Source: Mixia osmundae IAM 14324
Taxonomy: Eukaryota; Basidiomycota; Mixiomycetes; Mixiales; Mixiaceae
NCBI RefSeq assembly: GCF_000708205.1
Contig: NW_014575561.1
Span: 566,299-630,298, forward strand
DNA: 64,000 bases
Direction: 5' to 3'
A program made the position numbers and the translations under genes. Below are positions 1 to 64,000 of the stretch, piece after piece. A model generated the notes under the pieces. It saw nothing but the letters and a program-made list of their open reading frames with translations. It had not been told where the DNA came from and did no database searches. Each line of letters begins with the position of its first letter. Position 1 is the first letter of the stretch.

Positions 1-172
1 TGCCTGTGAGCCGGCCGCACCGCCAACTGCGCCAGACCCGCTTCCTCTGCCGGATAGAGTCAGCCCTTACTCCGCAGTAGGTGCGGAAGACTTACCCTCC
101 GCCGACGAGGGGCGAGGCAGAAACATAAGCAACTGCGAGAGCCGAAAGAACGAAGCTGAGTGTGACCTTCAT
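1..172 (-). CDS. Secreted Gly-rich protein, 5' end only
   Basis: The first two exons of a gene that runs off the left edge. The ATG at 172-170 opens MKVTLSFVLSALAVAYVSAS, a textbook signal peptide with a likely cut after the Ala-Ser region, followed by PLVGGG. A 49-nt intron (47-95, GTAAGT...CAG with a CTGAC branch site) interrupts a Gly codon, and the next exon reads GSGSGAVGGAAGSQA. This suggests a secreted or cell-wall protein with a low-complexity Gly/Ser/Ala start. The mature domain lies outside the window, so no function can be given. Confidence 0.6.
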
Positions 173-605
173 GTTGTTGCTGCTGTCTTATGCTGTGAGT
201 ATTGCTACTGCTTTATGCTGTGAGGGTAATGTAGTAGATGCCGAGAAAGTGAGTGGATGCTGAGATGTGTTCGGCGGCTTCTGATATACCAGAGGACGGC
301 AAAATGCGGGACTTGCATTGCTCCGAGAAGTCATGCTGCGGGTGTTCGAAGAGGCAGAAAACTAGACCGAGATTGAGCGCGCAGGTCTCGACGGATGCTC
401 TCATTGCAAGCGTGCTCTCGGTGTCAAGCAAGACAGGGTCCGTGTCGGGTCAAGCTGCAGGATTCGCGTTGAGTAGAAAGTTTCAGCACGCGCCAAAAAG
501 TGTAGAACCGCGCAGCACGTTTTGTTTACAGCTTTCGCTGGACCTGACGAGGTACATACAGATCAAAAAGGCAGACGACACCGGGGGACGCCGACGCAAA
601 ACGAT
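173..605. other. Intergenic, no gene seen
   Basis: Open frames exist on both strands, the longest being a plus-strand frame over 253-657. Its composition is not protein-like and its 3' end runs through the tRNA gene, so I do not call it. It probably holds the promoter of the secreted protein on its left. Confidence 0.5.
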
Positions 606-703
606 TGCTCGCTGCCCGAGTCGAACGGACGATCTCGTCATCTCAAAGGAATTCTAATTCCAAGGTTACTAGTGACGCGCCTTACCAGCTTGGCCAAGCG
701 AGC
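606..703 (-). tRNA. tRNA-Thr (AGU anticodon) with intron
   Basis: Read on the minus strand, a full cloverleaf can be drawn. The acceptor stem is GCTCGCT/AGCGAGC with discriminator A. The D arm GCC...GGC encloses AAGCTGGTAA. The anticodon stem is CGTCA/TGACG and the T arm is GTCCG-TTCGACT-CGGGC. Pol III box A (TGGCCAAGCTGG) and box B (CGTTCGACTCG) are both present. The anticodon loop begins CT-AGT-A, giving anticodon AGU (Thr, ACU codons). A 25-nt intron (642-666) sits at the standard position one base 3' of the anticodon. No CCA is encoded, as expected for a nuclear eukaryotic tRNA gene. Confidence 0.85.
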
Positions 704-815
704 ATGCTGGGGTACGGCCAAATTTGTGAACATAAAGGCTTGACAGCGCGAATGCATTAAATGTAGGGGCGCGCTTGCTCAAGCACACAAATCCTTACCG
801 ATCGCTAACGCTCAG

Positions 816-1756
816 TCATTGAAGTGAAGGTATGAGGGTACGCTTCAGAAAGTCCTCGAGCTCAGTCACAGGGCCTCGGGCGTTCTCGACTGCCCATTTG
901 ATCTTAGCATCCGAATCCTGCCCATAGTAGCTTTGGCCGTCTTTGAACCATTGGAACATGTCCGCGATACAAGCCTGGGCAGTGGGCGGAAAGTGTGAGA
1001 GGAACTCGGAAGCAGAGACTTGTTGGTAGATCACCTCCTTGCCAGAGATGCGCGACAGGATTGTGGTAGCCTCAACCATGGTGTACTGAGGAGTTGCTAT
1101 GCACCAGACGGGTCTTGTCATATTTGATGGGATCCGCCAGCATTGCAGCAACGAACTTGCCCGTGTCGCCGACAATGTCAATCAGTGGCTTGGGGTCATC
1201 TGGTATGTAAAGATGGCAAAGGACGAATGTGCCATCCACTGTTGGCCTGGGCTGAAGGGGGCCGAGAAAGTTCTGCATGAATCCGCCAGGTATGAAGAAT
1301 GAGGATTCGACGGACAGAGCGGCGATATAGTCTTGTATGTCTGCTTTGGCTTCGCATGATGTCGCGTTTGTCAGTCTACCGTCTGTCAGTCTGGCTGGTG
1401 AGACAAGCGAGCTAAAGATGATCTGCTGCGCGCCAGCCGTGACCGCAGCGTCTGCGATAGCTTTGCCATGAACAGTCTCTTGTTCTCGACCGTCGGCAGC
1501 AAAGACGGGCACGGTAATGATGACCACGGAGTCAGCGCCTTCTACCGCTACGGCGAGAGAGTCTTGTTCGCTGAAGTCGCCCCTCACGACCTGCACGCCG
1601 CGCGCTGCCAGTGCTCGTGCCGCTGGCTTAGTCGTATCGCGCGTGATACCTTTGATCCTATACGAATGCTTTCAATGCGTCGTCGGCAAGAGTTGTATCG
1701 ACAATTGATCCACCCTGCTGGCCTGTTGCCACAAATACGACGAGCAGCTCATCCAT
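816..1756 (-). pseudogene. NmrA-like NAD(P)-binding protein, broken
   Basis: Three reading frames in succession match one NmrA/HSCARG-type Rossmann protein. The first, from the ATG at 1756, has the dinucleotide-binding turn VATGQQGGS. The second has RIKGITRDTTKPAARALAAR, then GDFSEQDSL and FIPGGFMQNF. The third has YTMVEATTILSRISGKEV and runs to the stop at 816. The frame changes near 1660 and near 1090. Neither place holds a possible intron, because the available GT...AG spacing is about 20 nt or less. I therefore read this as a host gene with two small indels; sequencing error is the alternative. If intact it would have been a roughly 300-residue redox-sensor or transcription-regulator-like protein. 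Confidence 0.65.
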
Positions 1757-2510
1757 CGCTTGCCGGTCTGCTATCTGAAGCGGCGCACACGCAAGGGGTA
1801 TCGCCTCTGCTCATGTACATGGCTGCAAGCTCCGATAGGCGCGTTCCTCCGATAGCTCCGCTTTGACCACAGTGCTGTTCAGCGACATTGCGCGAAGGTC
1901 CACCCCGTGCTCACACTGGCGCAGACGAACATGTGACGGGACTAGACTTGTCATCATCAGGTGCTAGCTCCGCAGCTCTCGCCAGACCGCGCTGATTATG
2001 TTAGCGTTGGCCATCGGCGTCGAGCCTTGGCGCACTGCTGGAGCGAAGTTTGCTGGGAAACGGCAATCTTGAGTGACTGCCCGGCAGCGCGCAGCTATGG
2101 CTGTTGCGCAGCTGGCAGGGTCTGCCAAGCGTCATTTGTCATCCTGCTTTGACAACGGCGCAAAATGGGGCAAAAAATAGAAAAGCTGAGTTGAGTTGAT
2201 CGAGTTGAGCTATTTCAAGAAAGTCTTGGCATTCGTGTGACTACGACTCCTTCAAGCGTTTCTTCTCTATCTCTCACTCTGTGCGCAACGACTTTGGCGT
2301 GGACAGTGATACGCTTGCCTGCACCATACAGCGTCGCACGCAGAAAGGATTGGGACCAACTGTACGGTGGTACTCTTTCTACAGCGACATTGTCGTCTAC
2401 GCGCACCACCTGTGCGTCACTGCCAAGCATTCGACAAATATAGCACTTCCGCTCGAGAACACGCAAAAGTAGACGACAGAGCATCTGCCGACTCAGCGAC
2501 TGCAATCGGC
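1757..2510. other. Intergenic, no gene seen
   Basis: About 750 bp between the divergent NmrA-like pseudogene and the next plus-strand gene. Only short overlapping frames on both strands are present, with no recognisable domain or splice-linked protein. It presumably holds the promoter of the gene starting at 2511. Confidence 0.4.
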
Positions 2511-3552
2511 ATGTCAAAGCTGGCGAAGACTGCAAATACGGCGCAAATGCAAAAGGCTTGGCATTCGGGCGATGCGCCGTCGTCAATCTGGCAAGACGGC
2601 CGCGCTAGACATCGACGCGGCAGCAACACAAGCACAGCGTCCAGCAACGCTTCTGAGCCGGTCATCCTCGACCTGAACCATCTGTACGCCCTGTATGAAG
2701 CAAAATTCTCGTACATACGGCCAGAGACTTGGCACAAAGCCCGAGTCGCAATCGAGAGCCAATGCATGCCCGTCGCAGCATACAGCAACATCCGAGCCAC
2801 GCCTAGTCAGGAGAGTATCCTAGGCGCGTACGCTAGCCAGGGCAACGGGGATCAGGAATTGCTTCTCGCCTTGCTCTTGACAAAATGTATCTTCGATCAG
2901 GTACGTGTCTTGTTATGTCAATCACAGCTTGCGACTGATCCCTGTCGACCAGTATCACCGACAGAGCATGAAGCGACAAGCAGCCATCGGTCGAGCATCC
3001 AAATCCTCGTCGCCCTCCTCGCCAGAAGACAATGCCTCACTCGCGTTACCGCCTTTGCAGTGCAACAAGGCTGCCTCCGGAAAGCGAGCGCGCATCACGT
3101 TGCCAGGTATCGCATCACTGTCATCGCTGTCGCCTCCTACATCACCCGAGATGCTCCAGCGTGACTCAGAGCCTGTGTCGCGCAGCTTTGCTTATCAGCC
3201 GCCTCTACCAAGACTGACCGGTGGGCCCAGCCATAGAGACGATATGCGGCCACACAAGCTCGAGAAGCGCCGGCGAGTCATGAGTGTACCGGAGGAGCAT
3301 CAGTCGGACGCGTCGAGACATGTCAAGCAACTGTTGCGCACAAAATTGCTACAGCGCTCGCCGCAGGCAGCCCTCGCAGCCCGGAGGGTCTCGCCGTCTC
3401 GATCTCGCTCGCCAATGCCCTCTTCAAGGCCTTTGCTTGAGAAACCAAAGCTGGACCCGAACCACCCGAGCCTCTACAACGCACACTCGCTAGCCATAGC
3501 CAGTCGGGCAACCACTTGCAGAAACCTGTCGGATGTTCGTAGCAGTGTATGA
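2511..3552 (+). CDS. Unknown protein, conserved N-half and basic tail
   Basis: Two exons, 2511-2900 and 2953-3552, with a 52-nt intron (GTACGT...CCAG) in phase 0, give 329 residues. The N-terminal third is Ser/Ala-rich. Around residues 45-75 there is an ordered-looking block containing VILDLNHLYALYEAKF and RPETWHKARVAIES. The C-terminal half is basic and rich in Ser/Pro/Arg (for example SPSRSRSPMPSSR) and looks disordered and possibly nuclear. I do not recognise the family. The frame stays open upstream to 2367, so an earlier start is possible; 2511 is the best-placed ATG before the conserved part. Confidence 0.55.
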
Positions 3553-3725
3553 GACTTGATCGGCGTGTTGTACCGGATCGCGTACCGCTCAGGCATGCGT
3601 TCTGACGATGTAAAGTCCATGGCATTTCAATTGATGAATTTGCATTACCGCCGCGACGCGCTTTCGTTTCGTGTCGGTGTAGCGCAGCGCAGCATGCGAA
3701 TGCGACGCTGACGGCACGCCACGGC

Positions 3726-5873
3726 ATGAACGCGAAGAAGGCGCAGTCATCGCCTCCGCCGGCAGACCTACCGCTGCCAGAGATGAACGGCCATTCGCAC
3801 GGCCATTCGAAGCCAGGCCGCAACGGATCAATCTCAATATCAATGCCTTTGAGTAGCTCAGTGAACACATACCCATCACCTACAGGCGGCAGCAGGCGTC
3901 ACTTGCCGTCTCTGTCTACGGCTTCAGCGCCGAGGATACGTCTCTCGCTCGCTGGCGCCCGGCAGCCACTCGACACCCGCCTGCGCTCGAAGCGATCCTT
4001 GCTGTCTCGACTATCACTAGATGCGCCTCTTGACAGAAGGCGAATTGCTTGGCTGACAGGTCTTGCGACTGTCCTTGTGATACTATATGTCAGTAGGGGA
4101 GAGTACAGCGGCGTACAGAGGCGTACAGTCATCGGACTCGAGGATGCAACGTCTGGCGTCCTCAGAGAACTCGCGGAAGCATATCATCCTCACGCTGCAG
4201 ACCAAGCCGATCGTCAGGCCGTGCTCGCACCGGACAGACCCGCACAAGATGATGCAGCGCTCGGGCCGCAAGACTCAGACGGTGCTGCAGAGCAGGACGA
4301 TGAACCAGAAGTATATGAGCAGCTGGAGCCCGCGCAAATTCACGACATAGATGTCAGGCCGGTCAAACACTCGCCCTCTGGGGATCCCAATGAGCGATAC
4401 CTGGGATATTTTCCACACTCGGGCTACCACAATCAACGTATTTCATTGGAGAATGCCCTCACACTCGCCAAATTACTGGGCCGCACGCTTCTTCTGCCAC
4501 CGTGCTGGCTAGGCCTGGCGATACCGTACATCTCGTTCGACAAGTTATGGCAGCGCGTCGACCAAGCGAACAAGGCCGGCTTGGAGAGATGCGCTCGCTT
4601 GGCCGATACCGATGAGATAATGCCACGCGAATGTCTGACCTTTTTTGAATATACGCAAGTCGGCTGGGACTTTCTCGTCGATCTTGAAGGTATCGTAGCT
4701 CAGCAACCCGTCGTTGACCGGTGGAACACCTCCGAAGCTTGGCTACGGGACGAGCTCGGTCTCGAACGCAAAGACATGTATTTCCTCAAAGATGCGACAG
4801 TTTATGACTATAAGATCTATGACAACCTGGAGGATAGGGCGGAACTAGAGAAGTTCAAAACGCGCATCGAGATTGATCAGCTCAGGTCATACGATTCGTA
4901 TAGGCTGCTCCACATCGGCTCCCTCTTTGGAACTTCGCGTTTGCGCGTCAGTCTCGAAGAGAGCTATGCAGCAAGATCACTATTCAGACAGCATATGGTC
5001 TTCAGAAATCCAGTGCTTGATGATATCACTGATACCATTCGAGATCGGCTGGGCGGCCCGGCGGGATACCATGCCCTTCATCTGCGCGTGGGCGACGGCA
5101 TCTTCCTCGCCAGCGCCCATCAAAATTGCCTCGACATCTTCAGGACATTGCTGTCGAGCAAAATGAAGATAGAGTCAACGCTGATTGATCAACTGATCGA
5201 CGAGAGTCAGCGCAAGCGACAGCAGCGTGTGCCGGGTCTAATGCCGCGCGCTCTCGATGTTCCGCCATCCACCGTTGATGTGCCTACACCTCTGGCCGAC
5301 GACAAGCCTGCTTCGTCTGACGATACAATCATCAAGCGTTCAAACAGCCGCCCGCAGGATATGGCGGCCTATCGTCACGAGCCACTCGGACCCCTGCCAC
5401 GCATCACGTCGCTCGAGAACAGTGTTCTCGCCAAGAGCTTGCGCTGTCGGGGCAGCTTTCACAATCGCATCGATCGTTTGCCCCTCAACACACCACTCTA
5501 CCTCGCAACAGACTCACGATCCCCCGCGACAGATCCGAACCTGGCCATCTTCTTTGACACGTTTCCCTGCATATTCATGCTATCCGATTTCACGACCGTC
5601 AATGCAATCAGCACCGAAGCAGTCAAGTCATTACACGACATGGAAGGCTTGCGCAACGCGGAAGACAAAGTCCATCTGGCCCAGTTCTTCACGCCGCTCG
5701 TAGACGCCATGATCGCTGCCAAGGGCAGAGCCGTGATTGGCACACCTATGAGTACATTCAGCAGATTCGCCGTCGACGTCTTACATCAAGTAAGCCTGTC
5801 TCTGTACTTCGGCTGTCATGGGCTAACAATCGAGCAGGTTGCACATGGATGGCCTATCATTGAACGTGGATAA
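3726..5873 (+). CDS. Type II membrane O-fucosyltransferase-like protein
   Basis: About 699 residues. A Ser/Pro-rich cytosolic tail of about 105 residues with the His-rich stretch GHSHGHS precedes one membrane segment (about residues 107-123, IAWLTGLATVLVILYV), so the rest should be lumenal in the Golgi or ER. The lumenal part has YFPHSGYHNQRISLENAL and LLGRTLLLPP, which resemble the N-terminal donor-site region of O-fucosyltransferase-like (GT-B) proteins, and later HALHLRVGDG, matching the conserved HxRxGD motif. A 48-nt intron (5790-5837, GTAAGC...GCAG, phase 0) near the end is a multiple of three, so both spliced and unspliced forms keep the frame (VLHQ|VAHGWPIIERG). The acceptor sugar and substrate cannot be told from sequence. 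Confidence 0.6.
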   Translation: MNAKKAQSSPPPADLPLPEMNGHSHGHSKPGRNGSISISMPLSSSVNTYPSPTGGSRRHLPSLSTASAPRIRLSLAGARQPLDTRLRSKRSLLSRLSLDAPLDRRRIAWLTGLATVLVILYVSRGEYSGVQRRTVIGLEDATSGVLRELAEAYHPHAADQADRQAVLAPDRPAQDDAALGPQDSDGAAEQDDEPEVYEQLEPAQIHDIDVRPVKHSPSGDPNERYLGYFPHSGYHNQRISLENALTLAKLLGRTLLLPPCWLGLAIPYISFDKLWQRVDQANKAGLERCARLADTDEIMPRECLTFFEYTQVGWDFLVDLEGIVAQQPVVDRWNTSEAWLRDELGLERKDMYFLKDATVYDYKIYDNLEDRAELEKFKTRIEIDQLRSYDSYRLLHIGSLFGTSRLRVSLEESYAARSLFRQHMVFRNPVLDDITDTIRDRLGGPAGYHALHLRVGDGIFLASAHQNCLDIFRTLLSSKMKIESTLIDQLIDESQRKRQQRVPGLMPRALDVPPSTVDVPTPLADDKPASSDDTIIKRSNSRPQDMAAYRHEPLGPLPRITSLENSVLAKSLRCRGSFHNRIDRLPLNTPLYLATDSRSPATDPNLAIFFDTFPCIFMLSDFTTVNAISTEAVKSLHDMEGLRNAEDKVHLAQFFTPLVDAMIAAKGRAVIGTPMSTFSRFAVDVLHQVSLSLYFGCHGLTIEQVAHGWPIIERG

Positions 5874-6028
5874 GCCCGCGCGCTCTCGCATTTCAGTAGA
5901 TATGTACCCGCATTAGAAGCAAAAACACGCAATTGTTGTAGGCCGCGAGAAAAGAATGCACTGCGTTGCATACAAAGTCTGCGATGCATTCTTTACTTTG
6001 CTCAGCCACAACGTGTTATCATCGTTGA

Positions 6029-7832
<1,804 letters not shown>

Positions 7833-8114
7833 TCTGAGGGACGTTGATGTCGAGCCTGGTGCCAGTGCGCGAGCGCGTCAGCGTCTTGCAGGCCGATGGG
7901 GAATGGGCTCCCGTCTATCGCAGGTGCACGAGTGACGGTCCAGCGCAGGAGGTGTCGTACGGATCAGTAGCTCACACAGCGTCAAGCTAGCTTCTCTTCA
8001 GTTCTTAGGGCATCAACCTTGCTGCAGCTTGCTCGAAAACATGGTCCGCTCCCATCTCCGCCTGATCTTGGTACGATCATGCTCACCCCCAGCTCTCGCT
8101 CATAGGCGGGCGCA

Positions 8115-11100
8115 ATGGACCGTGCCAAGCGTGACGGCAAGCGTGCAGGAGGCAAGTGTTTGAGTTGGGTAGCGTTCGATCTGCTCGGCTGCCCAGATCC
8201 TTCGATGAAGGAGGTGCTGATGTCTTCCGTTTGACAGAGAACGACAAGGAGTCCCAGTATGGCTCTGTCTTTTCCGTTTCGGGTCCCGTCGTCGTCGGAG
8301 AGAACATGGCAGGAGCAGCCATGTATGAGGCAAGTCGAACACGACATAGCTAGGAACACAGCTGACGCTGAGCCATCAGCTCGTTCGTGTCGGCCATGAC
8401 GAATTAGTAGGAGGTACCGCCGATCACTTTGAGCTCAGCAAGCAGCTCACAGCGACTCCGATCCGCAGAGATCATCCGCATCAACGGCGACAAGGTCACA
8501 ATCCAAGTCTACGAGGAAACGTCGGGTCAGCCAGACTTGACACTACGAGTTCACGATACTCATCCTTGGCTTATCGCAGGCATGCAAATCGGCGATCCTG
8601 TCCTGCGAACCGGCAAACCGCTCTCTGTCGAGCTGGGACCAGGTGTGCTGCCCACTGACAATTCTCGAGCTGTATGAACCTGTGCCTGCAGGTCTCTTGA
8701 GCAATATCTACGATGGCATTCAGCGGCCACTGAGGGCACGTTGCAACCCACGTCCAATGACTTACACGGCTGACTTGTGATGCACCGCGCAGAACATTGC
8801 GGAAAAGTCAGGCTCGATTTATATCCCCCGAGGCATTAGCACCCAGGCGCTCGATAGAGAGCATGAATGGGATTTCAAGCCGCTCGACTCGCTCAAAGTG
8901 GGCGATCACATATCAGGCGGCGGTACGTGTCCAGATTCAGCTTCCGTCGATCATTCGTGACATCCCATATGCGCAGATATCTTCGGGTCTGTTTTTGAGA
9001 ACTCGCTCATCGATGACCATAAGATCATGCTAGGCCCTCGAGCAATGGGCACCATCACGCACATCGCGGACAAGGGTAGCTATACCGTCGAGGTCAGTCG
9101 TCTTTCATCTCAGCGCACGGTACATCAAATGACCTATCGGCCAACAGGACGTCGTGCTCGAAACCGAGTTTGAAGGCAAGAAAACCGAGCACACAATGAT
9201 GCAAATCTGGCCCGTCAGAGCACCTAGACCGACAGACGAGAAGCTGGAGACCACTAATCCACTCCTCACTGGTCAACGTGTCCTCGATACGCTGTTCCCT
9301 TGTGTTCAGGGAGGCACAACTGCCATTCCTGGCGCCTTTGGTTGTGGCAAAACGGTCATCTCTCAAGCTGTCTCCAAGCAAGTCCCTAGGTGTCTTGCTA
9401 TCATAGCAGCTAATGGAATCGTAGATTCTCGAACTCTGATATCATTGTCTACGTCGGCTGTTTCGCCAAGGACACTGCGGTGCTCATGGCCGACGGCACT
9501 GAGAAGCCGATTCAGGACGTCGCCATTGAGGACGAAGTTATGGGCAAGGACGGCTGTGGTCGTGTAGTCGTCGGCCTTCCCCGGGGCGTCGAAACGATGT
9601 ACGACGTCGCTGCGATTGGTCAGCATCACAACCAGGCAGAGAATGGGCTCCTCAACTTCACTTGCAATGCCAGTCATAAGCTCGTTGTCTGCACGCCGCA
9701 GCACGTTCGCCTCACAGATCACATGCTCGGCCAGAAGATGCAGACGTCGGTCTCGTACTTCGTCATGGGTCAGGAGCGCGTCAGCGCAGATCGCGTCATT
9801 AGCGCAGTGACGCTACGCATGCGTTCGTGGCAGCACGAGCTTCACGGCGGTCACAGAGCTGCTCGCGTCAAAGCCGAGGCTTTCAAGGCTTCGATCGACA
9901 AGGATGAGATCTTCAACTGGACCATTGAAGCTCAACACGTCGCAGCGCTGAACATGCATGTGCGCAAGGCGACGCAGCAGACTATCAGCCCGGTCTTGCA
10001 CGAGAACCATCGCTTTGGCGATATCTTGAGTCAGCACGGTCTAGATCCGCAACTTGACGCCAGAGTCGCATATCTGGTCGGTCTTTGGCTGGGCAGCGGC
10101 TCCTCGGATGAACCGGCATTGACGATCGCCTCGAATGATGCAAAGACCGTTGAGCGTATCGATAGCCTCTGCTCAGCACTCGGCCTTGTCGCATCGGTTA
10201 GCGACGAGCATCATCGAGCCAAGATCGCTCGAGTCCAGGAGAATGTCGCCCACTCTGCTGCAACAGCAGATGATCAGAAACTGCACCGTGATCTGCACAT
10301 CAAGATCGTTGCAGATGGCGGCGAGACGAGCCATAACGTGTTTTGGACTACCCTCAGCGAAAACGGCTTCCGTGGCGCGTCGGCCAAGGAGCCCAAGGCG
10401 GTGCCTTCATGGGTCGCGTCAGAACCGTTCGGCGTGCGCGAGGCTTTCGTCGCAGGCATGGTCGACTCGGCCGGTCAAGTCAAGGCCAGCAAGGATCGTG
10501 CCATGCGCAGAAATGTAGACATCCTGACGGGACACGCATCCGTCTGTGACGGCCTTGTTCGGGTGGCTCGCTCACTTGGCATACGAGTCTCGGCCTCGAT
10601 GCAGGCAGTCAACGCATACGCTGTCTTTTTGTCTGGTGGTGAGGTAATCCAGTCAATGCTTAGCCTTTGCGCAGTCGAATGCAATCGCGCAGCACGGCCC
10701 GAAGGCCCAGTCAAGCGCCCCGGACAATCCTTCAACTTTACTGTCACGAAGACTGATCAAGCTCCATACTATGGCATAACGCTTGCTGACGATACGGATC
10801 ATAAATTCCTTCTGGGCAATCTCGCTCTCGTGCACAACTGTGGCGAGCGCGGCAATGAGATGGCCGAAGTCTTGATGGAATTTCCAGAACTGACCATTGG
10901 TCAGTCAACTTCGCAAAGGCTGGGTTTGAGAGCTGATAGGCCTGATCACTCCCAGAGCGTGAGGGCAAGGAGCATCCTATCATGTCTCGCTCCACCATCA
11001 TTGCGAACACATCGAACATGCCGGTAGCAGCACGAGAAGCGTCTATCTACACGGGCATCACCATCTCTGAGTATTTCCGTGATCAAGGCAAGAATGTCTC

Positions 11101-12015
11101 GATGATGGCAGACTCGACGAGTCGATGGGCAGAAGCTCTGCGAGAGATTTCGGGTCGTTTGGCCGAGATGCCTGCCGACTCTGGCTATCCCGCGTATCTC
11201 TCCGCTAAGCTAGCTTCTTTCTATGAGCGTGCCGGGCGCGCAAAGTGCCTCGGTAGTCCAGACAGAGATGGCACAGTTTCCATTATTGGCGCGTGAGTCC
11301 TTCCTAACCTTCATCTGGAATGCTTGCTAAGTGAAGCATGTATGCAGAGTATCACCTCCGGGTGGTGACTTCTCGGATCCCGTCACGTCTGCGACGCTGG
11401 GTATCGTGCAAGTCTTCTGGGGTTTGGACAAGAAGTTGGCCCAGAGGAAGCACTTCCCTTCCGTCAATTGGAATGTGAGCTACAGCAAGTACATCCGCGC
11501 ACTCCAGCCATGGTACGAACGTGAAGAGAGCGACTTCATCAACTATCGATCCAAGGCGAAAGAGATCCTGCAAAAGGAGGACGAGCTCGCAGAAATTGTG
11601 CAGCTGGTCGGCAAGAGTGCGCTCGGAGAGAGCGAAAAGGTCACGCTCGATGTTGCTCGGCTGCTGAAGGACGACTTCCTGCAGCAGAACGGCATGTCAA
11701 AATATGATCGGTACTGTCCATTCTACGTGAGTCATTCATTACTCGGTCAGCAGTCTGTGGCTGACGTAGACAATGTAGAAATCTACGGGCATGCTGCGAA
11801 ACTTCATCACATACTACGACGCAGCTCAAAAAGCTGTCGAGTCTGGCGAGATGTCGTGGAGCAAAGTCAGAGAGGCCACGGATCACGAATGGCATCAACT
11901 CACTCAAATGAAATTCGAGGATCCGAATGGTTCTGGCGCACAAGCAGAAATGGAGAAGAAGTACAAGCAGCTCACAGACTCGATCACAGAGAAATTCCGC
12001 ACTCTCAACGAATAG
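8115..12015 (+). CDS. VMA1: V-type ATPase catalytic subunit A (with intein)
   Basis: Thirteen exons give a precursor of about 1091 residues; removing the 460-residue intein leaves about 631, close to yeast Vma1. This subunit hydrolyses ATP in the V1 sector and drives vacuolar acidification. Seen in order: [48 protein letters not shown], the P-loop GAFGCGKT, then the intein, then [38 protein letters not shown] and [16 protein letters not shown]. Exons: 8115-8155, 8197-8329, 8380-8413, 8469-8525, 8580-8642, 8692-8735, 8793-8922, 8977-9092, 9148-9377, 9425-10899, 10956-11292, 11348-11726 and 11779-12015. Introns at 8330, 8736 and 9378 begin with GC. The first exon and its 41-nt intron are the least certain part. 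Confidence 0.92.
9459..10838 (+). mobile_element. VMA1 intein (VDE-type), endonuclease sites lost
   Basis: A 460-residue insert, in frame, sits between VYVG and CGERGNE of Vma1, the same site as the yeast VDE/PI-SceI intein (454 residues). It begins [18 protein letters not shown] and ends LVHN before the host Cys. Splicing residues are all present: Cys1, block B FTCNASH, penultimate His459, Asn460 and Cys+1. The C-terminal splicing block [18 protein letters not shown] is also close to VDE. The two LAGLIDADG helices are recognisable as [13 protein letters not shown] and [12 protein letters not shown]. Both catalytic Asp positions are changed: Ser at residue 213 (codon 10095-10097; D218 in VDE) and Ala at residue 338 (codon 10470-10472; D326 in VDE). 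I infer that it still splices but no longer cuts DNA. Confidence 0.93.
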
Positions 12016-12384
12016 AAGATGGCTGTTTTCCTCTGTATGCATATCCTGACAAGCCTGCGAATAGTTTGTGCGAATGGCTGAGTGACTGAACGGACCATGC
12101 TAAGCGCTCCGCATCCAAGGCGGTAGGTGATCCAGCCAAAGCAAGCCCTCGGACATCCTTCTGGGCTTCAGCAAGGCTCAATCTGGCCGGTGAAGTGCCA
12201 TGAAGGCCGTTCGAGCAGATATTGCAAGCGAGCGAGCCGTTGGACGGGATGGAGCAAATCATGGCACCTGAGCCTCGCGACTGATGCAAAGACGGTCTGC
12301 TGACCCTGTCATTTGGCGGCAATGCATCATGAGCGAGGAGCAGCCGCCAGCAGCCGCTCATCTCTTCGACAGTCGGCAGATTTG
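12016..12384. other. Intergenic, no gene seen
   Basis: The 3' flank of VMA1 and the promoter region of the mitochondrial Met-tRNA synthetase. No ORF with a recognisable domain and no tRNA fold was found. Confidence 0.5.
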
Positions 12385-14558
12385 ATGCATTTGATGTTCG
12401 CGTTTTGGCGCCTTGGCGTTCGGCCGATGCTCGCTGTCTGCCGCTTGCCCATTGAACACGGCTATCTGCAAAGATGTCATCGGCGGTCTGGGCTCCATGT
12501 TCCGCTTTGCTGGGCCAGAGCAGCTTTTACGACTCGAGCCGCGGGTGACAAGCCATTCTATGTAACGACGCCCATCTTTTACGTCAATGCAGGTCAGCTG
12601 CTGTGCCTTGGCGGGCTACAGCAAGTCTGATGGTGTGGCCGCACTCCTGACAGACCCACACATTGGTCACTTGCATTCTATGGTCCTGGCGGACGTGCTC
12701 AAGCGATATCAAGCTCTCCGTTCGCGAAAACCTGCATTTCTCGCAACTGGCACGGACGAGCATGGCCTCAAGATTCAGCGAGCCGCGCAGTCACAGGGTC
12801 TTGAGCCTATAGAGCTTTGCGATAAAGTGAGCCAGACGTTCAGGGTGCGTAGATGTAGCCTCCTCTGCCAATAGACGCGCGTCGTTGATAACGATGATTG
12901 CAGGCGTTGGCATCAGCAGCCAGCATTTCCCATGACACATTCATACGTACAAGCGAGCCTCGACATCGCAAAGCCGTCCATGCGATATGGGTATGTGCCC
13001 CTCCTGAAAATCGCAGCGCAATGTTGACAGGACGGCCTCGGTCAGCGGAAGCTTTCTGACGCAGGCTACATATACAAGGGCTTTCATGAAGGCTGGTATG
13101 CAGTGTCCGACGAGGCGTACTATACCCCAAATCAGGTCAGGATTGGCAAAGACCCAAAGACACGAGTCGAATGCATGGTAATTGCTACGACATCCCTAAA
13201 CGCGACAGCCTCTCACGTTGTGCTACAGGTCGCGGTAGAATCCGGCCAGCCTGTCGAATGGGTCAAGGAACACAACTATATGTTTGCCCTCAGTCGGCTT
13301 CAGCCTGCTCTACTCGGCTGGCTGACCAGCAACGAGCAATGTGAGGCTTTCCAGCAATATCGAGACGCAGCCTGATAGGGCATTAGCCGTCGTCCCTGCG
13401 TCCAGACGAGTAGAAGTCATTGACGCCGTCTCTGCCGGTCTCAGCGATTTGTCAATCTCTCGCCCATCTGCAAGACTCAAATGGGGCATATCTGTTCCAG
13501 ACGATCCAGAGCAGACCATCTATGTCTGGATCGATGCTCTGACTAATTATCTTACTGTCACGGGCTACCCATGGGCGGGCAAGCCTAACAAGCTCTGGCC
13601 GGCAAATGCGCATGTCATCGGCAAGGATATCGTCCGGTACGTGACCTCGCGAACGCGGACGCAGCGCAGCCCCTGATGAATCGGATAGGTTTCATGCAAT
13701 CTACTGGCCGGCTATGCTTATCGCAGCTGGCCTACCGCTTCCACGTTCGATCGTGACGCATGCTCACTGGACGCAAGGCAATTTCAAGATGTCCAAGAGT
13801 CGCGGCAACGTCATCGACGCTGTTCGCGCCCTGTCTACGCACGGCATTGATGAAGTACGATACTTTCTCATGCGGATCGGAGGCGGGCTCGAGCACGACA
13901 GTGGTAAGCACGCTTGCTGTAGTCTGGCAAAACTCCGCCTGACGCACACATAGACTTCACGCTTGAGCAATTGGAGATTGTGACAAAGAAGGAGCTGGCA
14001 GGTCAGCTGGGCAATTTGCTTCGACGTATACAGTCAAAGAAAGTCCTTGGCTCGCTCATAAAGCCAGGGCATCTCTTTGAGCCTGAAGACCGCTTCGAGC
14101 ACTCTGCCGCAGCACGAGTCGTCTTGATCGAGCTCGGTGAATTGCCAGAGCGATTTGCAGAGCACATGTCATCGTGTCGTGTTGCCAACGCAGTGTCGGA
14201 AGTTGTCCGCATGCTCTCGATGGTGCGTGTCGATCGTCAGATAAAGGGAGGAGACTGATCGGTATCGCAGGCCAACGCATTTCTTGCAGAGGAAGCGCCG
14301 TGGCAGGGTGAACGCATAGGACAGCCAGATGCGCAAGTCAGCGTGTACACTGCTGCGGAGACTCTACGGGTCGCGGCTATTCTCTACCAGCCTTTCATGC
14401 CTGCAGCGGCCCAAATGATCCTGGACCAACTCGGCATCTCATCAGAGCACAGGAGATGGTCGGATCTCGCCTCTCGATCAGTGAAGACGTCAAGAGCGCC
14501 ACTCAATGCAAAGGAAGCCGCGCCCGTGTTTGTTGTCAATCGCAATGGAGCGAGCTAG
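12385..14558 (+). CDS. MSM1: Methionyl-tRNA synthetase, mitochondrial
   Basis: Nine exons give about 589 residues: 12385-12592, 12654-12844, 12904-12990, 13031-13177, 13229-13335, 13379-13636, 13689-13903, 13954-14222 and 14271-14558. The enzyme charges mitochondrial tRNA-Met. The first 60 residues are rich in Arg and Leu with few acids, as in a matrix-targeting peptide (for example [20 protein letters not shown]). The class I catalytic core has [20 protein letters not shown] (with HIGH), [31 protein letters not shown], and [10 protein letters not shown] (the KMSKS loop). Length and lack of a C-terminal EMAPII domain fit the organellar form. The intron at 13336-13378 needs a GC donor (GCAATG) to keep the frame; the 12991-13030 intron is only 40 nt. 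ATGs at 12394 and 12427 are alternative starts. Confidence 0.9.
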
Positions 14559-14584
14559 ACTATGTACAATGCAGTGATGGGCGT

Positions 14585-15471
14585 CTAGAGGCCTTTTGCG
14601 TGTTTGCCCTCTTCGTAAAATTTGTCCAGACGATTGACGACGGTCTCGAGACCGGTCAACCAGTTCTGTAGCTCGCTCTGGACTTTTGCAGCCGGCGCGT
14701 CGCCGCCAAGCTTTTCGTAGAATACTTTTCTGTAGGGACACGCTTTCATCGCAAGCTGTCAAACGCGGGCAGCATTCAGCACAGGTAGCGCTGAAAGCAC
14801 GACGGACCAACCGAGAAGACAGGGCGGACGACGAAGCTGTGATACTGCCTGAGGGTGACCTCGTAAGCTTTCGTGAAGCTGACGGATAGCTCTTCGCTTT
14901 GGTCTTTTTCTGATCGCTGCAGAGCAGTGCATGTGAACTTGAGGCCTCTGTACTTTTCTTGTGTGATCAGCTCATGCGCAGACAGTGTTGAGTGTGAGCG
15001 TGCCTTAGCAGCCATAGCAAGCCCTCTGTCGCGGTTCGTTTCTTCTCCTTTGACTCGTTCACTACAAGGCTCTCGAGAGTAGCATTGGCAGTCTTGTCGC
15101 TGTTGTACCTTGCCTTGATTTTCTGTTCCGTTGTGTCACCGATAAGCTGCCGCCAGGCTCATCAGCAGACTTGAATCACCTCAATGTTGCCACGCATGTC
15201 ATTCTGCACGACCGAAAATGCAGCCGAGCCAAATAAGTCTGTGCGCATCCTGCTTTGTCAGCTATGCAGACGACATAGTTGAGAAAGCGCTGCGCACCAA
15301 ACAGCTTGACGACGCCCTCTGATGCTTCGAGGAATGCAGCCGTGTCGACGCCGGCATCTGTGACGGGTACGTCTGCAAAAGACTGTGAAGACAGACCACA
15401 GTGTCAGGCAGTATCGCTGAGCCGGATGCCTGTGAATGCACCTTGGAGACTGTATCGAAATATGTCGGCAT
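14585..15471 (-). CDS. Glycolipid transfer protein (GLTP/HET-C2 family)
   Basis: Six exons give 199 residues: 15442-15471, 15298-15382, 15180-15238, 15004-15122, 14812-14947 and 14585-14755. GLTP-fold proteins move glycosphingolipids between membranes in the cytosol. Family marks in order: an N-terminal AAFLEASEGVVKLFDLFGS, then NDMRGNIEKI (the Asp/Asn sugar-headgroup site), then TEGLLWLLRGLKFT, YEVTLRQYHSFVVRP and MKACPYRKVFYEKLG. The length matches fungal HET-C2 (about 208). The intron at 14948-15003 uses a GC donor (AAG|GCACGC). The gene is divergent from QCR9 across 131 bp. Confidence 0.9.
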
Positions 15472-15479
15472 TCTGGCGA

Positions 15480-15484
15480 CCAAT
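15480..15484 (+). promoter_or_regulatory. CCAAT box in GLTP/QCR9 divergent promoter
   Basis: A CCAAT pentamer lies in the 131-bp shared promoter, about 120 bp upstream of QCR9. The HAP complex is known to activate respiratory genes through CCAAT in fungi, so a role for QCR9 is plausible. A pentamer this short is expected by chance, so the support is weak. Confidence 0.25.
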
Positions 15485-15602
15485 CTTGTGGGTGTGCGCA
15501 CGCGGCGCGTCCGGATTGAAATCAAGTGTATCCGGGACAACGGCCCGCGACAGACCGCCGCAAGCACAGCGAGTGTCTTCTATCCGTGCGAGCGACAGCA
15601 AG

Positions 15603-15950
15603 ATGGGTGTACGTAGTTGCGGACAGCAGGTGTAGCTGCAGACTCACACGACAGAGGGCAGATCTCATCGACAGCCACGAGGTTATTCTCGCGGAATTCG
15701 ATCTATGTCGGCACCATCTTCTTTGGCGCTTTTGCGTTCGGCATAGGCTACGACAAGGCCACCAGTGCTTTCTGGGAATACCACAACAAGGGGGTGCGTC
15801 GGTATCGTTCGGCTCCACTGCACTGCTGACCCTGGATCGCCGTGGTTTGCAGAAGCTATGGGCTGATGTCAAGGTACGCACAATGCTGTCATCCGGCTCG
15901 TGATTGCTGATCCTGACGTGAGTCTGCAGCCACGCTACGTGAAGGATTGA
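15603..15950 (+). CDS. QCR9: Cytochrome bc1 complex subunit 9
   Basis: Four exons (15603-15608, 15662-15793, 15853-15873, 15930-15950) give 59 residues. The small subunit of respiratory complex III crosses the inner mitochondrial membrane once. The frame reads FSRNSIYVGTIFFGAFAFG, then DKATSAFWEYHNKGKLWADV, then PRYVKD, closely following yeast Qcr9 (RNAVFVGTIFAGAF...YENHNKGKLWKDVK). The first exon holds only ATG GGT, followed by a perfect GTACGT donor. Three of the four exons are 21 nt or shorter, so automated annotation could miss this gene. Confidence 0.9.
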
Positions 15951-16131
15951 GCGATCATGCGATCTGCGACGAGCAAATCTAGAGCTTCTCATGTAGCAAT
16001 GCGACCTTTGCACCCAGCCTGCGCGGAACGAGCGGAGGAGAGTACAACGACGAGCATGCAGTGCTATACAACGAGACTGAACGGGGCCTAACGCGTGATA
16101 CTGACAGATCTGATCAGGCTGGTCAGACATT

Positions 16132-17832
16132 CTAGCGAGGCGGCTCGGGCACGACTTGAGTCATCGGGGACTGCTCCCTGCTTCTATCTTCTCGTGTCGT
16201 CGCCCGCACAAACTCCGGAAAGCTGAAGCTTGCGGGCAGTGTATCCAGCTGCTGTGATCGTCATCTGATGTCAGCCATGTGTGTGAAAGCCACATGGAGA
16301 GATCAGACCTTGCTCGCTTTACGAGATGGCTTTGCGCGAGATTCTTCTTGGAGCGCCGTACTGACCATCTCGCGCGATGTGTCCCAAACGAGCGTGGTCT
16401 GTCTGGCTGCTTGCTGCAACAGAGCATGCTCGCTTCCACCAGAAACCACTACAAGAGTCTTGCCCTGTCAGCACGCGACATCGTTTCACGTATCTCTTCG
16501 CTGACCTAGTATAGCCGAGTTGAGAGCCTGGGCAAGGCGTTCCCTCCTGTCGAGATCGAGAAAGACGCGAACAGGTCTGGGCGCCTGTTCGAGATCTCTG
16601 TATGCCATCAGGCCGGCGACTGTTTCTAGCTCTTTGAGGAAGCCAGCTCGCTCGTTGGGATCTGGCAATATGTTTGCGCCTCCCGCCAGATAGAAAAGCG
16701 ATTGTGCCTGACTGAGCGCTCGATTGAGGATTCCTGCTGAGGTAGCCGTGGAGCCCGTTGATTGCGAGTGAATGGACGAAGAGGGAGATGCGACGCCGTT
16801 GGGCGCTGCAGGCGACATGCCCTCGAATGCCATGGCCGAAGCTCCCCCGGAACCATTACTTGCCACGGTGGAAGTTGATCGGATGCACTCGATGAAGGCC
16901 TGGACTTGTAAGTTGAGAGCGAGATGGATGGGTGATAGACTCGTCAAAGGGAAACTAGGCTGACGTTCGAACGAGTCTAGCTTGGGGATCGACGAACGAG
17001 GTAGACCAGATGCTGTGCTCGTCCAGGCATTGGCGCCCGTTGCTGGCGTACTGGCGAGTGCGGTGGCAGCTTGGGGTAAGATACTGGTGGCCTGTATGAC
17101 GGGTGAAGTGAAAGCTGACGAGGAGGCCAGGGGGCGCAAAGGACCCGTAGGTGCACTGGCGCCGTTCGTGCTCCCGTTTGAGTTGACGCCGTTGTTGGCG
17201 GCGGTGGTGGTGACGTAAGACTCGTGGAGCGCCTCATTGGACAGCACGCCCGGGAATCGCTCTTGGCAGATTGTGATTGCGTTTTGGATCCGTCCTGCTC
17301 GAACGAGTCGCTGAAGATCTGCAGAGCAACATCAGCGGAGGCTTGCTTGCCAGGCTCTCTGAGGTGACAGACCGGCTCTCAATTTGATGTTGTGGAAGTA
17401 GCTCGGGCTGAACAAGGCGTCGCGTGCAGTATCGCCCCCGCTGGTCAGGGAGGCCAAAGCGGCATCATCCTTGGGTTCTTGCGTCAAGGGATGAGTGAGC
17501 CCATTGGAAGCAGTGATGGTATCAATCTCGGCCGTATCGCTGTTGATGTCCATATCGATCTGACTCGTACTGCTCTCCTCCCTTTGTCTGTATGAAGCTG
17601 AGATCGCTCGGGCGACGATAGCAGAGGGAGACTGGTCTAGATTGGACTTGCCAGATGCAGATGCGGATGCGGACTCCTCCGATTCGATGGGGGGCCAATC
17701 GCTGACAAAGTCGAGCGCTGTCTCGTCAAAGCACGAGTGGATGAGATAGTCGAGCACGAGTAAGCGTAATTCGTGCGATTCCATCGAGGGTGCGTTCTGA
17801 TAGCCTACCAGGCCTTTGCCTCGGCTCGCCAT
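16132..17832 (-). CDS. CTLH/CRA-domain protein (RanBPM/GID-like)
   Basis: Four exons (17373-17832, 16506-17318, 16309-16448, 16132-16251) give 510 residues. A LisH-like helix (ELRLLVLDYLIHSCFDETAL) opens the protein. The CTLH region reads LQRLVRAGRIQNAITICQER then FPGVL. A CRA-like end contains LSQAQSLFYL, FLKELETVAGLMAYRD and LAQALNSAILVVSGGSEHAL. Long Ser/Thr/Ala/Asn-rich stretches split these parts, mainly about residues 60-130 and 185-330. Proteins of this class scaffold the GID/CTLH ubiquitin ligase or bind Ran-like partners; which orthologue this is cannot be settled here. The ATG at 17832 faces the TRAPPC12-like gene across 130 bp. Confidence 0.7.
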
Positions 17833-17962
17833 CGTCGATCGGCCTGAACAGATGTGATGATCGTCGAGCGCTTTGGCCAGGAGACTCGTCACAGTCTGCG
17901 CGCAACTGTCGACGCCTTGCTCGTTTCGATTACGCGACTGTCGCTCCTCGCTTCCCCGCGAG
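17833..17962. promoter_or_regulatory. 130-bp divergent promoter
   Basis: The starts of the CTLH protein (-) and the TRAPPC12-like protein (+) are only 130 bp apart, so their promoters must overlap. I see no clear TATA or named factor site. Confidence 0.4.
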
Positions 17963-19431
17963 ATGGCAGATCTCCTGGCGAGCGACATGGCAGCGGCAGA
18001 CGAGGAGGACTACATCCCCGGCTTGACCAACGAAAAGCTCTTCGGCACACTGCCCGAGGTCGATAGAGCTCGCTGTAACAGGTATGCGAGGTGCTCACGC
18101 GACATGTGCAGAGTGACGGCATATCAGTCTTACTCAAGCGACACATACCGCCCGATCAGATCCCACTCAGAGATCTGTCAGGTCAAGCCAGAGGAAGGCA
18201 TCTGCCAGAGCTCATCGTCGGTCACACGGCTTGTACACTCGATCCCAAGACTGATAGCAGAGGACAGACAGCCAATGCGTGGAGAGCGGTGGCCTATTTT
18301 GCACAAGACCAGATCGTCTCCTCCGATGCCAGTCGAACTGCTCTGCTGCTCGACGTCAGTTTCGCGATCTTACAGACGCAGACAGTCTGACTGACGCGAC
18401 GCGCACAGCTCTGGACCGTCAGATTCGTAGCGCTTCAGCAACTGAGACTGTACCCGCTGCTTCTCTTCGAGCTCGGCAATCTGCTTGATCTCATGCCTCC
18501 TCTGGTCGTTGCAAGACCGACAGCAGACGAGAGCTATTTTGCAGCCAATGTCCCTTTCGAGCTGCTCGTCTTGCAAGCGCGCTTCAAAGACAAAGGCGCA
18601 CCCCTTGCCGTGCAAGAAGCGTTCTTTGAGCTCGTGCGTGACGAAGCTGTTTTCAGCGACTCCTACTGAAAAGGAGCGCAGATACGGACATGTCGATTGG
18701 AAACGCAAAGACATGTTCGAGCGCAGAGGAAGGAAGAAGCAGCAAAGTGGCAACGTCGGCTAGTCCGGGTCAATCTGATGCTGGCTTCTTACTTTCTCGA
18801 GATTAGAGTACGTCCCCTCTGCGGCCACGGGGAAAAAAAAGCCTGACAATTTGACAGGACTTGGCATCTTCTGCGAGCTTACTCCAGGAGATGCTGAACG
18901 GACTGCAAGGGTCTCAGCTGCTACTGGAGCGCGCGCAGGTCTTCAGTGCAGCCATTCGAGTACATATCGAGTCTGGCAATCTTGCACGTGCTGCCGACTT
19001 ACTGGGCAGCTTTGGAAGCTTGCTAAGTGCAAAGGGCAGCGATCTGGACAAGGTCGCGGTTGAATATGAACGAGCCAAGATGTCAATCGCTGCTGCACGG
19101 GGAGATTGGAAGGCTGTCCTCGCCTCGCCTCGCAATGACCTGATCGCGAGTTCCTTCGTTGGTAGCGACGAGGACGGGCTGAATAGTACTGCAGGCAAGC
19201 AATGGAAAAGCGATCGCTACACTCTCACAAGGCTCGCTGAACGAAGCGACAGCCACGATAGAAGGAGCGATAGATCGACAGCCGCGACAGAGCTACGCAA
19301 GCGAAGCAACGCTCTACAATTTGGCTACGCTGCTCGAGCTAGGCACAGATACGGGCAGGAAGCTAGATTTGCTCGTAGGAGCGGGTCAATATGGCAGCGA
19401 AGGCTTCAGGGTAGGCTGTCTGAAGATCTAG
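17963..19431 (+). CDS. TRAPP complex subunit 12-like TPR protein
   Basis: Six exons (17963-18074, 18128-18354, 18409-18633, 18682-18807, 18858-19161, 19232-19431) give 397 residues. TRAPP complexes tether vesicles and activate Ypt/Rab GTPases at the Golgi. Similarity to TRAPPC12 is seen at AVAYFAQDQIV, LWTVRFVALQQLRLYPLLLF, VPFELLVLQARF, the repeat region RVNLMLASYFLEIRDL, and a characteristic end ATLYNLATLLELG...GFRVGCLKI (human ...LFNLTTMYELE...CLKLA). It is shorter than the human protein (735) and lacks most of its N-terminal part. The last intron can start at 19162 (GTAGCG, 70 nt) or 19195 (GCAAGC, 37 nt); both keep the frame, and the longer gives the better family alignment. Confidence 0.72.
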
Positions 19432-19511
19432 GCAACGGAACTGCCACTTTTGCTAGCGTGTTGCATGTCGTTGTACAACTCAGCTCCTGCACATACGCAC
19501 ACGGAGCAAGT

Positions 19512-20127
19512 CTATCGTCTGGGCGGGGGCGCTCCTCGTCCGGGCGCGCCCCTTCCTCTCCGACCTGTCAATACGCAGCATCTGTTAGCATAAGAAGCTG
19601 ATAGGCCGCCTATACTGACTCTGAGCACGCTGGATAGTCGCACGACCTCTCGCTGTGCCGATACCTCGCCCCTTGAGCGCATTAGGTCCTTGTCGCTTGA
19701 ACCTGTGTCAAATCCGCCTCTGTCAGCTAGCAAACACTGATACGAGATGGAAGCGGACATTGGCGCGTGTGCGAGCATGTCGGGCACGATGAAGAAACTG
19801 CTCGTCACATCAGCTCTGGCACTTTACAGCTCGACAAAGCCAGGAGACGTACTTGATCATCGGACCGCGAATGTAGACTTGGTCGAGCTGAGTCACCCGT
19901 CCGTCTCGTTGGGTGACTGTGATCTGGCTCATGGAGATATTGAGGTTGTCCTCGGCTGTGTCGAAGGGAGATCCATTTCAGTTTCTTTGCTCGACGCTCC
20001 AAATCCTGCTCGGCTGACCATCAAGCAGCTTTCCTCGGTAAGTCTGACCGGTCTTGAGCTCGATGGTGATGACATGTCCCACACTTTCGTGGAGGAGCTT
20101 GCAAGGGATGCCGATAGAAGCAGACAT
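19512..20127 (-). CDS. SMD3: Small nuclear ribonucleoprotein SmD3
   Basis: Five exons (20019-20127, 19853-19955, 19759-19797, 19620-19702, 19512-19564) give 128 residues. The protein is one of the seven Sm core proteins around the U-rich site of spliceosomal snRNAs. Sm1 is seen in [20 protein letters not shown] then [19 protein letters not shown], and Sm2 in [21 protein letters not shown] Gly-Arg tail ([16 protein letters not shown]) is the usual site of arginine methylation. All four introns are 55-63 nt with CTGAC/CTAAC-like branch sites. The gene is divergent from VPS1 across about 260 bp. Confidence 0.92.
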
Positions 20128-20388
20128 CCTTCCGCCTGATCACCGTCCCCTTCGTTGGCGCGAAGTCGAGCGAGCCTGACTTTCTCTCACGCTCTTCCAC
20201 CGCGCTCACGACGTGCGCCGGACTGCCCTCGACCGACTGACGCCTGCCAGGCCTGCACTGGCGTGTTCTAGCGAGCGAGTAGCCAGAGGGGGCGCAGACC
20301 AGAAGCACAAGCATCACACTCGACCGTCCTTCGGCTTGCTAGGGCGACATTCAGGCACAGGCTTTATCATCGCGATAGAAAGGCCAAC

Positions 20389-23121
20389 ATGGATCAGTCG
20401 CTCATCAAGACGTGCGCAGGTTCATCTACATGCATCTCGCCGTGACTGACGTAGCTACACTCTGGCTCGACAGGATCAACAAGCTCCAAGATGCCTTCAC
20501 GTCGGTCGAGCGAGATCAACAATGGCCAATGAAGACTGACGTGTCTCGTGCCCTGCAGTTCCGTCGGCGTCGCCAATCCTATCGATCTCCCACAAGTCCG
20601 CTCGCCCTTCATCGCTCTGCCTCTGTGAACTGACGCAATAAACGCGACAGATTGCAGTCGTTGGCTCCCAGTCGAGCGGTAAAAGCTCAGTGCTCGAATC
20701 GTCAGTCCTGTCCCTTGCACCCCTCACGCGACGACCTGCTCACACGATGAGTCTCTAGAATCGTCGGCAGAGACTTCTTGCCTCGAGGAACGGGCATCGT
20801 GACGCGTCGGCCGCTCGTTCTGCAACTCATCAACCGACCTGCTTCTGCCAAAACGAATGGCCAAGTTAACGGCGCAGACGAAGACAAGAAGGAGGATAAG
20901 CTTAGCAATCCGGACGAGTGGGCAGAGTTCTTGCACAAGCCAGGTGAAAAGGTACGCCCTGCATCGTCTCGCGCGCACTGCTTGTGCTGACGTCTGTATA
21001 CGCTCGCAGTTCTTTGACTTCAACAAGGTCGGCCCAGACGCATGGAGGGATCGACGTGGTAGCTCATAGCCTTGCGGAACAGGTTCGAGAAGAGATTGTA
21101 CGGGACACGGAAGAAAAGACGGGCAAAAACGCTGGCATCTCACCGCTGCCCATCAACCTGCGCGTCTTTTCGCCCAATGTGCTCACACTCACACTCATCG
21201 ACCTGCCTGGTCTCACAAAGGCATGTACACTCACTATGAAGCCTGGCTGGATGCTCATTGCGTTGCAGCTTCCCGTTGGAGATCAACCGAAAGACATTGA
21301 GCGTCAGATCCGAGACATGCTCCTCAAATTCATCACCAAGCCCAATTCCATCATCCTCGCCGTTACGGCTGCCAACACCGATCTGGCAAACAGCGATGGT
21401 CTCAAGATGGCGAGAGAGGTCGATCCCGAAGGCGCGCGCACAATCGGTGTGCTCACAAAGGTCGATCTCATGTATGTTCCTCCCCCTTCGGCCGCTCTGC
21501 AGGAGGCTGACCAAGCCTGCAGGGACTCTGGCACCGACGTCGTCGATATTCTCGCAGGAAGAATCATCCCTTTGCGCCTCGGCTACGTGCCTGTCGTCAA
21601 CCGAGGCCAGCGCGACATAGACAGCAAGAAGCAGATTGTTGCCGCACTAGAGCACGAGCGCGAATTCTTCGAAAATCATTCGGCCTATCGCACGAAGAGC
21701 CAGTACTGCGGCACGCCCTTCCTCGCACGCAAGCTCAACATGGTATGCCAGCCTGCCATCCGGTAGAAGAGACAACACTAATACCAGCGTGACAGATTTT
21801 GATGCATCACATTCGCAACACGCTGCCGGAAATCAAGACAAAGATTCAGGCATCCTTGCAGAAGTACCAGCTCGAGCTCAATAGCTTGGGTGGCCCTACT
21901 GGTGATGGCAGCTCTGTCCGTCTGCCTTTGATCGTAGCAGGACTAAGCTGACCATGACAATCAGGGCAATGTCGTGCTATCAATCATCACTGAGTTTTGC
22001 AACGAATTCCGAACGGCCCTCGATGGCAACAGTGGCGACCTGTCCATCAACGAACTCTCTGGCGGCGCTCGAGTCAGCTTTGTCTTCCACGAGCTTTACG
22101 CAAACGGCGTCAAATCGCTTGACCCTTTCGATCAGGTCAAGGATTCCGATATCCGCACCATCTTATACAATTCATCCGTGGGTTTCCTACTCGCGCCCTG
22201 TCATTTGTGCTGACTCTCGTGCAGGGTTCTTCCCCGGCGCTATTCGTCGGCACGACTGCATTCGAGCTCATCATCAAGCAGCAGATAAAGCGGATGGAGG
22301 AGCCCAGTCTCAAATGTACAGCGCTCGTATATGACGAACTTGTGCGCATCCTCAGCCAGCTTTTGCAACGCAATGTGGGCTATTTTCAATCCCACAATGG
22401 CAAGGCTGACCTGCACGCACAGCAACATTTCAAACGTTATCCGCAATTGAAGGAAAGGTTCTACTCGACCGTATTGTCTTTCTACAAACGAGCCATGCAG
22501 CCGACCAACAAACTCGTCACCGATCTCGTAGCAATGGAGGCCACATACGTCAATACTGGTCATCCCGATTTCCTCAGTGGTCACAAAGCTATGGCGATCG
22601 TCAGCAACCGCATCGAAGCCGCAAAGCCTCAGCAACCAGCGCATGACCCCAAATCTGGCAAGCTGGCGCCGGGCACGCTCAACAATAATCGCGACCTTGA
22701 CGTAGACCTCAAGCAGCAAGAACAAGGCTTCTTTGGCTCTTTCTTCCCTGGCGGTAAGAACCCTCAGGCAGGCAAGGCGCGTCGTGCAGGCATGATGGAG
22801 CCACCGCCCGCCGTACTGAAAGCTTCTGGCACGCTGTCCGAGCGAGAAGCAATGGAAGTCGAAGTCATCAAGCTCCTGATCGCGTCTTACTTCAACATTG
22901 TCAAGCGGACGATGATCGATATGGTCCCCAAGGCTATCATGCTCAACCTCGTCACCCATGCAAAAGACGATCTCCAGAGAGAGTTGCTAGCCGAGCTATA
23001 CAAGCCCGACGTACTGGACGAGCTGCTCAAAGAAAGCGACTTTGTCGTCTCGCGTCGCAAGGAGTGCGTCAAGATGATCAGTGCATTGACATCTGCAGAG
23101 GCCATCGTTGCCACTGTCTAG
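20389..23121 (+). CDS. VPS1: Dynamin-like GTPase Vps1
   Basis: Thirteen exons give 696 residues, near yeast Vps1 (704). The large GTPase acts in vacuolar and endosomal sorting and peroxisome fission. Seen: [19 protein letters not shown], the P-loop [33 protein letters not shown], switch [28 protein letters not shown], the middle domain [16 protein letters not shown], and a GED ending [18 protein letters not shown]. The linker [10 protein letters not shown] and [10 protein letters not shown] favour Vps1 over Dnm1. The intron at 21221-21268 has a GC donor (AAG|GCATGT). The intron at 22375-22422 is 48 nt without a stop and so is silent to frame; its removal restores the usual RN|QHFKRYP spacing. 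Early exons are short (23, 27, 37 and 18 nt). Confidence 0.92.
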
Positions 23122-23257
23122 CCGATTCCTCTAGACCTATAGCAGTGGCTCATGCACAGCGAGCGTCTCTGCATGCGGCAGCGTCTCTGTGGCGCACTGG
23201 ACGAGTAGACTTTGTATGTGATGCAGATTACGTCATGCCTGCCGCGTGACAGAGCTA

Positions 23258-24612
23258 TCACGAGGCACTCAACCGACGGAGAGCGTCATTGGCGTGGCGG
23301 ACGCCCTCGGGCAGCTTGATGAGACGCGCTTGCTCTCGCGCTTCGCGGAAGAGCTTGATTGCGTTTTGCGTGTTGCCATCGAGCTCTGAGATCATGCCAA
23401 GGTTGTAAAGAGCGACAGCAATGACGCCCTTACACTCGCCCGCTTCTGCTTCTCTCTGTGCATCCACAGACGCTGTCTCGGTGTGGCGAGCAATCTCGAG
23501 TGCCTTGTTGGCCCAGGAAGAGGCACTCTTTATCCTGTCGTCGGCTGACGATGCGACAATCGTCGATGATATGTTGTTCATCTGCCAGCTTGTCAGCCTA
23601 TGCCAATATGGCGATCGTGAGAGCTGACGATGGTTGCGCCGTGACAGCGGTCCTGTATCGGTGGCGGGGTCCGCTTGGCAGGATCTGGGGATTTCATGAT
23701 GATACCGAGCGCTTGTATATAAAGCTGTAATGCATATCTGCGAAGGGGTGTCAGCATTTGTGATGTTGCGCCAGGCTGCAATGAGACACACTCTGCCTGT
23801 CCTTTGCTCGCATACAACGCGCCCAAATTCTCCATGCTGGCGCCTAGGTTGGCTTGGGTGATCCAACCGGGCAGTACGAGTTCGCTGGCCATTATGCTCG
23901 TTTCATCCGGCGTCTCATTGAGAGCGCCTGAGCCTTTGCTCTGTCTCTGCTGATCTGCCGCGCTTGCTCGAAGCATCTCCTCCAAGGACCAGGAGAGCAT
24001 CTTTTCGGCGCGCATCATGTGATCCTCGCCGCCCAATCGCTGCGAGATCTCTCCGATCTTCTGTGCCAATGCTATGCCGCGCATGCTCAGTTCTGAGCCG
24101 ACCTCGTTGGTAGCGGACGAGAAATTTCTGACTTGCTCGAATGCATGCTCGTAGATCTCAAGTGCCGGCTCGAGCTTGGCTTGCTCCTCTAGCAGAGCGG
24201 CCAGTGCGATTGCGATCCCGCTGACCTTGAGCTGTGCGGATAGGGGCGCACCAAGCTCTGCATTGCCGCTGTAGAGCAATGCCTCTGCATTGGTCAAAGC
24301 TCGCTGGAAGAACTGCTCGGCCTTGCGCTGCTCGCCTCGCTCTTTACATCGCAGGGCAGATCGCAGGTCACCCCTGATCTCTTTGGGCCAGACTCTGAAG
24401 GCTGAGAAGTAGTCCCATAGTCCGTAGCCCGTCGCTGAGATGCCGATCACAGCGAGTGCGGCAAAGACGTAGCCAACTCTGACGCCTTGGGGTGCTGGCC
24501 CCGGAAGCGCTGTAGAAGCTCTTCTTGGCCTCGGGCTATGCCTCACTTGACACGTCGGCCTGGCAAGGGCTCGACAGAGAGCTGGTCCTCTCATCGCCAT
24601 TGAACAGTTCAC
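23258..24612 (-). CDS. Mitochondrial TPR protein, Mgr3-like
   Basis: Three exons (23792-24612, 23629-23737, 23258-23581) give about 417 residues. An Arg-rich, acid-poor start (RPTCQVRHSPRPRRASTAL) precedes one hydrophobic span (YVFAALAVIGISATGYGLW, about residues 48-66), as in an inner-membrane protein. TPR-like helices follow, for example QRKAEQFFQRALTNAEALL, ALLEEQAKLEPALEIYEHAF, and a last pair IAVALYNLGMISELDGN then AIKLFREA. The phrase CHGATIMNNISS is shared with fungal Mgr3-type proteins, adaptors of the i-AAA protease. Starts at 24612 or 24597 are both possible. Confidence 0.7.
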
Positions 24613-25193
24613 GAGTCATCGACATCATCGCGAAACTCATCCTCACGTGCGCTCGCCGGAGTTGCTCCTCAGCAGCATGCCGTAGGAGCTCGCATATGCA
24701 TATCAGGCTGTTAGTGGCTGCTGTCAAGTCTGCCTACTTGTGCGAGAGCAGAGTTGGCATCCGACTTCGGCTCAGCGAAGATCATCAGCGCTGCAACACT
24801 GACCAGCTGTCCGGGCTCGATGCCACCTGTGCCACCTATGAGCACATAATCAGCCTGCATTCCCAATCGCAAACACAAGGTTCCGTCGCTCAGAGGGTAT
24901 GACTTGTCGAGCATTGAATGTTCAATTCGGCCCAGAGACCGCCTCTCCGATCGATTTCTCCGCTCAAAAGATCGACATTGCATTTCTCGTCGGTCGAACA
25001 CCACGCGAACGGCATCCCCAAGAAGATGATCATGATCACTTGACTCCTTCCACAAGCGCTGGCATTTGCAAGACAGCGTTGGGTCCGGGGAAGTCCAGAA
25101 CGCTGTTTAAAGGAGGCCGACGACCATAATGCACTTCTCTACAAAGACTTTGCGTGCGGGTACCTTTGCTCAGCTTTGCTTGCCACTGCAGAC
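24613..25193. other. Divergent intergenic region, possible small minus gene
   Basis: It lies between the Mgr3-like gene (-) and the FAD oxidase (+). A minus-strand frame over 24711-25055 contains a hydrophobic, even-looking piece (ADYVLIGGTGGIEPGQLV, VSVAALMIFAEP). Another minus frame near 25030 begins MIIFLGMPFAWC. I could not link these into one spliced protein or recognise either, so no gene is called. Confidence 0.3.
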
Positions 25194-27275
25194 ATGAGTA
25201 CCTTGCTCTCCGCGAGCCTTGCAGCCTGCTTGCTTCTCAGAGCAGCAGCCTTCCCTGCTCAAGGGACTCAATTTGCTACCAACACCTCGGCTCAGCAAAA
25301 TGCGGCCATCTACAATGCCGTGCCCGCATCGGCCTGGACAGCCCTCAGTCAGGCTGTTGGTGGCAGACTACACTTTGCTTATCCTGTCGCCAAGCCTTGC
25401 TACGCCAGCTACAATGGTGCAGTCCAGGTTCCTGACGTTACAGCATGCAAAACTGTGCAGTCGGGCTACAAGACCGACACTTACCTAGTAACACAACCCG
25501 GAGGTTACCTCAACACAAACTGGGGAACCTGTCAGGCCACAGATGCCCAATGCGCGCTGGACTACACGACGACCCTACCCATCACTGGCCTGACCTGCTC
25601 TCAGGGCTCGGTGGCGCCACGATACATTCAGGTGCAGAAGCCGAGCGATATACAGGCTGCTATGTACTTTTCCTTCCGAACAAAGGTGCCGCTCGTCATC
25701 CGCAATAGTGGTGCGTTCTAGCGGATCATTACGCATAAAGGGTCGTGCTGACCCGCTTTGCTTGGGCTCGCGTAGGTCACGATTACAAGGGTCGGTCATC
25801 TGCACCAAACAGCCTGATGTTGTACATGAACGATTATCCTGGCAGCATCACCCGCAACAAAGCATTCGTCGCACAAGGCTGTGCTGCCTCGACGGCAGTT
25901 GACAGTCTCACTTTTCCGAGTTCTACCGGCTTTGTGGATCTATATGAGTACTGCGAAGCCAACGCCTGCACGGTCGTTGGTGGCTCGGCAGAAACGGTCA
26001 GACCGGGGGGCGGCTGGATTGTAGGTCACATAGCCATTGCTGTCAGGCTTATGCTGACTTGTACTCGCAGACCGGCGCTGGTCATTCGTCCATCTCTAAC
26101 ACCTTGGGACTCGGAGGCAAGTTCTACCCATACAAGCATGATAGCAGCCAGCTGACATCATCATATCTAGTGGATCTCGTAGTTGAGCTCACTGCGGTCG
26201 TCGGAACGGGTCAAGTCATCGTAGCGAACAGATGTCAAAACAGCGATCTATTCTTCGCCTTGCGCGGCGGTGGCGGTGGAAGCTTCGGCGTCATCACGAC
26301 CATGACTACAAAGATATATCCTCAGATGCAGATCCAGGCAGCTTACGTCAGACTAGCAAGCCTGTCACCCGCCAACTTGCAGACTTTCATTTCCATCTGT
26401 GTTCAGAATGCGGAAGCTTGGGCGGCCGTCGGCTACGGAGGATACATCGAGCCAAGCGCCATGTCTGGTCAGGCTTCTGGCCTCGTCCTGTTCACGCCAA
26501 AGGTCAACAACAGTGTCGCGCTTGCTGCAATGAAGCCCATGATCGATTATGCGAACTCGCTCGGGAACCTCAAACTCAATGCGGAAGTGACATCGATGCC
26601 ATCCTTTTTCAAGGCCTATCAGACGTATCTGACTCCCAACGAGGAGCTCGTCGGACTTGGCACTGCTATTGGCAGCAGACTGATACCCCGCGCGAATTTC
26701 CAAGGCTCCGCAAATCAGGCTACCCTGACCGCGACCATCGTAAAGATTGCCAATCTGGTGAATCTACCGGCTATTTTGAAGGGTTCACCTCTGCTGTATA
26801 CTTATGGCGCGCCGCTGCAATTCCTCGTCACAGCGCCATCAGGCTTCACTTTGTCTTCAAATAATACCTCGCCCGCTGGCATGTCTGCAGTCACACCAGC
26901 ATGGCGCAACAGCCTATGGCATGTCTTTGTGAACAGCGTCTTCAGCAACTCTGCATCAACAAGCGATATCGCTGCCTCCTTCCAGCGTGCACATACCGCT
27001 GCTGAAATGCTGCGGGCCATCGCGCCAAATTCAGGCGCATACCAGTGGGTTCTTATCGGCTTCTGATCTGTTCTGTCTGATCTGGGCGCTGCAGGAACGA
27101 AGCGGATACCTTCTCAAGCAATCCGATCAATGACTTTTGGTCGCCGACCATATACCCAGTACTTCTCAAGGCGAAGGCAAAGTACGATCCTCAAAATTTG
27201 CTTACAGGTCATCAGACTGTGGGCTGGAACGCTACTGATCCGCGATACAACTGTTATCCTGCCGCCCCTCAGTAG
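25194..27275 (+). CDS. Secreted FAD-linked oxidase (PCMH + BBE domains)
   Basis: Four exons (25194-25710, 25776-26020, 26071-27044, 27095-27275) give 638 residues. A signal peptide (MSTLLSASLAACLLLRAAAF) is followed by the FAD-binding PCMH domain with RNSGHDYKGRSS, whose His is the usual attachment site for FAD, and TGAGHSSIS...GLGG. The substrate-side half has NSDLFFALRGGGGGSFGVIT. The last exon adds a berberine-bridge-enzyme end: AYQNEADTF, FWSPTIYPVLLKAKAKYDP and NLLTGHQTVGWN. Relatives oxidise sugars, nicotine-like amines or alkaloid precursors; the substrate cannot be read from sequence. Confidence 0.88.
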
Positions 27276-27549
27276 GATGCGCATCTCTGTTGTGACGCGT
27301 GGGATGCAGATGCTTAACGCGACGCGTGCTCACTCGCATCCTTTGTGCTGCGTCTTTGAGCGTCCATCTGCCCCTGCATCTGCCTAGCTCAAGGAAAGCC
27401 TGAATTGCCGTCAGATCACTCAGAATCGTCAGATTGCCCATAGCGTCGTCGGATAAGTCTGCGTGGGCTCCCGCATATTCGGCATTCGCAGCGCGATCGC
27501 GCTTTTTGGGATCTCCGCTTTCTTGTCGATGACGACGATTCGAGGTCAT
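27232..27549 (-). CDS. Small hypothetical protein, doubtful
   Basis: A 105-residue minus frame from the ATG at 27549, convergent with and overlapping the last 44 bp of the FAD oxidase. Its first half is acidic/basic and looks protein-like (SGDPKKRDRAANAEYAGAH, MGNLTILSDLTAIQAFLELG). The second half, beyond about 27390, looks random and may be intron or 3' UTR. No family is recognised. Confidence 0.22.
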   Translation of the reverse strand: MTSNRRHRQESGDPKKRDRAANAEYAGAHADLSDDAMGNLTILSDLTAIQAFLELGRCRGRWTLKDAAQRMRVSTRRVKHLHPTRHNRDAHPTEGRQDNSCIADQ

Positions 27550-27690
27550 GGGTTATAAGTAAGCCGCAGCTTTCCCTTTCAGCCATCCTTTCCGCCGTAT
27601 TTCACTTTGTCAGTCTATGCGAAGTCTTGCACTCTGCGTTGTGCTGAGCCTTGCAACTTAGAGTCAAGCACCTACCAATCTACTAGTACA
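27276..27690. other. Intergenic between FAD oxidase and Grg1-like gene
   Basis: It holds the 3' flank of the oxidase, the doubtful minus ORF above, and the promoter of the Grg1-like gene. No further signal is evident. Confidence 0.4.
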
Positions 27691-27928
27691 ATGGAATCTA
27701 TCAAGGGCGCCGTCAACAGTGCGACAGAGTCTGTGCAGTCCGCCACCAGCGGTGCCAGCAAGGAGGCAAGTCCATCCTTGTGCTAGCCATACTCTGACTA
27801 ATATCGTATTGTAGGCCAACAAGAGCCAGGCCAAGGACTCGTCCAACTCCATGGGCGACCGTGCCTCTGCCGCCAAGGACGCAGCAAAGGACAAGGCTGA
27901 CGAGTCAAAGCACGATGCCAAGTCATAA
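27691..27928 (+). CDS. Grg1/CCG-1-like glucose-repressible stress protein
   Basis: Two exons (27691-27765, 27815-27928) give 62 residues beginning MESIKGAVNSATESVQSATS and ending in DKADESKHDAKS. This is the small, hydrophilic, Ala/Ser/Lys-rich pattern of Neurospora Grg1/CCG-1 (MDSVKNAANYVSETVQGATS...). Those genes are strongly induced by glucose loss, stress and the clock; their biochemical role is unknown. The intron sits at the GASKE|ANKS junction and needs a GC donor (GAG|GCAAGT, 49 nt), because no GT donor keeps the frame. The gene is short enough to be missed by ORF scans. Confidence 0.82.
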
Positions 27929-28181
27929 AGCAGCACTCGCTTCTCCTCACGTTCATGTGAGCAGCACATATATATGCTCTGTCCTGTGACTGATCTTTAG
28001 CTTCATCAGATGTCTCGAGTCGTTTAGCCGTACTGGAATGAAAGCATGATTTGCGAAGTTTAGTGCTCGTACGTGATGAACCGAGTTGAGCCGATATGAA
28101 TCAGTGGTGGTGAGTCGAGTTCACTCAGTGAAGATGGAAGCAAGCGAGTCAACGTCTCCGCGTCAAGCGTCGCTAGCCCAT

Positions 28182-30999
28182 CTAATGCAATATAGCGGGT
28201 CCCACAGGCAGGAGTCCAAAGCGAGGACCTGGCTGGACCAGCGAGAGCGCTTGCTTGAGCTCATGCTTGCTCGAATGTTGAACTGCACTTCGCAGCAAGT
28301 CGACAGAATCTCTCGATCTCGGTATCAAGCAAGCAAACATCATGCGCGTTTCCTTTGCAAATTGCCGCGCGCCAGCGGGGTTACTCTCTTGAGTTGCGGT
28401 CTGTGACGACGAGGATTAGTCTCGTATGGACAGCGTGCAAATTAAAAGGCAGCTCACCTTGCCATTGCCTAAGAGAGCAGCCAGGAATGCCAGATCAAAG
28501 GCGACTTGGACTTCCGGCTGAGTCGACTGCTGCTTCTCATATGCAACACGTAAATCAGCGATGAGCGTCGGGCCAATTTCGGCGTGATGGGCTGCGAGGA
28601 AGGGGCCAAGTGACTCCATAGACTGTACGAGCGATGTCAGGCCAGCCAGCAAAGCAACGCTCGCTTTTCGAGGCGAGTCATCGCTGCCGAAAGGCGCGCG
28701 TAGCATTGTTTGAGCAGCAAGATCGACAGCGCGGCTATGCCAACTCGCGAGCGCTTGACGTTGAAGGGCCTCGAGCTCGTGAAGCATCTTATCGCGCAAA
28801 CTGCTTGCGGTCGGCTCAGGCGCACCTGTGAGGACGTGTTGTAGCAATACTGGACCATTCATCATGGCTAGAGAGAGCTGAGCGAGCAGGGTCGCCACTT
28901 GAGTATCGCTCTGCTGAACGATGGCTGCCGATATAGATGATACAATGGAGTCGCAAGTCGTCTCGATCGCAGCGAGATCGAGACTCGTCTGCTGGACTTC
29001 TGGTGGAACAGCAGCAGCCCACGCAAGCACATCGCTCGCAGCGCTCTTGGCGAGCTGTTCGACTTGGGCCAGAATGGAATCGACTGGCGATAGCCGACCG
29101 CGCAGGCGGTCTGTCAAGTCAAGCTTGAACGCTTGTAAGTTTTGTGCCGCGTCTGTCGGCGTCAAAGTTGCTGCAGCTTTGATCTCGGCACGAGCTGTCA
29201 GATAGAAGGCGAAACGATCATCTGTCATCGGCGCGAATTTGCCAATGGTTGTCTCGAGCGAAGAAGCAAAGGCGCGAGCGATTGCGTCGAGATGACTTGC
29301 ATGGATCGCCTTTGCGCGATTGCCCAGCAGCTCTGTCATATTTTGCTCGACCGAGGCAGAGTAGTGCGATATTTCGGCTCGCGCTAGCTGAGTGAGTAGC
29401 ATTTGTAGTCGCACGTTCAGCTTTGCAAGCGTTTGTAATGCGTCGATTCGAGCCAGCGAGGTTACAGCGCCAGATCGAATGCTATCCAGATTGTGAGCAA
29501 ACCATCGCCGCAAGAGCTCATCAACTGCCGGTCGGACGAGGTCCTGAGCGCCTTGCGGGAGCGAAGGCGCGAATGCCTTGAGATGATCGGGCAGGTAGCG
29601 CGCCAGGAGGTGCATCGCCGGCAGCGAGCTTAGCAAGTCGACGTCCAGCGGTGCCTGCAGGAAGCGGGGCGCGCCTGCTGAGCTCTGTTGGGTTACTGCA
29701 ATGCATTGGGTGCATGTCTTGAGTAGCAGTGAAACGGCTTCGGCGATCTGACGCATCTCGCTTTCTGTGTTTGTCTGCGCGCTCGCCTGTAATGTCTCAG
29801 ACAGTGCGTTACTTCGTCTTGCCAAGAATGTCGAGACAACGTCGAGTGGAGAAGCTCTTTGCAGAAGAGTGAGCGCTTGTAGAGTCTCACACAGATGCTG
29901 CTAGATTCATCAGCCATGAGTCGGATGTATCGTCGCTGAACGCGCTTACCTCATCAGATATGTCTTGAGACGCCAGAGAATCTTCGGCTTGTCGTATCAC
30001 TTGGGGTATCATCTCCTTCAGTGCGTCCCAGCAGCGTTCGATCACTGGAAAGGATGCCTGCAGGTCGAACGCGACTGCTTCCGTATGCAGCAGGTGATTG
30101 TAGACTGCTCGCGCCAGTGCATCCAGCCTAGCAGCGAGCAAGTAAGCGTGGCGTTCGACGCAGCGCCAGATCTGATCGGGACAGTCAAGCAGGACTTTGA
30201 CGAGTGCGGCGAGCGCATAGCTTTGCGTCTTTGCATCCTCGCTCTCGTTTGGTCTTGTTGGTGAGACGAGCTGGCGCTGCTTGCCCTTGGTACTGCCACT
30301 CTCGGGCGGAGAACAGTTCTGCCTGACTTGTGCGACCCGTCTGAGCAGCAGATGAGATGACTTTCTCATTCGGACGATAGAGTCTGCCGCGGATAGCAAA
30401 TCGCGGTATCGCTCGCCGACCATTGACCTCAGCTCTTCCTTCTTTGCTTCGGCCGATTGCTTTGCGCGAATCTCGAGCCGCTTGACGTCCTTGTGCCTGA
30501 ACTTGACAAAGAGCTCGTCAACGACATCCTCGCTAGCTGCCACATCAGGGTTCAATGTCGTATCAGGCGCGAATTGACTCGTCTGAACGAGCTCGTTCGC
30601 GAGAGCCATGAGATCGACATCTTCTGCCCGTTCGGCTAGGATAGGCTTGTTGCGTCTATGAGGTCGATAGGCCGTGCGAGCGTCGCCGGCTGCAGAGGCA
30701 GAAGCGCCATAGACAGTCTGCGTCGCTGAGCTGCCGCCTGCAGCTACTGATCGCATTGGCTGACTCGCAGAGCGCATGCCCATGCTCATAGCCGTCGATG
30801 TGATCCCTCGCGTTGGTGGAGAGAAGTAGGAGGTCTGCGTAGAGATGACAGACGGCCTGCGAGCGTGACCGCTTGGTCGACCGTGGCTTGAGCTCGCTCC
30901 CGGTGAGATTCTCCCGCCGACGGGCGATGTAGGGCTCGTGAGTCGTCCATGAGGTGTAGACGGACCAGGTACTGACCGCCAAATGGTGTCCTGCGACAT
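28182..30999 (-). CDS. COG1: Conserved oligomeric Golgi complex subunit 1
   Basis: Three exons (29950-30999, 28458-29900, 28182-28400) give about 903 residues. COG is an eight-subunit tether for retrograde traffic within the Golgi. A Ser/Pro/Gly-rich N-terminal tail of about 125 residues precedes the conserved Cog1 signature: DVVDELFVKFRHKDVKRLEI, then KKEELRSMVGERYRDLLSAA and DSIVRMRKSS. The middle is helical with little else recognisable (for example LQALTLLQRASPLDVVSTFL). The C-terminus reads HELKQALSLVQPGPRFGLLP and ends at the TAG 28182. The introns are 49 and 57 nt, both phase 0. It is divergent from YPT3. Confidence 0.85.
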
Positions 31000-31501
31000 C
31001 CTCAGCGCCTTGACGGGCCAGCTGATGAGCCCAGCCTCGCGAGCGTCGCGTGTTCCTGAGGCCGCCTCCTACTCGCCAGCCAACAGAACGAGCTCGACAG
31101 CGCAACAAGGTCAGTCAGCCCGTCTCGGTCGCTCGCCGTCCATCTCCCGTGCACGACAAGCTAGACCGCCCCAGAGGCACGAGCTGTCCGCGTTCTGACC
31201 GCAAGACGAGGCGTGTAGCAAGCCTCGCGCGATACACGTCGATACACTCGGCTCATGGAGCCAAGCATGGCTGTCTGTACATGCAAAAGGTCACGCGGGA
31301 CTTCTCTACACGCCTGCGACCGTTCCCCGCTGGCTATCGCGGTTACTCGGTCGCGATGTGCCGGCGACGAGCGAGCGATAACGCACAGACTCACCTCGCT
31401 TCCCATCGTCGGCTGACCTCATCTGACCATTTGCGCGAGTTGGTCGAACAGAAAGCTGATACCCTACTCATCGCGCGCAGTCAACGTCGAAGACGGTCAA
31501 C
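31000..31501. promoter_or_regulatory. Divergent promoter region COG1/YPT3
   Basis: About 500 bp between two start codons facing outward. Overlapping frames cross it on both strands, none with a recognisable product. No named regulatory site is clear. Confidence 0.35.
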
Positions 31502-32425
<924 letters not shown>

Positions 32426-32536
32426 AGCATTCGCCTAAGCATTCCGGTCTGCTTACGTCCATGTCCGCTACGACTCTGATGGGAACACTCACGTCCTCAT
32501 AACGATACTGGTCTGTCTCTTAGCGAGTCATTGCAA

Positions 32537-35500
32537 TCATCCTGTACTACTCTTTACAACATCCGCTGTCCCTGGTTCGATCGATACCAACTTACTGAAC
32601 AGAGACCCAAGAGAGAATGAGGGCTGCACCGGCTTGACTTCTATGGGCGGTGTGGACGGCGGTGGCGTTTTGTGAGCAGACTTGGCCTGTAAAGGTGACT
32701 CTGGCGCTTGGGGTGGACGGTATCGACCCGTGCTGCCCCCTCCAATGAGCTGCGTGACGGGTGAAAGCAGCGGCGGCTCGGATACACTCTTCCGATGCAC
32801 AGCCGGCGAAGGTGCTCTGACGCCGGGAGGCAGAGCGCCTGCAGCTGCTAGAGCATTGCGAAGCCGATTGCCCGAGCGATCGAGCGAATAGAGAAAGCGA
32901 TATAGCTCCTTGACGAGCTCCCAGTCCTGCGCTGTCAGAGCCACTCGGATGAGCTTGACCGTGTACTGTAAAGCGTATAAGATAGCGAAGACAGGTAGAT
33001 GCCAGCAGAAGCTTACGCCGTCCGTCGCGTCTGCAGGCTCCAGTGCGTGCAAAACGAGCAAGTACGATGCAGCCAGCTTGAGTGCGTCATTTTCGATGCA
33101 GCGCTCGAACAGATCGGCAGGGCTGCCAGCAGCATCGAACAAGTACTCCCAACGAGCGACCTCAGTTTTGCGAGCACATCCGACGACGACTTGCAGCGCT
33201 TGCGGGAAGTAGTCGAGAAATTCGATGACTGATTGCAGGACAGAATCGCGCGGAAGCGCCGGCGCCATGTCTGGTGACCTGCGATCGAGTGCGAGTGCAT
33301 CTGCCTCGTCCTCAAGAACGCTATGGAGCAGGACCTCGAGTGCGTGTGCGAAGTACACTAAGTCGGCATAATGTGTAGCAAACTCGATACCTTTGCCAAT
33401 CTGTCGGCGTGAGAGGTGATGGCGCAAGACATGATGTAAGAACAGATGTGTCTGGTTCCAAGATGAGCGGCGCTTCAGAGCAATGTGGGAAGCTAACGGT
33501 TGTGACAAGTCGAAAGATGGCAAAGTCGAGATTCTTGCGGATGCCGGTTTCTTGATCGACGCCTATGATCACGCCTTTGTCCATCAAGACCGCTGCAGAA
33601 CAGGTCAGCATTCGGGACGCTGAAAACAGAGTACATACATAAGGGATAGAAATCCAAAGGGATCGATAAGCTATCGTTTTGTATGCTCTCGCTGCCGCCG
33701 CTTGATCGAGTGACGATATTGAGCCAGACACGGACTTCCTGGCCATTGTACGCCCACAGAGAGCCTTCCAGCGCGCCGACGCCTGATGGGTGCGTCCAGT
33801 AATACTCAATGCGGTCCGCAAGGATCTGCATGTCGTATTTGACGACCTCCTCGCCGATTCGGCTAGGTTTGAGCAGGACGAGGCTGCCATCCACGAGAAA
33901 TACAATCGTAGCCACATCAAGATCGGTCGACGGATCGCCGAAACCTGCCGTCATCCGTCAGCGAGACAACATCCAAGGTTGAACGACTTGCGATGCTGCG
34001 CGCGTGGAATGATCCAAGACATGCCGCGCACTTTAGCTGGATCAGTGACGATGCCTTCGAAGCCGATACTGCCGCACATGCGAGTACGGTAGCCGTTCCG
34101 TCCGGGTACTAGCAGCATGTGGTAAAATGTGTTGTCTTCTGTATAGATCAGGAGGGAGCTTTCAAGGATCGAGATGAGCAAGATTGGCGACGGAAAAGCG
34201 TCCTGATGTAGAACATAATTGCGGCTGAGCGGCCTGTCGCGCGCATAGAGCCGTATCTGGCAGTAACGCTTGCAAGGTCAGCTCACGTCTGATCATGCCA
34301 GGCTCGACCGACGTAATGAGCGTCGTTCTCCTCGGCGCCGACAACGAGGACATTTTCGTACCAGACCATCCCGCCGGTGACTTGAAACGCCTGCTCTTCG
34401 GCTTCGTTGTCGAACAGCTTCCAGCGGCCGGACAAGGTGTTGTAATGCACAAAGCCGCGTCTCCCAGCCACCGCTAGCAAACGACCATCAGAGCTCACAC
34501 AAGACGACCGTATTGGCCAATTGCCAGCGATGTATTCAGACGGAACCTGCAACAGTGTGAGCTTTGCGCAGGGTACTTCTGCGCGACTCACCTTGATGTA
34601 CTGCCAGACATCAGACTCTGGGTTAATGACGCTCATGTCAGGCTGATCTTGCCCGCGATAGATCATCACCCGGTCGTCTAGCTGTAGCAGAGCATGCTGG
34701 CAGTTGTCTGGACTGTGCAGCGTCGCCACTGCGCTCTTTGCAAACGGTATAGCGAAGAGCTGCGTATCGATTGCTGCATGCACGGATGAGCCGGTGACTT
34801 TCCTCTGTGATGTCTGCTGACCTTTGCAGGCGCTGCCCTCCACCTGGCGTGGCTTCGCGAGCACGAAAAGCTCCGAATCTGCCGCGTTCCAGAACTAAAA
34901 ACAGCCTTTCAGTAAAAAATCGAGAGAGAAAAGGCGGACGTACAAGGGCATCAATGCCGTTGAAGAAAGCATCCGAGAAGCTGCTCGAGTCGTTCTCTTC
35001 AACTGCTCCGCTTGCCTGACCATTGCCGGCCCAGCATGCGAGCCTGCCAAAAACGCTCCAGACAGACCAGCCTCGCAGCAAGCCAACGGCCAGCGCATGG
35101 CCATCGCGTGTCCTGTCACATTACTTGCTTTTTCAGATGCGCGAAGGTGATGCAAAGACGTGACTGACCAGCTCATGGCAGTCACACTGTCACAATTGAG
35201 ATGGCTCGCTGTTGAGCGCAATGCGGCCCGCAGAGACAGCCGATGCGATAGCACCGGTACAGCCGCGTCTTGCGCCAAAGAGTAGATCTGGCAGCAGCCG
35301 CTATATAACATGTCAGTCTATGAGATTGTTGAACGTATACTGCATACTCGTCTAGGCCGACTGCGAGGAGGGAGAAGCGATCGTTGTAAGCTTGCGCTGC
35401 TGCTTTTGCGCCGAGATCATCTTGGTACACAGATGTATGTAGAAGCGACGGAGATCCAATGCTCTGGCCTGACGCGCTGCTCTGAGGCCTATAGATGCAG

Positions 35501-36461
35501 ACACCTTCCCAAGCGGCGACAGACAAAGCCGGCGCCGGCTCTGATGCGGGCACGTTTGCCCTTGCACGCGTACAGTATACGGAGCCTGATGAGGTGATCA
35601 TTGTTACCGCATCGATCGTACTGTGATATGCGAGGTTTACTATGTAGCCTGTCGATTCCTCGGCCTCTGTCACTGGTGCACTGATATTGGAGCAGAGAAC
35701 GCACCTGAGTCGGACTCTAGCCACGACAGGTCAGTCTGCGGAGTGCTTACGCCTTGGTCGACAATAGACGGTGAAGGCGTCCCGTTCGCCGTGGCGATCC
35801 TCAATGCAAACGCAGTCCATGGCACGAGTCTCACAGCGGCTGGGTTCGACGTCGCGACCAGCAGTCCGTCTGGCGTGCCACAGAAGCTACCTTGACGCGT
35901 CAGACGTATCGCAGGACTGTGAAACGGAGCATACCATGCGATGGGCTCCTGCGAGAGGTTAATCTGACCAAGCGGTCTCAGGCTGATGCTGGTGAGTGGG
36001 TAGCCCTCCCCCGGCCCCGGTTGAAACTGCTGCACTTTGCGAGAGCTTCGTCCAGGCATTTGATAGACGGCAGAACTCGGCAGGCTAGGCATGACAGCAT
36101 ACGCCATGAGCACTGAGCCTGTTGTCTGAGCGAGGACGATCCGCCGACGCTGCGTATCGTTCTGTACGTAGTCATGCCATATCGCTCGTACAAAGGTACC
36201 ATGCTCTCTGACCGATTTGGGCGAGCGTTTGACCTTTGTGAGCAAGACGCAAGGCCGAACAGACCATATCGCCAGCTCAGAATGGCCTATCGCCACAAAA
36301 TGCTCGCCCGTTGCGTCCTCGGCCAAGCTGAGGAGTTGCTCTTCTCGCGCTCCGCCTAACCGGGCCAAGCTGGCGAGCGAGCTCGGCAGCGGAGGCTCGT
36401 CATCTGTCGTCGATCCCAGACTCGGCCGTAGCTGCTTTGTGAGCAACGTCGGGAAGTACAT
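32537..36461 (-). CDS. RIC1: RIC1-like subunit of Ypt6/Rab6 GEF
   Basis: A large multi-exon gene from MYFPTLLTKQLRPS at 36461 to the stop at 32537. Ric1 with Rgp1 activates Ypt6/Rab6 at the Golgi. The N-terminal half is WD40-like: SLASLARLGG, LAIWSVRPCVLLTKVKRS, a spliced SWLESDSGYIVNLAYHS, then NDRFSLLAVGL and LLRGWSVWSVFGRLACW (a Ric1 signature). The C-terminal Ric1 domain has HHVLRHHLSRRQIGKGIEFA, YFAHALEVLLHSVLEDE and AASYLLVLHALE. Clear junctions include the intron before the GYIVNLAYHS exon and that before GCCQIYSLAQD. I did not fix every exon edge; some of the roughly ten introns are uncertain. The last 100 residues are Pro/Ser-rich. Confidence 0.82.
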
Positions 36462-36635
36462 GCAGGCTCATGAGGTTTCGTTTGGCATGCGGCGCACTGT
36501 CGACAAACGCGTCGACTATCAATGTCAAATTCTCGCCACAGCCTATCACAACTTTCTCGTCATGCGCACCGCCCAACCATATTTCATTGCGGCAGACATG
36601 CGACGAGGCGCAGAGTCATGCAGCATGACGGCTTT

Positions 36636-37364
36636 CTACGGAACAAAGTCGGATTTCTTGGCGATCTTATGTGTCTTGTCCCCGAGCTTACAAGACATAC
36701 TGTAGCCTTCCACTGTGCCCGACGTACCATAAGCATCCACACGAAACGATATACTAGCGATGCATCGACCTTCTGTTTCGATCTCGTCGACGTAGTACCC
36801 CTGGAGATCGACATAGTAGATTCCGTAAGGCTCTCTGAAGCCGAATTCGAAATTGTAGCGCTCTGGCAACGTGCCCGAATAAACTGTCACTGTGAGGACG
36901 TCAGCGAACGAAACGCCTCTCGAAATAGGATGGCAACGCGCTCTGATAAGGCTCGGAATGGATAAAAGCGCCGTTGAATCTCGTGGGCGACAGGCCTCCC
37001 TGAACTACGCTCGGGTCCATCTTGGAGATATCGGGAATATTGGCCAAAGCAGAGACGATGAAGTCCTGCAAAGGGATGAATCAGTAACCTTTCAGGTCGC
37101 TATGTGAGGAAAAAGAATTACTGCGCCTTCGTCCTCGAATAAGAGATTGAACGAGAAGGTCTTTGCCACATGTTGGCCTGTAGTGAACTTGAGGGTGCAG
37201 CCTTGCGCCTTGGGATCGTAACTGGCCTATGATGAGTCAGGCGGGTTGGAAAGTCCAGAGGGGGCTTACGCTCGCTTGCTGAGCGTATGGGCGGGCGTCA
37301 CAAACGTGGAGAGCAGTGCCACAAGCGCAGCTGCACTAAAGCCATTGCGGAGGGAAGGGATCAT
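36636..37364 (-). CDS. Unknown secreted protein, tandem family type I, copy 1
   Basis: Four exons of 95, 100, 124 and 254 nt (37270-37364, 37122-37221, 36942-37065, 36636-36889) give 190 residues. A signal peptide (MIPSLRNGFSAAALVALLST) ends near AHTLSKR. The mature part has YDPKAQGCTLKFTTG, a SFNLLF strand, DFIVSALANIPDISKMDPS, then MTVYSG, RYNFEFGFREPYGIYYVDLQ, and the tail YSMSCKLGDKTHKIAKKSDF. No membrane span follows the signal, so it should be secreted. No known domain is recognised. The third intron (36890-36941) requires a GC donor (CAGA|GCGCGT); the matching 124-nt exon in all three sisters supports it. Type I, like the copy at 38371. Confidence 0.75.
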
Positions 37365-37460
37365 TTGGGAGACGTTGCGAGCGAGCGATACGTCGAAAGG
37401 ATGCGAATCTCAAGAGGAGCCAGATTCGTTGCGTCAAAGTCGCGTGTAGCACAGCATCGA

Positions 37461-38168
37461 CTAGTGTCTGACAAAATCCTTCGGCTGCCAGATTGCCATT
37501 GGCACGCCCCCGAGCAAGCAGCCGAGACCGTAGCTAGCGACTGATCGGCCAAGTCAGCTCCGCCAGATGGATGCAAAATGACCAACTCTTCTTCTGCACG
37601 CCACCGATATGTAAACTATGAAGCACAACGTAGTGAATAGCGTAGGGATCGAGGAAACCGAACTCGAACTCGTAATGTGTAGCAACCGAGCCGGAATAAG
37701 TATACACTGTCTCTTCTTAGCTGAGAGCCTCGACGTCGGTGACGATCAGCCCACTGTTGTAAGTCGTGCTCTCCATAGCGAGATCATCGAAGAATGTAGG
37801 TACGAGTGAGCCGGGTACAACTGAATTCTGGGATCGACCGGCTGCTCCGTAGCCAGTGAGACCTGTCAAGTGGAATCCCTAGTGCATGATTTAGCTGAGC
37901 TTGACGACGATTGCGAGAGCGAGCACAATGCCGTTGACATCAAATTGCAGATTGAAGGACATGACGTGGATCACTCCACCGCCTACGTCAACCTGGAGTG
38001 TACATCCTTGAGCTGCAGGATCATAGCTGTGACTTTGCTGAGAGATCGTCGAGGCAACGGTGCCTTTACGCACGAAGTTTGAGCGAAGGAGACCGATGGC
38101 ATAGCGATCGAGCCGACAAGTTTTGCAGCCAGAAGCACGACACTCGCGGATTGTGCGATCCGCAGCAT
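37461..38168 (-). CDS. Unknown secreted protein, tandem family type II, copy 1
   Basis: Five exons of 95, 100, 124, 124 and 73 nt (38074-38168, 37927-38026, 37755-37878, 37583-37706, 37461-37533) give 171 residues. The signal peptide MLRIAQSASVVLLAAKLVGS leads into SYDPAAQGCTLQVDVGGGVI, then HVMSFNLQFDVNGI, GFHLTGLTGYG, MYTYSGSVATHYEFEFGFLD and PYAIHYVVLH. The last exon gives YGLGCLLGGVPMAIWQPKDF. Exon phases and lengths match its neighbours, so this is a sister gene, with one extra intron in the last coding part. The WQPKDF tail marks type II. Function unknown; the pattern fits a lineage-specific secreted or effector-like protein (inference). Confidence 0.75.
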
Positions 38169-38370
38169 CGCTACGAGCTGAGAAGACTTTTCAGGCAGCT
38201 GGATGAGAAGGGACAGAGCCGCATCGCGACGTGAGGTTCTCATGGCGACAACGCGCGTCGCATCGCTTGGCAAATGACGTGCAGCAAGTGCACGTGATAG
38301 TTTGCAGCACAGACAATGCAATGCCACGTCGCTCTGATCAGTGTACCCCTGGCAGAGATGCACGGCCAGG

Positions 38371-39089
38371 TCAAGCGATGTAATCTGATTTCTTCCAAAT
38401 GTCGCGAGTCTGACCGGCGTAATAGCACGTCATGCCATAGCTTTGAACTGCAAATTGAAGGGGATGGGTCAGCTGGGCAACCACGTTGAGGGGTTGCGTA
38501 CAGGTGACAACGGCGTCATCTACGTAATAAGTCTGGAAGTCGACATAATAGATCGATTGAGGAAATCTAAAAGCAAATTCGAAGTCGTAGCGAATCGGGG
38601 TCGTACCCTCGTAGACCGTCACTAAAGCACATCAGAACTGCCAGGGCGCGATGTGCAATGGGAAGCTCACTTTCGAAAGGTTGTGTCTCGATCGTGGAGC
38701 CGTTGAAGCCTCTGGCTGTTTGGAGATCATGAGTCACGCTTCCCTCCACCTTCGATGTGTCGGGATAATTGGCGAGCGCAGTGACGACGAATCCCTGCCG
38801 AGGGGTCCGTGAGCGGCCATTTGTGCAGGGTCTGAACGCCTCACTGTGTTCATGCGACCGAGAAAGGCAAAGTTGAAAGCGAAGACCTTGATCACACCTC
38901 CGCCCAGGTCGAACTTGAGGGTGCAGCGTTGCGCATTGGGATCATACCTGTCGAGGAATCAGCTAGCGCTGAAAATTTGTCTCTCCTGGATTACGCTGAT
39001 ACCGCGAGCGAGTGAGCTGGCTTTGCGAGCAAAACAAGCAGAGCAAAAGCGATGAGCGCAGCAAAGCCATAGCGAACACATGCGAGCAT
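38371..39089 (-). CDS. Unknown secreted protein, tandem family type I, copy 2
   Basis: Four exons of 95, 103, 124 and 251 nt (38995-39089, 38845-38947, 38671-38794, 38371-38621) give 190 residues, the same total as the type I copy at 36636. The signal peptide MLACVRYGFAALIAFALLVL ends near AHSLA. Mature blocks: YDPNAQRCTLKFDLGGG, VFAFNFAF, GFVVTALANYPDTSKVEG, FNGSTIETQPFEMTVYEG, RYDFEFAFRFPQSIYYVDFQ, and the tail YGMTCYYAGQTRDIWKKSDY. Three introns of 47-50 nt. The KKSD(Y/F) tail sets type I apart from the WQPKDF tail of type II. No recognised domain. Confidence 0.77.
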
Positions 39090-39189
39090 GCTTGCCGTAT
39101 CCCACTGACTTTCAGGGAGGCCAGCTACGCTTGATCGTTGGGAAGGAGTAATGTCTGTTGCATCGAAAAAACGTTCCGCTATGCACCGC

Positions 39190-39909
39190 TTAGTGGTGGA
39201 TGAAATCCTTTGGCTGCCAAACAGCGACGGGCTTGCCACCGATCAAGCATCCCAAGCCATACTGGATGACTGTCTACGCCTTCAGCATCATATCAGTCCT
39301 TGATATGGTGACTTACTCGTTCGCGTTTTGTCATTGATGATCACCTGATTGAGCTTGACATAGTAGATCTGGTTGGGGTCGTGGAAGCCAAATTCGTAGT
39401 CGTAGATGAACGAATCAGTCACGGTGAAGATGTACACTGAGGACATTCAGCGATGCTGCGGCGACGAGGGTGGTACCGATTCTCACTTTTGTACGTCTTG
39501 CGCTTCATGTGGAGATTGTTGAAGACGGTGGGTGTGAGCGGGCTGGCCACTACTGCGTCAGATAGCTCACTGTCCATTCCGTAACCAGTGATGCTCGTGA
39601 GATGGAAACCCTTAGTTCAGCTGTGAGCCGACAGTCATATACGAGCAAAGAAGCGAGCACAATGCCAGCAGCGTCAAAAGCGAGATTGAACGACATGACA
39701 TGAACATCACTGCCATCGACTTTGACCTGCAATGTGCAACCTTGCTGGCTCGGATCATAGCTGATCTGATGCTTGAGCCATGTTTTCCTTGGTGTGGTAA
39801 CTCACGTTCGCTTTGCAAGCGCATGTGTTGGTGTAGCGACAGCGCTGATGAGCATTGTCATCGAAAAAGCACACATCAGGACAGTGATCATCTCGAGCGT
39901 CTTGCACAT
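39190..39909 (-). CDS. Unknown secreted protein, tandem family type II, copy 2
   Basis: Five exons of 104, 100, 124, 120 and 80 nt (39806-39909, 39661-39760, 39487-39610, 39317-39436, 39190-39269) give 175 residues. The signal region MITVLMCAFSMTMLISAVAT precedes ALAKRTYDPSQQGCTLQVKV, HVMSFNLAFDAAGI, GFHLTSITGYGMDSELSD, YIFTVTDSFIYDYEFGFHDP and IYYVKLNQVIINDKT. The last exon gives YGLGCLIGGKPVAVWQPKDF. It is closest to the copy at 37461. A Met seven residues into the protein is an alternative start. It is divergent from HAS1 across about 160 bp. Confidence 0.76.
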
Positions 39910-40073
39910 CTCGGCCGATTGATCAGAGAATGGCAGTTGTCGTGGAAAGAGAGAGAGATTCGTCGAGGAGGAGCTGCGACAGATCGACAGCTTCGTGGTG
40001 GCAGGCTTTATCGATCAAGATCCATCGCGTATCTCGTCGTCGGGAAAAATTTCGAAAGGCCGCACACTGAAGG

Positions 40074-42101
40074 ATGAGCAAGGCAGCCAAGCGACGCAAG
40101 GTCGACAAGCCAAGCGCATCCCAGCAGCCAGAGCCAGTGGTCATCAAGCCGATAGCAGACGAGAGCGAGCCCTACATCGAAGATGAGCATCGACCAACTC
40201 AACAACCGAAGCGTATCAGAGTACAAGTTGACGAGCCAGAGACTGCTACCGAGACTGGCACACAAGAGCCGCTAGCATCAACGAGCAATAGAGATCCACT
40301 GGAAGCTATACAAGATGCGCTCAAACCGGTCCAGGACACGGCAGACCAGGTGCCTGCAAGATTGCCATTTTCCTCTTTGGAGCTGTCAGAGCAGACGAGC
40401 AAGGCGATACAAGAGATGGGATTCACTACCATGACGGAGGTGCAAGCGAGATGTATAGGCCCCATCATGGCTGGCCGTGACGTGCTCGGTGCTGCTCAGT
40501 CAGTGCTACAATGTCATTTGGGCACAATCGTTTGCTGACGAGTCTGCTGAACACAGGACTGGTAGTGGCAAGACGCTGGCCTTTCTTCTGCCAGCCATCG
40601 AGATGCTGCATCAGTTGCGATTCAAGCCAAGGAACGGTGAGCTTCGAAGTTGACGAGCTATATGGCTCAAACTTACTCGCGCATCAGGCACGGGCGTCAT
40701 CGTCATCTCTCCCACCCGTGAACTTGCACTACAGATCTTTGGCGTCGTCAAAGAGCTATGCAAGCACCACAATCAGACCTTTGCAATCGTCATGGGGGGC
40801 GCCAACCGCAAAGCCGAAGCAGAAAAGCTCGTCAAGGGCGTCAACCTCGTCGTCGGCACACCTGGCCGTCTGCTGGACCACCTGCAAAACACCAAAGGCT
40901 TCATCTTCAAGAACCTCAAGCAGCTCGTCATCGATGAGGCTGATCGCATTCTCGAAATTGGCTTCGAAGACGAGATGCGCCAGATCGTTAAGATATTACC
41001 AAATGGTGCGCTTGGCCTGCAATTAGGCTTGCCGTGAGCTCAATTGGATTCACTTTTACAGACAATCGGCAGACAATGCTGTTTTCGGCTACGCAAACAA
41101 CAAAAGTCTCTGATCTTGCGCGCGTCTCGCTACGGCAAGGACCGCTATACATCAATGTCGATTCCCATCGCGACACGTCTACAGTCGCTGGCCTGGAGCA
41201 AGGCTATGTCGTTTGTGACAGCGACAAGCGATTTCTGCTTCTCTTCACTTTTCTGCGCAAGAATATCAAGAAGAAGATCATCGTCTTCTTCTCGTCTTGT
41301 AATTCTGTCAAGTACCACGGCGAGCTGCTCAACTATGTCGACATTCCAGTTCTTGATCTTCACGGCAAGCAAAAACAGCAGAAGCGTACGAACACCTTTT
41401 TCGAATTCTGCAATGCGCCTAGCGGTGTACTGCTCTGCACGGACGTTGCTGCTCGAGGTCTCGACATACCAAAGGTCGACTGGATCCTTCAATTTGATCC
41501 GCCCGACGATCCTCGCGACTACATCCATCGCGTAGGGCGGACAGCACGAGCTGGCAAAGCCGGGCGCAGTCTTCTCTTCTTACTGCCGAGCGAGCTCGGA
41601 TTCTTGCGGTTCCTCAAGATTGCAAAGGTGCCTCTGAACGAGTACAGCTTTCCGAACGAAAAGATTGCCAATATCCAGGGCCAGCTCGAGAAGCTCATTA
41701 CAAAGAATTACTATCTGCATCAATCCGCTCGAGACGGCTTCAGGTCTTATATCCAGTCATACGCGTCCTACTCGCTCAAGAAGATCTTCAACGTTCATGA
41801 TCTTGATTTGGCAAAGGTAGCAAAAGCTTTCGGCTTCTCTGTACCGCCTGCCATCAACATCCCCGTGGGCACGAATCTAAAGGGTGACAAGAAGCGCAAG
41901 AATAGAGACGACCCTGCGCTGGCCGATGAAAGCGAGGATGAAGCTGGAGTGGACGAAGCACCGCCCATCTGGCGATCGGACCGCAAAGGGCAAGACAAGC
42001 GGAAACAGATACTCGGTCACAAGGCAGCAGAGAAGGATGTCTATCGCAAAGGCATGCAGGACAATATCAGGCGTGGCGGCGCTCAGCAGTGGTCGAAGTG
42101 A
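40074..42101 (+). CDS. HAS1: DEAD-box RNA helicase Has1
   Basis: Four exons (40074-40498, 40557-40636, 40688-41005, 41062-42101) give 620 residues. The nucleolar ATP-dependent helicase is needed for 18S and 60S ribosome assembly. Motifs: Q motif region with [91 protein letters not shown] and [10 protein letters not shown]. The Has1 signature continues as [40 protein letters not shown] and [10 protein letters not shown]- and C-terminal tails are charged ([13 protein letters not shown]), fitting nucleolar localisation. Confidence 0.93.
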
Positions 42102-42321
42102 CGATATAGTTGACATGCATGCTTGTACCTGTGCGACGGGCCTGACGCGCTGGCTGGCAGCTGGCTTGGATCGGCAGTCTGTGACCAATATTTCAAATTT
42201 CGAGCCAGTCACGCGGATTCGCGACCGCCGTTCTCGATCGCGATAAACAAGCCCTGACAGACCTAATTTCGGACCTGCACGCTGTGCTGGGCGATGCCAC
42301 CATAGTGGGCCTCACAACGCA

Positions 42322-44282
42322 ATGTCACAAAGTCGTGGCGGCTCTGCTGCTACATATAAGCAAGTATTCGCAGATGCGGACGATACTTTTGACTTGTCTG
42401 GTCAGCTCTCGCTTTGGATTGGACCGCTCCAGTTGCTGAAGACAGAGCTCTTCTGTTCACGCAGCGTATGACAACACACTGACAGATCCTTCGGAAGCCT
42501 ATCAACACATCCGCACATTACGGACATCTCACGCCACAAAGGACTCTCGAGAGTCATACTACTCGCAAGCGTCAAGCAATAGAGAGTCCACGCGCTCGCC
42601 CACCGCTAGGCGATCAGACGGCGCCGAGAAGCCGATACCAGCACAAGAGTCGCCTTCGCGGAGGAGAATATCGTACGAATATAGACCTCGACATAGAATA
42701 CGGCAGAGCCAATCTTCAGTACTGGCAACTAATTCGGCAGAGAACGTGCAGCCAATGCTCGAGACAAAGTCAGAGACAAATAAACGCAAATCTAGTGCAA
42801 GAGATTCGATAGCGTCACACAACTCTTCGAGAACGTTGTTCGATTCGCTCGCGCTGGATGGAAGCAAGTCCGCAGACGCTTACAGGGACAAAAACGGCGA
42901 TACCAACCGAAAGATGAGAGCCACAGACTCGCCAGCGCTTTCTGACGCCGGCGGACCTTCTGCACTAGATTCCACTCGAGATCTTCTGTCGCCACGTAAT
43001 GCAGCTCTAGACGATGGCGGAGACGAAAAGACTTTCAGCATGCTCAACAAAGTCTCTGTGGCGAGAATGCAGGCGCGAAGGCGGCAAAGGCGGCGGTACT
43101 GTCTCCTCTGTGTCGCCGTGACAGTCGTCATCGGAGCAGCTGTTGGCGGCACTTTAGGTGCGCTGCTAACAAAATCACATCGTTCCAACTCGCCCGACCG
43201 AGCCTATGCGCCTGCTGCCACGGTCACGCCGATCGTGAGCAAACCAGTTGCCAACCCGGGTACTGGCGGTGCATCTGGCTACGCACACTTGCTAGCTTTC
43301 GGCGCATCCTACTGTGACAATGCTCATCTTCGTACGCCGAACTACACAGACCTGACCTCGCAACCGTACTGGAGAGGGAGATGGTCAAACGGGCCCGTAT
43401 GGGATGAGTGGCTAGCGGCGCTCGTCGGACCTCAGACTGGCGAGATTACGAATGCGACCATGGACAACAGAGCGTATGCTGGCGCGATGATAGATGATCG
43501 TATCACATCAGCTTGGGTCCCAGATACTCGCAGTCAGATCGCAGGCTACCTGTCAGATCTAGCAGGTGGCAATACCACGACGGCGGCCACATTGACCGAT
43601 GGTACGAAGAGCCTTATTACCGTCTGGACCGGACTCAATCCAATCGAGGGCATCTGGAATATCACCGGCAGCAGTCAACGAGGTCAAGCTCAAGGTCTGG
43701 CGCAGATCAACGCGACGGTCGAAGCTCTGACAGATCAGCTGCTGTCCATTGCAACTCTGGCCACCTGGACCGTCGCGCCAGACTTCGTCATTCTCTCGCC
43801 GCCTCCGTCCGAATTGCTGCCTTTTGCGCAAAACATCGCTCAATACCAAGCACAGTCAGGCTCAACGGCTGCAACTCGTCTCGCAGTTCTGCAGACATTG
43901 AGTGATGCATACAACGTGCAGCTGCAGAGCGCTATGATCACGGTCAGCGATGCGCTCGGCAGCAGAGGCAAGGTGTACACATTCGATGTGCATACTTGGT
44001 TTCACAATATGGTCGCCACGCCCGCGGCCTACAATCTGACGGTGACAAACTCGTCCTGCCTGCAGCAGCAGTGCGGTACTGCAGCAAGCACGTATCTGTT
44101 CTGGCATGCTTCCTTGCGCTGCTGCCAAGCACAAAGCTGATGCTCGTCTCTGTGCAGGGACCCGAGACACCCAGTCGCAACGATTGTAAGTCGAGTCCAT
44201 CAGCGAAGTGCCCGAGCTGACTGTCGAGGCACAGCACGAAGCATTGGCCAAAGAAGTTGCCGGCGTGATCTTGCAAGGCTGA
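42322..44282 (+). CDS. Membrane-anchored GDSL esterase (CE16-like)
   Basis: Four exons (42322-42400, 42465-44103, 44158-44185, 44235-44282) give 597 residues. A long Ser/Arg/Asp-rich N-terminal tail of about 250 residues is followed by a basic cluster and one membrane span (RRRYCLLCVAVTVVIGAAVG, then GTLGALL), giving a type II protein. The outer part is a GDSL/SGNH hydrolase: HLLAFGASYCDNAH holds the nucleophile Ser (block I), NGPVWDEWLA follows, VWTGLNP suits block III, and FWDPRHPVATIHEALA supplies the catalytic Asp-x-x-His. Relatives in CE16 remove acetyl groups from plant-wall sugars. The intron at 44104-44157 needs a GC donor (TG|GCATGC) to rebuild FWDPRHP. Confidence 0.83.
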
Positions 44283-44322
44283 GCAATAGAACGCATTAGA
44301 TCGAGGAGGGTTGTTGTCATTA

Positions 44323-45252
44323 TTATGCTGCAGCAAAGGTACAGCTCGCATCGTCTGAAGCCGTTAAGATCCGCTGCGGTCTGAGCTGAGAGCCAGTGAA
44401 GAGATCGTTGTAGGCATCGAGAGTGAGTAGAACGAGCTCGACGTCGGTATGGCCGGCCTGCAACTGATTCAAGATGGCGGAAGACACTTGACGAAAGATC
44501 GCGTGCGTCGATGGCTCAAAGCGTGACTTTTCGTCGAGGGCGCGACAGACGACATTGGAAACGACACAGTGAGGCGGTCGGGTATCATGGGCGTCGAGCC
44601 AGGCCACGGCCACACACGCATGCATGACATTCTTGAGCGTGACGTCAAAAGCATCTCGCTTTCGGCCTTTCAGCCGCACCGTGTCGATCTGCAGATTCTC
44701 ACACAGCGCTTGTACATCCTGCAGTTGTCTCGCTAGATCTTCTGCTGCTGTTGATGGCTTCGTTCTGGCAATGTATGGCACGCTATTTGAAGCGTCGCTC
44801 GAAAGACGGATGCGCTTCCGACCGGATACGACGGTGCTTTGTGTACGTCTGCGATGGCTGTGAGCCCAGCATATGAATCACATGAGCCGACTGACGATCT
44901 CCGGAGGGGTAGAGTCTCCGAAAGGGGCTCGCGAGCCGCTGCCGCCCTTGCGAGCGTGATGACTTCTGCGTTCGCCCAGCAAGAGATTCAGCTGTCTAAT
45001 GCATCGCACACTCGGTGGCTCACCTTGACAAGGTGCTAAGCTGTTATTGAGCTCTTCTATGCTGTCGACAGCAGCTCGGACTCGCTTGCGATAGCGTTCG
45101 ACCAGATTGGCCGCTTGTAGAGATGCGCCAAGACTGTCTTGGGCTTCGATCTGTGAAGAACTGACGACGGCCTTACATATCGCAGGCAGTGCAGATCGTG
45201 CCTTGTCTATGCAAGCCAAGAGCTCATTCAGCCTCTGCAAGTCGACACTCAT
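44323..45252 (-). CDS. Mediator subunit 27-like protein
   Basis: Three exons (45024-45252, 44896-44965, 44323-44848) give 274 residues. The helical start (SVDLQRLNELLACIDKARSA) and a C-terminal block (HAIFRQVSSAILNQLQAGH, then LLTLDAYNDLFTGSQLRP) follow the Med27 pattern of an FR...A...L helix followed by Y..LF. The usual Cys pairs of the Med27 zinc-like end are not evident, so this is a family-level call. If correct, it is a tail-module subunit of the RNA polymerase II Mediator. It ends 40 bp from the convergent esterase gene and starts 43 bp downstream of the CCT1 stop. Confidence 0.55.
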
Positions 45253-45294
45253 TGAAAGCAGCAAGGGGAAATGGGCTGCAATACACGCGCGTCT

Positions 45295-47335
45295 TTAATG
45301 GCCGTGCGGATCCTCGCCGCCCCTCTGCTCCTTTGGCACGACGATAGAATCGTCCTGGTAGCCATGGTCAGTCATGTCATAGGCGAGCGAGAGCCACACT
45401 GACAATTCTGAGCAGTGCTGTGCTCGCTTCGAGCGCAGATTTGAGACTGCGGATTTTGCTGATAGACGGCTCTAGGACGCCCGCTTTGACGTTGTCTCTC
45501 ACCTCGCCCTTGAGCAGATCGAGTCCATAGAAACGTAAAGCTTTGCGAGGATCATCGTGGGCGGCCGATTGAGCGGCATTGTGATACGCGCGGAGCTTGG
45601 CGACGAGATCTGTCGAGTCTTTTGCGGCATTGACTGCCAAAGTCTTCGGGATCACCAGAAGAGCATTGGCGAATTCAGCGATGGCTAGCTGCTCTCGGGA
45701 ACCCTGCAAAATCTCGTCAGAGATCAGCAGGGAAGCTGATTGCAAGGCGTACTCACGAGTGAGGTCGCGAAATTCTCGAGGTAGATGCTGAGCGCGGTCT
45801 CGACGGCGCCACCGCCAGGCACGACCGTACCGCTCTCGAGCGTGCGTTTGATGACACATAGCGAATCATGAAGCGAGCGCTCGACTTCGTCTAGCATGTA
45901 GTCTGTCCAATTGATTAAGCAAGTCTCGAGATGATGAAAAGCAGCCGGCTGACCATTTGCACCTCGCAAGATGATAGAAGCAGAAGAAACAACTTTGGTT
46001 CCTTTCACGAGGATGAGCTCATCGTCAGACACCTTCTCTTGAATGACTTCCTCTGCGCTACCGAGACTGGACGCTTCGAAGGTCTCGTCACCGTCCAGGT
46101 TTGCAAGCGTGCTGATCAGTTGACCGCCCGTCGCTCTGGCTATCCTCCTGAGATCGTCCTTCTTGCATCTTCTGACGGCCATTGCGCCCGCTTCGACGAA
46201 TTCCTTCAAGCAGAGATCGTCGATACCCTTTGTGGTGAGCACGACATTTGCGCCTGCTGCGAGGATCTTGCGAATGCGTTCGAGTGTGATTTCATACTCT
46301 CTGCAGCATTAACGGTGAGCAGGAGATTTGTCTCACGACACGGCCAGCTTGCCTTGTTCGGATCGCTTCGAGCTGCTCCGGGTCGTCGATTGTGACATGC
46401 ACGCCCAAATTCATTCGTGTCTTTTGCAGATTGATGTCGAGGCAGGCAATCTTGGCGTTCGTTATTCGCTTCTTCATTGCTGAGTGCAAGGCAGCAGCAT
46501 CAGCCAAAAGAGATGATAGCCGCGTTCTGCCTACCTTGTGATGCGACCGTGCAGTTGAGAGCGTAACCTTTGACGTATATTGACTCGGTGACAGACTTGC
46601 CGTGCGCTTTCAGCACGTTGACCGCTTTGACGGGATACTTTGTCTCTCCTCTGGCGTTGATGGTCCTGACAGCGAGCATAGCATCGACGGCCATGTGGGC
46701 AAAGAAGTCATCATCGCTGCCAATGATTTTGCTCGACATTGAAGTCTTTGCGACGCTGATGAGCGTGTCTTTCGGTAGCGTGTCCGTCTTGACTGAGAGA
46801 TGATCTTGCAAGTACTTGATCGCTTCCTTACAGGCTAATCTGTAGCCCGTAATCACCGTCGTAGGGTGTATCTTGTTCTTCACGAGATCGTTGGCGCGTT
46901 TGAGGAGTTCGGCGGCAATGATGACGACTGTCGTCGTACCGTCGCCTACTTCTTTGTCCTGCTGTTGTGCCAACTCGACGAGGATGCGGCCGGCAGGATG
47001 ATCTACCTCGAGCAGTGAGAGGATGGTCGCTCCGTCGTTCGAAATTGTCACATCCTGCCAATGTGCTTGTCAGCGCCTGTCGAGCTTTCTGAACTCATGT
47101 CTGCGTACACCGACAGAGTCAACTAGCATCTTGTCCACTGTCCGCAAGGTCAGCATGCGTCGTAGGGAGGGCTGCAAAGTGGCGCACATCCCAAGGGACC
47201 GAAAGAGCTTTTGAGCGTATTGGCGACGCTCTGAGCCGCCATGACGTTGCTATTCCGCACATCTGCTCCCGTCTGTCGCTCGCCTCCGCCCGTCAGGAGC
47301 GCAGAGCGAGGATCTCTCGCATAGATCGAAGCCAT
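45295..47335 (-). CDS. CCT1: Chaperonin TCP-1 subunit alpha (CCT1)
   Basis: Seven exons (47188-47335, 47109-47137, 46535-47054, 46353-46479, 45757-46300, 45404-45703, 45295-45354) give 575 residues. It is one of eight subunits of the cytosolic chaperonin that folds actin and tubulin. Marks: [58 protein letters not shown], the ATP site [34 protein letters not shown] (alpha-specific), [12 protein letters not shown], and [20 protein letters not shown]. The intron at 46301-46352 begins with GC (AAG|GCAAGC) and gives [13 protein letters not shown]. The end [19 protein letters not shown] follows the last 49-nt intron. Exon 2 is 29 nt. Confidence 0.93.
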
Positions 47336-47520
47336 GGCAGGTCAGAGCAAGCGAGTGCACTCACTGGCTCGCGCAAAAGCTCGACGCGCTCCCCGCAGCC
47401 CCGCCTAGCCGTTGCTCCGCCGCCCAGCAAGCAGCCAAGCGCATGCTCGACGGCATGTGCGGTCAAGAATGCTCAGTGCTCGTGCTTCGGTAGTGCACAT
47501 CGGTCAGGGCAGAGCTCGAC

Positions 47521-50500
47521 ATGCGACGGCATCCGCGCCTCGGGCCTCGAAAGAGTGCCACTAGCCCCAGACAGAGGACCGACTCACGGCTTGGCCCCAG
47601 CGCGAGCAGGAAAGTAGGCACAGCGCTCGCAAAGCAGCTCGAGGGGTTTGCGTATCGCTATTTGGCAGCATGGGGTCGCTACGTCGCACGCTCTCAGATC
47701 AAGATCCTCTTGCTCGTCGCGTTTGCCATCACTTCATTGCTCTATCCTGCTCTCTACGCCACGGTGTCCTCAGCACCGGGCAGCACACAACAGGGCCTGT
47801 ACGACGTTCTCTCGAGACCGATACACACTCGCGCGGGCGGTGGGGAAGTCGGAGATCTGGCACTCTGGTGGGACGATATAGATGATATCCTGTCGAACCA
47901 GGACGAGGCGTGTTGGAAGCAATGTCCCAGGACACGGACCATCACCATCGAGCAGATACTCGTCACAACAGAAGAAGTGCTCGCTGGTCGCGCATCTGAA
48001 CATGGCGCACTCGATCTGCCTGCCCTCCATTCGCTCATGGATGTTCAAGCGGCTCTCACGCGGGTCAGCTCGAGTTTCGCTTGCATTGGCACCCACCGCG
48101 ACGCATGCCTCGTCCTCACGCCGCTCGACTACTGGAACCAGACAGAGAGTACACTCCTGTCGGACGACAGATTGCTGAGCACCCTGCTGACCGATCAAGC
48201 ATGGTCTGCACGCAACACGCCAATGGCACAAGCCCACCTTTTGACGGGACGACACATCGACCAACATGATCATCTACAAGCGGCAGATTACCTCGCTTTG
48301 ACATACTTTACCAGCATAGACGGATTATCGGATAGTCACATCGAGTCTGTTGCCAAGCAAAGGCACACAGAGATACTCAATGCCTTCAAAAGCTCGACTG
48401 CCAAGCTGGGCAGATTCGTCAAACCCAGGCGCCCTTCACCCACAAGACGCGTCGTACTCAAGTTTCGACCACTACTCACCGTCAAGGACAGACGAGGTGA
48501 AGAGGCTACCTTTATCATCGCATATCTCACTGTCGGCATGTATTGCTACCTCTCGCTGCGTCGACTGGATCGAGTCCATTCGAGAACAGGTCTTGTCCTG
48601 ACAGGCATTGTCGAGATGCTCGCTTCGGGCGCGCTCTCGATGAGTGTCTGTACCCTCTTTGGCGTTCATTTCTACCTGGTCCCCTGGTCAGCCAACCGCC
48701 ACATCACACGATCGGGCTAACCCGATCTGCAGGAAATTGATTCCCTTCCTCATACTCGTGCTTGGCGTCGATTCCATCTTTGTTTTGTCCGTCACTATGC
48801 TTGGGTCAGGCAATCGACTGACGCCAGGTGTGTTGTTGCAGGACCAACGCCGTCAGCTCCACGTCGATCGATCTGCCCGTCCCAGAGCGTGTAGCACAAG
48901 GGCTCGGGCAAGTCGGCTTGTCCATCTTCGTCACGCTCTTTGTCGAGATCTCGCTCTTGCTCGGCGTATACGTGCTCGTGCCGGTGCACGTAGTGCGCGA
49001 GATCGTCGTCTTCGGCTCGGTTGCCCTACTGAACGACTACATCCTGCAAATGACATTCTTCGTTACCGTCCTGTCCATCGATTTAGAACGTCTAGAGGCG
49101 AGCATGACTTCCCTCTCAGCCTCACGAATGCTGACGTTGTAGGCTTGCGGCGGCAGATGGCCGACTTGCTACGGCAAGGATCGAAGCTCAAGCAAACGGC
49201 CTCGACGCCAGACGACAGCACGAAAGGCTCGTTGACTCCCTCGGCATTCAGCAAGCTACTGTCCAGCTTCAGACAAGCGGTTCTGGCTCGCGGAGCTCGC
49301 GCAATGACAGCTGCTCTTGTGCGTTCCGTCGACTGGTCCAGAGCTTGAACTGACAAGACCTGTAGCTTGTGTTGATCGATCTCTTCCTCTACGCTCGCCA
49401 TGGGCCGGGCCACTTTCTTCCAGACTTTTGCGCACATGATCAAGTACCGAGCGATGTTCTGCAGCCGCTCAAGCCCAACTTTGCCAACCCACCGACGTCC
49501 TCCTCAGAAGCCTTCTGGCGCATGATCAATCCGGGCAACGCAGACGCAGTCCACGTCTTCGTTCAGCCGCACTCGGTCTTTGCACTTCGCGCACGCTCGC
49601 CCGTGTTCACCGACTCGAGCCTGATCCCTCGAGAGGTGCAGAGCGTCTTATGGACTTTCCTCACAGTCTACTTGCTACCAGTCACTGCGACTGCATCGCT
49701 GCTCTATCTGCTTCTGCTCTATCTACTCAAGGACAAGCAATTGCTGCAAGCACGTGATCGATATCAGCCCTTGCCGCAGCCAGAAGAAATCGTCGACCAA
49801 CACAAGCTTACACCGGTCCGCCTCAGACGTGCACATCGCAGCGATATCGAGCTCGTTGCCATTGGCATGCGTAAGATCGCTTCATGGGCTGTGCTCGAGC
49901 CGCACATCGTCATCTCCGATCTTGCTAAGGATACCGCACAAGTCCCACGTACACGCACGCCTAGTCTGCTCAACATGCCAATGAAACAGCGTCCCATCTC
50001 TATCGCTATCTCTGATGATCGCTTCTGCGCTTGCTTATTTGACACCGGCTCGCTTGTGATATACAACTTGGGTGACAAAAAGCCATTGACGTTTCAAGGC
50101 TACCAGCTTGCAAGTGTAGTCAAATTAACTACGCTTCGCAATGCGTTACCGCCTTACGCCCCGCCCATGGTTGCTGTCGATAGCTCTGTCGGCTTTTTCG
50201 CTGCATCTCTCGATGGCTCGCTTTCATTCTACGACTGCGAAGCCCGTGCATGCTCCCAAGTAATTGCCCCTGCGCTCGCAGCAAGCACCAAAGTGGTGAC
50301 AATGCCCTTCGAAGCCAGCAATCAGGCAACTTTTGCTCGTGTGCTCGATGATAGGATACTGCAGATCTGGCGCCGTCTTGGCTTATTCGATTGGCACCAA
50401 CAATTCGAGTTCCCTCTGGAGCCCCGCCTGCATTTGCAGGCGATCCGCTCGTGCGTTCTCAGCAGTACGCGGCTGCCATCCTCTAGCGGCACGCTGGCTC

Positions 50501-51510
50501 TCGTCGGCTATGATGGACATGACCTCGAGCTCTATGAACCAAGCAGCGGTCGTTTGCTTCGCAAATTCGCATTTTCAGATCGCCGGCTGATGCAGCTGGC
50601 AACTTCGCCGTGCCAGCCGCTGCAGTGCTCAGGCTGCGGTGCCACAGTTTCAGACGGCATGCATGTCTTGTTAGCAGGTCAGCTGACTTGCATACTTCTG
50701 CGCATCGACCTCTCAATTGGCCCTCATACCCACGAATCCTGTGTATCTGCAGGCGGATCGCTATTTGCGCAACCGGTCAGTAGTCCGGCTTCGCCGCGGC
50801 GACCGAGAGCCTTCAGCTCCGCCTTTGCATCGGACATGACTGATATACCTCTTTCCAATCACGGCCTACGGCGGCTGTCGCACGCGCAACCTCATCATCT
50901 ACGGCGCAAGTCGAGCGTCGAGTTCGTCATAACACCTGCTCCTCATGCAGACTCGCAGTCTTCGCGAGATGTCAGGTCTGTGAATTCAAGCGACCAATTG
51001 TCAGCGCCATCTTCGCCGGGCACCTCGCCGGCAAGCGATGAGCTACCTGCATGGGCAACCGGTCTATCGGCACATGCCACGGACATCAGACAGTGGACGC
51101 ACAGAGGTAGCATAACACTCTATAATGGTCGTCTCACTGGCATCGCTCGTCGTGACACCCGGGGTACGCCGGATCATCCGCATGCACATGTCCGCAATCC
51201 ATGGGCTGCCTGGTCATTCGCGCCCGACGCCCTGTCGAGCGATAACGCGCCCTCTGCGGTAGATTCGTCCGTGTGCGCTATCTTGCGAGATGACTTCTTC
51301 GGCGATTCAGTGCCCGTCTCTGTGTCATCACCAAAGGTCCCTTCAACCGCGCTAGGTAGACTTACCGAGCAGGCGAGGCGCAAACAGCTCGATTTCCCGC
51401 ACCTGCCAAGTGCATGCGCAGGTCCCGTAGCGGTAGCTGAGACTGGCGGCACAGTCGTCGTGGTCATTGGCAACGAGCTCATCAGCTTATCGCCCGCCGG
51501 CACCATTTGA
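47521..51510 (+). CDS. SREBP cleavage-activating protein (SCAP/Scp1)
   Basis: Five exons (47521-48686, 48733-48804, 48842-49089, 49143-49318, 49366-51510) give about 1268 residues. SCAP escorts the sterol-responsive factor SREBP/Sre1 from ER to Golgi when sterol or oxygen is low. A first membrane span (IKILLLVAFAITSLLYPALY) and a lumenal loop precede the sterol-sensing domain: ATFIIAYLTVGMYCYLSLRR, GIVEMLASGALSMSVC, KLIPFLILVLGVDSIFVLSV, LPVPERVAQGL, SIFVTLFVEISLLLG and DYILQMTFFVTVLSIDLERL. The C-terminal half has WD40-like blades (ISIAISDDRFCACLFDTGSL, GFFAASLDGSLSFYD). The intron at 48805-48841 is only 37 nt and less sure. The SREBP partner gene is not in the window. Confidence 0.85.
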
Positions 51511-51704
51511 GTAGCGTGCAGATCACCACATGTAGCATGTTGTGCACGAAATTCACGCATCGTTGTTTGTATGCTCTATGAATGACAAAAGCTTGCACGC
51601 AACGGTCATGAACGCGGGAATACACCGCTCGTCTCTTGCGAGGATTTTCGTACATGCCATCATGACGTTCATTAGGTTGCTGCTGGGTACGCGATACAGT
51701 GCGA

Positions 51705-53595
51705 TCATTGTTGCTGCCAGCGCAAGATGGTCATCACAAATGTATAATCTGGTGAGACTTGCGCTTACCCTGAGGAAACCTTTCTTCTTCGTCTTCTCGG
51801 GCGTCAGAGGACGTCCGGACTCGAGGCGACTCTTCTTCTCTAGCAGATCGAGGCGTTGCTTCTCGAGCGCGTCTTTCATCTCGCGATGGCGCGCATAGAG
51901 CTCCTCTTCGGACTGCTTGAGTTTCGCTTCCTTTTCGTGCACTTTTTGTTGAAACACCACTGCGTGCGTCAAGCAATGTCAACGCAGGATGCGCGCTGGA
52001 GGCTGCCGTCACTCACTCTTCATCTCTGCTTCCATCTTGGACAGCTTTGAATCGTGCAGCGATCGTTCTTCGGCGATTTTTGCAGCCGGATTGATCTCCT
52101 TGAAGACGGAACGATCTTGCGTAACGCCCATGCCGAGTAGCTTTTCTGATCTGTACTGCTCGTAAAGGGCCATGTTGGTGTGCTCTTTGAGCTCTTCCAT
52201 GTGCGTTCTGATGAGCATTTGGCGAAGTTTGACGCTTTCAAGGGTAAGAGTCAGCCCGGCTGACGACTGACCGGCCGAAGACTTACAAATCGCAATGATC
52301 CTCATTGTCAACGTCGATCAAGCCCCAAGGATACTGTCGTCCTCGGACCGGTTTGCCGTCCGGACCCATTACTTCTTGATCTGATCCCACGACCGCGAAT
52401 GGGATCTTGCTCTGCAGATCACCGGGTCCTGATGAGCACTGTGCTGCTGACGCGAGCCTGGACGTGCCATTATCTCTGTGTTCTCTGCAATGGTCTCTTC
52501 GTCTTCTTGATCGTACTGCGGCGCAACAAAAGTTTGTATGCCATGATGAGCAAGATCCGCGAGTATGCGTTGCTTGAAGGAGGCGATCTCGTCATCTGTC
52601 ATCGTGTCTGCTTTCGCGATGACGGGAATGATGTTGACTCGATTGTGCAATCTCCGCAGAAACTCGACATCGATGGGCTTCAAGCTATGGCCCGTGAGAA
52701 GGTGTCAGCTACTGTATGTACGGCTGATGTGGACTGACTCACGCATGACCGGTGGGCTCGATAAAGTAGATGCACGCGTGCACGCGGTTGTCGACCATCT
52801 TTGCTCGGTTGACGCGGTTCTCTTGCTCTAGGTAGGCATCGAATCTCGCTTCGATGTTGTCTAATACAGGCTTCCAGCTGAAGGACACGTCAGCCATCAT
52901 GTGTTTGCGATGAACGGTCACTCACCATTCGCTGTTATTCACAAAGTCGCCGAAACCAGGTGTATCTACTACTGTCAGTCTCAGCTTGACGCCGTTCTCC
53001 TCAATATCTGATTTGGAAAGTCATTATGGCTGCAGACGCATCGAGCAAACGTACCTGCTGAGATGCTTTCGATCGCGATAGTCTTTGGCCTCTCTGCATG
53101 AGGAGGAAGCTGAGCAAACAATGGAGCTCAGGAACTGGTAAAGTTCTGAAGCCAGCAAAACGCACGGGTTGCTTCTTTGCATAGAGCGACGTATTGAAGA
53201 GCGTGTTCACGAGAGTCGATTTGCCGAGACCAGACTCGCCGACGACCATGCAAGTGAACTGAAACCCTTTTCGCACGGATTGACGATGTACCTGGTTCGG
53301 CAGGTTCGCGACTGTGACACTTCGTCAGCGCTTGTCCGAGCAGCAGACGAAAGAGCTGACATCCGACATAGCCCATCAGTTTCTTTCGTACGACTGCTGG
53401 GCCTGCCCAAACCAACCCGGATGTTGGACGATCGTTGTCGGTATAATAAGCGTGCAAGTCGTTTGAGGTCGTATCGACAGAGGTGTTTGCCGAATTGTGC
53501 GTTGGAGGCGTTGGCGTTCGTCGAAAGTGGGCATATCGACGCGATTGGCGTGAGCGAGTCGATTGAACCGGTTCGTCGTTTGTGATCGCAGACAT
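51705..53595 (-). CDS. CDC3: Septin Cdc3
   Basis: A multi-exon minus gene. Septins form hetero-oligomeric filaments at the bud neck or septum. GTPase marks: G1 GESGLGKST after [21 protein letters not shown]3 [13 protein letters not shown], and G4 [14 protein letters not shown]. The septin-unique element contains [28 protein letters not shown] and [22 protein letters not shown]-terminal coiled coil ([20 protein letters not shown]...[17 protein letters not shown]) matches the Cdc3 branch. A last 55-nt intron gives the end GFLRQQ with the stop at 51705; without it the frame runs on to 51553. The start [15 protein letters not shown] at 53595 is the simplest choice; an exon at about 54008 (MSNGSLSAEHAALSPIPNS) may instead be the true first exon. 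Confidence 0.85.
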
Positions 53596-54539
53596 GACAA
53601 GGAAGCAGAGGAGAGCGAGACCTGATCAGCTCTGCGCAGGAGACGCATGGATCGCACATAGATTGGGAGGATCTTTGTCGTGCGATGCGCTTCGTGGACA
53701 GGTCTGTGCGTCCGCTGACTGGCTGAGCACCAGCACTCGGCTCGTTCCATCAATGCAAGACGAGGACTAGCCAGCGCAGGGTAGACCTATCGGGGCAGCA
53801 AGCTGGCAGGGACATGGCGCGTGTCGTAGCGTGATGAGGGGAAGCCGGCAAGCAGCCGAGCATGACAAAGGTGCGAAAAGAGGCAGCACAGTAGGGGGAG
53901 CGTACCTGGTGAGCCTGGCGGTTTGCCATTTGGCATGCTGGCATGAGACTGGCTGTTTGGAATGGGCGACAAAGCAGCATGCTCAGCGGACAGCGAGCCA
54001 TTGCTCATACTGTGCTCCCTCTGGTCTTGCATCTCCTAGCTCCTGCTGAAGCGCGCTGATTTCTTCTTGCCTGAGCTTGGGACCGAGTTCGAGGCTGCTG
54101 CTGTTGCGTCGTGTGGAGAGATTCTGAGGCTCGTCACTGGCTTGCAAGCGTGGTGCAAGGCCCCTCGCGACGCGTGTCAAAGCGCGGCTGTGCTACTCTG
54201 GAGTGCTTGCCGAGTTGGGGCAGCCGCGCTCGAGCTGTACAAGAGCTCTGGATCGTATGCAAGGGTGCAAGTCGACCTGAAGCTGCCCCGAGCGAGTAGA
54301 CAGATCTTGATGACGCAAGTGTGTATAAGCTAGCGGGTCAGATTGCCGCGAGACTGTGCTCTGCTAAAAAGACGCGAGCTGTCGTCGAGCTGCTCTGCTG
54401 TAGGCCGACAGGGTTGATGGCAGCGGCGCTGGCGCTGGGCAGTTCGACTAGGCAGCCAAAAATCAAAAGTTCGCGCTTACAGCTTGAATTGACTTGAACG
54501 GCGGAAAAGTGTCGAGCGCTCGAACTTGTACTCTTTGTG
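53596..54539. other. Region without a confident gene
   Basis: It lies between CDC3 (-) and U2A' (+). A minus frame with MSNGSLSAEHAALSPIPNSQ...GSPG (about 53910-54008) ends at a possible GTACGC donor and may be a 5' exon of CDC3. A second minus frame over 53983-54180 holds LRQEEISALQQELGDARPEG. Neither can be tied to a product, and the rest shows no coding pattern. Confidence 0.4.
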
Positions 54540-55590
54540 ATGGTCAGGCTCACGGCAGAGCTCTTGACCCGGACAGAGTCATATCTCAATGGACTCAAGG
54601 ACAGGGAGCTTGATCTGCGAGGTCAGTCCATGGCTCCAACGTCTGCTCACTCTTTCCTCGACAACGATCTTTTGCTCCTCACACGACGTTGACACGCAAG
54701 AGCGAGGGCTGATCATGCAAGTGATGCAGGGCTCAGTATACCAGCGATAGAGAACTTGGGCGTGACGCGGGATCAGCTGGACACGCTCGACTTGTCAGAC
54801 AATGCCATCACTTCACTCTCCAACTTGCCGCACCTGAGGCGACTCAAGACGCTCTACTTGGCCAATAACCCCATAGCGAGCATTGCCTCCAATCTCTCGA
54901 CACAAGTCCCCTTCTTGCTATCTCTGAGCCTGGTAGCGAGTCAGATCGCTCAGCCAAACGACTTCAACGCGCTTCACGGGCTGAAACATCTCGAGTTTCT
55001 AGCAATAAGAGGATCGCCTGCCGCGGAACTACCCCATACGAGGTTATGGATCATCCAACAGTGCCCTTCGATCAGATTCATCGACTCTGAAAAAGTCAAG
55101 CTAAAGGTCAGCTCAAAAGGGATCAGCAAGTGACATGTTGGCTCAGCTCCTCGGTCAATCGCAGGAGCGACAAGCAGCCAAAGCCCTGTTCGTTGCAGAA
55201 GATGGCACGCCAACAGATCTTGCAAAGACATACTCGCAAGTTTCAAAGAACAGCGCGGCGCTCGAGTCAGACTCAGCGACGCTCATGTCGAACGGCCGCC
55301 CGACAAAGGCTTCACGAACCTTCGAGCCCGGTCAGCCATTGTCGACCGTCAATGGCCAGGGCGGCGAAAAGGGACGACTACTGACGGCAGAGGAGCGGGA
55401 GAGGGTACGGAGTGCGATAGAACGCGCAAAGAGCGTAGAAGAGGTCAAGAGGCTCTCGACGATGCTCGAACAGGGCTTTGTGCCGTCCCAGCGAGACCTC
55501 AAAACATTGGCGGGTCAGTCATTCGCGATCAAAGCTAGACTTTCATCGCTGACTTGATCGGCAGGCTCGAGCGCGATGGATACATCGTGA
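54540..55590 (+). CDS. LEA1: U2 snRNP protein A' (Lea1)
   Basis: Four exons (54540-54621, 54730-55106, 55165-55513, 55565-55590) give 277 residues. The leucine-rich-repeat protein binds U2 snRNA loop IV together with U2B'' in the spliceosome. It opens MVRLTAELLTRTESYLNGLK then DRELDLRGLSIPAIENLGVT, has repeats LDLSDNAITSLSNLPHLRRL and KTLYLANNPIASI, and the cap region LWIIQQCPSIRFIDSEKVKL followed by KERQAAKALF, all close to human U2A'. The tail is charged and variable. Intron 1 is 108 nt, long for this window. Confidence 0.92.
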
Positions 55591-55768
55591 GTATCCGGTT
55601 GTACACCTCGCCAATGTATCCCTTTCGGCGATCGTGCGCTTCCTCGCGTTGCCCTGCCGATATTGGCGCTCTTTCGATTAGGCAAGGTCCGTGCGTCTCC
55701 TTTTCGCAGTCGCCTCTCTTGCTTCGAGTCCCCATGGTACTAGCGTGGTGCTGGCTGAACGTGCCGCA

Positions 55769-58700
55769 ATGACAGCGTCGGACCGTAACATTAGCCTTTA
55801 CGGCATAGCATGGAGTACAGCAGCATCGATCATAATCTCAAGTATCATCGCATCAATCATCGTTTTCGCCGTTCGCCACCATCCTCACATTCTTACCCCC
55901 AGATGCTGGAGCGTTCCGGACAGTGCACAGCGACCCAGGGCACCAGACTGGTCGTATATAAAGAGGATACTTTGTCCACTTCCACTTCGAACGCTGAGGC
56001 CGAGGGACGCGCTCTCGGACGAGGAGCTACTTGGACGATTCGTGCAGATCTGCGCTCTCCTTTGCACGGCATACGCCATCACCGGCATTGCCCTCCTGCC
56101 GCTCTTCATCAGTGGCGCCCCTGCTGCATCTCGTACCGATCCCGTTCTGCTCGATTGGACAATCCTGCGACTCCTACAGGCGATCGACGCAGATGGTCAC
56201 ACCATTTCAGATCGCTTCATAGGACTCGATGTGACCGTTCGTCTCCTCATCCTTCTCATCGTCTCGCTCTTCATTGGAGCAATCTTGCCTACCGCTTGGC
56301 TTCTTAACGAATACTTCGTCACGCTAGATCATCGCAAACACTTTCTGCGATACAAGTGTGCTGGCGAGCAGATGACCTTCATTGACGGCGGAGACCCCGC
56401 TTTCGCTGCTTTGCATGATCTCGGCGAGTTCGAATGCAGACAAAAGCTAGAAAGCCTGCTCAGGCGCCAATTCCGACAGACGGCGCGCGTTTTCGCGGTC
56501 TACGCGATCCCAGACACTTCAGACTTGGCAGCATGCCATTCTGCTTGTACAGACGCACTCCACAAGCTTGAGGCGGCAGAATACAAGTATATCATGCTGT
56601 TTCGAGACTTTCGTGCCGACAATAGCGAGCTCTACGCCGTCAAACGTCGCCTTTCGAAGAAAACCAGCCAGAACAGGCGCAAGCCTCCAGCCCGTCTCGA
56701 TGATGTACACATGACACCTCTCATGCCGTTGCAGGGTCATCAGATGCAATCTGCGATGAGCTCCATGAGCGAGTTGGGCTTGTCCATCGCCGGTGAACTC
56801 GAGCGCCGACGCAACATGCCAGCCGTCAGCGTGACGCCCCACTCACCGTACTCCATTGGAGCCGCAAGAGATCAGGCCAGACTCCTCCCGCAGCCGAGCT
56901 CGATGTCGCTGCCAGGCGCATCGCTTACTCGGTCAATGATGACAACAGACCAATTTGACACTTTCCGTACGGCTCAGATGGAGCCTCACCCGCCGCCGCA
57001 CGAACGTCAACTCACACCGCAAGCAAGACGCATCAACTTGTTCGGACCTTGCCTGCAGCTCAAAGAGTCTGTAGAATATGCAGAGCTCGAGAGGCGCTAT
57101 GCCGACTTGCTCACGCACCGAGGAAATTTGCGACGCCTGTCTAAGCAATTCGTCGAAGCACAGACTGCTGCATATGCCTGTGCTGCGACGGGACAACACA
57201 TACGAGGCTGGACGGTCATTGGCAACGAGTTGCATCACATGAAGGGCGTCACGCTGTTCGAGGGCCCCAGCAGAGAAGGCGTTGATTGGCAGGCCATACA
57301 GAGATCAGGCCCGTGCAGACGCTCCAGCAACGTCGCTTGCTTCTTGGTTGCTCTCGGCCTATTTGCCTTTCAAGTGAGCATCGGTAGGCATATCACTACA
57401 CACATGATACCGCTGCTGAACTGATAGTAGGCATCATCGGCGGTCTGCTTGCCTCTATCAACGTTGCAGACCAGATCGACCACTGGCACGCTCTGACGCG
57501 GCTCAGACAGGCACGCATAGGGTCGCCATTCACGAAGAGCATCTCAGCGTCCGTTTTACCACTCATTGTCTACGCATTCGGCACCCTTGTTACCCTTTCA
57601 ATAGCATCCAGATTGCGATCGAGTGCACTTTCGACTATACGGTCTGTCCGCCACGGACTTCTTTGCGTCATCATTTTTGGGGTACGTGTTTCCTTCCTGT
57701 TACTCCGCCCGACGTCTTACAAGATTCTCAAGCCGGCAGCGGTGATACTTGGCCCTTCGATAGGCTCACTCGTCTTTTATTTGCAAGATTCAACTCCAGG
57801 AGGCTATGACATTGCACCTGCGCTCGTCAATGCGCAAGCCCTGCTTCTTTATATTGGTTTTGCCACCCTCTTCTGCGTTCCAGCTGGCATCATCTTGGAC
57901 CGGATACCTCTGACCATCGTGAGGTATCGGAGACATTCAAGAACACCCCGACACGTTCATCAAAGTAAGAAGACATGCCTCATTCAGGGTCTCGCTCATG
58001 GGCACGCAGCATTTTTTCCCGGACACGCGCCTACCGCGCTCATCGTCGCAGTATCGCTTGTAGCTGTAGCTATCTGCGCTCTCTACCATTCGACAGCGCC
58101 TGTCGTTTCGATTCCCTTTGCGCTGATGCTCATTGTGCTAGCATCCATCGTACGGTTCTCCGGCGCTTATCGATACCGACAGCGAAGTCAGACAGGCGGT
58201 CTAGTACACATGGATGCGCTTTGTGGCGCCATGCTTCTGCCAGCAACGAGCCCAATCTTCACAGGAGTCATCCTGTTCACACGGCGGTTATACGTCTTCG
58301 GCGTCGTCAGCATATGCTTCGGTGTACTCCTTGCCCTTCTCGCCTGCCTTTTCGCCATCGCACACATCTCTTTCGCCAGCGGCGGAGTCTCGCCCGATCC
58401 CTTCGCCTCACCACCACGTATCGTCGCACCGCCAGACTCGCCACATCGTGCGTTTCGAACATCGTGGGCCGGAGTCTTCTCGCCATTGACGCGCTCGTCG
58501 CCCATGCATCATGCTGCACGCTTTGCCGTTTCGTGCGAGTCTAATCCCTCAGAGCTCACGCTTCCACTCGTGGACGAGTCTGTTGACGCTTCCGAAGAAC
58601 CCGACACGGCATTCGAGCGAAATCCAAGCTCGGACACAACTCGAATCGTGTCTGCGATCCGACGCTCACCGCAGAGAACGCTTTATCCGCCCCTGTTGAC

Positions 58701-58809
58701 ATACCCCAAAGTTACCGTTTGGCTGCCGCATAACGAGCTCATCGCACAAGATGAAGCATACGATCTCGAGAATTTCTGGCAGCTCTCAGCTCGCGCAACG
58801 AAAACATAG
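55769..58809 (+). CDS. Polytopic membrane protein, CSC1/TMEM63-like, divergent
   Basis: Two main exons (55769-57383, 57428-58809) would give up to 998 residues; further frame-neutral introns are possible. About ten hydrophobic spans are visible: first STAASIIISSIIASIIVFAV, then QICALLCTAYAITGIALLPL and VTVRLLILLIVSLFIGAILP; later spans include LIVYAFGTLVTLSIA and LLLYIGFATLFCVPAGIIL. The layout (N-terminal spans, long cytosolic loop, later spans, a Pro-rich tail ending VTVWLPHNELIAQDEA) follows CSC1/OSCA/TMEM63 channels, whose tails carry a VWIPRD-like phrase and whose last loop has TPR and SGG/TGG motifs. Sequence similarity is weak, so channel activity is only inferred. Confidence 0.5.
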
Positions 58810-58845
58810 ACAATCTGCATTATGTCGTGATATGCATAACCATGG

Positions 58846-61262
58846 TCAAGCTCTGGCGAGAGCGGACAGAGCACCAAGAAATCCTTGCGGATTGAGCACT
58901 TCTGTGCCGCCGTAGGTCACTCGCTTCCGAGCCGTTGCTGCGGTCGTCTGAGGAGCCTGACCACCTGATGACCTCGTAGCAAGCTCTTGCAGATTGGCAA
59001 ATTCGACATAGCTGGCGCCACCAACCATGAAGACGATGCCTTCGTTAAAAGTCTGCCTATTTCGTCCAGATGCTGCGGTGCTCTTGCTGCCTGCGCCACT
59101 TCTGCCAGATTTAGGATCGAATTGCAGATATTCATCGGTGTCTTGCAGGGCTTGCGTTGATGCTGCAGACGGCTCCATGATAGCCTCCACAATCCGTGTG
59201 ACTGCTACGTCCTTCTTGGCAGGCAAGAAGTTCTTGACTCCAGAGATGATATTGTCGAAACCGCCGGACAAGCCGCCTTCCTTAAGTCGGTCGGTAAGGC
59301 GATTGCTCAGCGAGCTAAACCCCCTAAAGAGCTCACCGCCTGCAGCTTGCGGCTGTGAGCTTGGCACGGCAAAGGAGGTCATCCGTGATATCTCCCTTGT
59401 CCGCTTGACATATTCCCATGCACCCATGTCGACGCCAGTCTCTTTGAGCGATCGCTCGTACTCTGCAATATCATCTTTCGATACCGCTCCGTCAGGCGAC
59501 GAGAGATAGAAGTAGATGAGCAGTCGAAGCTTGTCCTCTGGCTTGCCCTTCGTCTTGCTCGTGTCTCTGAGCGCTTCGAGGATGGTCGCCTTTGTTTGTT
59601 TTGTGATAGCTTCCTCTAGTTGAAAGAGATTGTCGAGTCCGCGATCCTTGATGCCTTCGAGCAGCGCAGAGGCGATGTTCATATGCGCATCGAGCGTTTG
59701 CTTGCGGGCTGTTAGCTTCGGTAATGCTTCTATAGCCGCCTTTAGGTGCGCAGCATTGGACGTCATGTCACTGCAGCAAGTCAGTCGGATGTAAGTCTGG
59801 AAAACTTGCTCTGCTTACATCTGGCTGACGTCTGTCAGATCGCCAATCCCCGTCGTGCGAGTGATGTCGGCAGCATCCGCCTTGTACTTCGTCAACTCTG
59901 CATCGATTTCTTCCGCGACTTGCGGAAAGGGGCTGCCTGCGTTGCGCTCCCAAAAGAAGTCTTTCGTATCGAGATCGTACGTGCGCTTCTGGGATCGACC
60001 TGCTTCAAGCGCCTGAAAGTTTGTCAGCGCTGCGATGTTCGAGAAGAAGGCTCGAGGTTTACCTCTACTGTGACGCGGTTGAGCTTCATCTCTAAAACGT
60101 CGTTGACAAGCGCTTGGTATGTCCAGGAATGCGCCAGCATCGGTACGAGGTCGATGTTCCGGTCCAATATGATGAGCACTGCGAGAGGCGAATTCTTCGT
60201 CAGTCAAACCCATATCTAATCATAGCTACACACCCGGTCTTTGGAAAGACGACGCGCCGCCAGACTCGTTGAAGAGCGTCGAGCCACGGGAAGCGGCAGA
60301 CTCGCGTAGCCTCGCGTCCACCTTTCTCGCAACCATTTCTGCAGCGTTGCCGCCCGGACAGCGAATGATAGGTAGCTGGCCAAGTGTCGCTATGACGCTG
60401 AACAAGCCCTTTGCTATCCTGTCCACTAAGGCCTCGATATCCGAATCGCCTGACTTTGGATCATTCAGGCGCTCGTATGTCGAGCGCAGGTCGTCGACAT
60501 GAGTCGCGGTCGAGCTACTTGCAACTGCATTTGAAAAGCTGGGCGTCGACAATGCGGGCGCAAGAGAGAAGAGAGCGGGCTCTAGGACGATAAAGTCAAG
60601 ATTCTGGTCGTAGACCTGCATACCACCGATCAGCTACTGTGACAATGCGAGCAGGACATTAGACGCGCCTGTTCGACGAGGTCGACGGTACCGCTGAGTG
60701 CAACTTGGTTGGCAAACTCTTCGAGCAATCCTCGTGGTAGCGATGACGTGAAGTTGATGTAGAATGATTCGTAGAGATTCCGCTTGAGATCCTCTGCTAT
60801 CCGCAATACGTTCTCTCGCGTCGGCATGACAAAATAGACTGCAGGCACGTCGGGTAACGCTGGTCTATCGGCGTGCAGCTGCCTGCAAAGATGCTGTTCG
60901 CTCAGCTCACTTTAGAGCTGACTTGAAGCCGCCCTCACAGATGCAGCGTCACACCATTGTCGCGCAAGTCAGAAACCTTGAGCGTCGTCGCCAGCACGTC
61001 CTGCCATACTGTCAAGGAGGTCCCTAGTAATCAGCTGTGGCACACGTACCTGGGAGCGCGAGTCGAGAATCAGGATCTTCCACACTGGCAGTGGGTTGCC
61101 GGGCGTGCTGCCGTTGACAAGTCCATTGACGTGTGCTGAATTGGCATAGCTCCCATTGACCGCTGCCGCGCCCGCTTGCGTTGCATTGAAGTTGAGTAGC
61201 GAGACTAGCGACGAGACTTGCTTGTCGCGGAGTGTCGGCCTGCTCACGAGGGCAGACGCCAT
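58846..61262 (-). CDS. SLY1: Sec1/Munc18-family protein Sly1
   Basis: A multi-exon gene from [20 protein letters not shown] at 61262 to the TGA at 58846. Sly1 binds the syntaxin Sed5 and promotes SNARE assembly in ER-Golgi transport. Marks: [129 protein letters not shown], and a Sly1-type end [20 protein letters not shown]...[14 protein letters not shown]. The intron before VYDQNLDF (about 60615-60664) starts with GC (CAG|GCGCGT). An Asn/Gly/Ser-rich insert ([20 protein letters not shown]) follows the first helix. Confidence 0.9.
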
Positions 61263-61564
61263 GCTAGGCAGCGGTGAGGCACGCCAGCACACTTGCGACC
61301 CGTCATTTGATTCATCCAGGTGAATCCAGACCAGTCACGTGTCTGTCAGGCGCGGTTGGAAGGACAAATTCGAAGCGAAGGTACGAACGATCGAACGAGG
61401 CTGCGTGCTAGTCGTGGTACGTGCGTAGGTGCGAGCCCGTCGGACGATCCTGTCAGGGTCAACGAGCGTTGACGAGGCAGTGGTCTCTGCAAGATCGGGT
61501 GGTCAGCCGCGCAATTTCTTTGTTACGCATTATCCCTTTCATCGGCCAACGAGGCCCTATCACG

Positions 61565-62934
61565 ATGACGACCGCCAAACACAGCAGGCGGACCACACTG
61601 GCTATCAGCCTGCTCCTGACGAGCTACGCAAACGCACAAGCAGCAATGCCTGAGGCCTCGAAAACAGCTAGTCCAACCCTCCTTTCAGCAGCAATACAGG
61701 GCGGATCGCTAGGCATTTCGTCAGTCACTGTGGCTACGGGCATCGCTGCGAGTGCGGCTGCTTCGGCCACTAGCGGTGAGATCTCAAGGAATGAGCCTTG
61801 ACCGTGCTGAGCACGTGAGCAGTTATCATGTCAAATGCTCAGGCAGCAACGAGCACGGCTGCCACTGTCGTCACAACAAGCGTGGCAGCAGTCTCTGGTG
61901 GTGCAGGTGGCTTGATACCGGACAACATGAGCGAGTCATGTACCAACTTTCTCGTCGCATTCAACGAAGATCCCGTCTTTGCATCGTGCTCTGCGCCATT
62001 ACTCAGTGCCATCTCGGCATTCGCACCGGCGAGCACGACAACAGTGAGCAATACTTTGGCAGACTCGAGCGTGACCGCTTTCTGCGCAACGAGTTCATCC
62101 AGCGGCTGCTCAGATTCGGCAGTGCGATCGGCGCTCAACCAGTTCAGCACGAATTGCACGACTGAACTCAATTCGCCCTCGGGCGATAATCTGCTCGTCA
62201 AGACGCTCTACGATGCTGTCTATCTCCTCAATCCTTTCCGGACCGCACTGTGCACTCTCGATTCTGCAACCGGCAAGAGCTGCGCCTTTTCGCAAACGTC
62301 AGCCTCGGCAGCGACAGCCAATCTCACGCAAAGTAGCGCTGCCGTCTTGCTCGTGCAGGATCAGGCCAGCTTTGACGTCAGCACGCTCTATTACCGCGTG
62401 CCTCAAGATGCAATCTCAGCAGGAAGCTGGTCGACGGTCTCGTCGAACAAGACAACGCATACAAAATCGCACGACAAGCGTTCGCATGCACACCACCACG
62501 AGCTCGCCAAACGCCAAGAAGCAGCAGCAACGGACACTGCGAGCGCAGCAACGACTACTGCTACAGGCTCATTGTTACCCAATGGCACGACCTTTCGCAC
62601 TCTGGCTCTACCCTTCTTGCAGCTCTCGCTGTCAACGAGCACAGGCAACGCATCGTGCACAGAATGTGCGCAGAGTGTCTTGGCATCCTACATCGCTTGG
62701 GAAAAGTCACAGCCGTATGTGATTGGCTTGGGCAATTCAGACATGCTGGGAGGTCAGTCGGCGCTCTGGCGTCAAGTCAGCACATCCTGCGGAACACACT
62801 TTACCACTACCATCAACAAGAACGCGGGCATCACGTCGTTCTTGACCGGCTCGGCGCCAATGGCGCCGCATGTCCATGGCGCTCTGGCATTCCTGATACT
62901 CTCGTTGCTTCCGATCATATTCACGCTCGCATAG
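61565..62934 (+). CDS. Ser/Ala/Thr-rich secreted, GPI-type protein
   Basis: Two exons (61565-61775, 61823-62934) give 440 residues. A signal peptide (RRTTLAISLLLTSYANAQA) starts the protein, and a C-terminal hydrophobic stretch (HGALAFLILSLLPIIFTLA) with small residues before it fits a GPI-attachment signal. Between them are paired, Cys-containing modules (SCTNFLVAFNEDPVFASCSA and CTECAQSVLASYIAWEKSQP), which resemble fungal surface proteins of unknown role, and a Lys/His-rich linker (THTKSHDKRSHAHHHELAKR) with a possible KR processing site. I do not recognise a named enzyme domain. The intron (47 nt) joins SATS to VIMSNAQ. Confidence 0.68.
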
Positions 62935-63212
62935 GCTCGCCACGCATCTTGTAGAGAAGCTGTATTGCATTATCGTGCATCCGGTCGTCTTCGCCCCGGT
63001 TGCAAGGTGAACCAAGTCTGGCAGATAAAGCGCTGCGTCACCGGGCAGCGTTCGCGCGCTACACTCCTTCGAGCGTGCTCTGACAGCGTACCACTTGTGA
63101 TGTCCTTACTGCCTTTGCTCGGCTTGCTGCGTCTGATGAGCTTCTAGTGCTCGTAGAAGGAGCCCGCGTGGCACGCGAGCATGATCCGCATGAGTGAACA
63201 TTATTATCCCAG

Positions 63213-64000
63213 CTAGTAATGCCTGGACAGAACTTGCTGCGTGAAGCCTCCAAAAGAAAGGTCGTGGGTGAGAAGGTCATCGACATCAGGCTGTAAGAAG
63301 ACTGCCAGTGTCTCTCGCGTGATGACAGCTCCTTGCACAGTCTGCCACAGCGATCGATCTGCGCTCTGTTCGATGGCATGTCGTATACCAGCCGTCGCTT
63401 GGTGGGATACCTGACCTGCACGAACACAGTGCGTCGTGCCAAGCAGCTCGCCGTGACTCATGACTTGGATTGCTTCGCCGAGCTGGATCGCCACGCTATC
63501 GGGTGGTATGTTGACCTTGAGCACTCGTGAAGCGCATCCGGCTGTAGCATGCGTGCGAATGTACAGTCCTGCATCTGGATTTGGCGAGGGAATTGCTAAT
63601 GGCTCGGGTCGGGTCTGCGCATCGCTCGAATGAAGCAAATACATGGCTTGCGTAAGAACCGTCAAAATCGAGTCTATGATCGGGTCAGCATAGATTCAGA
63701 CGATATGGGCAGACGCACGATCAAGGTGCCAGCCGCATAGATCATCCTCGCTCGCTATCGCAGGCGCGGCAGGAGAGGACGTGCTACCGTCGAGTCGGAG
63801 CTCCTGACCCGGCACAGGAAAGTAGTGCAATAATCGCGCTTTGCTGCATTGCGAATGTTGGATCATCTCGGAAGCGCGCATCTTGCCTTTGGTTGTGCGA
63901 GAGTCGATGAGCTCATCGCATCGTTTGGCCAGCTGAATGCCAATATCGCGCATGAAGCTCGAAAGTGTCTTGAAATCTGTTTCATAGCTCGGACAGTCTT
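63213..64000 (-). CDS. 2-oxoglutarate/Fe(II) oxygenase-like, C-terminal part
   Basis: The 3' portion of a gene entering from the right edge. Two exons are seen (63719-64000 and 63213-63673) with a 45-nt intron that splits the second His of DDLCGWHLDHS. The protein resembles isopenicillin-N-synthase-like fungal oxygenases: HSQCSKARLLHYFPVPGQ, the Fe ligands His and Asp in WHLDH, SILTVLTQAMYLL, then PNPDAGLYIRT, AIQLGEAIQVMSHGELLGTT with the distal ligand region THCVR, and a C-terminal ETLAVFLQPDVDDLL. The substrate is unknown. The N-terminal half lies outside the window. Confidence 0.72.

What the first reader, a model, noticed from the sequence alone, without database searches (positions are those of the whole stretch)
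9459..10838. VMA1 intein that keeps splicing residues but has lost both endonuclease aspartates
Seen: a 460-residue in-frame insert at the canonical VMA1 site with Cys1, TxxH block B, His-Asn end and Cys+1, and with two LAGLIDADG helices reading GSG and DSAG where yeast VDE has GDG and DSDG. Known: the last Asp of each helix binds the catalytic metal in PI-SceI. Inferred: the element can splice but not home, so it should be fixed by descent, in the decay stage of the homing cycle, yet its HEN domain is full length and uninterrupted. VMA1 inteins are best known from Saccharomycotina yeasts; a full-length one in what looks like a basidiomycete raises transfer versus old age.
Basis: partly seen in the sequence, partly recalled or inferred. 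Interest (0 to 1): 0.88.

Follow-up and report, generated by a model that had tools for sequence, protein, structure and literature searches.

The report
Fungal VMA1 intein with dead endonuclease
A self-splicing protein insert in the proton-pump gene of the fungus Mixia osmundae looks able to cut itself out of the protein but has lost the two residues it needs to copy itself into new genomes, which is a common stage in the life of such inserts.

Summary

The state is ordinary. Of 120 VMA1 inteins aligned, 26 keep both aspartates, 44 have lost one, 50 both; our tree needs at least 43 and 34 losses at the two sites. HEN/Hint rate ratios rise with loss (1.17, 1.65, 1.94); Mixia's is 1.80. The open frame is no puzzle: a stop or frameshift would destroy the host protein. 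What stays is a fold kernel: ten HEN residues 96-100% identical in the 50 doubly substituted copies.

Among the 120 best-listed VMA1 relatives Mixia is the only Pucciniomycotina row with the intein, and its intein groups with Pezizomycotina ones; transfer is favoured, not proved. VMA1 inteins in Pucciniomycotina were tabulated in 2018.

The parts
8041..12015 (+). VMA1 gene, V-ATPase catalytic subunit A; 14 exons, 13 introns (4 of them GC-AG); the joined exons give the deposited protein P0001 letter for letter
   Evidence: one copy found
9459..10838 (+). VMA1 intein (460 aa), whole
9459..9995 (+). N-terminal part of the splicing (Hint) domain, residues 1-179: Cys1, block B N70xxH73
   Evidence: boundary by alignment to PI-SceI 183-410
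9996..10706 (+). LAGLIDADG homing endonuclease (HEN) domain, residues 180-416, predicted inactive
10047..10097 (+). first LAGLIDADG helix (residues 197-213), ends in S213 where PI-SceI has D218
10428..10472 (+). second LAGLIDADG helix (residues 324-338), with kernel residues R327, E328, A332, G333, D336; ends in A338 where PI-SceI has D326
10569..10580 (+). kernel R371-S372-L373-G374, kept in 98-100% of the 50 doubly substituted VMA1 inteins
10707..10838 (+). C-terminal part of the Hint domain, residues 417-460: block F, His459-Asn460

Best explanation
It is a VMA1 (VMA-a site) intein of the PI-SceI family in the decay stage of the homing cycle. Inferred mechanism: the Hint domain excises the intein from the Vma1 precursor and joins the exteins (Cys1 and Cys+1 as nucleophiles, Asn460 cyclisation). 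The nested LAGLIDADG domain still folds but cannot cleave DNA, because the carboxylates that hold the metal ions at both half-sites are gone, so the element can no longer home and is inherited with its host gene. Shown: anatomy, residue losses, predicted fold, raised HEN rate. Inferred: splicing, lack of cleavage, fixation. The frame stays open because the host protein needs it, and a core of fold residues stays, I infer, because a HEN that misfolds between the two Hint halves would threaten splicing.
Against: No splicing or cleavage was measured. The single-branch ratio is broad (bootstrap 5-95% 1.05-2.28); 4 of 20 both-Asp tips have a higher ratio than Mixia. Mixia keeps 32 of the 35 other HEN columns that are at least 90% identical in both-Asp copies, closer to the both-Asp mean (33.9) than to the doubly substituted mean (28.4) (the columns were chosen on the both-Asp set, which favours that set): a less eroded domain than most. 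The empty-allele state of the species is unknown.
Confidence: 0.86

Rival explanations
1. The dead HEN is kept by selection because the splicing domain has come to depend on it for folding or rate (mutualism of HEN and Hint), not merely because deletion is rare.
For: Ten HEN columns (PI-SceI G213, R315, E316, A320, G321, D324, R355, S356, L357, G358) are 96-100% identical in 50 doubly substituted inteins; among 16 Kickxellomycotina inteins that all lack D326, 13 of 206 HEN columns are invariant over a HEN tree length of 9.36, where equal rates would leave about 0.02. HEN-Hint mutualism is discussed in PMC8966425 (passages).
Against: HEN domains speed up after catalytic loss and shorten. The 16 form one group with support of only 0.195 (49 for 8 of them), so a single old loss of D326 there is not secure. 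Equal rates is a weak null: the Hint domain of the same 16 keeps 58 of 220 columns. P0021, which has PF05203 and PF05204 but no VMA1 domain, shows the same residues by eye, so they look general to the fold. From recall, PI-SceI splices after removal of its endonuclease domain.
Confidence: 0.25
2. The HEN still cleaves, using other residues or one half-site (nicking).
For: K301, T341 and H343 equivalents and the whole fold are kept; acidic D217, E218 and D336 lie near the helix ends.
Against: Both metal-site aspartates and K403 are lost; D336 matches D324, identical in all 50 doubly substituted copies and so probably not the metal ligand; rates fit inactivity.
Confidence: 0.04
3. Domesticated DNA binder: cleavage lost but DNA binding kept for another role, as in WhiA, a LAGLIDADG-derived transcription factor (its origin is recalled).
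Confidence: 0.04
4. Origin by vertical descent from an ancestral fungal VMA1 intein with loss in the other sampled Pucciniomycotina, rather than horizontal transfer.
For: Long end branch (0.89); third-position GC near that of the extein (extein 0.627, Hint 0.682, HEN 0.612); placement with Pezizomycotina has support 96 in one row set but 49 in another.
Against: PF05203 in 2 of the 120 best-listed VMA1 C-extein rows (Mixia and Mycoemilia); 23 rows bearing other Pucciniomycotina genus names lack it. Placing Mixia with Kickxellomycotina, outside ascomycetes, is rejected at p 0.026-0.028, with row sets partly chosen after seeing a tree. Transfer across phyla occurs in this family: two Coemansia inteins nest among Pezizomycotina ones.
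Confidence: 0.35
5. Non-functional VMA1 allele or assembly artefact.
For: None found.
Against: Joined exons equal the deposited protein, no stop or frameshift; no second VMA1 copy found; exteins group with Pucciniomycotina.
Confidence: 0.01

Closest known systems
PI-SceI / VDE, the Saccharomyces cerevisiae VMA1 intein
   Different: PI-SceI has D218 and D326 and homes; Mixia has S213 and A338 and K403->N
Degenerate VDEs of yeasts (Candida tropicalis, Lodderomyces elongisporus, Debaryomyces hansenii; activity in only 2 of 12 species tested by Posey et al. 2004, as cited in PMC3338533, section 11 read)
   Same: Splicing motifs kept, catalytic Asp of motif C substituted, HEN still present
   Different: Host is a basidiomycete; aspartates of both motifs are lost
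PhoVMA intein of Pyrococcus horikoshii (PMC8966425, passages)
   Same: HEN active-site residues lost in both LAGLIDADG helices, architecture kept
Pezizomycotina VMA1 inteins (Fonsecaea, Rhinocladiella, Xylariales)
   Same: Nearest in the intein tree; Fonsecaea is also doubly substituted (N, Q)
   Different: At most 46% identity on the kept columns; different phylum

Membership tests
VMA1 (VMA-a) intein, PI-SceI family | Insertion at the VMA1 site between YVG and CGERGN | tested here: met
VMA1 (VMA-a) intein, PI-SceI family | Hint domain with Cys1, block B His, terminal His-Asn, Cys+1 | tested here: met
VMA1 (VMA-a) intein, PI-SceI family | Protein splicing activity | not testable with these tools
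   inferred from the one host copy found
VMA1 (VMA-a) intein, PI-SceI family | LAGLIDADG domain of PI-SceI fold between blocks B and F | tested here: met
   PF05204 102.6 bits; model and superposition
Active LAGLIDADG homing endonuclease | Acidic metal ligand at the end of both LAGLIDADG helices | tested here: not met
   S213, A338
Active LAGLIDADG homing endonuclease | Cleavage of the empty VMA1 site | not testable with these tools
   no assay
Mini-intein (HEN lost) | HEN domain deleted | tested here: not met
   HEN residues 180-416 present

The most novel reading that the evidence does not exclude
In VMA1 inteins as a group, and in Mixia as one case, the endonuclease domain outlives its activity because splicing has come to depend on its folded core: a selfish enzyme turned into an obligatory scaffold of the protein it parasitised, marked by R-E...A-G..D and R-S-L-G residues that stay fixed while the catalytic aspartates are lost dozens of times.
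Probability: 0.2. Interest if true: 0.6.

Novelty: new member of a known kind. Interest (0 to 1): 0.28.

Why it matters
For the single locus: little, it is one more decayed VMA1 intein, in an isolated basidiomycete. For the family: in the set surveyed, loss of at least one catalytic aspartate is the common state (94 of 120) and arose at least 43 and 34 times at the two sites on our tree, while a defined set of fold residues hardly changes in doubly substituted copies. That makes the question of why dead homing endonucleases persist in inteins testable with a natural series of active-looking, half-dead and dead copies.

Tried and rejected
Other inteins in the genome: PF14890 and PF14528 gave 0 matches, PF05203 and PF05204 matched only at this locus. 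Second VMA1 copy: none found; the only other match is a 33% identical place on contig 9, not followed. dN/dS was not possible: only protein sequences of fungal relatives were to hand. Papers joining Mixia osmundae with intein: 0 in the held library. Posey et al. 2004 is not held; Koufopanou and Burt 2005, on degenerate VDEs evolving faster, is recalled and was seen only as a citation. Two further papers seen in passages did not bear on VMA1: PMC10849329 (three inteins in a smut genome, no mention of VMA) and PMC13405050 (preprint on degradation of homing endonucleases). Dating the loss in years was not tried. Rows dropped or left out: P0021 (not VMA1) and P0041 (broken C end) from the survey of 122; 17 tips with a Hint end branch of 0.05 or less from the ratio medians and tests (the pooled ratios use all 120); six partial precursors from the host tree, which also used 27 of the 118 intein-lacking or other rows; the trees used 55 and 47 of 120 inteins, chosen by me; the structure alignment used the window intein and 81 relatives of 121. 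Foldseek 'pdb' search did not run.

Full report
The window lies in Mixia osmundae IAM 14324 (Mixiomycetes, Pucciniomycotina, Basidiomycota). The joined exons 8041-12015 give the deposited 1080-residue protein exactly, with 13 introns, and the intein starts at residue 284. One VMA1 copy was found in the 13.5 Mb assembly, and no other intein was found with four Pfam families.

The insert at 9459-10838 is an intein by each sequence test made: Hom_end_hint 300.7 bits, Hom_end 102.6 bits, PI-SceI as best PDB sequence (E 1.3e-73). Cys1, N70xxH73, His459, Asn460 and Cys+1 are in place.

Survey. Two searches gave 122 proteins: 21 at E up to 0.001, and the 120 listed of 612 (19 shared); both scored only 8000 candidates. 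After dropping two, 120 VMA1 inteins were aligned. Both aspartates are present in 26, one in 44, none in 50. The pair Ser/Ala occurs in 4 of 120. With loss treated as irreversible, the FastTree topology needs at least 43 losses of D218 and 34 of D326; errors in the tree would change these numbers. The sample is the top of a list ranked by likeness to a Fonsecaea intein that is itself doubly substituted, so the fractions are not a census.

Rates. On a fixed topology, pooled HEN/Hint end-branch ratios are 1.17 (both Asp), 1.65 (one lost), 1.94 (both lost); Mixia 1.80. Both kept against both lost p 1e-5, both kept against one lost p 0.001, one against two lost 0.06 (tips taken as independent). 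The trend holds with Hint branch length controlled (permutation p 0.0002). In 60 column bootstraps Mixia exceeds the both-Asp pool in 59 and the doubly substituted pool in 16. K403 is Lys in 23 of 26 both-Asp copies and 40 of 94 others (Fisher p 3e-5). HEN length falls with loss. This is decay under way. From recall, faster evolution of degenerate VDEs was reported for yeasts in 2005.

The open frame. A stop or frameshift in the intein would remove Vma1, whose loss is severe in fungi (recalled; yeast V-ATPase mutants survive only under mild conditions), so an uninterrupted frame says nothing about endonuclease activity.

What does not decay: 37 HEN columns are at least 90% identical among both-Asp copies; Mixia keeps 32 of 37. 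Ten columns stay at 96-100% in the 50 doubly substituted copies, Mixia among them, and Mixia has all ten: G208, R327, E328, A332, G333, D336, R371, S372, L373, G374. Sixteen Kickxellomycotina inteins, none with D326, keep 13 of 206 HEN columns (and 58 of 220 Hint columns) invariant over HEN and Hint tree lengths of 9.36 and 4.35; their union as one clade is weak (0.195), so a single ancient loss there is only the simplest reading. I read the conserved set as a folding kernel. The same residues in P0021, which has no VMA1 domain, fit that reading (by eye).

Origin. Among the 120 best-listed matches to the Mixia C-extein, only Mixia and Mycoemilia carry PF05203; 23 rows bearing other Pucciniomycotina genus names (assignment from recall) do not. 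The exteins place Mixia in Pucciniomycotina. The intein groups with Pezizomycotina inteins at SH-aLRT 96 in a 55-row tree but at 49 in a 47-row tree; placing it with Kickxellomycotina is rejected at p 0.026 and 0.028. Three of the twelve rows labelled Pezizomycotina there (P0024, P0025, P0026) are unnamed and were labelled by likeness alone. Transfer is favoured, with an end branch of 0.89 and host-like third-position composition speaking for long residence. Green et al. 2018 list VMA1 inteins for Pucciniomycotina (passages); their species table was not seen.

Its retained full-length domain is expected from the constraint of the host frame and is shared by most relatives surveyed.

Noticed in passing
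window 8152-8237, 8330-8379, 8736-8792, 9378-9424: 4 of the 13 VMA1 introns begin with GC instead of GT (GC-AG introns); the joined exons equal the deposited protein. It seems a high share for one gene; other genes were not checked.
   Followed up: partly
P0033, P0039 (Coemansia sp. RSA 1822, RSA 371), not in the window: Their VMA1 inteins nest among Pezizomycotina inteins while their exteins are Coemansia, which points to transfer between phyla. P0240 (Coemansia sp. RSA 1972) has a nearly identical extein and no intein; P0033 keeps both aspartates, so homing may be live there. The one held paper with both words intein and Coemansia is, by its listing, on MutS in plants.
   Followed up: partly
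inteins of Coemansia and kin: Coemansia VMA1 carries what look like three separate intein lineages at the same site.
   Followed up: no
P0021 (602 aa, unnamed source): A protein with PF05203 and PF05204 but no VMA1 domain and a cysteine-rich tail, like the HO/WHO endonucleases of yeasts (resemblance from PMC7282813 passages).
   Followed up: no
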